Notes under the pieces: generated by a model
Database searches by the model: none
What the model saw: the letters and a program-made list of their open reading frames with translations, nothing else
Told to the model about the DNA's origin: nothing
Translations under genes and position numbers: made by a program
Part shown: in pieces, positions 1 through 64,000 of the stretch
Position numbering within the stretch: the stretch's first letter is position 1
Layout: each line of letters begins with the position of its first letter
Assembly (NCBI GenBank): GCA_018127085.1
Contig: CM030720.1
Location: 124,001 to 188,000 of the forward strand
Length of the DNA: 64,000 nt
Reading direction: 5' to 3'
From: Pneumocystis sp. 'macacae'
Lineage: Eukaryota; Ascomycota; Pneumocystomycetes; Pneumocystales; Pneumocystaceae

Positions 1-3000
1 ACAAAATACTTATTAGACTCTTGTTTCATATTAAGAATTAAATTATCTATTTTATTATCATGCAAAACAGATACTGTTTTGTTTGCTTGTTTAAAAATAG
101 AGTTTTGCAGAAATCGATCCTAAATATTTTAATACATTGATAATTTTTTATATAAAAACCAACATTAGACTCAGTCTTAAGTTTCCTTAGAGAAATTATC
201 ATACTTATGAACCATTTCTACAACCATAAGTAAATATTTTAGATAAATTTTAGACAAACCAAAGTATGATAAAGTATTCCAAGAGACTCAAGAACCTGTT
301 TATCCCATTGAATATCATTGTATTTTAATGTTGTTTTGTTTTTTAACAAAAATTCTTTTTCAGTTTCCTTAAAAAATTAAATAATTATTATTAATATAAA
401 TATCTTTACCATAATGGAAAATTCATCTAAAGAAATAGATCCATTTAAAAAAGTTTTTAATAATTTTCTTAATTCTTCATCATCTGACCAAATTTGGCTT
501 GTTTTTTTTACATTTTTTATAATAGTTTTGTTTCTATTACTATCACCAATATGATTGGTTTGAGAAATTAGTTCTCTGTACTTTAATTTAGATTTGTTAA
601 GATATTTTCTCAAAATATCAAATAAAATATCACTATAGTCTTCATTATTATAACTAATAGAATTGAGCATTTTAAATAAATTTGTAATTAATATCAACAA
701 AGATACTGTATTCTAGATAATTGTCATTTGAAATAAATATAATAAATAAATAATACTTTTAATAAAGGACGTGTTGAATAAGTAGGCCAATTTTCATCGA
801 TTTGAAGCACGTCAAAATTTAATATATTTTGAGCAGCAATTTCTTGTATAATATCTTTTAGTTGAGGAAGAAAAGAATTTAATAAAAAGTCATTCAAAAA
901 CGATGTAAGAGTTGAACTTAAAGAAGATCTAAAAAAATAAAAAAAAAATATTTCAAGAATAAGACTTACTCATGAAATAGTATATCTTTAGATTTTTGAA
1001 AAAACGCCCAAGTGGGTTTAAATAAAGTTTCAATATTAAATACAGAAGGTTTAATTAACAAGCGATGACCCGTAAACGATGTTTCTTCTTTTAAGTTATG
1101 TGAAATTAAATGCGTTTTGTTTTTAACATTTCCTTCCCGTAACATAAGATATACAACAGATGAATTTAAAATATTTGTTAAGTCACTAAGAGCAACATTA
1201 AGATCTTTAGAGTCTTCACTGATATTATATATGTTAAAGATCTAATATAAGATTAATTTAATTGAAAAACAATTAGCTTGTACTTTGATTTTTTTTGCAT
1301 CTTTTTTTTCATTAAACATATTGTTAAAAGAAATAAAATTAGAATACATGGATACCGTTTGATTAGATTCATCTACAATATAATCGCGAAGCAATGATTG
1401 AATCTTGAAATGTTAAACAAATAATTAAATAAAACAATAAACTAACTTCCAATTGGATTGGTTTCCATATTTCCAAAAGATTAAACGATATTGATTTAAA
1501 CAGTTTTCCATTAGTTTTTTGAGAATCTTCATTATTCAAATCTAAAATATAAGTATAAATAATATGATATCCTTGAAGTACAGCAGCTAATTTAGAATAT
1601 AGTGTCCAAAGAAAATCTTTTAAAATCTCGGACCTCATATTATCTTTTAAAAATTGAACATCAAGAATATCCAATGATTTTTTCTTAGAAAATCTATCTT
1701 GAAATAAATTAAAATTTCTTTGTTCAACTTCATTTATTGTTTTATCAATTAATTGATAAATCTCTACAGGCAATCTTTGAATAATAATATCTATTGAATT
1801 AGGTAATGAATTTAGCAAATACAATGCTCTAATAAGCATTTTCATGTATTCATAAGAATCAATTTCGGGATTGTAGATATTATTCTTAAGATATTAGAAT
1901 ATATATAAGATTTATAATAAATATACCTTTTTAAATTCTGGTAATGAATTATTGCTATTTAATTTGTGTGAATAAGTAGAATTTGCATGATCCCCAATTG
2001 TAGTATCAATATGGCTAATAATGTTTGGTTCCATTTCTAATTGAAATGCTTTATTTTTTTTTAAAGCAATAGGAATAGGCACTACGAAAAGTAAAAAAAC
2101 TGTTTTATAATAGAAATATCATACATTCTTTCTGTCCTAAAGTATAAGGCACCCAATATGTATCACAATATGGAGATTTTAAGTATAAATGATTGTGAAG
2201 TTCTTCAAGAATAATATGCATTAATGACTATTTACTTATCAGAAATATTCAACTAAAAATTTTCATAACATTTTTGTGACCACTGATATAACGTTTAATG
2301 TCTATTAACGCATTGATTTTAGACATTTCATATCTTTCCGTAATCTCTTGAGCTTCTTTGAGAAGAATAATTGCAGTTAAGAATTTTTTTTCTGAAATAT
2401 GTTTTTCTAAAATTTCTGGGATCTTCCGTAAATCGTCGCTTATTAATGTATTAATTTTTTGCAAAGATATCAGAGTTATATACATAGCTTTTAAAATTCT
2501 CAATATTTCTTTAAGATGCAAGCTACGTTGATGTATTGATCTCAAATCACTTTTCTTGTATATAAGTCTTTTTTGGGATTCTAAAATCGTTTTTTCTATT
2601 TCTTGTGCTTTTTCTTGAGATTCAGTTATATTTTCCATAATGATTCCAAACGTTGCAATTGAACGACTAAATTCTTCATAGTTCTCTTTTATATATTAAA
2701 AATATTGCATATAAAGATTTTCTGAATGTACCATTTACTATTAATTTTAGTGATTTCTCCAAATCTTGATACGTTGCTTTAAATGCATTATAATCTTTTC
2801 CAAGTGAACTTTTATCTAAAAGCTCAAGTGCCACTACAAGCGGATTACACTAATCAACTGATCAGCATTATTATTTCTAAATTTTTCCTCTTTTTCATAT
2901 ATAACCTCGTCTTTTGTCATGTAATTCCAGTTTTTTTTAATATGTTGCAAAACGTCTGTTTTTACTTAATATTCATTACGGAAATAGAAAAAATAGTACT

Positions 3001-3175
3001 CACTTTCATACTTATCTATTGCATCTTCATGCGTTTTTGATACATCTATATTCTTAGGATCTGTCTTTTTTTTCTGAACTTTCTTTGAATTTTTTGTTTT
3101 CCAATCTTCCGTTTTTTCCTGAACATCTAATAATGCGTTTTCGAAAATACTTACATAATCTTTATAAAAACTCAT
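1..3175 (-). CDS. SEC8: Exocyst complex subunit Sec8 (EXOC4), C-terminus cut by window edge
   Basis: Sec8 is a core subunit of the exocyst, which tethers secretory vesicles to sites of polarised growth. The model starts at the ATG at 3175. After a short charged first exon it gives 'DECNPLVVALELLDKSSLG' (about 2750-2890), then a helical block with HLKEILRIL and IPEILEKHISEKKFL (2249-2638), then EELHNHLYLKSPYCDTYW (about 2150-2220). The last is a strong Sec8 hallmark. Helical rod exons follow down to 377 and continue in short exons to position 1, so the C-terminus lies outside the window. Introns are about 40-50 nt with GTAAGT/GTGAGT-type donors. The gene is divergent from PTH1, with only about 150 bp between the two starts. 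Exon borders in 1-1300 are approximate. Family identity rests on the motif order and is fairly certain. Confidence 0.85.
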
Positions 3176-3322
3176 CTTAAAGTAAAGTTTATGTAATCTA
3201 TGTTTAAAATTCTGCTTTTTATGTCATTTTTTATAAAAACTCTTAAATTTTATTTTTGAAAAAAAAAGATTATCGAGCAATATTTTATATTTTAACATTT
3301 TTTTGTAGTTTCTAGATAATTT

Positions 3323-4065
3323 ATGACTATCTATGAAATGTCAAATTGCATGTTCACAGCGCTTTTTAGTATTTTTATATAGTTTTTTATTGTTTTTTTT
3401 TAATGATATATTTAGATTTGCAGTATTGGCAATCCTGGTACAAAGTATCGCTTTACAAGACATAGTCTTGGTCATTATATATTGGAACAAATTCGTAGTC
3501 ATTTTGGATTTTCTGTGTTTAGAAATGATCTTTCTGATCTTGGAATGTATGCTGAAAATGAAAATTTACCTTTTTTGTTGTTTCAATCAAACGTTTTTAT
3601 GAATGAATCGGGAAAAGCTGTGCAGAAAGCATGGAATAAATTTTGTCTAGATACGATTATTCAAAAGGGAAAAAGGCCTGTATTAGTAATTCTACACGAT
3701 GATATTGAAGAAGAATTCGGCACAGTCAAAATACGAGAACGAGGAAAGGGAAGGTATGATTTTGTGGCGATATTTTAATATGTTAAAGATCGATAGGGGT
3801 CATAAAGGTGTACAGTCGTGTATTAAGTCGCTACTTACGGAAGTGGGTTACTTTTTCATAGATATTTATGTATTTGACACAACTTTAGTCATTTGTTCGA
3901 TTTTCAATTGGTTTAGGTAGACCTCTTACCCGAGAATCCAAAAATGTGATTAAATTTGTACTTCAGAAACTATCTCCTCAAGAATTGGATTATATAAATG
4001 AGATAACTGTTCCAAAGGTTGTTAGGGAAATTGAAAAGTTAAAAAATCGAGTTAAAACTGAGTAA
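3323..4065 (+). CDS. PTH1: Peptidyl-tRNA hydrolase, Pth1 type (probably mitochondrial)
   Basis: This enzyme releases tRNA from peptidyl-tRNAs that fall off the ribosome; eukaryotic Pth1-type enzymes are usually mitochondrial. Four exons are predicted with introns at 3382-3423, 3754-3796 and 3843-3888, giving about 203 residues, the normal family size. Motifs in order are IGNPGTKY with TRHS (substrate pocket and catalytic His), FMNESGKAV, VILHDDIEEEFGTVKIRE (catalytic Asp region), GRGHKGVQS and IGLGRPL. The family normally has GHNG where this protein has GHKG: the Asn that lines the active site (Asn114 in E. coli numbering) is Lys here. The N-terminus is short and hydrophobic (MFTALFSIFIY), so a targeting sequence is plausible but not clear. 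The last exon ends in a basic helix, KLKNRVKTE. Confidence 0.88.
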
Positions 4066-4277
4066 AAAGTTTTTAGATGTTTGAGTATTTATTTTTTAGT
4101 ACTATATTTTAATAAGATTTTTCGTTATTATAAAATAATATATAGGTATTTCTGCTAATAATAAAAGGTCTTTTTATGTAAAATTTGGATAATTTTGAAT
4201 ATTTAATTGCATATTTAATATAAAAATAGTATTTATAAAAAGTAGTATATCTTCATTTTAAATCATAGTTAGCAATA

Positions 4278-7200
4278 TTAAATATTCCAAAAAGATGCTT
4301 CTTTTGAATTAATGTCAATAAAGCTTCTATCTATATTTCGTATCATATTACTACCACAAAATATACATTCTGCAGATATTATATCATCCAATTCTTTAGA
4401 CAATCGTTCATACTGTTCAGGTTGTTTTTCAGAAAGATCGTCATTAAGTTTAGATATTGTAGACTGTAAATCCTGAACCCGTCGATATTTCCAAAAAGTA
4501 GTATCTTTTGAAATTTTTAAAAGCAAACAATCTTTATGAAAACAATGCTGACATGGAAAAACATAAAATTGATCATTTAATAATACATTTTTACAAATGT
4601 TACATTTTTCTTCTATATTTAAAATCGTAAACCATTTATTATGATCTTCTATATTACGACGAATGTTATCTGCAGATATTGTTAATTCTTCCATCTTTTT
4701 AAGTAAAGAATCTATATTAGATGTATATTCTTTTAAAACAGAACATATCTCTTCCTATAATAAATATTAATTTGTATAAAAAACATTTTAATTGTAACTT
4801 TAAAGTTATCTATTTTTACAGAATCTGGATATAATGGAATTAAATCTTCGATATTAAGCGACCCATTTTTTATTAAAAAATCTAAAGAACTAAATTTATT
4901 AATATTATATTATTAAAATCCTAAAATATTATAACCTTCTGGTGTCATCACTAGACTGACTAATTATTTTTTTTGCAATTTTAATCCACAATCTTTTCTT
5001 CAAAATACTATTTTCAATTTTATCTGCAGAGGTAGAAGCTAAATTTATATTATTATATTTTAAAGCCAAATCTACTGCTTCTTCAAAAAAACCCATTTTA
5101 GAATATAAATAAACAGAACTTAAAATTCTTTTATATTGAATACAAGTACGTAATGCAAAGTCTATATTATAATAATCTTTGCTTTTTTGCCACTCAAGAT
5201 ATTGTAAAAGCGAAGTTTCGTCTTGATTTTCACTACTAGCAAGTAAAGACAATAATGTGTTATGAATGATAGGCTCTGTTATAGATATTTGATCAATAAC
5301 AAAAAAGAGATAACGAATTGTTTGGTTCTTTAGAATATTAATGAGTTTTAGGAAATAAAACGTAATATACTTGTTCTATTAAAAGTTTATATTGCTGATT
5401 GTAATCAATAATAGCAGGAATAAGTTTTAGTGGATTAATATCTGAATGTAGCATCCAAATATCCACTGTTGCTTTTGGTTTTTGCAAAATCAATACAGAT
5501 GCATATTTATAAATTAACTCTAGGTCGGTTTGTTTATTAAGAGCATCAAGTGCTGCATCATAATTCTGATTTCGTACCCAATATTGCAAAATATACGGAT
5601 AATCATTAATACTCTCAGCGTATATTAACAGTTCATTTTTTCGACCATGACTATTGATAAGATGATAAGATGCTTCACGATTTAAATTAGACTATTCTTG
5701 TAAGATACAGTTTTATACATTTAAAATCCTACTTTATATTTATTTAGAAATTCTTTAAATTCATTCTGAATTTCTTTAATTTCTGTAGAAATAGTGTCAG
5801 AAACATTAAAAAAAGAGTTTTGTATTTGGATATCATCCAATGTATTCATTTTAGTTATATATAAAAAAAGTAACCAAGTTGACAATATTGTTTTTTGTAT
5901 AAGAGCCTATCAAATTACATTGTTGATAATGACAAAATATTTTTTCTTACTCCTTTCTTTATTAAAGAAAGTTTTTCGAGTAAATATATCCTTAGTGCAT
6001 CATGATCTTTCATATCTATGAATTTCAAGGCAATTTCTTCAATTGGCAATGTTGTTTTTGCTAATACTTTTGCCGCTTCATGGATTTTAGTCTGTTTAAT
6101 TAAATCTATGCCATATTCTCTATAAATAGTATCGTAATGAGAATTTTTCTAACAATTATATAAGATTCTTTAAAGAAAAATAAAAATTATACTTTTGCAA
6201 ATTTAAGAGCCTTTAAATAATCGTTATTTTCAAGAAAGGATTTCCAAATATCTGTGTTTTCATTAGAAACAACAATTTCATAAACAAAATCTTTTGAATA
6301 AATCCAATATGTACTTTTATATGTATCTGTGACTAAACCTAGTATTTTTTCGTTTGATTTCTAAGCCATATAAGATATGAGTATATATGTTTTATAGATT
6401 TACTTACCAAGTGTATTTTTTCTGTAAAAACAATTTGATTGTTCAGTCGATTAATTATATAAACTTCATTTTCTTGCACGATGATAATATGATAATGTGT
6501 AAAACAAAAAAAGAATGGAGATTCTGCAAACTCTTGTTTAATTGTATTTCTATAATATTAATACGCTTCAAATTTCATTTCCAATTTTCTTACACAAGCA
6601 AATGTGTTAACGTAAAATTGATTTTTCCTAATGGATCAACATCAAAAGCTTTCAAAGATCCATAAAAGATATCTTTTCCTGACATCCATGTAACATATTG
6701 ATCATCTATTTCTTCATAATATTCCATCTCAATCGGTGATACTGAAAATTGAGAATTTGTCATTTCGAACATCTGAGATCCTTTATGTCCAGAAATAAAA
6801 ATTCCGCAATTTATCCCCTCTTCTCTTTGTCCTCCCAGTGTTATTCGACCCATAAAATACTCTATTTTTTTTTTTGTGACTATAACAATATATCGATAAT
6901 GTATATCTTGAGAAATATTTTCCATATAAATCCCAATAATATCTGAATTATCTTGAACTTTGTAAACTTGTTTGATATATTTTTCTTCTCCCATTTCTAT
7001 GCATGTTTCAAAAATATTTCCTTCTTTACATCCTAATAGAATATCCTTTGTATTCGTTTCTGTAGTATGTACATTCCACCCAATACACATTATATTAAGT
7101 CCTTTAAGTTTCTGAAGGACCTTTCCTCGTGTAGTACGTGTATCAAAGTATATATATTCATTTGCTCCTGTTTCTACAATTAAATGCTGTCCTCTTGGAG

Positions 7201-7459
7201 AAAGATAAATTCGCTCAATTTTTGAACTCTTTTGTCGTCGTGGAACTTCTAAATCATGAATCTCACTTGGATGCATTAAATCCATTCGTAAAAGTTTTCC
7301 TGTATGCAATACAAGAATAAGTATATTATTTTTAATATCCATTACTGAAACAGATATCTCATATGAAAATGAGACCTTTTCTAACTTAAATATAGGCGAT
7401 AGTGTATCAGAAACAATATCAAGAGGAGCCTCAGAAAGATCAGAAGAGACGCAGTGCAT
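4278..7459 (-). CDS. VPS18: Vps18/Pep3, RING-containing core subunit of HOPS and CORVET tethers
   Basis: Vps18 is shared by the CORVET (endosome) and HOPS (vacuole) tethering complexes. The long first exon (7459-6590) encodes a beta-propeller-like N-terminal region with the Pep3/Vps18 pattern GKLLRMDL and YLSPRGQHLIVETGANEY. Later exons form the alpha-solenoid: VRNQNYDAALDALNKQTDLE, LQKPKATVDIWM, and a clathrin-repeat-like stretch with SKMGFFEEAVDLALKY. The C-terminus carries the RING: CNICKNVLLNDQFYVFPCQH, then CFHKDC, and a distal CIFCG pair. The distal pair is separated from the rest by a charged coiled insert, as in other fungal Vps18 proteins. Total length is about 950 residues after removal of several short introns, matching the family. 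The N-terminal start is the first ATG of the long exon; a short upstream exon cannot be excluded. Confidence 0.85.
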
Positions 7460-7787
7460 ATGTTCAGATGGACGTATATAATTTGAAAAAAAGATAGAAA
7501 TAGATTACCAATAAATTCCTTTGAAAAATTTCTTTGTTTGTATGTTTGTGTTTAAGTGTTAGCAAATATTAATCCTACAAAACTTTTTTTCGTGATAACT
7601 TATTGTGAGGCGTCGAGTTGGTGAATGACGATATAAAAAAAGTCTTTATAAAAGAGTAGACAAATATACATATATATTGAAATATATATGTTTTATTTTA
7701 AAGAAATAAAGCGAAAGAATATGATTGTTTCTTTTTGAGGTTTTCGTTGTGTTGAAATATAACGCATTTTTCGTTTTTACGTAATCT
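7460..7787. other. Divergent intergenic region VPS18 / STE11
   Basis: This holds the two 5' flanks of divergently transcribed genes. It is A+T-rich with an ATATATAT run near 7668-7690. I see no further coding potential, RNA gene or repeat. Confidence 0.6.
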
Positions 7788-10545
7788 ATGAATTATCTGG
7801 ATGAAGTTAAATTATGGAGTGAAGAAAAAGTTGGCGAATGGCTTAAATTGAATGATTTTGGATTTTATACGTCTATTTTTCATAGTAAATGCTTCTTTGT
7901 TATTTTTTTGTTAATGATGTTTCAGATAATAATATTAATGGAGATATTCTATTAGATTGTGATGCTACATTGCTTAAGGAGTTGGGAATTCATAAACTTA
8001 GTGACAGGATTCGTCTTTTGGTGTGTATTAAAAAGCTACGAAATAAATGTATTGCATCTGCAAGAAAAGCTAGAGTATTTTAGAAATAAACAAAGATACT
8101 ATTTGTTAATGTTTATATAGTTGGGCATTTTTGTGCCTTCTGTGAAATCATCTGACATTACAATAGCTCAACAAAGTCCTACAGATCCCTTAATTTCTCA
8201 TAAACCGTATGATTTATTAAAAACATCTTCAAATTTGCATTTAGATTGTCATTACTCTGATACGTATAGTATAAATTCATTAAATAATTGTTTATCAGGT
8301 ATTTCTAATGTGTCATCTACGTCACAGAGCCCTAGTAAAGATTCATATATTGATATAGTAAAAAATTCTGAAAAGTCATTTGTACCAGAACTAACTTTTA
8401 TGAATGTCGATTGTGTCAAGGTATATAATTAGTATTTTAGAATCTATTTTTATATGTGACTAATTTTAAAAGAGTTGTCCTAAACTTGTTGGTGATAAAA
8501 AACAGATTCAAATAATGAATATTGATCATTATAAAACAGATCAGGATTTATCTAAAGCACTTAAAAAGTTTAATACATTTAAAGAGTCTTCTGAATTGAA
8601 TGTTTATAGTACACCGAATAGTAAATCATGTTGCTTTTATGAGTTTCATGTATAGTTTGAATATTAATTATTAATAGGTGAATGTATTTCTAATGATACA
8701 CTTTTATCTATTCCTTGTCAACGTTTAAAATTAGAGCAAGAAGAATTCATATTGAAAAGCGTACCTTCTTTGTTGTCATCGGATTCATTTACGGCTTCTC
8801 AGATAGCTGCTGAAGAACATGATTCTGTCTGCGGTACTAGTATAATAGCAAAAACGACTGGCAATTTAAGAAAATTGGAGACATTTTTTGGGGAAAAAAT
8901 TGAACCAACCTTTTCACCACCTAATGTTAGTCCTTTATTTTCTCCATCTCATAAAGATAAATTTTTGGGTACAAAACATATAAGGAATTTTTTTGGTCAA
9001 CGTCCTCCTAGCGAGCATATTAGTTCAAATTTAACTGAATATTTCCCTGGTCATGAGAAAAAAGTACTTGAGCAAACAGTCAGAAATTCTATTAGAAGAT
9101 CTACTCAGTCGACTATTAAAAAATCAAATCGTAGTGTATCGAGTTCTTTACCGTCTAGTACCTCATCTATGCCTACAATTAGGGAAACACGGGCTCGGTT
9201 TGGTGGACAGAAATTATCTGAGAGTGGTCGTAGGTTTTCTTTGTCATATTTTGTTTCTACCCAATTTTCTGCATTACTTGAAACTGCTCCTTTAAAAGAA
9301 AATATTACTCGACCTTTACCGTCCCCATCAAAATCTGATCCAGGTTGTAGTACCAGTATTACTATGTCAGACTTTGGTACTGAAAAAAGTGTTTCAGAGA
9401 TTAAATTAGGTTCTAAAGAATTAGATGATAAAGATTCATTTGTTGGAACTTTAAAATCTAGATCATATGCATTGAATAGATGCTTAACTCTTTCAGATCC
9501 ATGTAATACAAGCGTGGGGGTTATTAGAAATAGTTTAGATGATGACATTTTTAAAAATAATGATATTAAAGATTTCGATATTGAAAAAGAAATTGAGAAT
9601 AACAATAGTGGTCCTACAAGATGGATTAAAGGCGCCTTAATTGGAAGTGGCTCTTTTGGAAGTGTGTTTCTAGGGATGAATGCATTGAGTGGTGAATTAA
9701 TGGCAGTTAAGCAAGTGGAAATACCATCTTATGATATTCAAGGGTGTAAGAGAAAAATAGCTATGTTAGATGCTTTGCAAAGAGAAATATCACTACTTAA
9801 AGAGTTGCATCATGAAAATATAGTTCAATATCTTGGTATTGTTAAAACATAAAATTTATGTCATTTTGATTTTTTTAGGTTCAAGCATGGATGAAACGCA
9901 TTTAACATTTTTTCTTGAATATGTTCCTGGAGGATCTGTAACAGCATTGTTGAATAATTATGGAGCTTTTGAAGAACCCCTAATTAGGAATTTTGTTCGA
10001 CAAATTCTCAAAGGCTTGAATTATTTACATAATAAAAAAATTATTCATAGGGATATTAAAGGTGCTAACATTTTGGTTGACAATAAAGGAGTTATTAAAA
10101 TATCAGATTTCGGTATATCTAAGAAAGTTGAAGCAAATCTTTTATCTATATCAAAAAATCATCGTCCATCACTTCAAGGATCTGTCTATTGGATGGCTCC
10201 CGAAGTTGTAAAACAAACATTATATACTAGAAAAGCCGATATATGGTCTCTTGGATGTTTAGTAGTTGAAATGTTTACAGGAGAACATCCTTTTCCGAAA
10301 ATGAATCAATTACAAGCTATATTTAAGGTAAGTTTTAAGATTATATAATGTTAGATTTACTGGATTCTAAGATTGGACAATATGCTTCCCCAGAAATCCC
10401 AGAATATTGTAGTATAGAAGCCAGACAGTTTTTGGAAAAAACATTTGAACCAGATTATCATGCACGACCTACAGCTGCTGACCTACTTAAATGTAGTTTC
10501 CTTGGACCCATAGTTCCTAGTTCTCAACCTTGTATGAAAAAATAA
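7788..10545 (+). CDS. STE11: MAP kinase kinase kinase Ste11/Byr2 (SAM domain plus kinase)
   Basis: This is the MAPKKK of the pheromone/mating and stress MAPK pathway (Ste11 in budding yeast, Byr2 in fission yeast). The start at 7788 gives an N-terminal SAM domain: [20 protein letters not shown], then, after a short intron, [17 protein letters not shown] and RIRLL. A long Ser/Thr-rich linker follows. The kinase domain begins near 9620 with the glycine loop [12 protein letters not shown], then MAVKQVEIP (catalytic Lys), [30 protein letters not shown] and [12 protein letters not shown]. An intron at about 9844-9878 interrupts the N-lobe and one near 10330 interrupts the C-lobe. The protein is about 850 residues, in the range for fungal Ste11. 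The catalytic residues Lys, HRD, DFG and APE are all intact. Confidence 0.92.
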
Positions 10546-10704
10546 TCTTTTTACAAATTATTTTTCAAATATATTTATATATTATTATCATAATTACATC
10601 TTGTAACTGTATTATACTTTTATTATAAACTATGAATACGTATATTGTTTAGGTGCATTGTATTTTATATAATATAGTTTTTACAATGTTAGGTTGTTTA
10701 AGTT

Positions 10705-11729
10705 TTACGTTTTGAAAGGGATACCAAATCCAGAAAGAAGTAATCTGCATTCTTGATCGCTCTTGGCTGTTGTATTAAAATGGACGTGAAATCCTGTTAT
10801 ATTTGGGAACATATCATAATCCGCTATTTTTCAGTTAGAAATAGTTTTAAAGGAATAATTATAAACCTTGTATTTCTGGAAATAAAGAGAGTGCATCTGA
10901 TGGAAATCCAAGACAGATATTACCAGTAGAGTCACCTGAGCTAGTTTTGAATCCAGATATCATATCTCTCATTCTTGGAATAACAAGTTCTATCAAAACA
11001 GTAAGAAATCTATACATTTCAGCCCCTTTAAGAGTAACTTTTGTTGCAATGGGCATTCCTTTTTTATTTTAATATCATATATTATGTATAATATTATTCT
11101 ACCTGATCTTAATTTCCATGGTGCAACCCCTGTTTTAGCATTGATAATTTCAGGTCTTAGTCCTGTTATACATTGCAATGCCATAACCATTGATAAAAGA
11201 GCTGTTTTGTTGTTAATGGCATCCTTAATCATAGAATGAACAATTGCTGCTTCTAAAATTGGAATATTTCTATGCGTTCTTGGTTCTTGTATTGGTTGTA
11301 TGGGCTTGTTGCCTTTTAATGGACGATTAGGTCTATTTTTATGATATGGAGATGAATTGTCCCAATAACGAATAATATTCTGTTTTTTTGGTTCTTTATT
11401 TATTTCGTGTGTATAAGTAAGAGTAAGAATATCTTGGCATAGTGTTGTACGATAATGATCTACTCTTTTGTTAATATATAAGTATTTAGAATTTTAGTAA
11501 ATGATTGTTTAAAAAACAATTTATCACAAAAATAAACCTATAAAGAAGACATACCTAGAAGCCTATTCTGACATGTTTGTTGTGGATAGAATAGGGGTGA
11601 TAAAGGTGATGAAGAAGGGTATATATAAGATTTTCCCAATAATTGTTTGGTTGAAATATTTGCTTTTATTTTTCTTGGATAAAAATTGTATAAATCAAGT
11701 TTTAACGTTTTTTTTGTTGTTTTATTCAT
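10705..11729 (-). CDS. MRPL7: Mitochondrial large-subunit ribosomal protein uL5m (MRPL7)
   Basis: This is a structural protein of the mitochondrial 60S-type subunit, equivalent to bacterial L5. The first exon (start 11729) is basic, as expected of a mitochondrial presequence. After an intron of about 90 nt the protein continues with RVDHYRTTLCQDILTLTY and then the L5 core: NIPILEAAIVHSMIKDAINN, ALQCITGLRPEIINAKTG, MPIATKVTLKGAEMYRFL, RMRDMISGFK and the C-terminal FPNITGFHVHFNTTA, ending GFGIPFKT. The last strand and helix match the uL5 C-terminal signature. At least three short introns are needed. The gene converges on STE11, with about 160 bp between stop codons. Confidence 0.87.
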
Positions 11730-11995
11730 TTAAATATCTAAAAATTTATGAAATAATTTTTCAAACCATGTAATTTACTTTTTTTAAAAATTTTAATACA
11801 TGAAGATGTGATATTTTAGATATAAGTGCAATCAACGTTTGACGTTTATAATTTTTTGAATATAAAAATTACTAGAAATTAGTTGTAGAAAATATGCAAG
11901 TAAATGCGTTTTTATCTTCTAAACGAGGGATTTTATCAAGAAAAGCTATTTTGTAAATTGTCATTTTCTAATAAAAATAGCTTAAAAATATTATA

Positions 11996-13968
11996 ATGAA
12001 ATTAAAAAAGCCAAAAAACCAAATGAGACAAAGAAAAGTTGCGTTAACCTTTGGAATTGTTTTAAATGCTTTATTTTTACGTGTTTTATTTAGGAAAATA
12101 TTTTTAAACATTCATTTTATAATTGGAATGATACACAATTACTGACTTATGATATGGAAGTTTTTGAGTTTCAAGTAGGGGTTAAGAATGTGTTTGAAAG
12201 TATACTTATTGTTTTTAGGCTGCTAAAGTTGTTTCAAAGTTAGAAACTTATGGTTATTATTTAGATTATTTAACTGCATTAAAAGTATTAAAAGGGAACT
12301 ATGCTCGAGGTGATGTAAAGCGTGCTGTTGAAGTAAATATTTCGGATATAATGAAAAAATGTACTTAAATGCTCAGTTTTTTCTGTATTTTATGGAAGCA
12401 AGTGAACTTATTGTGCATCAGATTGATCCAACCATTGAACTTCTTGGTTCTGAGAATCTAAATGGTGTTACTTGTTATTTAGATTCTCTTTTATTTGCTA
12501 TGTTCGCAAAGATTAATTGTTTTGAGATTATGCTTTTTCAGGAAGGAAAAGATCTTGTTTCGAAGAAGCTTTGTACAATCATTAGATTATGGGTTAATAT
12601 GGTAAAAATTGGTTTTTTAAAAAAATTTTAACTTAAATAAAAAGCTCCGAGACGGAAAACTTATTACAAGCGATATTATATTAGTATTTTTAAATTAAAT
12701 TCTATATTTATTGATTGATTTTTTTTAGCAAGTATGTGATGCACTGAGTGAATGTGGTTGGGAGAACGCGAGTAAAGTACAACAAGATGCTTGTGAAGTA
12801 TATACTTTTATTACGTAAGCATTTGTTTTTAAAATTTTGTACTAATATATTAGGGAGCAATTGGACTTTCCTTTATTAACATTTAAAGTTGTTATAGCAC
12901 ATGGTGGAAAATTTAATAGTGAAGATGATCATAAGGTTTTTTCGAAAATTACTGTACTTTTGTGCATATTTTCATATTTTATATAGTATGTTCATGAAAG
13001 ATTGCTTTGTGTTCCGATTCCTGGTGATTTTCTATCTTCTGAAACTCCAATATCATTGGAAGACTGTCTGTCAGAATATTTCAGTAATCACGTAAAAGTT
13101 AGAAGATATATTGAGCGATCGTTATCTGGAAGAAGTATTGGAAAAAATATTCATCAATGTTTTTATGGTTCTGGTTTAGTTAATGATAATAATAATATAC
13201 AAGAATACAGTGATCATTTGGGCAATTTTTTTTATAATGATATTGTATCTTTACATTCTGAAAGAGATCCTTCTTTAGTTTCTGCATGGCAGTTTTTTCA
13301 ACTTCTTCCATTTTATTCAGACAAAAAACCAGATAATTTAAGTCAATATTTTGTAGAAAGGCTTCCTATAGTAACTATTTGTCTTAAAAGGTATTTATGT
13401 ACTATGGAAGGTGAAGCATATTGCAATAATCGAAAAGTTTTAATCCCGCTTACTCTTGAACTACCTTATTTAATTTCTCATGAAGAAATTTCTACAAATA
13501 ATTCATTAGAAGTTAAAAAGTATAGACTTGTTTTGCAGTCTGCTGTTTGCCATAGAAGTACTGGTGTTACTATTAGTTCTGGTCACTATATAGCTTTATC
13601 CAGAGACATACATTCGAATAAGTTGACTCATATTTTCTATTTTTTATTTTTAAAGTTTTGTAGATGGTTTCTTTTTGATGATTTGGCTTGTCAGAAAGTT
13701 TCTGTTTTTTATGACCCTGATAAAATACTTAATTCGGAGATGCCGTAAGTCAATTTTTAAACAAGTCACTATATCATAGTTATTATCATTTAGATATATG
13801 TTGTTTTATCAATTAGAAAGTTATTTACCAACTATACCTCAGAAAGTTTCGGAAATTGAATTTCTAAAACCGATGAATGATACCCCAAGTCTATTACCAT
13901 TCTGTAATCCTTTAAATAATTCATTTAGTATAGTGAAAAGTTTTAAAAAGAATTGTTTAATACAATAG
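11996..13968 (+). CDS. USP-family ubiquitin C-terminal hydrolase (peptidase C19)
   Basis: This is a deubiquitinating cysteine protease. The Cys box is NLNGVTCYLDSLLFAMFAK (about 12453-12516), the His box SSGHYIAL (about 13570-13595), and a Trp-rich FLFDDLACQKVSVFYD stretch near 13670-13715 supplies the third catalytic residue. Between them, QLLPFYSDKKP and IVTICLKRYLC correspond to the USP fold. The model has about nine small exons joined by short introns (for example 12337-12380 and 13622-13663), giving roughly 530 residues. The N-terminal part, LETYGYYLDYLTALKVLKGN, resembles a fungal USP subgroup with the same NGVTCYLDSLLFAMF signature, but I cannot assign a named orthologue. The start at 11996 is the first ATG that keeps frame into the second exon. 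Confidence 0.8.
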
Positions 13969-14376
13969 GCTATAATTGTTTTAAAATCAGCATTTATATA
14001 GAAAAAGTTATTAGAAATAGATTTATAGAAATTTAGTATATCTTAATTATGCTTTAGATGTACGTGATGTTTCTATTTGAAAATATTAAAGTTAAAAAAT
14101 AGTGTGTTACAGCTTAATAATTTATTATTTTTATAGTTTGCATTTATGCGATATTTAATAAATTAATAAATTTTAATGAAATTTTTTGATTTATGGATTT
14201 TAAAACTAAAAAATTTTAAATATTAATTATATATAATCTAAAGGAATTTCTTAAATTTTGGGATATATTTTTTAGCGAAATATGATGTTCCAAAAGGTCC
14301 ATCTAAGTTTAGATATCATTGTATCTATAAAATACACGTTTCATTAGTTTTAAGTTTGATCATTTGTAATAATAAT
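13969..14376. other. Convergent 3' flanks of the USP gene and NOT1
   Basis: This is an A+T-rich stretch between two stop codons. I see no open frame, RNA fold or repeat beyond simple A/T runs. Confidence 0.6.
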
Positions 14377-17300
14377 TTATTTGCTTGTTCCATCTCCACT
14401 GTCAATATTTTTATTTATATGTGAAAAAAGATTATTAAACCATGATTCAATCTTTTTATCTTTAATAAAAGGCTACAAAAAATGATTGTTACCTCTGGCA
14501 TAGATTTTATAAATGGCAATGACCAAAAATCATAATAAGAATTTTTTAGTAATTCGATAAATGTAATAAGCAAACCCCACTAATAATGTTAGCTTTAATG
14601 TGTTTATAATAGAAAATAAAGTACTGGATGAGGGCGATTGCATATAAATCTTTCTAGTAGAATTCTAAAAGAATATTAAATTTGAATAGTATGAAAATAA
14701 TATAAAAACATACCGAGTAATTTGTTCCTTCATTATGTTATCCTCATCTGTAGAATTTTCAAATAAAGAAAGTAATGTTGAACTAAAATAATATGTATGA
14801 CTATTTGGATATCGTAACTGATTCGTAATAGCTTCAAGAAAATAATATCGACCTGAAGATTTATAAAAATTGCATAAAAATAACGCAATTTTGATTACCT
14901 TCAAAATCCAAATCATTATGTAATTTCATAAAAAGAGTCATTGATGCTGAAGTAGGTGAAAATACAAATGGATTACCATTATTTTGTAATTGAAAATCTT
15001 CAATAGTTTTCATACCTATATATAACACTAAAGAATTAATGAAAGGGATATTAATTTTGTTTTTTGATTCTTTAAAAATATTATCATTAGAAGTGCGTAA
15101 TTTACTAATTATATCAATAGTGATGTCATCTATTTTTTCCCCAGAAAGATAGCTATTTATTTTATCCTTTAATCCAAATTCTTTTAAGATTGAATCAATA
15201 TCTGTACGAACAATAGGATTTTGAGTGCTCTCAGGTAATCGATCTACTTTTAAACCAGGTTGAAAAGGATCTGGCAATCTGATAGTTTTAGGAGATGCAC
15301 TTAATATTAAATTGCGAAGCTGAATACAATTTGAGGGAATAACAGAACAAAAGGAAGAATGGTAATCTGCTAAAAATGTGGGAAAATCGTGAAGAAGCAC
15401 TAATAATAAACGAAGAGTTCCTTTATATAACACCCTGGTCGTATCATGAAGTTCTGTTTCTTCAAGTAATGGAGAAATAAATTCAAGTAAAGTAATAATA
15501 ATTTTGTTATAAATAGGATAACCCTAGAAAAAGTTAATAAGATTTTGTTTTTTTATCTTTTTAAAAACCTTATAATCCGCTAATAAAAGAAGAGATGGCA
15601 TAAAATATCTGTGTGAAATCAATGTAATCCATGCAAAAGTAAATTTTGGGAAATGTAATGGTTGCAATGCCAAAAATGTTTCACTTATATTTTTAAATAA
15701 AATTAAATTTCAAAATTTAGTAATTTTACCTTAACGCTTCAAGAATACTATATTGGATATCTGAGAAATATGATTCATTGTTAAATTCATATAATATATT
15801 TGCAAATAGTTTATAAAATGGTTTTTGATGAAAATTTCCCCCAAAAGTCTCATAATAATTCACAAAAACTAATGCTATAATCGATAAAATACTAGAAAAG
15901 TATCTGACCTTTAATAACACTTTTGGTTTATCATCTTTTTCATTAGAGCAATATTTTATAAGTAAAACGATTAGTTTAGCAAGAGAATCTATTGGAAGGT
16001 AATTAGGATTATTAGAAGATCCAGAATTTTCAAGCTTCATGAAATTATTGATACTAAGATCTATGGCTACTCTGAAAAATGTGTATGATAAGTGCTCATC
16101 AGTGATAATTTTCTCATGTTGTAATTGTAAAATAAACGCTACATATGTTTTCTCATTAGAAGCAGGATGTGTTAATAATCTGATCCATTCTGTGAAAATA
16201 TATGCAAGTTGCTCCTGAACACTTGGTTCGTTTATAGGAGGCAATGCGTTTATTTTTGTTTTTTCTAGGTTTAAAGCATGCAAAAATTGAAAAAGCTCTG
16301 TTATTGATTGAGGAGAATCGTTTTTTCTGGAAAGAATTTCAAATGCGTCGAGACAATTAGTAAAACTTGCTCGATAATTAAAAGGAGGTATAGACAAAAT
16401 TACTTTTTTTATAAGAGAAGCAGTAAAATCAATTATGGTATTGTTTTGTTTCATTATTTGCCTTGAAAGGTGGAGATCTAGCTCAGAAAGTGTTATAAGT
16501 CCTATTTTAATAAGTATGGTCATGACATTGGTATCAAATTTTCGCTTTTATATATCAGTAAAAAGTTATAATTAAAAAGAAAATTAATTTACCTTATCAT
16601 CTGAATAAATTAACCAGAATTCGACATCTTTAGCTGTTTTAGGAGACTGTTCAGAGAATTTTTCTAAAAGAATAGACAATGTTTCGATCATAAGAATTGA
16701 TCCATTGCCTTTAAAAAGTAATTGTAAAACTCTCTGTGCACAAATAAGGATTATATCATCTTTAATTGAGGCTTTTAATTGGGCAGTAGAGTTGCATATT
16801 TGTTTAAGAAATTTATAAATATCATGGTCTAAGGGAACATCTGCCAAATATTGGAAATTAGTTTCTGATAAAATCTTTTCTAGTTCTAAAATTATAATCT
16901 ATTTTTTTAATTTAAATAATTAATAATTAAAAATATCTTACCGTAAGTTTTTCTACCGTTTGATTGATTAAAGCTGGTAAATTAAAAGTCCCAGTATTCC
17001 GTTGATGCGGTATTTCTAAATCCGTTCCATATATATTATTATCAGGTGTTATATCTACTTGATGGGCCGGTTCTTCATGAGCTAATAAAAATTAAAATTA
17101 TAGTAAAAAGAGGCTTGCAAACCATAAATAGAAATAGCTTGTGATGCCGTCTTTGGGATTCGAGAAAACTCTTCATAAATTGCAAATTGTTGTGCAGTAA
17201 GTCCATGTGGTTTTAAACGCAAAGGATCGGGAAGGGATAATGGAACCCTCTGTACGGAAGGATCTATGAACGGCTGTCGAGAACGTGACTCTTTATGACG

Positions 17301-20300
17301 TTTTCTATTCATAATTGCTACTGATAAATTTTCATTAATTTCCGGAATTGCTCTTTCCATTGCTGTTTTTCCTATTATAGAACACGCTAAATCAAGATTA
17401 TCTGAAACAATTAACATTGCTGCTTGTTCTGGGAACTGTTGATTATTTATTCCATTTTGTAAAAGAATATTACGTAAGTTAGCAGTTATACTAATACGTA
17501 AAGCTTCTCTACATGTTACTAATGCCAAACTACTTGCTAAATTTTGAACCATTATATGAGCAGCATTCTTCATTTTTTCTTCATTAGGATCTGTGGCAAA
17601 ATCCTTTGTAATTAACTCTTTTGTGGATATCCCTGCAATGGTAACTGAGCGTTCTACAACTGGACCAATAATCTAAAAACAATGTTAAATTTATTATTAT
17701 ACTATGATTAATTAAATACTTCTCGAACAGCTCTATCAATGGCAATTTGGAGTACTCTTTTCAAACTTGTTGCATTCATGAACATGGTAACGCTTTGGTT
17801 AATAACTAAATGATTTGAAAGATTTGGTATTACAAAGTTTGTATCTATAAGATTATTATGGGAATATGTTGTCTCGATTAGTGTTTTTTTAGAAGACCTT
17901 TCCTGAGTCTGAGTGTATGACTCATTTTCGTTAATTTTTTCAACTTCAGTTTTAGGAGTTCTTCCTTTAAGTAAAGAAGTTGATTCCAAAGATTTCATTT
18001 CTATATTCAGTTTTTTACATAATACTTCTATTTCAAATTTTAAGTTTAATTTTATATCAGCGGACTCATAAAGTTCGACTAGTAATTTTAATATACCCAT
18101 TATCCAAGCATTAGGTGGTTTGAATACTTTCGAATTTGCTGCTTGTTCAAGAACTTTACACGTAAAGGGAAGGACAACAATTAATCGTTTAGAATCATAA
18201 CCCTCTAATAGCAATTCCTTGAACGCAATATTATTATGTTTAATTGGTTTATTTTGAGATAATGTCATTCCTCCTAGCCAAGAGCCAAGGTTTTTCAAAA
18301 GACTTCTTTCCATGGTAGAAAGTGCAGTTTTTTCGGAATTCAAAAGAATGATAATATTCGCATATGTTTCGTGTAAAATCTGTTGTTTTAGAAGACTTAT
18401 ATTTAAAACGTTTAAAAGCTGAAGGTACAAAGAATGGTAATTGGGCTCTGTACTGGCCCTTTTAACAACAAGATGCTTTGCAAACCAACTGTAGTAGTGT
18501 TCTAATAAATATTCACGAAGTTCTTCTGCTTTCTGATCAAGGTTCCCATGAGACATATTATTAATGATGAATAAAATTTTGTCTTGGATGGATTCCGAAG
18601 GATCCTCGAAAAAAGAAGCATCACGTAAGGGCTTATTAAGACGTAAAGACGTGAAAGGTAAATATTGTTGAACTTGGTTTGATTCAGCTGTTAAATTAGA
18701 ATTACTTGATAAATTAATATGTCTTCCTGCTCCTAAGGAATTACGAATGTTTTGCACAAGTTCTGGGTGAAAAATTTGTAAATGTGTCACCCTCAAAATA
18801 TGCGATGAATATTGTGGCCATTCGGAAATTCTCGATTGAAATTGAATCAATGCTTGAACCCCAAAGTTAAACATATTTGAATTTGGTGGCTGCTGTATAG
18901 CATCTAAAACATAACGTAATGCAATCCCAAGGGGAATATAGGATAACAATTGATACTGAATAAGACTTCCAAATAGTATTGCGGTAATTGCTAGTGCATT
19001 AGATGGATACTCTGGGAAAAAACGATATTCATCAAATAAACTATGAAGCATACAAGCAAAAAGATCTTGATCTCTAGGATTTTCTGATATTTTTAATTTT
19101 TGTAGTAGAACGATACAATCGCTGATGCTAAGATCACCTTTGTAAAGACGTTGGTAATAAGTTTCTTGCTCTTGTTCAACATCTCTAGAAAATGTATTCG
19201 TTTCGTTATTTGAAGTAATGATTTCATCTCTACCTTGACCGATGTTCATTAAACGTGGATATACTTGTAAACAGATGGTTTGAATTGATCTAAAAAGTTC
19301 GCTATTAGCAGCTGACATGGAGCTAAAATAATAATGATTAGATGAAACTAGAATCAAAAGGAAACCCTTACTTATTCATAAGAACTCTTAAAAAATCGGC
19401 AACTGTTTCAATGTGTAATCTAGTTGTAGATGAAGTATCTGAAAATTGCTGAGTATTTTCCGAAGATGACTTAAGATTTAAATAATCTAAACAAGCTCGA
19501 ACAAAGAAATCATGGTTCTCATTAATGTTATCTTGCAACCATTTCTCTAAATTCAAATATTGTAATTTCGATGCTGATACTGCAAGATCGATTGAAAATG
19601 AATATGGTCGTAATTTCAAAAGCGAATCCTTAATTTTCAAATCTTGAGCAATGCTTAGAATCTGGCTGATGCATGCAGGGTTTTTCAAATGCAGTCTGAT
19701 AAAGGAATTTCCCATGTATTCAGGATTGACTTGCCAAAGTTTAATAAATACTAATTGACTATTTGAGTATCGAGAGAAAAACGTATCAAATCCTTTATCA
19801 ACTAATTTAGTATGTTCTGTAGTCCATGGTTTCTAAGATGTCAAATTACTTAATAACTTAGGTTAAAAGAAGATACCTGTTTTTGAACTGAACCTAGAAA
19901 GACTAATTCAGGTGCTAATTGTGATATTTTATCTAAGAATGCAGATGCATTTTCTGTAGACTTTGGGTTATCAAAAAGCATGATTACAGTTTTTATTATA
20001 TCAAGACAATTCCATATTTGATATTCCAAACTGACAGCAAGAGCTTTTACAGTAGGGTTTGCGTTTTGAAAATTTTCAACAGTTAGTATTTTTTGACAAG
20101 GATACGATAAAATATCGAACGAATCACGAGGAATGAGTGATAAAAAATGCAATGTTTGAAGTTGAGAACGAGGATATTTCCATGATGTCCATAAAAATTT
20201 TAAGGGAAATTCTGATTTATCATTTTTAGCTATCCCCAATATTCCTTTGAAAAAAATTCCTAGTTTAAAGTAATCTTTTGTTGGAAGTAGTGACCTATCT

Positions 20301-21537
20301 AATCCTTTCATAATATTTTCTGGATTTAATTCAAAAACCTTTAAAATAAGTTAAATTAAAAGTATAATTTAAGTAAAAGGATTACTATTTCGGATATTAG
20401 TTTTCCAAAGATTTCTGGTTCCCAATGAAGAAGAAAATTCGGTGTAGACATAATGAATAAAATGTCGCAAATCATGTTCGAAATTTCATCTAAAGACATT
20501 TTTTCTAAAATCCTGTTTTGATGAAACAGTTTTTTTAGAGTCTCCTCGAAACCAATAATATCTAAATCGGTGTTTTTTAACACGTCAATAATCATTTGTA
20601 AAGTGTCATCTAATTTCCTATGTTAATGTAAGAATATTGTTAATCATTACAAATCAAAAGATTGGGTAATACAGATGCCGTTCAAGGGCCTCAATAACTG
20701 TAATTGGTATTTCTTGATCTGAATATTGTTCACGGATAACAGTATCAAGCAAAAATTTTTGATGTGAAGTAAGTATGAATGTGTTATTTTCCGAAAGATA
20801 TTGGTTTAGAAAAGATACCATTTCTGCACTTGTTAATTTTTGCCGGTATTTTTGACTTTCAATGATCTCAATGACGCCATATGCGTTTTCTGTTAATATA
20901 TCGAACGCTGATAATTAATCTATCAGTGAATTGTTCGAAGAAAAAGTGAAAAGATGGGTTATTCTTACCCTGTAGATCTTTCTTTGATGACAATAAAAGA
21001 CTCGATGCCAAGACAGATTTCTGAAAGGCATCAAGATCAAAATATTGACAAAATTTGTTAATGTCAAAATCGTTGAAGATGCCCGAGACAGCGCCTGAAA
21101 TAGCACTTCCAAATTGATGTGATGCAGTAGGTGTTGTTGATAGCATTTGAATCTCTTCTGATAGCAATCTATAAGTTGCAGGGTTTTCATGTGTTCGTGT
21201 TAGCCCCAAAATTGTCCCCACATTGTACTGAATCAGTCGTCGCAACAAATGCAGATAAATGTCTGGTCCATTTTCCTGATATAACTATATAAATGTTAGC
21301 CTTTTATTAAAAATAGAAATTTCTCCGTTTAAAAGGCTTTTCACATACATCTTTCAGTTGCATTACTGTTGTATCATAATTATCTTTTGTTAACGTTGAT
21401 AACAGAAAAAACACCTGAACTCGCACTATTGTTTGCAGCGACGAAATGCCTTGCGGCGAGCCTTGCCCTGCTGGCGGTGACCCCCTCCGGACCGGTCTGA
21501 TACTTCCACGTCCTGTCGCCGCCTGTTCCTGGCTCAT
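14377..21537 (-). CDS. NOT1: CCR4-NOT scaffold subunit Not1 (CNOT1/Cdc39)
   Basis: Not1 is the scaffold of the CCR4-NOT deadenylase complex. The coding span is about 7.2 kb and gives roughly 2,150-2,200 residues after removal of about a dozen short introns. Conserved blocks in order are [20 protein letters not shown] (N-terminal repeats), [10 protein letters not shown] with [20 protein letters not shown] (the MIF4G-like segment that docks Caf1), [20 protein letters not shown] (DUF3819 helix bundle), then the Not1 superfamily domain ending [20 protein letters not shown] and [11 protein letters not shown]. The last join is best explained by a 41-nt intron at about 14452-14492, which restores the family pattern PEIExxF. 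The N-terminus ([13 protein letters not shown]...) is low complexity and unusually G+C-rich. The reading frame stays open upstream to about 21657 but without an ATG, so 21537 was chosen. Confidence 0.92.
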
Positions 21538-22336
21538 TGCTCGCTGCACTCGAGACCCGCTGTCGGAGCCGCTATATCTTGTCCTAACCGTTTCCCTGAC
21601 CTCGTGCACATATTTGTCCCTTTCTACTATTATATTTATGTTATCTGCTCTGTACACTCGGTTGTTCTAAATTCTTGCTGATTTTCTTTTTTAATTTTCT
21701 TTTTAATCTTTTCATGTACTCTTTTTCATTTGTTTTTTATTTGTTTTTATTTCTATTTTTATGGTTTTGATGGACTTATTTATACTCTTGTTTGTATTTT
21801 ATGTTCTAAGGATAGCTCGTCTATTCTATGTATTGTCACGTGAAAATCTAATTTTCTAACAAAATATTCAAAATGTAATTAAGATGAACATTTTTCTCCT
21901 TTTATGTTGTTCGAATTGGTTTTAAATTCTGAATCATTTTATTTGTGTTAATTTTTGTTTATTTATATGTATTCTTACTTATATACGTATTGTATATGTT
22001 AAAAGTATATTATTATGAATCTGTATAGATTTATTATATGCCTGAGGTTCTTCGGGTACATATGTGTCCTTTTTAGAGAGTCGATATAGGCCGTTGATAT
22101 CGAGCGATCTTTCTCTTTTAAAACGACCAACATAAGATTCTTGAGTCTAGTTTGGTCGGATTGGTCTGAGATAAGTGATAAAAAACGGCGTATTTGAAGG
22201 AGCGTGTTTCTCGATTTTGCTCTAGTTTTTTGGATTCTAAAACGAGTAGACTTAGATGCTTTTATAGACAATTGACTGATCTGGTTCAGATAACATATGC
22301 AAGCAGGAGGTAGAGGAGAAGAAGGGTTTTTTGGAA
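21538..22336. other. Divergent intergenic region NOT1 / CDC15-like
   Basis: These are the 5' flanks of two divergent genes. Positions 21538-21660 continue the G+C-rich patch and the open frame of NOT1, possibly 5' UTR. From about 21670 the sequence becomes T-rich on the + strand (long T-tracts, TTTTTATTTG words), and from about 22020 it is mixed. I see no gene. Confidence 0.55.
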
Positions 22337-25300
22337 ATGGGAGAAGATGCATCAGGTGTTTTGAGTTTTTGTAATCATTTTTGGGGAAAAGATGACCGAG
22401 GAGTGAATGTTTTGTTTAATCGCATGAATGAAGCCAAAACTATATGTGAAGAGGTTCGGTCGTTCTATAAGGATTGGTATGTGGATAGAAGGATACATGC
22501 ACGCTGTATGCATATCTTATTTGTTATATATGCGTTATATTGTGTGCAGTATATGCGTATTACTTTTATTCTGTATCGGAGCAGCTATTCTGATGATTTC
22601 TTTTGTAGGGCGACAATTGAAGAGGAATATGCTCGGAGATTGCAAAGATTGGTGCGTGGAGTGTTATGTTCACATGAAATTGGAACTCTTCGCGAGAGTT
22701 TTGTTACTCTGCAGAAAGAAACAGAAACGATAGCTAAACAGCATTCAAATATTGCGATTCAGATTCGTAGTGAGTTAGAAGAGCCACTGCATGTATTTTC
22801 TTCGGATATGCGTACAACACGTAAAGCTGTATGTTTTGTTTTTTTTTTTATTTAGAAATAGACCGTTTGTAGATTCAAGCGAATTTGGAGAAACTTCGTA
22901 GAATAAAAACTGCACAAGAACAACAATTGCATAAGGTTTGTTTTTCTGTTTTTTTGTATTTTGTTTATATTTTCAAGTGTAAGGAAAAGATTGAAGATAA
23001 AAATAATAAAGGTTCTTCTAATGGCTTGCAATCGGGTTTGTTTTCCGGGAAAAATTCAGATAAAAGTAATTCAAAGACTGATAAAAGTCAAGTTTCTGCT
23101 CAAAATAGTTGAGTGGTGTTTATTATCAATGGAATCAATTTATTTTATTTAGATAACGACTATATGCTTGCGGTTACTGTGCTCCAAGAGACGTCAATTA
23201 AGTGGATTAGAGAATGGAAAATTGCATGTGATGTATTTTATTTTATGTATTTTGTTTACATTTTTACGTTTTATATTAGAAATTTCAAGATCTTGAAGAA
23301 AGGCGTATTAGTTTTATTAAATCAAGTTTATGGACATTCTCTGGTATTATATTGGAGACATGTACTAGTGATAGTAAAGTATATTTTAGATATGCTTTTG
23401 TGCCTTTTAAAAAGTTGTTAGTCTTGTCAGAAAATTCGTGAATCTATTGGAAGATGTAATCTTCAAAATGATATACAATTATTCATTCGAACTAAGGGTA
23501 CTGGACAAGAAATCCCAAGTAAGTGATTGTTGTATGTTATTACATAATTTTAATGTTTTAGACCCACCTAAACCTAGAGATCCCCGTGATGGGTTTGAGG
23601 ATTTAAATGAACCTCCTTATTCTATAGCTCAATTTTCTCGAGTTAGTGATCCTCAGTTTCATTCTGATATTATGATGCAACGCTTTATACTTAATGAAAA
23701 TAATATTCATTTGTCTCCAAAAATTCCTCCACTTTCTGCGGAAACTCAATCTGAACAACTTTCGAAAGTAGATTCTAATGAGGTTCCTCTTGATGGTATT
23801 ACTCAATTTTGTAAAAATGATTCTTTGATCTCGAGTTCTTCGAACACTAAATCATTTTCGCCTTCGACTTCAGTATACCCTTATAATACCGAAACACACA
23901 CTAGTACTTCATTCTTTAATTTTAGGGGTCGTAATAAAAAAGATACGTCTTCCTCTCCGGGACTTATGGTCAAAGATAGGTATTCTTTTAACTCAGATGA
24001 TAAAAGACAAGAACTTGTATCATCCGCACAAGAATCGTCGACTTCTGTTGATAAAATGACTAAAATTAGAAGTCGATCTACTTCCCCATTTAAAAATTTT
24101 AGTTCTAAAAAAAGTCTTGAAAAAACTAAGTCTCCATTGCTTGAAAGGCTTAGAGGTATGGGTGTTGTTAGTGATTCTGAAGTAGAACCAATTGATCCAC
24201 GTGCTAATGTAGTGTTGAATGTGGGTAATAATATGTTTGATGTAGAATCGAATCTGAAAAATCAAAAACCTAGTCTTTATGATCATGATGATCCAGTTGT
24301 GTCTGCGCTTGCTCAGTTTAAGGTTTCTTCTAAAATTCCTTTACCAACAAAGAAAGAGCCTACAAGGGTTACATGGCATGATTCTGCTAACAAAAATTGT
24401 GTTCAAAGTTCTGAATCAATAGAAAGGAGTCATTGTTTTTCTACAGAGCAACCTCAAAAGTTATTTTCTAATGTTCAGTCTTCTCCAATGCCAATACCTC
24501 AAAGACCAAATTTATCTATGCCTGGTAAACTTGCTAAGCAATATGATACTCTTAATGCGCCTCCACCTGCTGTAACTTCGGCTAAAATGAAGCATATAAG
24601 TCAAGGTTATGTTAGACAAATGAAGGATATTTATGGTTCATCTGAAAAAAATCCATATTTGCAATATGATGTTATGGCAGCTAATCAAAATTCTTATTAT
24701 GATCAAACTCGGAATATGTATCCAGAGAAAGAAGTATTACCAATGAGTGGAGAAAAAATTTTAAATGGGAGGTATCAGATACATGAGAATACGAGAATGC
24801 CAATGGTTTCAGGGAAACCTTACATGAATTCTAGATCTATTTTGAGAGCAGCAAGTCCTCAGCCACCATATCAGGCTATTTCTCCGGATCATGATTACCT
24901 TAGGTCAGGGTCTCATTCTCCAGTTATTTATAAATCTGCATTGCCTGGTTCTCAATATCCATCAAGAGTCGAAAGGCCTATAGAATCATTTCCGAATGGT
25001 TCTATGCAGCGTTCGTTAACACCTGGTCCAGGAATGAGAAATTCTGACCAGTATTATACTCATAGTTCAAGGCAGCAGTCTTCTACATCTTCTACTTTTG
25101 ATATTGTATTGGATGCTAATGGTAATTTGATAAACAAATATTCGCGTGCAAGGAGCGCTTCTCCTTGTCCTGGTAGTCATAAACCAATCCCTAGAGCTGG
25201 ATATAATTATAATGTTCCAATTGAGTATCCACCATATAGTAATTTAGTCTCTGATTATGGCGATTGTTATCGTGAAGATGCTCGAGTTTTGGATCAGGTT

Positions 25301-25612
25301 CCTATTCATACTGATAATAGAGTATATATGGGTGGTTCTTTTCCTTTACAGTATACAGAAGATGGAAGAAGAATATTATTTTATGGTATATTTAAATTAT
25401 AAATTTATTGGTGTTTAATTTTTTTAGTTCGTGCATTATATGATTATCAGGCAGCTATACCTGAAGAGATAAGTTTTGTTAAAGGCGATATACTTTCGGT
25501 ATTAGAAATGCAAGAAGATGGATGGTGGGAAGGTGAAGTAGTGAATTTGAAAAAATCTAAGCGCGGTCTATTTCCTAGTAATTTTGTGCAACGTACTTCA
25601 ATTATTTCATAG
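22337..25612 (+). CDS. F-BAR and SH3 protein of the Cdc15/Imp2/Hof1 family (cytokinesis)
   Basis: These proteins bind membrane at the division site and recruit actomyosin-ring components. The start at 22337 gives SFCNHFWGKDDRGVNVLFNR, SFYKDWATIEEEYARRLQRL (split by an intron at about 22479-22609) and SIKWIREWKIACDKFQDLEE, the order of an FCH/F-BAR domain. It continues to SCQKIRESIGRCNLQNDIQL and IPNPPKPRDP. A long Ser/Pro-rich disordered region follows in one large exon (23562-25390) with many SP/TP sites. The last exon encodes an SH3 domain: ALYDYQAAIPEEISFVKGD, DGWWEGEV and GLFPSNFV. About 970 residues, close to fission yeast Cdc15 in size. Domain order cannot by itself separate Cdc15 from Imp2 or Hof1, so no symbol is given. 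Confidence 0.87.
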
Positions 25613-25946
25613 TACCATTTTATTATGATTTAATAGCATATTGTATTAGGTTTTCTAAAATTGTTATATATATACATATATTAAAAATTACTATATAGTA
25701 TGTTATTTTATTTTAGAAATGTTTATATCTTTTAGTAGAATTTTTATAATTTGAGGTTTATAGATATATATTCGTCGCTTTCATCTTTAAGATTAGCTGT
25801 ATCTAAGGGTAATACTTATCTATCTAATGATTTGAATTTTTTTCTATAAAAAATATTAAGATTTATAAGAAAATAGAAGATTACGACTATTTTTCTGACT
25901 TGAGATAAATATTTTATATTGTTTTTTTTATTAATAAAAATTAATT
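25613..25946. other. Intergenic CDC15-like / seipin
   Basis: This very A+T-rich spacer contains the 3' flank of the F-BAR gene and the 5' flank of the seipin gene, with an ATATATAC run near 25660-25680. No coding signal is visible. Confidence 0.55.
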
Positions 25947-27045
25947 ATGAAGTTTTTATTAAAAATCATATATTTAAAATTATTATGGAAAATAGTTATT
26001 GTTTTTCTGATTTTTATGAGTGTATTTTGTTTTACATTATCTATTTCTATGATAAGCTATTTTTTGTTTTATTGGTATATGGTTCCATCCATGCAAATTA
26101 GCTATCCAATATATTTACAATATGGGTTGATTTATTTTGTGAAATTGATATGATTTTGACTATTTTAGAAATGGACCTCCTTCGGCATCTGTAGATTTTT
26201 CATCTGAAAAAAGATTTGCAAATGGACAATTTTATAATATCTTTTTGGAACTTTTTATGCCTCAATCAAAATTAAATTTTGATATAGGTATTTTGTGTTT
26301 TTATATGATTGTTAAATTGATTGTTAGGGAATTTTATGATAAATGTTAAGTTATTTTCTGAATTAGGAGTGTTTATAACATCATCAAGACCTGCGATATT
26401 AACATTTTCTTCTTCATTATTAACTAAATTAAGGACTTTGATAATGTTGCCCATATTGCTTTTGGGTTTTCTAAGGGAAGAAGAACGACTGGTCATACCA
26501 ATGATAGAGAGATTTAAATATCATAAAGCACGTGAAACTATGTTAAAATCTGTTAATATAACATTTTCTGATAATATCCAAGTTTATTCTTCAACGTTGA
26601 TTTTTTCTGCTCAATTACAAGGAATAAGGTAGGTATCTAACGGTATATGCATGTTATATGTTAAAATTTCTGTAGATATTTGATTTATTATCATCAAATA
26701 TTTTCATTTATTATTTTTACAACTTTATTTTGGATTATTGAATGGATTTTTATTATTATTTTATATTTTGTAGGAAGAAAAATGTTTAAAGTATTTTTAT
26801 TTGAAAAATCATTTAAGAGTATGTATCTTCATAGGCGATTTGAGTTTTTTTAAAAAAATGATATTTTAGTAAAAAAAAATGATTCATTGGAAAATGAAAA
26901 ATTTAGTCTAGAGGATTCTCCTCTTTTGCTTCTTGATTTGAATATTTCTATGAATAGGGTAATCTCGGATAAGCCAATGGACGAATTTCGTGGAAGTTTT
27001 TCTTTAGAGGATGGTAAAAATAAATTAGATAAAAAAATTGAATAA
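25947..27045 (+). CDS. SEI1: Seipin, ER lipid-droplet assembly protein
   Basis: Seipin forms an oligomeric ring in the ER membrane at lipid-droplet contact sites. The start at 25947 gives an N-terminal transmembrane helix (about residues 10-45, rich in IVFLIF). The lumenal domain follows: NGPPSASVDFSSEKRFANGQ, FYNIFLELFMPQS, NFMINVKLFSELG, SRPAILTFSSSLLTKLRTL, MLPILLLGFLREEERL. A second transmembrane helix reads IFSFIIFTTLFWIIEWIFII. The string NFM...L, SRPAIL and LLGFxxEE is the seipin core. At least four introns of about 43-65 nt are predicted (for example 26632-26676), plus a last intron before an acidic, hydrophilic C-terminal tail ending DKKIE. About 300 residues, the normal fungal size. 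The C-terminal exon is the least certain part. Confidence 0.83.
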
Positions 27046-27525
27046 GAGAATATTCTGATGTTTGTTTTGTTCTTTATATGCTAAGAAATGGATATCTAAT
27101 TCTAGATAAACATGTTTTGAAATTGTACAAAATTAAGTAGGTATATTTTAAAATAAATATTATTTAAAAGATTTCTAAAGAAACTGGAAGGAAGTGAATA
27201 AATAAGCATATAGAATGAGTGATATTTTTCGTTATATGGATTTTTTTAATTACATGATTTGAGATAATTCTTTTATTTTAAAGTACATTTTGATCATGTG
27301 TATACACAAATGTACTGTTTTTGGAAAGGGTTTTGAGGACTTATATTTTATATTCAAGTGATGCTATTTGACTATTTTTTTTTTATATATTTATAAAATA
27401 ATATTTAGATATAAGTGCACACGTGATTTTTATTTGGTATCATCTGTTTATTTTTCGAGTGGATTCGAATTTAAAAAAGATATAAAAATTGTCAGGGTTT
27501 TAGGTCAATTTAAGAATATTTTGAG
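27046..27525. other. Intergenic seipin / NDC80
   Basis: An A+T-rich spacer. A CACGTG palindrome lies at 27420-27425, about 100 bp upstream of the NDC80 start; a bHLH factor could use it, but that is inference from six bases. Nothing else was recognised. Confidence 0.5.
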
Positions 27526-29743
27526 ATGAATCAAGAGACATTTACCTCACATCGGCGAAAAACTCTTGGTGTTATTGAGAATCAATCGTATTCTCAGATT
27601 CCACAGCCATCGTCCGTGATGAAGAAGGTTATAGGGATTCGTGGACAAGCTGTGGGTTCAGATGGATTGAATGGGCAAGTAGGGTCTTTGGCTGGCCAGA
27701 ATAGGGCGTTTCAACGCAGTTCTAGTAGTGGAAATTTTGTAGAAGGCATACATACGGCAAATGGTATGCAAAAAGATACTTTTCGAAGTTCAAGACAAAG
27801 TCTTGCACCGTCTAGGTAATTGTATTTAAAAGTGAATTCGAAAGTATCTGAATTGTTTAAGTACGCGTCGATCGAGTGTCTATACATCTGGACGTCCCTC
27901 TAATATTGGTTTTCTTTCACAAGTAGCCTCTCAGGTGCCATCAAAGGATCCACGCCCAATTCGCGATAAACAGTATCAATTAATGTGTATACATTCCATT
28001 TTAGCATATCTTTCGAATTCAGGATTCCCACAGGTTTTAACTCAGAAAAGTCTTCAGCAGCCTACACAAAAAGATTTTATGACGATTTTTAAATGGTTGT
28101 ATCATAGATTGGATCCGAATTATCAGTTTGTTAAGAAAATGGATGACGAGGTGATAATCTGTATAAAAAATTTGAAGTTTGTTTTTTGTTTTATGATGGA
28201 TATTTTGTTAATGGATTGAAGATATCCTTTTGCTGATCAGATTTCGCGATCACAACTCATAGCAGTTGGATCTCCGCATTCATGGCCTTCGATGTTATCA
28301 ATGTTGCATTGGATGGTAGAGATGATTTCGGTTTGTTAAATTACTTTTTAGGAAGAAAGCTGAGTATGAAAAGTGTACTGAGAAATTAATTAATAAGGAA
28401 ATTGATGTTGATGATAATAATGATAATGATGCCGAAAAAATATTTTTTGATTATCTTACAAAAGCATATCGTGTTTTTTTGTCTGGAGATGATGATTTCA
28501 GTGAAATGGAAAAAGAACTTGAACAGGAGTTTGACAAACGTAATGAAGAAATTCTTTCAGTAATTGAACATTTGGAAAAAGAGAATGAAAATCTTTCGGA
28601 GAATATAAAAAATATAGCAGAGTCTATGTCGTCTGTTGAAATATTGGATAGAGAGCGAAAAGTTTTGCAATCTGACAAGGATAAATTTAATCAATATATT
28701 CAATATCTTGAAAATAAAAAGAAGAAATTTATAGATTTGAATGCCAGACTTAAAAATGAACTTTTTAATAAGGAAAAAGAGCTGTCTCAGCTTACCATTG
28801 AAAAATCTGAATTACAAACTCAAGTTGATGCGCAACCTATTTCACCTGCGGATGTGGATAGAATGACTGCAGAGCGTGAATCTTTAGTGAAAAACTTAGA
28901 GATTGTTACTGGGAAAATGGAAGAATCAAGCAAACAAACATTTGAAAAAGAAATCCTTGCACAAAAGAAAATAGATTCTTTAGAAAAACTTATTGCAAAT
29001 TATAACTCTCTTGGCTATAAAATTGGTATTATTCCAGAAACAGCTCCTTACGCGAATAATGTGTCTTTTGAATTGGATTTCATTAATCCTTCTGTCAGTC
29101 ATGGAAATATCCGTCCTGATCAACTCGTTAATCGTGATTTGAAACATGATATACGGCCTAGACTTCAAAAGCTAAGGCAGGACCTTGGGTCTAGGCTTCA
29201 TCGGGAGCAGGACGAGGCCATTCAGCTCCAAGAGGTCCTTGATAAAGTCTGTGAGGGATTATTAGATGCACGTGATGAACTCGATGTTTTGCAAGCAAAA
29301 GTGAGCGTGACCATTGAGCAGTATAATGAGGTGAAAGATGTAATACTGCTGGCTGCTTGTCTGCCTCTTGTCTTTCTGACCCCATATAGAACATGCTGGC
29401 AGAGAATTCTGTAAGCAATACGGAAATTGAGAAACTCGAAAGAGATCTGCAGCAAATGAAAATTACTGCACAGAATGGCTTTCTCCAGCTCGAGCAACGG
29501 TCCCAGTCCGTCAGCATAGAGTATCTATATATCCATCCTAGTACTGCTTGCTAACTTGTTTCCAGGTACGACCAGCTAGTTCACGCAACAAATAGCTTGA
29601 AGGAAGACCTTTACCGTGAAGTTATACGGATGCTGGACGAAGTCATTAGGTTCAAGCTTCATATCCAGACTTCCCTCGAGTCTCTCGAAAACGATGTTGT
29701 TTTGGAAAACGAAAATTGCGACCCAGATGACACCGAGTCGTGA
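27526..29743 (+). CDS. NDC80: Kinetochore protein Ndc80 (HEC1)
   Basis: Ndc80 is the microtubule-binding subunit of the Ndc80 kinetochore complex. The basic, Ser-rich N-terminal tail contains SHRRKTLGV, then the calponin-homology domain: DPRPIRDKQYQLMCIHSIL, LTQKSLQQPTQKDFMTIFKW, LYHRLDPNYQFVKKMDDE, YPFADQISRSQLIAVGSPHS, WPSMLSMLHWMVEM. A long coiled coil follows (28480-29350), then a C-terminal segment ending LENENCDPDDTES. About 640-650 residues, as in other fungi. The intron before YPFADQ is best placed at about 28179-28223 (45 nt). The next intron near 28332 seems to be only 25 nt. From about 29150 onward the coding sequence becomes markedly more G+C-rich, and codon choice changes with it. 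Confidence 0.92.
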
Positions 29744-30273
29744 AAATTGTCTATTTGCTGTTTTGCATATTTTGCATTTTTTGCTTCCGGCCCTGTCTCC
29801 AATCGCTGTATGAGTAAGAAATAACACGCATTCTTTCCTTAACACTCATTGTTTTTCCTCTATCTACACACATCCATCGCCATCCCACCATTGTCCACGA
29901 ACACTGTGTCTGCAGACTGCTGCCCATGCATCCTGCCCTGCAGACCCACATTCCCCCTGCACAATTCACCCCATTCTGTCTCTCACTGACTCCTTTCCCT
30001 CTGTCCATCCTTTGTTTTCAATATCCCGGCAAATAATTAGGTCTAAACCCTCGTCGAGACTATATAAAGACCGCCACCTCCCCCACAACGAAGATTTTGG
30101 ACTGCAAACTGGAGAGACTGTTTGGTCAGTACTGAGACTGTCAGGGCTGCTGGCACAACTGCTGTCTTGAAGGCCTTGCTCCTGGAGGTTGTGGATTGAG
30201 TCCTTGGCTGGAGTCCAGATCGACAGCGGATTTCGACTGACTTCCTCCCGGCTCCGCTCGCCGCACTGGGGAA
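29744..30273. other. Intergenic NDC80 / TBP with TBP promoter and leader
   Basis: This spacer lies on the left shoulder of the G+C-rich island and is C-rich on the + strand from about 29860. It contains the NDC80 3' flank, a TATA box at 30061-30069 and about 200 bp of probable TBP leader. No additional gene is supported; the minus-strand open frames here lack family features and sit in G+C-rich sequence where long open frames arise by chance. Confidence 0.55.
30061..30069 (+). promoter_or_regulatory. Consensus TATA box upstream of the TBP gene
   Basis: TATATAAAG lies about 205 bp upstream of the TBP start codon in otherwise G+C-rich sequence, so it stands out. Placement fits a TATA element with a leader of about 150-180 nt. 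Function is inferred. Confidence 0.5.
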
Positions 30274-31308
30274 ATGCAGAATCCGCTTGCTGTTCCGCTC
30301 TCGGCGGTCGAGGCTGCGTCCTTCATGGCCCCCTCGTCGCTCTCTTTTCCCTCGAGTCACGTCCTCATGTCTGGTGCTGTCTACCCCCCCGTCCACGACG
30401 ACAAGAGGCCTTCTGCCCCCCCTCCCTCCTCTCCTGCCCCCTTCACCGGCATCTCTGGCATCGTCCCGACGCTCCAGTGAGTCCTCGCGCCTCCTCTCCC
30501 CTGCTTATCTCCAAGAAACATCGTCGCCACCGTCAATCTTGACTGTCGTCTCGACCTCAAGACGATTGCCCTCCATGCCCGCAACGCCGAGTACAACCCT
30601 AAGGTTCGCGCCCAGCCCTAGCCCCTCCTGCCCTAGCCCTCTCTTCAACCCTTCCCTAGCCCTCGTCTTCCTGTCCCAACCCTAACCCTTCCCCTACCCT
30701 GTCTCACACAGCCCTACCCCACCCCTAGCCCCGCCGCACCCTAATCCTGCTTCGTTCCGCCTGCTGACCGCTCAGAGGTTCGCCGCCGTCATCATGCGCA
30801 TCCGCGAGCCCAAGACCACCGCACTCATCTTTGCGTCGGGCAAAATGGTCGTCACCGGCGCCAAGTCCGAGGACGACTCCAAGCTTGCCTCCCGCAAATA
30901 CGCCCGCATCATCCAGAAGCTCGGCTTCAACGCCAAGTTCACCGACTTCAAGATCCAGAACATCGTCGGCTCCTGCGACGTCCGCTTCCCCATCCGCCTC
31001 GAGGGCCTCGCCTACTCCCACGGCACCTTTTCCTCGGTACGTCCTCCACCGCCCTACCCTAACCCTATCCCTTGCCCTACCCCAGCCCTAACCTGCACAG
31101 TACGAGCCCGAGCTCTTCCCCGGCCTCATCTACCGCATGGTCAAACCCAAGATTGTCCTGCTCATCTTTGTCTCAGGCAAGATTGTCCTCACCGGTGCAA
31201 AGGTCCGCGAGGAAATCTACCAGGCCTTTGAGGTATGTGTCTGTGCCCCTGCGCAGCTGACGCCAGGCAATCTACCCCGTCCTCAACGAGTTCCGCAAGA
31301 GCTCCTGA
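30274..31308 (+). CDS. SPT15: TATA-box-binding protein (TBP)
   Basis: TBP nucleates transcription initiation by all three nuclear RNA polymerases. Five exons with introns at 30478-30516, 30604-30775, 31037-31100 and 31233-31266 sum to exactly 242 codons (241 residues). The N-terminal 65 residues are Pro/Ser-rich and variable. The core has both direct repeats: [58 protein letters not shown], then [20 protein letters not shown] and [20 protein letters not shown], ending [11 protein letters not shown]. Codons end mostly in C, unlike the A/T-ending codons of genes outside the island. ERG9 begins only 54 nt downstream on the same strand. Identity is unambiguous. Confidence 0.97.
30604..30775 (+). 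repeat. TBP intron 2 built from degenerate CCCTA/CCCTAA telomere-like words
   Basis: This 172-nt intron contains about eight CCCTA words (CCCTAG, CCCTAA, CCCTAC variants) and a CCAACCCTAACCCTTCCCCT core. The octamer AGGTTCGC occurs at 30602-30609 and again at 30776-30783, so it straddles the donor junction and repeats right after the acceptor. The exon just before it reads AACCCTAAG. TTAGGG is the usual telomere repeat of filamentous ascomycetes and, to my knowledge, of Pneumocystis. Confidence 0.7.
31037..31100 (+). repeat. TBP intron 3 with CCCTAACCCTA telomere-like core
   Basis: This 64-nt intron has five CCCTA words, including an uninterrupted ACCCTAACCCTA stretch near 31056-31070. It shares the C-rich word composition of intron 2 although the two are separated by an ordinary exon. 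Confidence 0.65.
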
Positions 31309-31362
31309 TGTACATAGCAACAGGTGTCCCGTCATAAGACCCCGTGTGTGCGCCCCGTCCGC

Positions 31363-32746
31363 ATGGCGTGGACCTGGCTCGGCGAGCTGTATGCGGCGTG
31401 TCTGCGCATGTGGGGCGTGCGCCCTACACACGCCCCGCCAGCAGCGCGCCAGCGCTGTGCAGCGCTGCTTGCAGCAACAAGCCGCAGCTTCATGCGTGTC
31501 ATCCAGGAGCTGCCGCATCCGCTGCGCGACGCGGTATGTATGCGGTCTCGGCAGCACTGACCGCAGATCACGGTCTTCTATCTGGTCCTGCGGGGCCTGG
31601 ACACGGTCGAGGACGACATGGCGCTGGCAGCAGAGCGCAAGGGGGCGCTGCTGCGCGGGTTCCATGCACAGCTGGCAACACGCGGGTGGCGGCTGACAGA
31701 GGGTATGTGGGGCAGCAGGCGGGCTGACAGGCAGTGGGTGCGCGCGACAGGGCACTGCTGGCGAACTTCGACGCAGTCATCGACGAGCTGGCAGCACTGC
31801 CAGCAGGCGCACAGGACGTCATCCGGTCGGTGACACGGACAATGGGGGCGGGGATGGCGGGGTTTGCAGAGCGCGGGGGACACATCGAGACAGTCGACGC
31901 ATACAACGAGTACTGCTACTATGTGGCGGGGCTGGTGGGACAGGGGCTGACGCAGCTGTTTGTCGAGATGGGGGGAGAGGCAGGCGACAGACAGGTCCTG
32001 GAGGACGAGGCAGTGACAATGGGGCTGTTTCTGCAGAAAATCAACATCATCCGCGACTGCTGGGAAGACTTTGGGGAGCACCGGGTCTTCTGGCCGCGGG
32101 AGATATGGGGCAAGTATGCGGACGACTATGGGGCGTTGCTGGGGGGGCGCGGGGGAGAGCAGGTGGGTGGTTGCCGCGGCAACGGGGCTGACGACAGGGC
32201 CTTGCCTGTGTGTCGGAGATGGTTGCGGATGCGCTGGGGCATGTGCCGGGATGCCTGGCGTACCTGTGGAGCATTGAGGATGGGGCGGTGCTGCGGTTCT
32301 GTGCGGTGCCGCAGGCGATGGCGATTGCGACGCTGGCGCTGGTTTTCCGGAACGGAGAGGTGCTGCGGCGGAATGTGAAGATCCGGCGGGCGGAGGCATA
32401 CCAGATCATGGCGGGGGTGCGGGACAGGGAGGGGGTGTGCAGGGTTTTCCAGAAGTATGTGCGGGAGATCCACCGGAAGAATGTGGCGGGGGACCCGAAC
32501 TTTGTGCGGGTGAGTGTGGCGTGTGGGCGGATTGAGCAGTGGATTGGGGGAGTGTGTGGGGGGCGGGGGGCGGGTGTTTGTGTGGGGGAGGCGTGGCCGC
32601 TGTTTGTGCTGGCGGCGGCGGTTGTGGGGGCGGTGGGGCTGCTGATGGGGTACACCGCGTATCTGTTTGGGGCGCGGTGGGACCTGGCGGAGCTGTGGGG
32701 CGGCTCTGCCGCGACACGCCCGCTGCGGGCAAAGCCCGAGCTCTAA
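31363..32746 (+). CDS. ERG9: Squalene synthase (farnesyl-diphosphate farnesyltransferase)
   Basis: This ER enzyme condenses two farnesyl diphosphates to squalene, the first committed step to sterols. Four exons (introns 31533-31565, 31702-31733 and 32162-32196, 32-35 nt) sum to exactly 428 codons. Motifs in order: TSRSFMRVIQELPHPLRDA, FYLVLRGLDTVEDDM (first Asp-rich site), GARDRALLANFD, YNEYCYYVAGLVGQGLTQLF, and LQKINIIRDCWEDFGEHRVF (second Asp-rich site), WPREIWGKYADDY, then LACVSEMVADAL and FCAVPQAMAIATLAL. A C-terminal hydrophobic segment, PLFVLAAAVVGAVGLLMGYT, fits the tail anchor. Codons are overwhelmingly G-ending (GCG, CTG, GTG), giving many Ala/Gly/Val/Arg residues outside the core. 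It lies 54 nt after TBP and 86 nt before CAC2. Catalytic residues are intact. Confidence 0.93.
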
Positions 32747-32832
32747 TAGACTCTTGCTCAGTAGTGTGTTTCCATGGCAACCGTTGCCGGGCAGCCGCGC
32801 GGGCAAAGCCGCCTGGGCCGTTGGGGGCGGCG

Positions 32833-35021
32833 ATGCGGGCGTCGGTTGTGCAGATCCACTGGCACGCGGAGACGGCGTCGATCTACTCGGCGGACTTTGA
32901 GCCGTGTGTGCAGGGGCGGCTTGCGACGGCGGGCGGCGACGGCAGTGTGCGGGTGTGTGGGCAGCGCCGCATGTGGCGCGCACTGTGCATGTCCCCTGTA
33001 TGCGTGCATGCAGTGCATACACACGCATACACTGCGCATACAGCGCGCATACAGCGTGCGCACGGTGCAGCGGCGTGTGCATGATGGGGCGCACAGGCGG
33101 TCTTGCTTGGTGCAGCTGATCTGGACAGATATGGCGTGTGGTGCGCTCGCTGGGTGCAGACTTGGGCCAGCCGCTGCGCGTTGTATATCTCTCGACGCTT
33201 TCAAAGCACACGCAAGCGGTCAATGTTGTCCGGTTCAGTCCGCAAGGTATGGGTGATGGGGCAGTGGTGTCTGTTTTGCAGATATGGTCTTGCAATTGGT
33301 GTTCTGAAGGCCACTAAGGCTAAGTTTTAGTCGTGGTTTTCAAGGCTGCTTTTCAGGGCTTTGGGTCTGCACGTCAGCAGTGTTATTTGCAGCACTTTTC
33401 TGTCTGCTTTTTGCTTTTGCTTTGGTTCTCGTTTTTCTTGGCAGAGAATATTGATGTTTTGGCAGGTGGAAAACTGGCATCGGGCGGCGATGATGGATAT
33501 GTGTTTATATGGGTTCCGGCAGATAGCACGCAGCTTCCTGTTTGCTCGGTCGATGGAGATGTCTTGGACAAGGAAACATGGCGAATACTGCGGTGCTGCC
33601 GCTCTGCAGGAGCGGAAATTTATGACTTGGCATGGTCTCCGGATTCATTATATCTTTTGACAGGCTCGATGGACCATATTGCGCGTATTTATACTGTTAG
33701 TGAGGGTATTGGCACTTTTGTTGTCCTTTTTGGCAAACGATTTTAGGACAGTGTATTTACCAGTTGACGGAACATGACCATTATATTCAGGGTGTAGCAT
33801 GGGATCCCTTAAACATGTATTTGGCAACGACAGGGAGCGATAGGACATTGCAGTTGTATCGTGTGGAAACAACAGCAGGTCTCCAGGTGACGCCGTATGC
33901 GTCTTTTTCGCGTATTGAGCTTCCAGGTGCTGTTGGTTCGTATCATAATGAAACATTGTTGTCTTTTTTCCGACGGCTGAGTTTTACACCTGATGGTAGT
34001 TTGCTCTTGGTGCCTGCAGGACAGTATCGCAAGGTTGGCGAGTCAGATGAAATGCTTCATACTGTATATATTTATACGCGAGCAGGATTAACTCAGTAGG
34101 TTTGTTCTGAATTATTGTGGTTTTTATGAATACTAGATCCCCTGTTGCACATGTTTCTGGTTATAAACGTCCGGCCATTGCTATTTCTTGTTCTCCGAAG
34201 TATTATACACTGAGAAATATTTCTCAAGCATTAAATATGGTTGGAAACAATACTTTGGTGCCATCTTCACATGAAAAAACAGATAGTGTAGTTTCTGGCT
34301 TGGTTTTAGAATCGGATTTGGATTCTGTCTTGGGTGTAAGTTCGAATACTGTTTTCGATGGTTCTTCGGATCTTTCTTTTGACGATAGTATTCCCGATGG
34401 TGCATTGCATGCTACTTCATGCATTTCTTTATCTAATGTTAGTTCAAACGCATTATCTTGTACCTTTTCGCTGCTTTATCGAATGATCTATGCTGTTGCA
34501 ACACAAGATACTGTTGTATTGTATGATACTCAGCAAGCAACACCTCTTGGTGTATTAACTAATCTTCATTATGCAACATTAACTGATCTTGCTTGGTAAG
34601 AAGATTGTATTTTTATTCTCGTTATGTTAAATGTTTTCATAGGTCTTTTGATGGGAATGCATTGCTTATGACGTCCACTGATGGGTTCTGTTCAATCGTA
34701 ATGTTTGATGAAAATGAGCTTGGTGAAGAATACACAGGTCCATGTCCATCATTGCATGTCGACAAATCTGTGGCATTGAAGGATGTTTTAAGAACATCCG
34801 TGGACTGTTCAAATTCAATGGTCGATAATTTCTGTCATTTAACTACTGAAACACGCTCTATTGAAAAAGGCAATTCTTTAAATGATGTAGAGAAGAATCC
34901 GTCTTTGACAGGTATTTTATTTCGTTTAGAATAACCCTTCTGAGACTCCACAGTGACAAGTGTTAAGGACAAAAAGAAACGAATAGTGCCGACATTGGTT
35001 CAGGTCTTTGAGAGAAAATAA
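32833..35021 (+). CDS. CAC2: Chromatin assembly factor 1 subunit B (CAF-1 p60, Cac2/Pcf2), WD40
   Basis: This WD40 subunit of CAF-1 helps deposit H3-H4 during DNA replication and repair. Seven exons (introns 32953-33128, 33247-33465, 33706-33746, then 41, 47 and 42 nt) sum to exactly 541 codons. Motifs: IHWHAETASIYSADFEP, GRLATAGGDGSVRIW, YLSTLSKHTQAVNVVRFSPQ, GKLASGGDDGYVFIWVPADS, IYDLAWSPDSLYLLTGSMDH, YIQGVAWDPLNMYLATTGSD, SPVAHVSGYKRPAIAI, and the C-terminal KKKRIVPTLVQVFERK. The first two repeats lie in G+C-rich sequence with unusually long introns; from about 33.8 kb on, the same gene is A+T-rich with ordinary introns. Nearest relatives by motif are fungal Cac2/Pcf2 proteins; HIRA is less likely because of gene length and the B-subunit tail. 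Confidence 0.88.
32996..33090 (+). repeat. Imperfect GCATACA-type tandem repeat in CAC2 intron 1
   Basis: Within the 176-nt first intron the words GCATACA, GCGCATACAGC and TGCATAC recur with alternating purine-pyrimidine TGCG/CGCA context. The copies are imperfect, so this is a decayed or slipping microsatellite rather than a clean array. Confidence 0.6.
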
Positions 35022-36714
35022 TAAATTTATTAGTATCTCGTTTTAAACTATAAAATACAATAATTGAGATTATTATGACCTCGAATTTTAATATCTATAT
35101 TATTATGGCTAAGTAAAAGCATGAAATTATGAATAAGGCTGAAAAATATTTCCCTTATAAGTGGTTGCTTTTATGTATTTTTTGTTCAAAATGCTTTGTT
35201 GTATTATACCTTTTGACTATAGTTTTTAAAACATCTTATCGATTTTAACATAGGTGATTTGATTGTTTTGGTTAATCGAACGTTTCTTAGACATTGAAGT
35301 TTTCCTAGGGATGATGACAATGATTGTATAATGATTTTTGTGTTTTGTTTGATTAAGGGTTTAATTTAAAAAATAAGATTGATATTTAGAAAATAGTGTT
35401 TTGGTTTTTCTTTTTTTCTATTTTTTTAAATTTAATTAATTTTGGGTCATTTTGATTTTTAGCAGATTTTATTGGAATCAAAAATGTCTTATTTCTTCTA
35501 TATATACATTAATATTTATACTGTTTTTCTTAATATGTTAGATATTAGAATTTATAAATGGTCTTTCCAAGAATATTATGTTTTTTTTATAGTTTAGGTT
35601 GTGATAAATAACTTCTCTAGATTAGTTTATATGTCTTTTATTTAAATATTTTGGTTTTTATACATAAGTCTTTTATTTGAAATTTATATTTTATGGGTTA
35701 GAAAACAATAATGTAGAAACATGGTAAATTAATTTGAAAAATTATTTTTTATATTTAAATGGATATATTATTTTGGTTTGATCGAAGTAAACTGACTTTT
35801 CTAGCTGTTAAATTTGTGGTAATAAGGTTTGGATACGAGATTAAGTTATTAAAGATTATGGTTGAGTATTTTTTGACGAATTTTTGTTTTAAGGCGTAGC
35901 TTTTTCCGTGTTTTATAATTCATTTTTATTGACTTTCTGAAAATTATCAAGAGCTAGGTTAACATAAAAATAGTGCAAATATTTATTTTTTTCGTAATTA
36001 GAACTTTTTGTTTATAATTATTTTACTTGAAAGGATTCGAAATTGTGTTAGGTTAATAAAGGGCTTTTTATACGTATTAATATTGATGTTAGAGGAGTTA
36101 TTTGTTTGTTGAAATGATTCTCTAGTAAAACTTGTGGTTTATGAATAATAAAGTACAGAAGATATCAAAAATAGTTGATCATAATTATATATATTTTTTT
36201 TCTGTTTGATTTTCAAATGAGAAAGGTTTCTTGATTGGGTATTCAAGGAATCTGGATTTTTATATAGTTAAACCTAAATATGGAGATATATTTCTTTAAA
36301 ATACTAATGAATATTTATTTTTTAATGTATCTTATGATGTATTTAAGGAACATAAGTTTATAGTATTTTGTGAATTATCCATAAATTTGCTGCTGTTATA
36401 TGGGCAAGGCTTTTTATAAAAGTATACATTAGTTCCCATGTAGATTGTGATATTAGATTGAATTTGTTTAGATATATGGATTCCATTAAAAATATATATT
36501 TTTATTTGTAGAGAAATTACTTAAATTATATCTTCTTAATTCATGTTATGTTATTTCGAGACAAAAAATATAAAATATTCTTTTTTGCATAAATAAGTGC
36601 AAATGGAGTTCATAAAAGTTTCTTTATATATATATATTATTTAATATATAAAGTTGTTACGGTTTTTCAGGCTTCTAGAAGATCTGTTTATTTAAATGTT
36701 AAGAATTTGAAAAA
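35022..36714. other. 1.7-kb gene-poor stretch between CAC2 and MAP1
   Basis: This is the longest gene-free interval in the window and it directly follows the G+C-rich island's last gene. It is strongly A+T-rich on both strands with T-runs on +. I looked for conserved protein motifs across possible small exons, for tRNA-like boxes and for obvious snRNA signatures, and recognised none. It may hold a non-coding RNA or a long MAP1 upstream region; nothing in the sequence decides this. Confidence 0.5.
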
Positions 36715-38367
36715 ATGGGTCTTTGTATGGGAATTGAGTGTAATAATGTTGCTTCGACACTTCAGTGTCCAACATGTTTGAAATTTGGTATTCAGGGTTC
36801 TTTTTTTTGTTCTCAAGAATGTTTTAAAAAAAGCTGGGTAAGATTTAGAAAAATAGAAAAAATGTCTTGAGAATTGTAGAATCATCATAAGGAAATACAC
36901 AAGAAGGATGAAAAAGTGTCTGATTCATGCTCAGTTATGTTTGTTTTTCTAGGTAGAAAAATATTTTTTAATTTTATTTAGAACCTATGATCCTTTTCCT
37001 AATTTCCCGTATACAGGGACATTGAGAGCATTTTATCCTCTTTCAGCACCCCGGAAAGTACCTCCGCATATTCAATGTCCAGATTATGCTAAAGATGGTG
37101 TGCCTCGGGAAGAACAAGCTTTGTCTCGAAGTTTAAAGGCAATTATTTTAACAGAAGAGGAGCAAGAATGTATGCGGAAGACTTGTAAGGTATTTGTAGC
37201 TCTTTTTATATAGTATGGTTCTAACAAGTAAAGCTTGCTCGAGAAGTGCTTGATATTGCTGCTGCTGCCTTACGACCTGGAATAACAACAGATGAAATTG
37301 ATGAAATCGTTCATATGGCATGTATTGAGAGAAATGCATATCCAAGCCCTTTGAATTATTATTGTTATCCTAAAAGTGTTTGTACGTATGTAGTAGAATT
37401 TGTTTATTTTTATGAAATAGTTTGATTTATTTTAGATCTGTCAATGAAATAATTTGCCATGGGATACCTGATAAATAGTATCCTTTCTTTGTTGAAATAT
37501 GTTCTAATTCTTGAAGTGTTTTAAAGGATGGCGATATTATTAATTTGGATGTTACGTTGTATTATGGAGGTAGAATTTTAAAAAAGGAGACTATGAATTT
37601 AAATATAATTAGGTTTTCATGGTGATGTAAATGAAACTGTATTATTTTGTTCATTTTTTTAAAAGATATTTATTTCATTAGTATTATATCGGAGAAAAGG
37701 CTAAACAGGATGCTGATACTGTTCGTGTTGTTGAAACTGCCCGTGAATGTTTGGAGTATGCAATAAAAATTGTTAAGCCAGGAACTTTGTTTCGTGATAT
37801 TGGTTCTGTAATAGAGAAGCACGCAAAATCAAGGAATTGTTCGACTGTTAGAGCGTAAGGTTTAAAAAAAAAAAAAAAAAATTAATAATAAAAGTTATTG
37901 TGGTCATGGAATTAATAAGTTGTTTCATTGTTTTCCAGAAATACCTCATTGTAAACTTGTTTTTTCTTGTTTTGTTTTTTAATATTTTTAGATGCAAAAA
38001 ACAAGGCTGTCGGGATTGCAAAATCTGGAATGTGTTTTACTATTGAGCCTATGATTTCTCTTGGGGTATGGAAGGTAAATTGATTTGATTAGCATTTAGA
38101 TATATTTAAAAAAAAGGATGTATTATGGTAGGTTTTTTTGAATAGTTTAAAATATTGATATTTATTCTTTGGGCCTGATAATTGGACATCTACAACTAGT
38201 GATGGGAAAAGAAGTGCGCAATTTGGTAAAAAAATACAAATGATATGACATTAAATTTATGAAAAATAGAACATACTCTTCTTGTAACGAAAAATGGTGT
38301 CGAAGTTCTTACGGCTCGAAATCAAAATTCTCCTGGAGGGTCTATTCCATTATTAAATATCAAATAA
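36715..38367 (+). CDS. MAP1: Methionine aminopeptidase type 1
   Basis: MetAP1 removes the initiator Met from nascent cytosolic proteins at the ribosome. The start at 36715 opens with the type-1 zinc finger region: [20 protein letters not shown] and [17 protein letters not shown]. Then [33 protein letters not shown], and the catalytic pita-bread fold: [93 protein letters not shown] and [17 protein letters not shown]. All five metal ligands (two Asp, His, two Glu) can be seen. The gene is split into about ten small exons by introns of 40-60 nt; one contains an A-run at about 37863-37880. Identity is firm, but exact borders in 37380-38270 are approximate. Confidence 0.92.
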
Positions 38368-38473
38368 AACGATTTATTAATATATTGCTTTCTATTCATA
38401 GCATATAATAGACATTAAAAACCATGTGTTTTGTTTATATATATATTGATTTTAAAAAGACAATTGTATTTTT

Positions 38474-40059
38474 TTAAACTTTTTTTTTCGTAGAATTTCG
38501 CATAAGCTCTTCAAAAACTCTTCCTTCATCTCCTGGATCAGGTTGGGTTTCACAAAATATAGCGCCTATCATTATTAAAGCCCGTGCACGTTCTATACGT
38601 TTTTCTAGAGGAACAGATTTTGATAATACCTTATCGCATACATCTCTATAAACAATAAATATAAAACATTATAATATCTAGAAGGATTACCTTAATACAC
38701 CAGATACTTCGAATTTTGCTCCACGCCAACTTGCTAATAATATTTTGCCTACATTGAATGCATTAATTGTAGATATTGTATAAATGGTTAATACCAGTCA
38801 TTTCTTTTTCGAGTTCAGTTTTACGTGTACTAGTCCAGTCTTCTTTTTCTTCCAATTTAGCTAATTGTTCTGCTGTCATTTGTGCATCTAATGCACTTGA
38901 AATGGTAGTAAAAATATCCTTAACTATATTGCCTTTTTCTTTTATTTTATTAAAAAATCCACCAATACCTAAGAATTTTTGAGATTTAAGCAAAGTAGTT
39001 CCTTTTTGTATATATATTACACCAATAGCTATATTTATTAGGATTTTTAATTGAAAAATAATGTTTCACCATTCAATAGCTCTACCCCAAATGATTCCAT
39101 TTTAAGATTTTCTGCTTCATACTTAAAAAAATAAATTTATGAAAAAAATATATATCGGAATTACCTTTATCTTCTCTTGAAATGCTCTTGTTGTGGCTTC
39201 ATCTTTACTACTTTCTGTCCATATATTTAATCGATCTAATAGCTTGTTTGCAAGATTTTCAACACGTTTTTCTCGTGTTATTGCTCTTTCTTTTTCGAAT
39301 GCTAGTAATTCTGCTTGTTGCTCTTTTGTTAATCCTTTTTTTTTACAATGTTTTTCTGTATTCTTTTCTGTTTCAGAAATAGTTGATGTTGGTGAAAATG
39401 CAGGATTTGTAGACGTAATAGTTTTCTTACTCGTAAAGGATGACATAGATTTTACTGATGCATTCTTCCCTTCTCTATTTGAAGATTTGTCCATTTCTGA
39501 AATTTCTATTGCTTTTGTAAGATCTCTAATTAATGATATTTCTCCAATACTAATTTTATGCTAGACAATATTTATATATCTTACAAACTTACAGATCAAT
39601 AAATGCTTCTCCTCCAAATAGATTAGCGAAAAATTCAGATGCATCACCTATTTTTTGTATTAATTTAATTTTTAAAAAAGTTATTATATGTTGCTAACAA
39701 AATCCTTGATCAGGTGTTGCTTCTTTTTTACCATATATATTATATTTTCTCCTGAGATCAGGATTACTTAACACTTGATATGCTTCTCCAATCTATTAAA
39801 TAAAATGAGTTAGAAAGTTCTTATTAATATTTTTTAAAAATACGCACTTTTTGAAATTTTTGTCTTGCTTCTTCTGGATTATCTGGATTTTTATCCGGAT
39901 GAAATCTAATTGCAAGGCGTCTAAAGATAAATTAGCATATTTTCCTTATATTTGTATTTTAGTTTACCTGTATGCTTTTTTGATGGTTAATGAATCTGCA
40001 GAAGGGTCAATTTCTAAAATATCATAGTATTCCCGATCAAAAACGTCTGTAGAGCTCAT
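38474..40059 (-). CDS. J-domain protein with DnaJ-X C-terminal domain (Caj1/Djp1 type)
   Basis: This is an Hsp70 co-chaperone. The first exons give an N-terminal J domain, REYYDILEIDPSADSLTIKK, then LAIRFHPDKNPDNPEEA with the HPD motif intact, and YQVLSNPDLRRKYNIYG. Downstream are FFANLFGGEAFIDLIGEISL, a charged linker and the DnaJ-X domain: FLGIGGFFNKIKEKGNIVKD, ALDAQMTAEQLAKLEE, LLASWRGAKFEVSGVLRDVC, and RARALMIIGAIF. That order is typical of Caj1/Djp1 and their fission yeast relatives, which act in the cytosol or in peroxisomal import. There is no zinc-finger (DnaJ type III) pattern. It converges on MAP1 with 106 bp between stops. Several introns of about 40-60 nt are predicted. Confidence 0.85.
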
Positions 40060-40710
40060 TTAAGTGTTTTAAATATGTAAAATAGAATATTTCTTTTTAA
40101 TTTTTTTATTTTGAAAAAGATTTTTATGATATTTTTGCTTTGATAGATTATCTAGTAATAAATGATTAAAAAAAATCGGTTTAAGATAGTTTATCTATAA
40201 AATAGAAAAAAAATAAAAATTTTTGATAAAATTTGAATATGAGATATTTATATATTTTTAAGTTTTAATATTATTTAAAAAATCAATTTTTTGAATTTTC
40301 AAATTGTTAAAAAATGTTTATATTGGTTTATTTATATAGACATTCTTAAAAATAGTTGTTTAAATTTATTAATAAAAAAATCTTTTTAATACAACATTTG
40401 AAAGGTGTTCTAATATTTATATTTTAAAAACTACTATTGTTTATATATTTATTCTCTAAACATGATGTTTTTTATAGATAGTTTAAAGAAAAATGTTTTT
40501 ATATTATTTAAGAATGGAATTAGTTTTTCATTTTTTAGTTTATTTATGAATTTAGATGAATAAATGATTAAAATTTTTTGAATACTGAAAATATAATAAA
40601 CATGTAAAATTTTGTTTTAAATAAGTTTTATTGAAATTAAATCTGGCTGCTAGTGTTAATATGATTTTGAAATATATGATATTTTACTTGTTAATATTTT
40701 AAATTGTTTT
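40060..40710. other. Intergenic DnaJ-X gene / acyltransferase
   Basis: An extremely A+T-rich spacer with long A and T runs. It contains the 5' flank of the J-protein gene and the 3' flank of the acyltransferase. No gene or structured RNA recognised. Confidence 0.55.
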
Positions 40711-42058
40711 TTATATTCTTTTTAAAAGATAATAGATAGATATAATAACTAAAAATATTATAACAAATACATCCCAAAGTTCTAATATTTCTATGATAGA
40801 CTTTAATTTTATTTTTCTTTTTATTATAGAATCATTAGAAAAATATCCTTGATTAAAAAATTGATACATAAGTTTATTTTTTTCAATCCATAATTTATAT
40901 AACCATTCTTTAAAAATTTCCTCATTACTAAGAGGGATTTTATTTATATCAATTTTTTCAAAGTGTATATGAACATTTTTAGGAAATTTTCGATTTAAAA
41001 TTCTAGAAAAATAAATTAAACATAATTATTAATAGAGTTTATACATTGATTTAAAAGTGAATATATTTTGAGCATATTCATTATGTATAACACCCTCATA
41101 ACCAATTGTGCAATTATAAAGATATTTTGTAGATTTACTTAGATATCTTAAGCAAAGATAAAGTCCTTTAATTCTAGGTAATAAAACATAATCCAATATA
41201 GGCTATATATATAAAGTCATGGTAAATAAAACAATTTATGTTACTTACCAAACCTTTTTTTTTCGCATAAATTACGCTTTTGGGTTTTGTGTTCGGAGAA
41301 AAGTTTGTGCCTTCTGGATATAGTAATAATAGCATAGATTCATTTTGTAAAGATAAGTGCTCAAGATGATTTTCAAGTTTATGACGATCTTTTGACCATG
41401 ATCGTGATAAGAAAACTATAAAATAGTTAATAGTTTTTATATTATTCCGAAAAAATACTAAAGCCAAATGTTTTCATTCCTTAATTTCAGTTAATTATTT
41501 TAATATTTGAAAAAATAAAAATACCCCATCCTACAATAGGGATTTTTCTTAAACTATCTTTAAGAACAATGTAGATTCCATCATGTATTCTTCTTATATA
41601 TGCAATCCACCAAATATAAAGCCAATCAGTACTAATCTTGGCTTATGATTAATAAATATCTATTTAAACGTTGATAGATTACACCTGATGGTTTCCAATT
41701 AAAATAAATCGATTATAGATTTGCATATCTTTTTGTATATTTGGTAATTCTTCAAAATACGATAATATCTTTTCATCTCCAGAAAGAATCATATTAGATG
41801 GCATTAACCATTGTAATAGTATTATACATGCGATTCCCGTTTGTCTTTTTGTTCTTCGTCTGTTATTAAATATAAATAGTTTTCTTTTTTCTTAATTTTT
41901 TTATACATGAATCTATAATACCAATTTTGTTTCCAAATATATAATGGTATTCCTGAAAACTGTAGAATAGTAATTCCTATACAAACGCATATAAATCCAA
42001 GAAAAATAGTTGATCTGATAAATCGTAAGTATAATATTGTTATTGTACTTAAAATCAT
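40711..42058 (-). CDS. Lysophospholipid / 1-acyl-glycerol-3-phosphate type acyltransferase
   Basis: This is a membrane-bound acyl-CoA-dependent acyltransferase of the PlsC/LPLAT family. An N-terminal hydrophobic pair of segments (STIFLGFICVCIGITILQF) comes first. The catalytic NHX4D box is NHQISTDW, with an intron falling exactly after NHQ. Motif III appears as LLLYPEGTNFSP, and motif IV region as VLLPRIKGLYLCLRYL. A C-terminal transmembrane helix is LWDVFVIIFLVIISIYYLL. This layout (two N-terminal helices, YPEGTN, PR.KG, C-terminal helix) fits the LCLAT1/Cst26-like branch used in phosphatidylinositol or cardiolipin remodelling more than soluble GPAT enzymes, but substrate cannot be read from sequence. 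Four or more introns are needed. Confidence 0.8.
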
Positions 42059-42590
42059 TGTTTTTCTATGTATTAAATCACATAAATTTTGTCTATAGAT
42101 TTTATGAACATTAATATAAAAATTTTATAAATGTATTAATTGTATAGTATTATTAAATATTTATAATAAACTTTTCAGAAGTTTAATTTTATATATTGAA
42201 ATTAAAATGAATTAACACAATAATGTTATATATATATATACATAGATATGTTTTTGTTTATTGAAATATGTTTTTTGATGTTTAGCTAAATAGTTATTTT
42301 AATGTTAAAAGGCTAAGATAGAAAGTATTGAAATAGTGAATTAGATGTGATATATATATAACACATATAACAGATACATTGTATATATGTATGTATGTAT
42401 ATCGATATATATTCTAAGATATTTGTTTTACTATATGTATTTTTATCTGCTTGATTTTGAACAAGAAAATATACAACATATTTTTAATTTAAATATACTT
42501 TAGTTTTGAAACATTAGTATTTAAGATATTAATATATATAATATTGTTTTTTGGTACATATATATTCGTTATAATATTTCATTGTCTAAT
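42059..42590. other. Intergenic with AT-dinucleotide and TATG microsatellites
   Basis: The spacer between two divergent genes holds (AT)n/(TA)n tracts at about 42221-42243 and 42348-42362 and a TATGTATGTATGTATAT run at about 42384-42402. Otherwise nothing is recognised. Confidence 0.6.
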
Positions 42591-42818
42591 ATGCTTATAG
42601 ATTTGCGATTTGAGGTAAAGATTTTTTTATTCTTTGCTTATTTTTAGTCTTGTTATAATGCGTCGCTTATCCCTGCGAAAGGATCATGGTTATGCATATT
42701 AGGCATTACATTACGGGATCATGTGTTGATGCCTTTTGTGCAGGGCTTTTTATGGACAGTAACATTAATAGGGTTTCGTTGGCTTCAAACAGTAAGTCGA
42801 TATAGAAGCTTGTATTGA
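42591..42818 (+). CDS. Small single-span membrane protein, possibly Mim1-like
   Basis: A two-exon model: an eight-codon first exon, a 33-nt intron at 42615-42647, then a second exon, giving about 64 residues. The middle is one hydrophobic helix, DHVLMPFVQGFLWTVTLIGF, followed by Arg/Trp and a basic end (RWLQTVSRYRSLY). The pattern LMPFVQG before the helix recalls the LLPFxNG stretch of fungal Mim1 (mitochondrial outer-membrane import factor), but the segment after it is shorter and I cannot assign the family. A GTAAGT donor at 42792 could splice out the last residues. Coding support comes from the open frame, good splice signals and a helix of the right length; evidence is moderate. Confidence 0.45.
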
Positions 42819-43258
42819 GGAAAAAAAAGTGTGTAACTAGCAATAAACTTTAAATATTTAGAGTATATTTTATTTTTGGAGTATGTAATGGTTTTTTTGA
42901 AATAATATATGAAAAATAATTGAGTTTTTATTAGATGTATTTTTAAAAAAAACTTATATAACTATTAACTTTCGGTTATATTAATAGTTAGAATAAGGAT
43001 ATTTAGTTTTGTTTTTAAATGTTAATACTAAATATTAGTATTAGATTTTTAGTATTTAGATGTTTTAAGTTCCCAAATTTTTAAAGTCTAAATATGTGTC
43101 TGAATATATTTTTATTTAAAAATCGATCATAAATATGTCTAAACAAATGTATAGAAACCATATTTCAATAACTATAATTAGGTAAATTACATATTATAAG
43201 AAATATTTATAAATAGGTATTATATAAAAGTCAATATATTAAAGAACGATATATAGCT
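42819..43258. other. Convergent 3' flanks, small membrane protein gene / CTR9
   Basis: An A+T-rich stretch without open frames of note. No repeat or RNA element recognised. Confidence 0.5.
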
Positions 43259-46200
43259 TTAAATTTTTACTCCTATATGATCAATTAGCTTTAGATGCAA
43301 ATAATATTGGAATTCTACCTCAATATCACTCCCGAATAAGTTGTTTTTATCATATTCTTCTGTAATATGTGTCTCATTTGATATGTTGAATATTTCTTTG
43401 TCCTTATAATTTTCGGTTTCATCATCACTATCTATAATTTCTCTTTTAGAATTAGTTTTAAATATTTTTCTCTTTTTTTTTGGTTGTTCATTTATTTTAC
43501 TTTTTTTTTGTTTTTCATTGTCATAGTTGTTTTGTCCTTCTGTTTCTGTAGAAATTTCAGAATCTTCATTTTCTAATTTCTTTTGTTTCTTTTTTTTTTT
43601 GCTTGTTTTTTTTTTTCGATTTTCCTTGGTCATCTGAATCTCTGTATTTTTCCGTATTATCTTCTATAATAGAATTTTCTTCCCTTTTCTTCATTGCCCA
43701 TTCTTTTGCTTGTTCTTGCATAATTCTTCGTTCTTCTGTTAATTCCTTTTGTTTCTTTTCTTCCGAAGCACGCAATGCATCTGCTTCTACCTGCTTTTTT
43801 TCTTGTTCTTCTTTTCTCTTTTGTCGAGCACTATCTAATTTTGCTAAATTGGTGCTTTCAAATTCTTTTTGTTGTTGTATTGCTCGCTCAAGTTGTCTAA
43901 GTGTAGTATTGCGACCCATGTTAGCACGTTGTTGAATATCTTCTTTAGAGTAAGGAGGATATTTAGAATTTGCTAACTCTGAAAATGTATTAATAGCATT
44001 ATTTAAAATTTCTAAGGCATATTCCAAATCATCTATAGATCTTTTATTTTCTGGCAGTATTCTTGCTATTTCGGCAAATTTAAACTGAATAAATGCAATA
44101 TTAAAAATAATAGCAGTGTTATTTGGCTGTAGTTTTAATGCTTTTTCTGTATATTTAAGAGCTTCTTTTAATGCTAAAAGATTTCTTTCTTCTTTTCCTC
44201 TTTGTAACCAAGCTTTTCCAAGAGAAGAAAATGTTATCAAATTGTTTCGACTTTGATATTTATTCAAAGCTAGTTCATATGCTTCTATTGCTCTAGAATA
44301 CTGTTTCATTTCAGTTAAACAGTGGCCCATATTTATATATACCGATTCATTCTTTAATGTTTCTCGAACTTTACTTAATATTAATAAAGCTTTTGCATGT
44401 TGCTTATTTTCTGCTAGTGCTATGGCAATTCCTTGTGCAGCATATGCATTTTTAGGGTCAAGTTGTAAGGCTTTATCGAAAAATTCTACTGCTTTTTCAT
44501 AAATCTTTTGTCTTTTTTCCTTTTCTACATCTGTGGTAGGACGAGATTCTCGAGCCATGCGCAAATTAAAATTCCCCATAGCAGTCAACGAATATCTATC
44601 GTGTTTATCGAAATATTTCAATGTATGAGTATAATGTCTTTGTTCTGGGTCATCAGCTGAAGTTTTATTCCATTTTTGTCGACTAAGATACCATCCAAAA
44701 TATGCTCGAACATCTAGATTATCCGGATCTGTTTCTATAAGTCGTTTAATTTTCTTAGATGTATCTTCTGTTCCTCCTTTTATGATTTCCATATGACATA
44801 AACGAACACGTGCTAAAAAATATTAATATAATTTTTGAAATTCAATGATTAATACCTTCTACATAATCTGGATGTCTTTGCAATAATTCTTCGTAAAACT
44901 TTTTTGCTTCTTCATAATTTTCAGCCTGTTCCTCACAACGTGCGAGATTATATGTTAGGGTTGTCACTAAAGCATCAATATCAGTAGTATTGTCTTCTTG
45001 TTGTCCCATAGAAACACATTGATTTAAAGCATCTTGATAAAATTGTCTAGCATTTATGAGATTCCCTTTAGTATGATAAAGGACGCCTATGTTATTCAAT
45101 AATTGAGGAAGGATATTAGTAGGAAATCTCCGTTCTAAATCTAGTGCGCGTTCATATGCTAATATTATAAGAATAAAATAATAAATATATATTTTCTTAC
45201 ATTCTAGACTAATATTATTGTCTTCGTTCTCACAAAGAGCAGCTAATGTTATAAAAATTCCGGAATCAGAAAAATCTCTTTCCGTTGAATTATTTATTAA
45301 AAATATTGCACGTTCTAATAGTGATTTTGCTTTCTGTTTTTCTAATTGTTTATCATTTTTTGAATTTATGGTTAGTATTTCATAAGTATATATTGATCCA
45401 AGTATGGTTAATGCTTCTATACATTTAGGATTTTGCTCAGTGATCTTTTCAAATATCAATTTTGCACCAATAATGTCATCTGTTTTTTAATAAAACATGA
45501 AAATTATTAGATAATTTACCTTGAATAAGTTTTATTTGCCCTAATCCAATTGCTGAAATAAAGTTACTTTCTTCGGTATTATATGAATATTGATATAATC
45601 CAGAAGCTTTTTCGTAGTTTTTCTATTTTTATTATATTATTAAAAAAAAAAATGTATATAAACCATATAATGATATGCCCTTGCCATTAAAAATAGACTA
45701 TCGCTTGCTACTGAATTAGTATCAGCGTATTGTAATGCTTTTTCGGATAGTTTGATGGTCTATATTTTAATAAGTAATAAAAAAGTATTAATTATATTTA
45801 CTGAATCGATATTTTTTTTAGAAAAAAAATAAGATGATAGAATATTCGCAGAATAAGATGCTTCACGTGACTGTTTATATGCATTTTGAGCGTATTGCAA
45901 TGATTTTTTATATTCTTCCAAAAATTCAGATGTTCCTGTTTTAGAAAAAGCTGAATAAAGATGATATAATGCCAAAAGTGTATTTGTAGATATGTTTTCT
46001 GAATCCTAAATAAGATATAGTTAATATTTAGTGACACTTTTTATAAAAAAAAGTTACCAATTCTAGAGATCTTTCCCATGCTGCTTTGGCATCTTGTTTC
46101 ATATTTAATTCCCAAAAACAAAGTCCAATCCCAATCCTTGGGTCTGGAAGAAAGTCAGGTTTTGACGATAAAATTTTTTGATAAAGTTTTAATGCCCCTA

Positions 46201-46984
46201 TGTAATTTTTATGTGAAAAAAGAATTCGTGCTTTTCCAAGCATGGCAAATAAATTATTTCCATTCACTTTTAGGATATTATCAAAATATTTCCCTGCTTG
46301 ATTCATTAATGTCCTTTCTGATGTTGCTCGCATAATGTTCCAAACAGCTATATTAAATATAAATATTTATCTAAAAAAATATTGTAAAAAAACCTCGTGT
46401 AAGGATGTTTGGTAAAAATGAAAAATCGATTCGATTTGCCTCATTCAATGCCTGAGTTACTTGTTGATGGTAATAATCTTTTGTTTGTAATGTCGATTCA
46501 GATTGTTCCTTGTCTGTAGTTTTAGGTGCTTTACGTGCTTTTTCTAAATACAATGCTGCAAGCATAGAATATAAAGGCAATTTATTCTCTCGAGACATAT
46601 CCGCTTATAGAACGTATAAAAATATAACTATATTTTATTCAAAAGTACAATTTACCTTTTAAACCCCGTGTTAAGATATCAATTGCTTGATTCACGTATC
46701 CTTGACGCCGATATTCGTACTAAAGCACTTTTAGTTGCAAAAAATATGTTCTAATATATTCAATATACAGAAAATTGGATCCACAACTCTTTTGAAGCGC
46801 TTTCATATTCCAAGATTTCACAAAGTTCCATTGTATCTTCGGGAAGAGTTGTACAATCAATTTCAACAAGTTGTCCTTGTTCCTTTAGAGGAACCTCAAT
46901 AATTCTAGGTTGTTTTTTCTGTATTTCTTCTCTAAAACTTTCTGTTTTTTCCTCATTACTGTTTATTATTGTTTCAGAGACCAT
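43259..46984 (-). CDS. CTR9: Paf1 complex TPR subunit Ctr9, with an apparent one-base frameshift near the 3' end
   Basis: Ctr9 is the TPR scaffold of the Paf1 complex, which travels with RNA polymerase II and supports histone marks. The N-terminus gives PRIIEVPLKEQGQLVEIDC and LCEILEYESASKELW, typical of Ctr9. Many TPRs follow: NPKCIEALTILGSIYTYEI, YAAQGIAIALAENKQHAKAL, NESVYINMGHCLTEMKQYSR, AIEAYELALNKY. A long coiled coil (RQLERAIQQQKEFESTNLAK) leads into a Lys-rich tail. At about 43600 the frame ends at a TGA, but a +1 frame continues for about 110 codons with a Ctr9-like acidic/basic tail, including KREIIDSDDETENYK. The switch sits in two A11 runs (T11 on +, about 43592-43602 and 43607-43617). 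Roughly 1,090 residues if joined. Several short introns. Confidence 0.87.
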
Positions 46985-47506
46985 TTTGTTTTTGATAGAA
47001 TTACTGTACTCCGTACTGATCTAGATAAAGATGAAACATGATAAAAATAAGGAAAAAACATTAAATCGATACAAAAGAATACAGTGACATATTTTTTACT
47101 ATAATAAAATAGAATTGTGTTTCTTTTTAGAAGAAAGATGATATTTTGGGACTTATTCAGTAATTTGATGATAAGTAGGTAAATTCGAAGTAAAACCGGA
47201 AAAGGGATATTTTAAGAGCTAAATATTTGAAAGACTGTTATTTTAATAATGAAGGAAATGTTTCTTTTTGATTTCTAAGAATATTTTTAAATCTTAGTGA
47301 ATCTAATTGTTTGTGAAGATTAATTGTTAGGGGCTAAAAATAATTGATTAGACGGATGAAATGTATGTCAGAAGTATTTGAATCCTAAGTGTGTAAAATA
47401 TATTATGCTTGGAATAAATAGTCGAATTTATGGATAAAGAATGAATATTACTCGATATTAGTAATCATGTAAATTATTGGTAAACTATGTGAATTATTTG
47501 TTTTGT
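46985..47506. other. Intergenic CTR9 5' flank / alpha-actinin 3' flank
   Basis: An A+T-rich spacer, slightly purine-rich on + around 47150-47350. No gene, repeat or RNA recognised. Confidence 0.5.
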
Positions 47507-50076
47507 TTAACATGTGTTTTTGTTTTTTATAATTGTGTCATTAAGATCAAGAAGACTCTCCATATATGAACAATAATCAAAAATTGGATATCCATGATCT
47601 TCTTCATCAACTTCTGTTTCGTGTTCTTGCAACTCTGGCATCTGAGAAATAAGATATTCTACTTCTGCAGATGGTATTAAAGATTGTCGTAAATCTAATT
47701 CAGTAACGTATGGCTTAAAAATACTTAAATAGTCATTTAAAATGCTTTATTGAATTACCTTTCCATCAGCTACGTCTCTAAATGCTAAAAGAACTTGATC
47801 AGGAGAATCATGATCTTCCATTTCATCCACCTTTGTTAATTCAGCAATATTTATATTTCAACGTATTAATACACACCAGAAAATCGATAAATTGTGTATA
47901 TGTGACAACGCCTGTATCATTGCTTGCCTTTGCAATAATATCCTCCATTTCTTGCTCATCGTAAGCAAGACCTAGAGCAGCTAATGCTGCTGTAAATACA
48001 TCTCCTTGCAATGCACCAATTCCATAGCGATCAAAATGTTTAAAAACAGCGTCAAATTCTTTCATTTGTGCAGGTGTAAGATTTGTTTTTTGACGAGTAA
48101 CAATCTATATTTTAATTTTTTAAAATAAAAATCTAAGTATTTGTACCTGACAATCAATAAATTGTAACTTTTTGTGAACTGAATCTGATGCTAGATCTAA
48201 TTCATACTCCAGATCATCATATGAAAAGTTTGTATAATCGTTTTCTTCAATTTTGGCTTCTTTACAATCTTCATCCAAGTGTTTCAATTGTTGCAATTCA
48301 TCTCTAAGGGGCTTAATATGTTCTTTAAGAAGAGTAACTTGTTCTAATTGTTCTTCAAGATCACCTTTAAGTCCACTGATTTCAATGGATATTGTACTAA
48401 GCATTAATGAAAAACTGTTTGCTTTCTCAGCAAATGATCTTCGAAGATTTTCTTTAATGCTACTGCATGTAAATGTTTTTATTATAAAAAAGGGTGTATT
48501 ACTCTCTAATCTTATCATTTATTTGTTTTGATTTTTTAACTTCTGCTTTCATAAGTTTCTTCCAGGTAACATCTAAATCATTTAATTCCAAACCCTTTGG
48601 AGGAATGTAGTTTTTTAAACAATAAGATTTAAGTTTTGTTTGAATATTATGCATCAAAGACTCTAAAAATAGTTTTTCCTTAACCCAATCTCTTTTTAAT
48701 GTTTTTTTATAATTATTAAATTCCAATGATTGGAGTTTTGCATCGGCATATGAACCATCAAAAGCTGACATGTCCCACAACGTTTGGATTTTATTAATAG
48801 AATCGATTAACTACATAATATTAGAAAAGATGAACGATAGAAGAAAAATACTTGTTTCATTTTTGTTTCATAATCACCTTGCATAGTAGATATAGATTGC
48901 ATTGTTTTTGCAAATTTTTCAACTCTTCGCCCAGCTGTTTCTACTTTATCTAGATGCTATTAATAGTAATGTTTGAAAACTTGATTTAAACCTAAAGTGG
49001 AAAAAGCATGGAAATATTGAGCGATATAAGTCATGATGGATCTTTCATCCGGTTTACTAACATCGCAGATATCTTCCACGTCAAGTAGTTGCTGCATTTA
49101 ATTAGTATTATCATTTTCTTTATTTTGTTTTTACTGGAATTCCTATATATTTAGAAGCAACCTCGAATGCTAATGTAATGTTTTTTCTACAATCCTTGAT
49201 ATCTAATTCATCGAAGTTCAATAAATCAGGACGATGTTTGTGAATCAGAGCACAACTTAAGCAATTAGTTTGGTATTATAGTATAAAATGTAAATGTATA
49301 CAAAGAAAGTCCATCTGTCCAACTTCGAAAGAATTAGATAATTATACGTTATTTAGATCATAAATTCTTACCTTGTTGTAAAATCGCAAATATTAACATT
49401 TGCATAACCAGCAGTCTGTCGCTGACACCAAAGCAATAGCCCTTCTTTTGCAGTATATCCTTCTTCACTGTTTTTTATTAGAATTTTTTTGAAAAAAAAA
49501 CAGAAACGAACTTTATATCTGCAATAGTAAATCTCAAAATAAGTGTCCAAAGCAGACCAAGGATTAGCTTTAAATTGCCATCAATAATATCTATTATAAG
49601 ACATTTTTTATTTATTGAATTAACTTTACCTTCTGCCCCAATGTTTGTAAGTGGAATTCCGCGAGACTTAATGAATTCAAGGGCTATGTTAACATTCTCT
49701 GCTTTTTGAACTCGTAAACGCGGTTTTTTATTATATTTACCAAGATTTTCATTACCAATAGTTTCCTAAAATTTTAGCTATTGTCAATCCTTACAAAGAA
49801 TAGCCATACAAGTAAACAAATTAAACGTATTCCATCTGAAAGATCTGTCTTAAGACTAACTGCTGGTGCCAAATCTAGATTTGAAAGTCTTGTATTTAAC
49901 CTAATTTTTTTTTCAATTTTTTGAAAAAAAAAAACACAAAAAATAAACCATTTAGTAAATGTCTTATGCTGAACCTCTTGCCATGACCGATCCAGAAGTG
50001 ACATTTTGTTCTTTTGAAATTCCGAATAATTTTGTTGAAAAGTTACGTGTCCTGTTCTTTCGTTAATATTCATCAT
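47507..50076 (-). CDS. AIN1: Alpha-actinin (Ain1-type actin cross-linker)
   Basis: This protein cross-links F-actin, in fission yeast at the contractile ring. The start at 50076 leads into tandem calponin-homology domains: SWQEVQHKTFTKW, INTRLSNLDLAPAVSL, DLSDGIRLICLL, then EDIIDGNLKLILGLLWTLIL, EGLLLWCQRQTAGYANVNI, SWTDGLSLCALIHKHRPDLL. This is followed by one or two spectrin-like coiled-coil repeats (about 48950-48120) and C-terminal EF-hand-like units: EFDAVFKHFDRYGIGAL, LAALGLAYDEQEMEDIIAKA, TYTQFIDFLV, and an EF-hand CaM-insensitive module ending DYCSYMESLLDL. Ca-binding loops look degenerate (DRYGIGAL lacks the full set of acidic ligands), as usual for non-muscle fungal forms. About eight short introns. 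The name follows fission yeast. Confidence 0.88.
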
Positions 50077-50418
50077 AACGTTGCTAGGACAACACTTTTA
50101 GAAACATGATAATGTTACTATGGTAATGTGGTGATCTGTAATTTTTCTGGGGAAAACTTCTTTTTAATTGATAAGAGAAACGAAATTATCTTAAATTATA
50201 TAAATGTCATCTCATATAAAGTAGAAAATAACAAACGATAATGATATTTTTGTGCGAAGAATATATTTTGATAATTTAAAAGAAGATATAAGTTTTTGTA
50301 TGAAAATTGAGTTTCTTGAGTTTTTATAATAAAAATTATGCGATATAGATAAAGAGTGCATATAAATTGAAAAAAAAAGGAAAAATAAGTGAAGAATTTG
50401 TTATATTTTTGACTTGAA
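50077..50418. other. Divergent intergenic region alpha-actinin / cyclin-like gene
   Basis: The 5' flanks of two divergent genes. A+T-rich; no recognisable element. Confidence 0.5.
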
Positions 50419-51607
50419 ATGTTTCGTCATGTCTGTTCTTTTCGTTCAATATCTTTAGAGCGGAAATGTAATTGTATTATATACAATTATTTGAAAAAAA
50501 CGGTGATAAGTAATAAAGAAAGGTATAATTATAAAGAAAATAGAATATGCGAAAGTTCAAATAAGTCGATTTTTCTTTTAAATCAAGTGCCTATGTTTTT
50601 ATCGTGTCCATGTTTTTTGGAAGAATGGATAGTTATCTTTAAAAAAATGATACCGTTTGAAACAACAATAATTTTTGAGAATATTTTGATTTCTGAAAGG
50701 AATAATGGTCTTAGAATTAATCCTATGTATATGGAATAAGTTCAGAGGACTCCAGAGGTGAATTTCTGGAGAAAGAGTTTGATTTGATGGTTTCATACAG
50801 TATAATGGATTATTTTTGTTAAATACTTGATTAACTATCTTTATAGATCTTATTATTTGATTACAAAAGATACAAGTAAGATTCCAAGAGTTTAGAAAAA
50901 TTTTTTTAAGTATTAGTTGCAATTGCTATTGTATTGTTAGATAGGTGCCTTAGTATTTTACCTATTGATAAATGGTGCGATATGTTTAAAGTAGGGATTG
51001 GCTGTTTGTTTATTGCAACAAAACTAACATCTGATTTTATTGTTTGTATGTTATTTTAAAAATTATTATTTTAACTTATAATGTTTAGCTCGTAAAAAGT
51101 TTTTGAAAGTATGTGGACTTAAAAAAGTCGACCAATTTCTGAAACTGGGCGTAATAACAAGTCATAAAGTAATGTATTTTATTTATATTTATAGAAATTT
51201 GAGAGAAATATTTTAATTGCTTTGGATTTTCACATATTTGTGGATAGTATATATGTATTTGAAGTTAATATTTCAGAAATCTTGCTTTCTCATAATCTAT
51301 TTAAGAAAATAAAGGAGAATAAACGTCAGAAAATTCGTTGTTTGGCCATGAGTTATTTTGATGATGTATTTACTAGTAATTTGCATTTTAAAATTGGTTT
51401 TGGTTTAAAATATTTTTAGGTATACGATATTTAGCATATCGTTCATCAGAAATTGTTGCAGCTTGTTTGTGGTTGGCTATAATAGAAGTTCTTTCTTATC
51501 CTATTTCTCTTTTTGCTATTGTTAATTTGGTTAAAACAAGTATTGTTAGTTTTTGTTTTATAAAATACTTGTTAATTTTAAATAGGATCGATTTTATGCA
51601 GTTATAA
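50419..51607 (+). CDS. Highly diverged cyclin
   Basis: After splicing of short introns the predicted protein shows two cyclin-box halves. The N-terminal half reads YYLITKDTILVAIAIVLLDR, CLSILPIDKW, VGIGCLFIATKLTSDF; compare the family pattern T..tL.lAv..lDR.ls ... vG..cLfiA.Kl. Then FERNILIALDFHIFVDS matches the E..iL..L.F.i..p turn. The C-terminal half has YFDDVFTSIRYLAYRSSEIV and AACLWLAIIEVL, like f..y.pS.iAaAciyLA. Best introns: about 50775-50846, 50876-50910, 51047-51089, 51170-51195, 51374-51419 and 51546-51587. The N-terminal exon is basic and not conserved to my eye, so the start at 50419 is tentative. It cannot be placed among B-type, G1 or transcriptional cyclins. Family call is moderate; subgroup unknown. 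Confidence 0.6.
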
Positions 51608-52586
51608 AGCTTCTTTGTTGTCATTCAATGATTGAAAAAAGTTTTAATTGTAATAATTTTAATGGAATAACATTGATTTAATTAATACCATTAATTTTAG
51701 TCAAGAAATTATCTTGTTTTTTATAATTATTGATAAACGTTTTTATTGAATATTGGTTTTTAATAAATGATATTGGGAATTTATTGTGTTTATACTAATT
51801 TTAACATATTTTCTTCATATGATAATAAATAACAATATTTAGAGTTATTAAACGTTTATATATTATTTTAGGAGAATACCTAATTTTTTAATAAAAAAAT
51901 ATTATAGAAAGTTCAAATATAGATTTATTTAAAATTAATAAAAAATTAGTTTTTTAGTAATTTTTATATTATAAAGAAATGATTTTTTAGTAATTTTTAT
52001 ATTATAGAGAAATGATTTTTTTGTATATTAAATTTTTAACTGTGATTAAGTTTTTAGGATTTGTTATTTAAAAATATTTTAAATTTTTGATTTTAATTTT
52101 ATTAATATTATAGTAATTTTAGATATAAAATTGAATTAAGTTTAAAATGTTTTTAAATGATTAAAATTAATTTGGAAAAAATAAATATTGAATCTATATT
52201 TTTAAAAATATAATTTTAAAATGTTATAATTTTTACAAAGTTTAAGATTAAATTTTATATATTAAATATTTTTAGGAATATGAAGAATTCTATTAAAAAA
52301 ATGATGTGAATGTGAAATATAGAATTTTTTACTTTCAATAATCATTCTTATTATAAAAAATTATTTAATAGAAATACTTATATATATGATTTTTTAATAT
52401 AATATTTAAGCTTATTTTATTAAACTTAAAAAAAAATGTTTTATTTTTTTAAAATGTTTTTAAAGTATGAGATATTTATTGAAAGATTTAAAATAATAAA
52501 AAAATTTATATTTCTAAACTAATTTGTTTGACTTTTTTGTATTTTACTATTTATAAATGTTATGTTTGTATATTTGATGAATATTT
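51608..52586. other. Extremely A+T-rich intergenic region
   Basis: About 980 bp between the cyclin-like gene and the 3' end of the coiled-coil gene, visibly above 80% A+T. It contains a 33-bp tandem duplication at 51950-52015. No gene recognised. Confidence 0.55.
51950..52015. repeat. 33-bp direct tandem duplication
   Basis: Two adjacent copies of a 33-bp unit (TTTTTTAGTAATTTT at its start, GAAATGA at its end), 51950-51982 and 51983-52015, differing at one base (ATAAAG versus ATAGAG). It is a recent local duplication in non-coding DNA. Confidence 0.85.
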
Positions 52587-53908
52587 TTATGAATTTTCAA
52601 AATTTGTTTCATTTTCATAATTTATTTCTTGTGAATTTGCATTTTTGTCTAAAACTTTTAAATATATGGAAATATCTTTTTTTGGACTTTCTAAGGCTTG
52701 GTTTCCTTCTTTTATTAACCTTTTTGTAAGTTTGAGAACTCTTTTTAATGATTTTATAAAAGATAATGAATTATTTATAATTTTTTGATGATCAATTACA
52801 GAAGAATCTGAAGTTTGGGATAGTTTAGAATCGGACTCATTTTCGTCAGAATTTAATGTAGAATTTGATGTTGAGTTTGTAATATATAGATTTTCTGTTA
52901 TAATTTTTTTCCGTAATTCTTTAATTTCAGACATTTGACGGCGAGTTTGCTTTTCTAAATTATCATTTAGAGCAAGTAATGATGTATTGGAAATTTCTAG
53001 ATCAAGAATCTAAAAATAATCATACACATTTTAATTTTAAAATAATATTTACCTTTCGATTTGTACGTGCAAATTTTGTGTTATCTGATACTTCTGTTAA
53101 TACAAGTCTTGGCTCTGTTTTTAATGTCCTTTTGGCGAATTCTGGAGAATTCTGTTTGTATAAAGTCCATTTTTGTGATTTTTGTAGCATATTTAAGGAT
53201 GTCATATCGTTTATATACGTAATACTTGAAAGATCTGTTAAGTTTTTGGTATATTTTTTTCTAGGAGATGTACAAGGAGAACCTAGTGGAGTTTTGTTTT
53301 CCGAAAAAGCAATTAATGACTGATTAGTGTTATTTTTTGATGTTAGAAGAGGTGAATTTAAAGAAATCGGTAAATTTGTATTTTGGAAAAAATTATTATC
53401 TTGGAACATAAAGCCTTCATTTGCATAAAAAAATTTTGGAAGCTGTTGCCTTTTTGACAATAAAATATCAGTTTGTTGGAGTTGAGGTGATAAGGTTTTT
53501 GTTTCTGCAAAAAAATGCTTTTGAGAAGGATCTTTTTGTGATTGAAACTCATTCTCATGTAAAAAATTGTTTTTTTTTATAAAGTTATTCGATTTAGCTT
53601 CAACCTTATTCAGCAAATTTTCTTTTATAAAATATTGTTTGGAATGTTGATTTTGCTTAATGTCTAGATTTGAATTAATTTGCTGAAATTCTGAATAATA
53701 TTTCAAAAAAGACACGTCTGATGCACTTGAGTTGCTAACATTATATATATATTGTTCATTTCCTGAAGCTAAGTGAAACTGTTGATATTGATGAGATAAA
53801 AATACGTTAAGTGATGTTATTTACCATTTGCATAGAAAAATCATTTACTTCTTTCGTATTCTTTAGCTTATTGTTCACTATATCTCTTTCCGTTGTTACT
53901 TCTTCCAT
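52587..53908 (-). CDS. Conserved fungal coiled-coil protein of unknown function
   Basis: Start at 53908 gives a short first exon (MEEVTTERDIVNN...), an intron at about 53776-53821, a long polar Asn/Gln/Ser-rich exon with SPRKKYTKNLTDLSS and ENKTPLGSPCTSPRK, an intron at about 53010-53052, and a last exon. Across the last intron lies LDLEISNTSLLALNDNLEKQ, TRRQMSEIKELRKK. I recognise a similar pattern (LE.sN.SLLAiN..LE.e.RkQ..E.rr.R) from uncharacterised ascomycete proteins, so that short coiled coil is probably the conserved unit. The rest looks disordered, with SP/TP sites that kinases could use. No enzyme or membrane signature. About 410 residues. Function unknown; a structural or cytoskeletal adaptor is only a guess. 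Confidence 0.65.
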
Positions 53909-54143
53909 ATCTTTATAGATATTTTCTGATTTTAAAAGCTATTGCAAAGGTTGTAGAATTGTTAAGAATTTTTAATAGAAAAAAATGTAAAGCTGTATTT
54001 TTAAACATGATATTTTTATATTTTTTGGAAATGACATCTTTTTATTCTTTTTTATTTTTTTTCCTGTTTCTTTTCAAATTTTTAATATTATAAGCCCATA
54101 TTCTTTAAAGTGTACTTTGTTGATGTTTTTATATTTTTACGAT

Positions 54144-54986
54144 ATGAAAAATGAAAAAATAGGAAATTCTAAAATACCTACTGAATTGGAAAAAAATATA
54201 TTGAAATTGTTGAGGAAGAATTTTGAAAACCAGTTTGGAAGTGCTCGTTTTTTGTGTGTTAAAGAAATTAAAAAAAATGAATTTCAGGATTTGACGATAT
54301 TAGAAAATGTTAAAAATGAGGATATTAAAAATAGTGAGTTTTATTGTTTACTTAATTATTTTATTTTTACTATATTCTTAGTTAGAAATTTTAAACAGTC
54401 TCCAGAAATTGTTACATTTGAAAATGTAAAAAGTTCAACTACTGTTGTGAATAAAAATACACATTTTCATTCGTTTAAGTCCTCTAAATTTTCAGATTTT
54501 TTTGAAAGAAAAAAATCTTCAAAATTTATTAAAAAAAAGAATTCAGAGAATTTTCAATTAAAAAATGATATTGTTTTACAGAGGTTACTAAAAGAGTCTC
54601 ATTTTTTAAAAAAAGGATCAAACAGTTCTACTTTTTCTCTTGAACCTATTGGAAAGCAGAGGCATAAAATTATTGAAAATAGGATTAAGTTGTTAGGTGG
54701 CAAAGATGTTTTTAAAGAAAAAATTCCTTTTAAAATAAGACTGGGGATGAAATTTAAAGCAAAAATCAGGAGTGAGATTGCTAAGAAAAAAGCTAAAGAA
54801 GCTGGCATTATTCGAGCTTTACCTACATCTAGGTCTAAAAAAGGTAAACGAAGTTATGGGTTAAATGAAATTACTATTGGGAAATATTGTAAAGGTATGA
54901 TTATTTTAAGTCAAGAAGATATTAAAGGAGTCTCGTCTATATCTGGTTCTAATAGAAGAAATAAAAGATACAAAAATAGTAAGTAA
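54144..54986 (+). CDS. FAF1: Faf1-like / DUF4602 nucleolar protein (40S pre-rRNA processing)
   Basis: Yeast Faf1 and human C1orf131 are small-subunit processome factors with a DUF4602 region. Here the N-terminal helix (PTELEKNILKLLRKNFENQF) is followed by an intron at about 54334-54381 and NFKQSPEIVTFENV, resembling the short QPxVVxF motif of Faf1. The conserved basic region is HKIIENRIKLLGGKDVFKEK, IPFKIRLGMKFKAKIRSEIA and KKKAKEAGIIRALP, the usual DUF4602 order. The tail is basic with KKGKRSYG, fitting a nucleolar protein. About 265 residues. I chose ATG 54144, which starts directly before the conserved helix; the frame is also open from an upstream ATG. It is divergent from the coiled-coil gene, 235 bp away. 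Confidence 0.6.
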   Translation: MKNEKIGNSKIPTELEKNILKLLRKNFENQFGSARFLCVKEIKKNEFQDLTILENVKNEDIKNSEFYCLLNYFIFTIFLVRNFKQSPEIVTFENVKSSTTVVNKNTHFHSFKSSKFSDFFERKKSSKFIKKKNSENFQLKNDIVLQRLLKESHFLKKGSNSSTFSLEPIGKQRHKIIENRIKLLGGKDVFKEKIPFKIRLGMKFKAKIRSEIAKKKAKEAGIIRALPTSRSKKGKRSYGLNEITIGKYCKGMIILSQEDIKGVSSISGSNRRNKRYKNSK

Positions 54987-55561
54987 TATATATAGTAATA
55001 TGTAAAAGATTTTGTATTCTTAATGAGCATATTTAGTATTTTTAAAAAAAAATGTGATTTATAAGATTTTAAATTGAAAATAATGTTTTTCTTTAGCATT
55101 TTAGAAGTACTTAGTTTTTAACATCTAATGGGTTGATTATATTAAGAAATAGTTAATTTTTTTGTAATATGTGTAAGACCTTGCTAAATATCTCAGAAGA
55201 TTCGTTGGGTTTTTATAGAGCTTTCTATTACGTCTATAAATATTTGAAATATTGAGTCTATAAATAATTAGATAGATTGGCAATACAGGTAAATTACTGT
55301 GAAATGATTATAAGATGTACAATTAAATAAAAAATAAAATATGATATATTGTAGATATATAATTTAATAAGATGTTATTTAGATTATGCGTAGCATGAAT
55401 ATAATTTTTGTTTTGAATTTGTATTTGTAGACGAAAATATATTGTTATTAATTTTTAAAGATACTGATTTTTCATGTAAAAATCGTGCTCACTGTCTTAA
55501 TTAGGATTATTTTTGAAATTTCTGAATAATATTCATTAAAGATATTCTTAATAAATTCATT
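54987..55561. other. Convergent 3' flanks, FAF1-like / SET2
   Basis: An A+T-rich stretch of 575 bp without coding signal or repeat. Confidence 0.55.
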
Positions 55562-58388
55562 TTAAACATCCTGTTTATGAGTTCTAGTTTCTTGTGTATT
55601 TTTCTCTTTTTTTCTATTAATAACTTTTTCTATATATGTATGACTAAATTCTTTAATTTTTTTCTTTTTTGTATTGCTTAATTCATATATATTCCTTATT
55701 TCGTGCCCAGGCCGCATTTCTTTTTTAACAAGTATTTCTACAATCTATTTGATATAAGATATATTTTAATTTAATATGTGTTATACTTCTTTGGCTCGTT
55801 TTTTAAATTCATCTTTTCCAAGTTGATCCTGGAATTTTGCAATTACATTTGGCACGTATTTAGCAAACTATAATTTTTAGTTTTGTTATATATTTGGATA
55901 TATAAAATTTTACTGTTTTTACTAGTATTTTTTCTAAAGGAATTTTTTCTTTTTCGCTTTTACTATATGAACGCTTATAATCGTTGTTTTTACTTATATT
56001 GTTTTTATTGTTTTTAGAATCATGTTTAGAAATACTATGTTGTCGTTCCATTAATTCAGCGTTGGCTTCATCAATAATTTTTTGTAAATCAAGAGAATTA
56101 TTATTAAATGATGGCGGTGGAGGTGGAGGTGGTGGTGGTGCTGCTTCAAGAGGAAAATCCCATTGTACCTTATCCCCACTGTAATAGTACGATTTTCCAT
56201 CCTGAGTTTTTGCAACAGTCCAACCTGCTGGTAAAATACGAGAATTCCCCTCAATAGCACGTGAAGCCCATGATCTAGATCCTCGTATATCTGAATCATC
56301 TGAAAAACGCATGTCAGGTCTCCAGAATCTTTCCCCGCGAAATGGTGGTCCTTTATAGTAGTTATCATAATTTTTGGATTTGGAAAAACGGTAATATTGT
56401 TCATTAGAAATTGAGCTACTCTGTGAATCTGAAGATTGATATGATTTTGAGTCATTATCAGTACATTCTGATTGTGAGTAAATGGTTTCTATTGGCTGTA
56501 TTTTCTGCAAAATTAGTTAATTTTATGAAAATATGATACGTACTGCCTTTTTTGGAATACGATAGGCCATTGATAAATTCCCCCATTCTTTGATAAGCTA
56601 ACATAGAGTTAGAATCTATAATAGTAATCATTATTTGCATTACTTCCTGAGCCATTCTTCTTAATTCTGCATTTTCATGAGATGCTAAAGTTTGAACAGT
56701 AGTTTCTATTTTAGAACTAGAGATTTTATTTTTTGTAATTCTTGGCCACTTCAAAAGAATATTAAGGATCTGAAAAATGTAAAAAAGTGAAAACTTAGTA
56801 TATAACAATTTAAACCATGTTAGAAATATCAAAATCTTCCTTCCAATCGCGAAGAACAGAACCAAGAATTTGATATCCATGCATTTTCATTACTCTTCTT
56901 TGAATAATAGGATCATTATTAGACTATATAAAATCAGAAAAGTTATTAATAAACTAATATCAATAACATGAATCCTTAATAAAAGTCTATTAATAATCCA
57001 GCGTTCCTTGCATTGGAGTAAGGCACTCATTATTTTAGTTACCCCATTTTCATCTATAGGATTAGATTCTAAAGAATTATAATATTCTTCATCTGTTTCT
57101 CCCTTCTTCTTTTTTCGAATTTTTTTTGATGAAAAATCCCAAAAATCTAAATTTTCAAAACCTAGGGCTAAAAAAATCAGTCATACTTTTCAAACATGCT
57201 TTTTATACCTTCTAGTATATTTTGAGGTATTCTTGAATCTAATTCGGTTTGAGTTTTTCCTCCAATAATTCCGATGCACCCAGGTTCTTCACAGTAACAT
57301 GGTTGTGCTGTAGTTCTTGAAATAAATTAAAGATAAAGGAAAATATATCTAAATAATATACCCATATCGATCAACATTATAATCAAAAGTTAATTCTTCG
57401 CCTTTTAGTATATTACGTTTACAAAAAATACCCATGCGTAATTTTGTTCCCACAACCCATTTATCTACATAGCAATTAGGAGAACATGAATGATTTAAAA
57501 ATCTCCCAAGTCCTCCTTTTCTAGTAGCATCAATATATTCTCCTCTTTGTAGCATCATAAAATAAAAATGTTTAATGTCTTCATTGGCATATATTTTCAT
57601 TCTTTTTCGAAACTTTTTTTCGTCTATTACTTCTCCTACGTATTCATAGATAAATTGACCAGATTCCATATCTGAATTTGCTCTAATACCATAGCCTTTT
57701 TTTTTTGTTTTAATAACATCAATGTCTGAATATTGTTTTAATTTAAATCTCCGATTCTGACAATCTTCTCCACAATTACAATCATCAGTACATTCCACAG
57801 ATGTCATTCTATTAATACAATCTGAATTTTTACCACATGCTTGGTTTTTTATTCCATCTGAATATTTTATTAAAGAAGAAAAAAATTAGTCCACAAACCC
57901 CATTCAGATTTACATTCACATGTCATAATTTCTTCTTGTCCTGATTCTCCCAAATCTTTGGAATGATAAATATTGTAAAAATGCTCCTCAAATGTTTTAA
58001 GTGCTTCCTGCTTTGCAGATGGAAGATCATTGAAGAGTTTAATATTCTTCTGTTGTTGTTTTTCTTCTAACTCTTTACTAGAATTATTGGTTATGTTATT
58101 TTTATCAAGCCCAAGAGCATACTGAACATGTGATTTAGTTAAGTTTTCTGATGATATTTCGGGATATTGTTGTAGACTATTTTCATCATTTTTTTTTAGT
58201 TGTGATACAAATATTCCTCGTTCTTGGTGATTTTCATGTTTCTCTCCTTCTGTTGTTCGTACTTTATTTGAACCTATTGAATGAAGTTCTGTAAATTCAT
58301 CTTGTGCCCAAATATCTTCTATTAGTGCATCATCCATTAAATAATCCTGATCAAAGACATTCTCATAGTCATATGGGTATGATGCCAT
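55562..58388 (-). CDS. SET2: Histone H3-K36 methyltransferase Set2
   Basis: Set2 methylates H3K36 behind elongating RNA polymerase II. ATG 58388 opens an acidic N-terminal region ([20 protein letters not shown]). Then come the AWS Cys cluster ([40 protein letters not shown]), the SET domain ([58 protein letters not shown]) and post-SET ([15 protein letters not shown]). Downstream lies a helical middle region ([18 protein letters not shown]), a WW domain ([17 protein letters not shown]...QWDFP) directly followed by ten consecutive Pro, and a C-terminal SRI domain ([33 protein letters not shown]) that binds the phosphorylated polymerase tail. All SET catalytic motifs are intact. It pairs functionally with CTR9 elsewhere in the window. 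At least eight short introns. Confidence 0.93.
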
Positions 58389-58731
58389 TGTAATTATGTC
58401 TCTTAAATACAAATAATTGTTATTTTTCCACTAACAGTGTAATTAGTTTATGTTAGACGAAAAAAGAAAATACATATATAAAACGAAAAATAGTGTATAC
58501 AATATTATAATATAGTATGCATTAATCATGGAAATCGTTTCTAAGACATTTTATAGATATTTAATATTTGCAGAATTTTTAGTACCTCGACTATCTTATT
58601 GGCAAAGATTTTTGTCGAGTAGGATTTTTTAAGAAAAATTATAAAAATTCAATATTAAGTTGTTATATACGTAGGAAAATAAGTTATGTAGGGTATAAGA
58701 ACATATTCATAATTAAATTTGTAATATTTTA
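58389..58731. other. Intergenic SET2 5' flank / KAP104 3' flank
   Basis: An A+T-rich spacer of 343 bp with no recognisable element. Confidence 0.5.
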
Positions 58732-61700
58732 TTAGATAGCATAACGTTCTCGTAAGCGTTGTTGTATTTCTGGATGAAGATTGAAGATGATACTATTCCA
58801 ATTATTCATCATTCTTTTATACCCTTGTAGAATCTATGTGTATTAGTTGAATTTCAATAAAAGATATGCAAAATATACCTTTAAAAACATGTCGTTTAAT
58901 TCAGGAGATGGTTTTTGAAATTTACTGATTGCTGTCATAAAATCAGTTAGAATATCTGTCATGGCTTCCGGATTTCTAGATATAATTGTACATATTCCTC
59001 GAAATGCTGAATCTTTTTCTTCATTATCTCGTATATTCATTAATGCTGCACACCAAGGTTTGATAAAATTTCGGAGATTTGGAGCTACAGAATCTGGACA
59101 TGTTAAACTTAGTCTACCTATAGTTATGGCGCAGTTTTCAAGAACATTTGGGAGCGTATTTGGTCCCTTGAGCAATTTAATTAGACGATTTAGTAATGGG
59201 TCAACATAAGGCAACATTTCATGACCTGTTTTATTGAATGATTAACATTTTGTATGTACAAGATAAGAAAGTTTACCCATTTTTAAAGATATTTCACCCG
59301 CTGACCATGCTGCATTGCTGCAGACACCAAATGATTCATGATGCATTTCCAATTGTCCAATTAGCTCTAAAATAAGAGGTGTTATATATGGCTTAATATG
59401 TTGAAAACAAAAAATTGATAGATCTCCAAGTAATGCATATGACGATTGTCTAACTTCTGGTAATGGATCTGTAATGCAAATTGACAGTAGTTGTACAAGA
59501 GGAGGCTCAGCCTGCATGATTAAGTATTCAAAATTAGGTCCAAGACCTTCCACAAGACCACTTAATAAATCAAGGGATGTTACAAGGAAATTCTTGTCAG
59601 GTGCATCGAGTCTTGGATCTTGATTATACAGATTTAATTGCATTAAAGTTTTGTGTATGATAGATATACAACGAGAAAATACTGGTGGAGCAAATGGCAT
59701 GAATCCATCTCCTAAAGCAACAGTAACTGATGACAAACACTAAACAAATAATTAATATTTTTTAAAATATATAAAGTAAATTGACTTCTAATAAAGGGAA
59801 AAGATTTCGATCGTCATCGTTAAGAGAACTCCATTTTTCAATTAGAGGGGGCATCAAAATGTCAATATATTCTTTTTTATTTAAAGATTGACCAACAGAA
59901 TCTGTAAGAGTTTGTAATGCATCATATAATATAAGAAGATTTTTTTGTTGATATTTCTGAAATGCTATGACTAAAGTATGAAGAATAGGATCAAGATAAG
60001 GGACGAGAATCGGCCCAGCTTGTTCTTCAAGATTAGCCAGTGCACTGCACCCTGCTTTTTGGACTCTTTTATTGTTATCCAATACAGTACGTAACAACTG
60101 TAAATATTATTAAAGGAAACTTTTATAATAAAAATGTACCCCTTCTAAAAGAGCAATAAAATATTTTTGTCTTTCTTCATCTGATGGCAAAAAAGCAGCC
60201 CATCGTGCATATCTTCCTAGCGTCCAACATGTCATCTGTCGCATTAATGGCTAAATTGTATTATAAAAAAATTAATCATTAAAAATTAAGCATTACTTTA
60301 GGATCGCTTAATAAAGATATTAAATAAGGGAATAGTTCTGGTAGAAATTTTGTCATATCATTAAAACAGCCTGATTAAATTACATAAGTAAATGGGTGTA
60401 TATAAAAAAAGTACCTTCTGCAAGTGCACCTAAAGCAAGTACACCCGCTTCCCTTATTTTCCAATCTTCATTAAAAATATTTTGTCTTAAATATGGCATA
60501 GAAACTTCTAAAAGTTTATTATGATATACTGTAGAAAGAACATCAAAAGCTGCTGCTGAACATTTTCTTAGATTCCATTGAGAATATGCTTCATCGTCAC
60601 TTTCATAATCATCATCTTCATTATCAAAATCATTATTATCTTCTAGTTTATGAACTTTTTGAGAGGATTCATCATAGATATGTTTGTTTTCATGAATTTT
60701 TGCTTTTGCATGCTGAGGTTTAATATCCTCTGATCTATCAGTAATATGTGCATCATCTTCAGCTCCGTCTAATGTTAAGATATCTATTTCAGAATATACC
60801 ATTCCCTTCAACAAGGCAGGTACAATTCGATCAAGATATTGTTCCAACGGCGCTTGTAGTTCAGGCTGCTCTGCAACAGCCAACCAAAATTCACAAGCTT
60901 CTAACGCAACATGTTCTTCTGAATCTGATGTACAATAAAGCATATATTCAACAATGCTATTAAACGATGGAAGAATTTTATCAGACTTTACATCAAGAAG
61001 CATAACTAATGCTTGACAAACATTTTTTCTTACATCAGACGTACTATCAGTTGCTGATTGGAAAAGCTTTGTAAGAAATGTATCTATATGAGCAAAAAGT
61101 GACTGTGATTTAGTTAAAATGAATTGATTAAGACAAAAAAATGCGTCTGCTCTAATCTTTGGATTTTTTGAATCCGTATAAGAAAGAAATTTAGGAATCA
61201 TAAAATCTAAAGGACGTTCCCCGTTATATTCTTGATCCAATTCACGAGAAGAATCTTCACATATTTTTGTCATAGCACTAAACGCTCCCTATTAAAAATA
61301 TAGTCAAAACATGGTATTTTTTCGACAAATCATTGGTTTATTACTTCCTGTGTGAAAATATCCGAACTTTCGAGCATTTGCATAAGTTTTCGAAGGACTT
61401 CTGTACAATTTACAATACCTCCTTTTTTAATAAGTGTTGTAACTAAATTGCCAGAAATATTCCGAATAAGTTGCTGAGTGTCTGAAAGACCACTAATAGA
61501 TGCTTCTTTAAGATAAATTAAAACATCATCTGATATCTGGGAAAAGAACATGTTAATGTTATTTTTAAGGAGTAGACCTGCAGCTGAGCGAATAGAAATG
61601 TCTAATTTGTCTGCCTCTACAAAAATACTTGCCAAATATTTATTAAAATCTGGAACTTTTTGTGCTTCTTCTAGATGCTATGATAAATAAAAAATTAGAA

Positions 61701-61845
61701 TACTTTTCAAAGAAAGATAAAACAATTCATGAGTACTTACTTTCATTGCTTCATTCCTATGCATTGAATCTTCAGAAATAGAATCCTTAAGAATTTGAAT
61801 AAGTTGTGAAAATGGTTCAATTTGTGGTTTCCATGAATTTGCCAT
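58732..61845 (-). CDS. KAP104: Transportin / karyopherin beta-2 (Kap104)
   Basis: Kap104 imports PY-NLS cargoes such as hnRNP-like mRNA-binding proteins into the nucleus. The model runs from [19 protein letters not shown] (start 61845) to [19 protein letters not shown] repeats are visible: [133 protein letters not shown] and [14 protein letters not shown]. Between about 60590 and 60780 there is the long acidic loop of transportins ([20 protein letters not shown]), needed in the family for Ran-dependent cargo release. Around 900 residues over about eight exons, as in fission yeast. Identity is firm; exon borders are approximate. Confidence 0.92.
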
Positions 61846-62333
61846 TTTTTCTTTAAAATTTTTAATATTTCCTGAATATAAAGATCCTATATCTTCTTCC
61901 TCCTCTGATCAATAGTAAATGATTTTTTTATTTAATTTTCTTTTAATTTAATTTTTACTTTTTTTTTGAAGTTTGTTGCTAATCGTAAAAATTCCAACTC
62001 AAGAACGTTGTGTGAGAAAATGGATAAATGAATAATAGAGAAATGTAAAATGTAAAGGTATTATACAGAGACATTTAGATAAGATGCTTCCATAAGTGAA
62101 AGGTGTTAATATATGATTTAAAAATGTATAAATAGCATAAACTGGAAGAGATAAATGTTAGTATAACGACGTAAAAAGTTTATGGTTAAAAGATGTTTTA
62201 ATTGAATATAAGAAATTTGGGAAGAATAAATTTAAGATTTTTTTAATATATAGTATTTTTGTTTGAATCATTCAGACCTAATAGTAATTTAAAATAGAAT
62301 ATATAGTAATATTAAAATGATGGGTATCTGTTA
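61846..62333. other. Intergenic KAP104 5' flank / RNR-regulator 3' flank
   Basis: An A+T-rich spacer of 488 bp; no element recognised. Confidence 0.5.
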
Positions 62334-62734
62334 TTAAAACTCCTTTTTACGTTTATTTCCAGGATCACCTTTTGTATTGTATGTATTTAATGATGCGAGA
62401 AATGGATGGTTTAAATCCGTTGAGGGTTCAACGAGTGAAAAATTTGTATTTTTTGTCTTATAACCTGCTGCAATTGCTGTTGTTTAGTTAATTATAAATA
62501 ATTGCTGTGTTTTCGAAAAATACTAGCCTTTTCGTCTATACGTAGTTAGAAGAGTATTATATATAATGTATATTATGTATAAGAAATAACTTACATACGC
62601 ATTCCAACATTGAGAAGTGATATTTGTACTTCTTTTGGTAAAATAGGTTTCTCTCTATAACTCTTGTCCGATAAATGGTTTTCTATAGAAACAATGTGCT
62701 TTTTTTCCTTGTGAAAAGATGTGTCTTTATTCAT
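62334..62734 (-). CDS. Small ribonucleotide reductase regulator, Spd1/Dif1 (RNR_inhib) type
   Basis: Proteins of this family restrain ribonucleotide reductase or control localisation of its small subunit until S phase or DNA damage. The first exon gives MNKDTSFHKEKKHIV and PKEVQISLLNVGMR; the last exon gives AIAAGYKTKNTNFSLVEP and ends NTKGDPGNKRKKEF. With an 8-nt microexon (62528-62535) between a GT-AG intron (62536-62594) and a GC-AG intron (62477-62527) the junction reads LLNVGMRIRKAIAAGYKTK, which matches the family hallmark VGMRIR...GY. A simpler single intron gives LLNVGMPIAAGYKT and breaks the motif. About 96 residues, disordered, basic C-terminus. Orthology to a named member is not claimed. 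Confidence 0.6.
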
Positions 62735-63020
62735 GTCTGTTTTAATCTCTTTTTTGTTGATTAAGAATTGCTATTTGACTTTTTATTCTATAAGAATCAT
62801 TGAATATATTTCAAAAATAGTATGAAAAATGTAAAAATATAGGACTAATGAATTCTATATATAATATTTTTTACTATTTTTCTGATATATTATATATTTC
62901 TTGAAGTTTTAAAAAATTGGTCTTTTTGGTAGTTGTCTGGACAACTTTTGACTAATCGTATCTTTTTTTGAAATATTTTGGTATAGAATTCATTAAACAG
63001 TTATTTTTACAATAAAGAAA

Positions 63021-64000
63021 ATGGTAATTGAAAGAGTTTTTTGCTTTTTACGGGTAGTTTTTTTGTTCATTTTTTTGTTTTTTGTTTTGAATTGTGAAAA
63101 ATTAAGCGTGGACGCTACAGTACTAGCAATTGATTATGGACATGAATGGATTAAAGCTGCGTTTGTTAAGCATGGTGTTCCGATAGAAATTGTTTTAACA
63201 AAGGATTCTAAACGAAAAGAGCGAAGTGTTGTGGGTTTTGATGGTGATGAACGTCTTTATGGTACGCGTGCTGTTGATTTTGTGTGTTTTTTCTAAGATT
63301 TGTTTGAAATCATTAATAATCTTGTTTTAGGCATTTAAAAATCCTTCGTCTTTTTTTCCCTCTCTTAAGTCTTTGATTGGAAAGTCATATACTTCAGAAG
63401 AAGTAAAAAAATATATGACTTATCAAAATGACAATTTAGTTCCAGGTGTAGATGGATTAAATGTTTTATTTGTGCAAAATAATAGAACTTATAGTATTGA
63501 AGAGCTTATTGCAATGGTTCTTGAAAATTATAAAATGATGGCTGAAGATATTGTTGGTGAAGAGATAAAGGATGTTGTTTTAACTGTACCGTCATATTTT
63601 ACAGACACTGAGCGATATGTTTTATTGGATTCTGCTGAAATAGCTGGTTTGAATGTTATTTCTTTGGTTAATGATGGTCTTGCAAGTATATACTTCTTAT
63701 ATAAAATAAATTGTATGTAATAAGATTTATAGTTGCTATTAATTATGCTACAACACGTTTATTTGATGAAGAGCCCCAATATCATGTTTTTTATGATATG
63801 GGTGCAGGTAGTACTACCGCTACGTTTGTTTCTTTTAGAACAAGGGTTCATCCTAATAATAAAACAGTCACTGCAGTGGAGGTTATGGGTGTTGGATATG
63901 ATCGAAATTTTGGAGGAGATACTATTACCTGGAGACTTGTGGATTATTTATTAGATGAACTTGAGAAGTCTAAAGGATCGGAAATAAAGGCTCTTGTAAA
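63021..64000 (+). CDS. LHS1: Lhs1/GRP170-type ER Hsp70 chaperone, 5' part (cut by window edge)
   Basis: Lhs1 is an atypical ER-lumenal Hsp70 that acts as nucleotide exchange factor for BiP/Kar2 and aids translocation. ATG 63021 opens a signal peptide (hydrophobic core VVFLFIFLFFVLNC, residues about 12-28). The nucleotide-binding domain then begins VLAIDYGHEWIKAAFVKHG, PIEIVLTKDSKRKERSVVG, followed after an intron at about 63282-63330 by FKNPSSFFPSLKSLIGKSY, YSIEELIAMVLENYKMMAED, DVVLTVPSYFTDTERYVLL, SAEIAGLNVISLVNDGLA; a second intron at about 63691-63735 precedes AINYATTRLF and VFYDMGAGSTTATFVSF, GVGYDRNFGGDTITWRLVDY. The wording matches fungal Lhs1 better than BiP or cytosolic Hsp70. The substrate-binding and C-terminal parts lie beyond the window. 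Confidence 0.9.

What the first reader, a model, noticed from the sequence alone, without database searches (positions are those of the whole stretch)
29150..33800. Gene-crossing G+C-rich island in an A+T-rich genome
Composition rises from the roughly 15-35% G+C typical of the window to about two-thirds G+C in ERG9 (one 60-base line at 32101 counts 40 G+C) and falls back by about 33.8 kb. Both edges lie inside conserved genes: the last exons of NDC80 are already shifted, and CAC2 starts G+C-rich and ends A+T-rich. The genes are ordinary fungal orthologues, so foreign DNA is unlikely. A local process must act on the locus itself: GC-biased gene conversion at a recombination hotspot, an origin-linked mutation bias, or a former telomere-proximal position.
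Basis: partly seen in the sequence, partly recalled or inferred. Interest (0 to 1): 0.78.

Follow-up and report, generated by a model that had tools for sequence, protein, structure and literature searches.

The report
Mirror-skewed GC islands across Pneumocystis genome
The G+C-rich patch is one of a set of look-alike islands on the chromosomes of an uncultured lung fungus, each C-rich on its left half and G-rich on its right half whatever the gene direction, most simply read as the scars of long-lived DNA-break (recombination) hotspots.

Summary
G+C rises from 0.28 to about 0.64 between 29.2 and 34.1 kb, in exons, introns and spacers, with edges inside NDC80 and CAC2.

(1) Mirror strand skew: the island is C-rich left of about 31,520 and G-rich right of it, although NDC80, TBP, ERG9 and CAC2 all run on the + strand.

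(2) It is not alone. I read ten further internal sites picked by long G/C runs. All 10 show the same size, plateau and C-to-G order; 0 of 478 background centres do. Oriented halves agree within .01 (A .20, C .40, G .21, T .19), with no net A/T skew. Third-codon positions follow the side of the switch, not the gene strand; the sign flips inside one gene.

Transcription, foreign DNA, codon choice and a former telomere are contradicted or unlikely; ordinary replication-origin skew is unlikely. A process reaching 2-2.5 kb to each side of a point fits long-lived meiotic double-strand-break hotspots: GC-biased conversion plus a strand-specific repair bias. That step is inferred; no recombination data were available. 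The species is probably P. macacae. By protein composition, ERG9 of rodent Pneumocystis lacks the footprint.

The parts
29198..34129 (.). whole G+C island (500-base G+C above 0.40)
   Evidence: profile
30013..33399 (.). core of the island (500-base G+C above 0.50)
   Evidence: one search finds the same core (30,012-33,399)
30013..31520 (+). left arm, C-rich on the + strand (A .18 C .38 G .22 T .22)
   Evidence: V-shaped cumulative skew p=0.0005, the lowest value 2000 block shuffles can give
31520..31521 (.). skew switch point (minimum of cumulative G-C), inferred centre of the process; in ERG9 exon 1, 157 bases after its start codon
31520..33399 (+). right arm, G-rich on the + strand (A .16 C .23 G .41 T .20)
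27526..29743 (+). NDC80, 660 aa, 5 introns in my model; 3' part inside the left flank (GC3 .26 then .50)
   Evidence: 92% identical to P. jirovecii RU7 NDC80 over 91% of its length, 84% to P. carinii
30274..31308 (+). TATA-binding protein, 241 aa; third positions C .62 G .21
   Evidence: the name rests on reading the sequence, no family search was run on it
31363..32746 (+). ERG9 squalene synthase, 427 aa; third positions right of the switch G .58 C .22
32833..34934 (+). CAC2-like WD40 gene, 532 aa in my model; GC3 .76, .42, .25 along its length
30604..30775 (+). TBP intron 2 (172 bases), rich in telomere-like CCCTA words together with intron 3 (31037-31100)
   Evidence: 13 CCCTA in the two introns, 2.7 expected in 2000 dinucleotide shuffles, p=0.0005

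Best explanation
The window island is one of several dozen fixed sites in this genome at which DNA double-strand breaks, most likely meiotic Spo11 breaks in promoter-like chromatin, have been made and repaired from the homologue for a very long time. Each break is resected 1-2.5 kb to both sides; repair within that reach favours G and C over A and T (GC-biased gene conversion) and lifts the local equilibrium from 0.28 to about 0.65 G+C. In addition the repair is strand-specific: on the strand that forms the 3' single-stranded tail (the + strand on the left, the - strand on the right) C is favoured over G. My preferred cause is that heteroduplex mismatches with a G in the tail strand are corrected to the donor while those with a C (above all C/C, which escapes canonical mismatch repair) persist. 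Shown: eleven islands, their mirror skew, its independence of gene strand, the lack of net A/T skew. Inferred: the total number of islands, that the centre is a break site, that the breaks are meiotic, and the mismatch rule.
For: Same structure at 11 of 11 islands read: the window plus all 10 internal, non-homopolymer sites listed (lists partly capped), fetched. Cores 3.4-5.9 kb, plateau about .60-.70, V-shaped cumulative skew p=0.0005 each, the lowest attainable. Aligned on the switch, 250-base bins are negative in 11/11 from -1000 to -1 and in 11/11 from -2000 to -1251, positive in 11/11 from 0 to +999 (bins next to the switch are favoured by how the switch is defined, the distant ones are not). 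Left halves and reverse-complemented right halves: C .402/.405, G .210/.203, A .194/.200, T .194/.193. Background: 0 of 478 centres has such a switch in either order. Third positions with GC3>0.5: left 15 of 17 stretches C-rich (1 zero, 1 positive), right 13 of 13 G-rich, on both gene strands; the UCH gene of L022 turns from -.32 to +.38 within one reading frame. Reach per side is like the 1-2 kb resection at human hotspots (PMC7615360, passages). A Spo11-family match above cut-off is in the genome; meiosis genes are transcribed in three Pneumocystis species (PMC4764891, passages). C/C mismatches 'frequently escape canonical MMR' and S. pombe has a special path for them (PMC4154643, passages). 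Fission-yeast hotspots are sparse, about 65 kb apart (PMC2580034, passages). An equilibrium model with C favoured and G disfavoured reproduces all four frequencies (rmse .0014).
Against: No recombination, polymorphism or read data were available. The mismatch rule is not unique: a G-to-C mutation bias on the tail strand fits equally well in the model, and a bias in C/G exchange alone predicts some A/T skew (-.05 to -.12) if transitions are 2-4 times faster than transversions; a bias limited to transitions plus C/G exchange gives +.09. A/T skew cancels over the arms but single bins reach about .1 and alternate in sign; in the window itself T exceeds A on both arms. At human hotspots the tail strand accumulates C>N and A>N mutations, which would give the opposite polarity. 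Two of 17 left stretches do not follow the rule (both within 430 bases of the switch). No shared sequence motif at the centres reached significance.
Confidence: 0.62

Rival explanations
1. Same break hotspots, but the skew is mutational: single-stranded tails left by resection suffer G-to-C changes (for example through oxidised guanine and translesion synthesis), while GC-biased conversion raises G+C.
For: Reproduces the four base frequencies as well as the conversion rule when transitions and transversions occur at similar rates; human hotspots show that tails are mutated strand-specifically (PMC7615360, passages).
Against: In humans the tail strand loses C and A, not G, the opposite sign. 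With transitions 2-4 times faster it predicts an A/T skew of -.05 to -.12 against 0.00 and +.02 seen over the arms.
Confidence: 0.18
2. Replication origins: bidirectional forks leave the leading strand G-rich, so skew turns from negative to positive at the origin.
For: The polarity is that of origins in bacteria and of upward skew jumps in human (recalled); several centres lie at gene starts or between divergent genes.
Against: Skew falls to within about 0.1 beyond 3 kb on both sides instead of running to a terminus; no net A/T skew, which fork asymmetry usually brings (recalled); it does not explain a rise from .28 to .65 G+C; about 45 candidate sites (many more may exist) look too few for 8.27 Mb.
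Confidence: 0.1
3. Transcription: R-loops or transcription-coupled repair at (divergent) promoters give C-rich upstream and G-rich downstream coding strands.
For: In six of ten loci (L017, L018, L019, L020, L024, L026) the genes I could name flank the switch in divergent order (eL42 in L018 and H4 in L017 recognised by eye and placed).
Against: Window genes are all on + yet TBP is C-rich and ERG9 G-rich at third positions; left-arm + genes 5 of 5 C-rich and right-arm - genes 5 of 5 G-rich on the + strand; the AT-rich part of NDC80 has the opposite coding-strand skew (G .20, C .06).
Confidence: 0.03
4. Foreign DNA, contamination or a chimeric assembly.
For: Extreme composition; the ERG9 branch is long (1.01 against .06 in P. 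carinii and P. murina); the two best-scoring ERG9 hits are Brassica records at 38-39% identity.
Against: Conserved fungal genes with introns run across both edges; gradual slopes; tree position in Pneumocystis 100/100, with the Brassica row elsewhere on a branch of 2.46 (20 rows chosen from the 120 listed plus the own copy); ERG9-CAC2 order shared with P. canis; 11 islands of the same form on 8 contigs.
Confidence: 0.02
5. Centromere or kinetochore-bound sites.
For: In P. macacae Mis12 ChIP gave 4-6 peaks per chromosome that 'tend to occur in GC rich regions' (PMC10327204, passages).
Against: CENP-A centromeres of P. murina and P. carinii are one per chromosome and on average 3.9% lower in G+C (same passages); the authors leave open that the extra peaks are artefacts; several islands per contig here.
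Confidence: 0.03

Closest known systems
GC-biased gene conversion at recombination hotspots (mammals; gerbil 'runaway GC' regions)
   Same: Local rise of G+C in all site classes, including third codon positions and introns, with radical protein change (ERG9 GARP/FYMINK 2.31 against .47-.49 in P. carinii and P. murina; R:K 39:7 against 26:33 and 25:32).
   Different: Here the islands are short, stereotyped and strongly strand-asymmetric; gBGC as usually defined is strand-symmetric (recalled). Gerbil papers seen as search listings only.
Strand-asymmetric mutation footprints at human PRDM9 hotspots (Hinch et al., PMC7615360)
   Same: Mirror asymmetry around a central break over about 2 kb per side.
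   Different: Seen as rare mutations, not as standing base composition; the reported sign (C>N, A>N on the forward strand, which is the tail strand to the left) is opposite to the composition here (passages).
Mouse hotspots with a base skew that changes sign at the centre (Smagulova et al. 2011)
   Same: Skew that flips at the hotspot centre.
   Different: Recalled, not read (searches did not list it); as I recall it, an average over many hotspots, whereas here each island shows it alone.
Fission-yeast Rec12 (Spo11) hotspots
   Same: Sparse hotspots, preferentially in large intergenic regions, of a Taphrinomycotina relative, about 65 kb apart (PMC2580034, passages).
   Different: No such G+C islands are mentioned in the passages read; candidate sites here are about 180 kb apart, their number being a lower bound.
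Replication-origin skew jumps (recalled)
   Same: Negative-to-positive GC skew switch.
   Different: Far shorter reach, no net A/T skew, large G+C rise.

Membership tests
gBGC-shaped recombination hotspot | G+C raised in coding, intron and spacer DNA alike | tested here: met
   window; third positions in the ten other loci:
gBGC-shaped recombination hotspot | extent of a few kb, gradual flanks, like conversion/resection tracts | tested here: met
gBGC-shaped recombination hotspot | elevated crossover or conversion rate at the site | not testable with these tools
   no population or tetrad data
gBGC-shaped recombination hotspot | meiotic break machinery encoded | tested here: met
   TP6A_N (Spo11 family) match above cut-off at C12:219,969-220,082, 52.3 bits against 26; no other meiotic gene was searched here
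gBGC-shaped recombination hotspot | strand-symmetric effect (C and G rise alike) | tested here: not met
   C/G ratio about 2 on one side and 1/2 on the other; so plain gBGC is not the whole account
replication origin with fork asymmetry | skew extends along the replicon and includes A/T | tested here: not met
promoter/R-loop skew (CpG-island type) | skew follows the direction of transcription | tested here: not met
horizontally acquired DNA | gene tree places the copy outside the host clade | tested here: not met
   (ERG9 only; TBP not treed)
Pneumocystis regional centromere | one site per chromosome, G+C lower than the genome | tested here: not met
   several G+C-rich sites per contig, G+C far above the genome; the feature is from P. 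murina and P. carinii
Pneumocystis regional centromere | CENP-A occupancy | not testable with these tools
   no ChIP data here

The most novel reading that the evidence does not exclude
A strand-directed form of biased gene conversion: because mismatches carrying C on the invading 3' tail escape repair while those carrying G are corrected to the donor, every long-lived break hotspot writes a C-to-G arrow into the sequence, so break centres could be read from a single genome to within a few hundred bases and hotspots mapped in organisms that cannot be crossed or cultured.
Probability: 0.28. Interest if true: 0.9.

Novelty: new variant of a known kind. Interest (0 to 1): 0.8.

Why it matters
Pneumocystis has no reproducible continuous culture and cannot be crossed, so I know of no recombination map for it. 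If the islands are hotspots, one assembly already gives a map of them, and comparison across species would tell how long hotspots last in a fungus. The mirror skew without net A/T skew is a quantitative constraint on how mismatches are repaired during recombination. Practical points: genes in islands (ERG9, the 3' end of NDC80) evolve oddly and may be mis-annotated, and G+C-rich islands may produce false ChIP peaks such as the unexplained Mis12 peaks.

Tried and rejected
Shared motif at the switch points: GCAGCGC lies within 400 bases of the switch in 11 of 11, but 6% of 150 shuffles give a 7-mer as common (8-mers 3%, 9-mers 31%), so not claimed. Fission-yeast M26/CRE, CCAAT and oligo-C words are not concentrated at the centres. 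LSD1-like gene of island L020: no record named Pneumocystis among the 120 listed of 576 hits, so nothing learnt about conservation. Telomere origin: TBP introns 2 and 3 carry 13 CCCTA words, but the same mirrored structure occurs at all internal islands read, and telomere addition at a central break would give the opposite strand order (inference); kept as an oddity. Single-type mutation biases (C-to-T on the - strand, A-to-G on the new strand, G-to-T) fail in the model because they predict an A/T skew of .18-.22 in size. Structure prediction and fold search were not used; nothing here turns on a fold. No more genome letters could be had after (200 kb), so 11 islands were read, plus a weaker one (C1:54-57.5 kb; G+C about .51, its G-rich part short), out of about 45 candidate sites.
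Full report
What was checked. The island is real. In the window G+C is 0.276 outside it (28 windows of 2 kb, maximum 0.336) and 0.636 at 30,000-33,000; 500-base G+C exceeds 0.40 from 29,198 to 34,129. Exons, introns and spacers all share it. Third-position G+C is 0.26 in NDC80 before 29,150, 0.83 in TBP, 0.80 in ERG9 right of the switch and 0.25 in CAC2 after 34,000. Introns go from 0.24 to 0.61-0.71 and back to 0.23; the three spacers are 0.50, 0.61 and 0.67. So it is a regional effect and not codon choice.

What had been missed, first part. The strand composition flips in the middle. In 200-base bins GC skew is -0.18 to -0.53 over most of the left arm (one bin at 30,101 is +0.05, the bin at 31,301 is -0.04) and +0.07 to +0.60 on the right; the cumulative minimum is at 31,520. 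All four genes lie on the + strand, yet TBP third positions are C .62 G .21 and those of ERG9 right of the switch are C .22 G .58. In the A+T-rich part of NDC80 the coding strand is G-richer (G .20, C .06), so TBP goes against the local coding-strand habit.

What had been missed, second part. The island is one of many. The window is C1:124,001-188,000 of an assembly of 8,274,841 bases in 19 contigs. Searches for runs of G/C letters gave sites away from contig ends on 16 of 19 contigs (the lists were capped at 100 rows of 330 and 219). I took all ten internal, non-homopolymer sites other than the window that searches listed, and read 10 kb around each. All ten have cores of 3.5-5.9 kb with a plateau of about 0.60-0.70, C-rich left and G-rich right. 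With the window that is 11 of 11; each V-shaped cumulative skew has p=0.0005, the lowest that 2000 block shuffles can give. Of 478 overlapping background centres from the window and C1, none has both arms beyond 0.2 in either order. Four further sites that I could not read have a C-rich word before a G-rich word: C3:150.7-152.7 kb, C3:468.8-472.0 kb and C5:318.1-321.3 kb and C10:82.9-84.5 kb; among the listed rows I saw no internal site with the reverse order. A weaker case is at C1:54-57.5 kb (G+C about .51, G-rich part short). Grouping all pattern hits by hand gives about 45 candidate sites (single-word sites and C1:54 kb included, contig ends and plain G or C homopolymers left out). Only the 11 are proven.

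Anatomy. Aligned on the switch, G+C is 0.62-0.68 within 1.25 kb, passes 0.5 at about 2.2 kb left and 2 kb right, and reaches background near 4 kb on the left and 3-3.5 kb on the right. Skew is negative in 11 of 11 in each 250-base bin of the last 1 kb on the left and positive in 11 of 11 in each bin of the first 1 kb on the right. The bins next to the switch are helped by its definition; the bins from -2000 to -1251 are also negative in 11 of 11. Beyond 3 kb skew is within about 0.1. The left halves (A .194 C .402 G .210 T .194) and the reverse-complemented right halves (A .200 C .405 G .203 T .193) agree within .01. Over an arm A and T are equal; only C and G part. In single bins A/T skew reaches about .1 with alternating sign, and in the window alone T exceeds A on both arms.

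Independence of transcription. I scanned 50 of 433 reading frames of 70 or more codons from the ten loci with Pfam, picked by codon-position G+C; 30 had a match. The third positions of 29 of these frames were used (the weak YMR31 match was left out; for H4 I set the limits by eye); parts under 15 codons or beyond 3 kb were dropped in the script. With GC3 above 0.5: left arm 17 stretches, 15 C-rich, 1 zero, 1 positive (both exceptions within 430 bases of the switch); right arm 13 of 13 G-rich. On the left, + genes 5 of 5 and - genes 10 of 12 agree; on the right, + genes 8 of 8 and - genes 5 of 5. Two stretches with low GC3 were left out: MON2-C (left, +.20, against the rule) and eIF4G (right, +.50). 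In L022 a ubiquitin hydrolase gene on the - strand crosses the switch and turns from -.32 to +.38 and +.69. The named genes flank the switch divergently in six of ten loci (L017, L018, L019, L020, L024, L026). In L017 the switch (5011) is at the H4 start codon (5012), in L018 (4834) 78 bases after the eL42 start (4756), in the window 157 bases after the ERG9 start. This suggests promoter-like chromatin at the centre; boundaries of the other genes are not settled.

History. NDC80 is 92% identical to P. jirovecii RU7 and 84% to P. carinii, so the genome is a close relative of P. jirovecii but not RU7; with 8.27 Mb it is probably P. macacae (8.2 Mb; PMC7940399, passages). This naming is inference. 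ERG9 is only 45-47% identical to P. carinii and P. murina over 92-93% of its length; two Brassica records rank first by E-value at 38-39% identity (best 120 of 4,564 hits listed). In a tree of 20 rows it lies firmly inside Pneumocystis with P. canis, on a branch of 1.01 against 0.06 for each rodent species and .44 for P. canis, and it alone fails the composition test; the Brassica row falls elsewhere. Its GARP/FYMINK ratio is 2.31 and R:K 39:7; P. carinii .47 and 26:33, P. murina .49 and 25:32, P. canis .79 and 29:20, S. pombe .54 and 24:31. So at protein level the footprint is absent from the two rodent species, and P. canis is intermediate. In the stretch of NDC80 inside the island identity to P. 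jirovecii drops from .93 to .72, to P. carinii only from .85 to .83. Most of that drop is the tail of the P. jirovecii record, which is an out-of-frame read, open and rich in R, P, S and Q where the same wrong frame here meets three stops. That hints, no more, that the island is also in P. jirovecii, which split from P. macacae about 62 million years ago.

Mechanism. A process symmetric about a point, reaching 2-2.5 kb to each side and acting on opposite strands on the two sides, is what resected double-strand-break repair gives: human hotspots have 1-2 kb of resection per side and strand-asymmetric mutation over the flanking 2 kb (PMC7615360, passages). A Spo11-family match is in the genome. 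GC-biased conversion accounts for the rise in G+C. It does not account for the skew. In an equilibrium model with background 0.28 G+C, the observed four frequencies follow from a strand-symmetric S preference of 1.33 plus a C-over-G preference of 0.67 on the tail strand (rmse .0014). One-type transition biases and G-to-T fail because they force an A/T skew near .2; a bias limited to transitions plus C/G exchange gives .09. A bias confined to C/G exchange, by conversion or by mutation, fits if transitions are not much faster than transversions. The model ignores selection on codons. The sign is opposite to that of the human mutation footprint. It is the sign expected if mismatches with G on the tail are corrected to the donor and those with C persist; C/C is known to escape canonical mismatch repair often, with a special excision path in S. 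pombe (PMC4154643, passages). I hold the break-hotspot reading at 0.62 and the particular mismatch rule at about 0.28.

Compared with what is known. Hotspot G+C peaks, gBGC and gerbil G+C regions are known kinds; mouse hotspots with sign-changing skew are recalled, not read. I found no description of such islands in Pneumocystis: no title or abstract start among the listings (1 paper; 20 of 623; 10 of 10,528; 8) describes them, and the passages seen of the three Pneumocystis genome papers (PMC10327204, PMC4764891, PMC7940399) mention G+C-rich regions only as places of extra Mis12 ChIP peaks. I read none of these papers whole; the library lacks most subscription papers, and supplements could not be opened. 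Hence: new variant of a known kind.

Noticed in passing
window 30604-30775 and 31037-31100; also left arms of L020, L023, L025 and right arm of L026: Degenerate telomere-like CCCTAA words in islands (AACCCTA 27 against 2.8 expected over 22 oriented half-islands, present in 8; CCCTA 81 against TAGGG 7 on the C-rich strand). Unexplained.
   Followed up: partly
window 30604-30775, 32953-33128, 33247-33444: Introns of 172, 176 and 198 bases inside the island, against 32-64 for the other 14 introns of the four genes.
   Followed up: no
islands aligned on the switch: Small A/T skew that alternates along each arm (left: A-rich beyond 1.5 kb, T-rich nearer; right: A-rich near, T-rich beyond 1 kb; up to about .1) and cancels over the arm.
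   Followed up: no
G000 C3:307, C4:553170, C8:480288, C10:472865, C13:6510, C15:374632, C16:10594 and C16:338687: An identical G/C-only word (22-23 bases, either strand) recurs at eight places, near contig ends where the contig length is known: a subtelomeric repeat.
   Followed up: no
L027-L028 (C1:1-14,000): Many 1-kb windows at the left end of contig C1 have G+C above .42 with C-rich skew (-.18 to -.68) and no switch.
   Followed up: no
public record P0121 (P. jirovecii NDC80): The last 38 or so residues appear to be an out-of-frame read after a mis-placed splice site.
   Followed up: partly
public record P0003 (P. canis PCK1_002231): One gene model joins ERG9 and the CAC2-like WD40 gene; here they are separated by 86 bases with stop and start codons.
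   Followed up: no
L017 (C2:196 kb): The divergent histone H3-H4 gene pair sits at the centre of an island; the switch is at the H4 start codon.
   Followed up: partly
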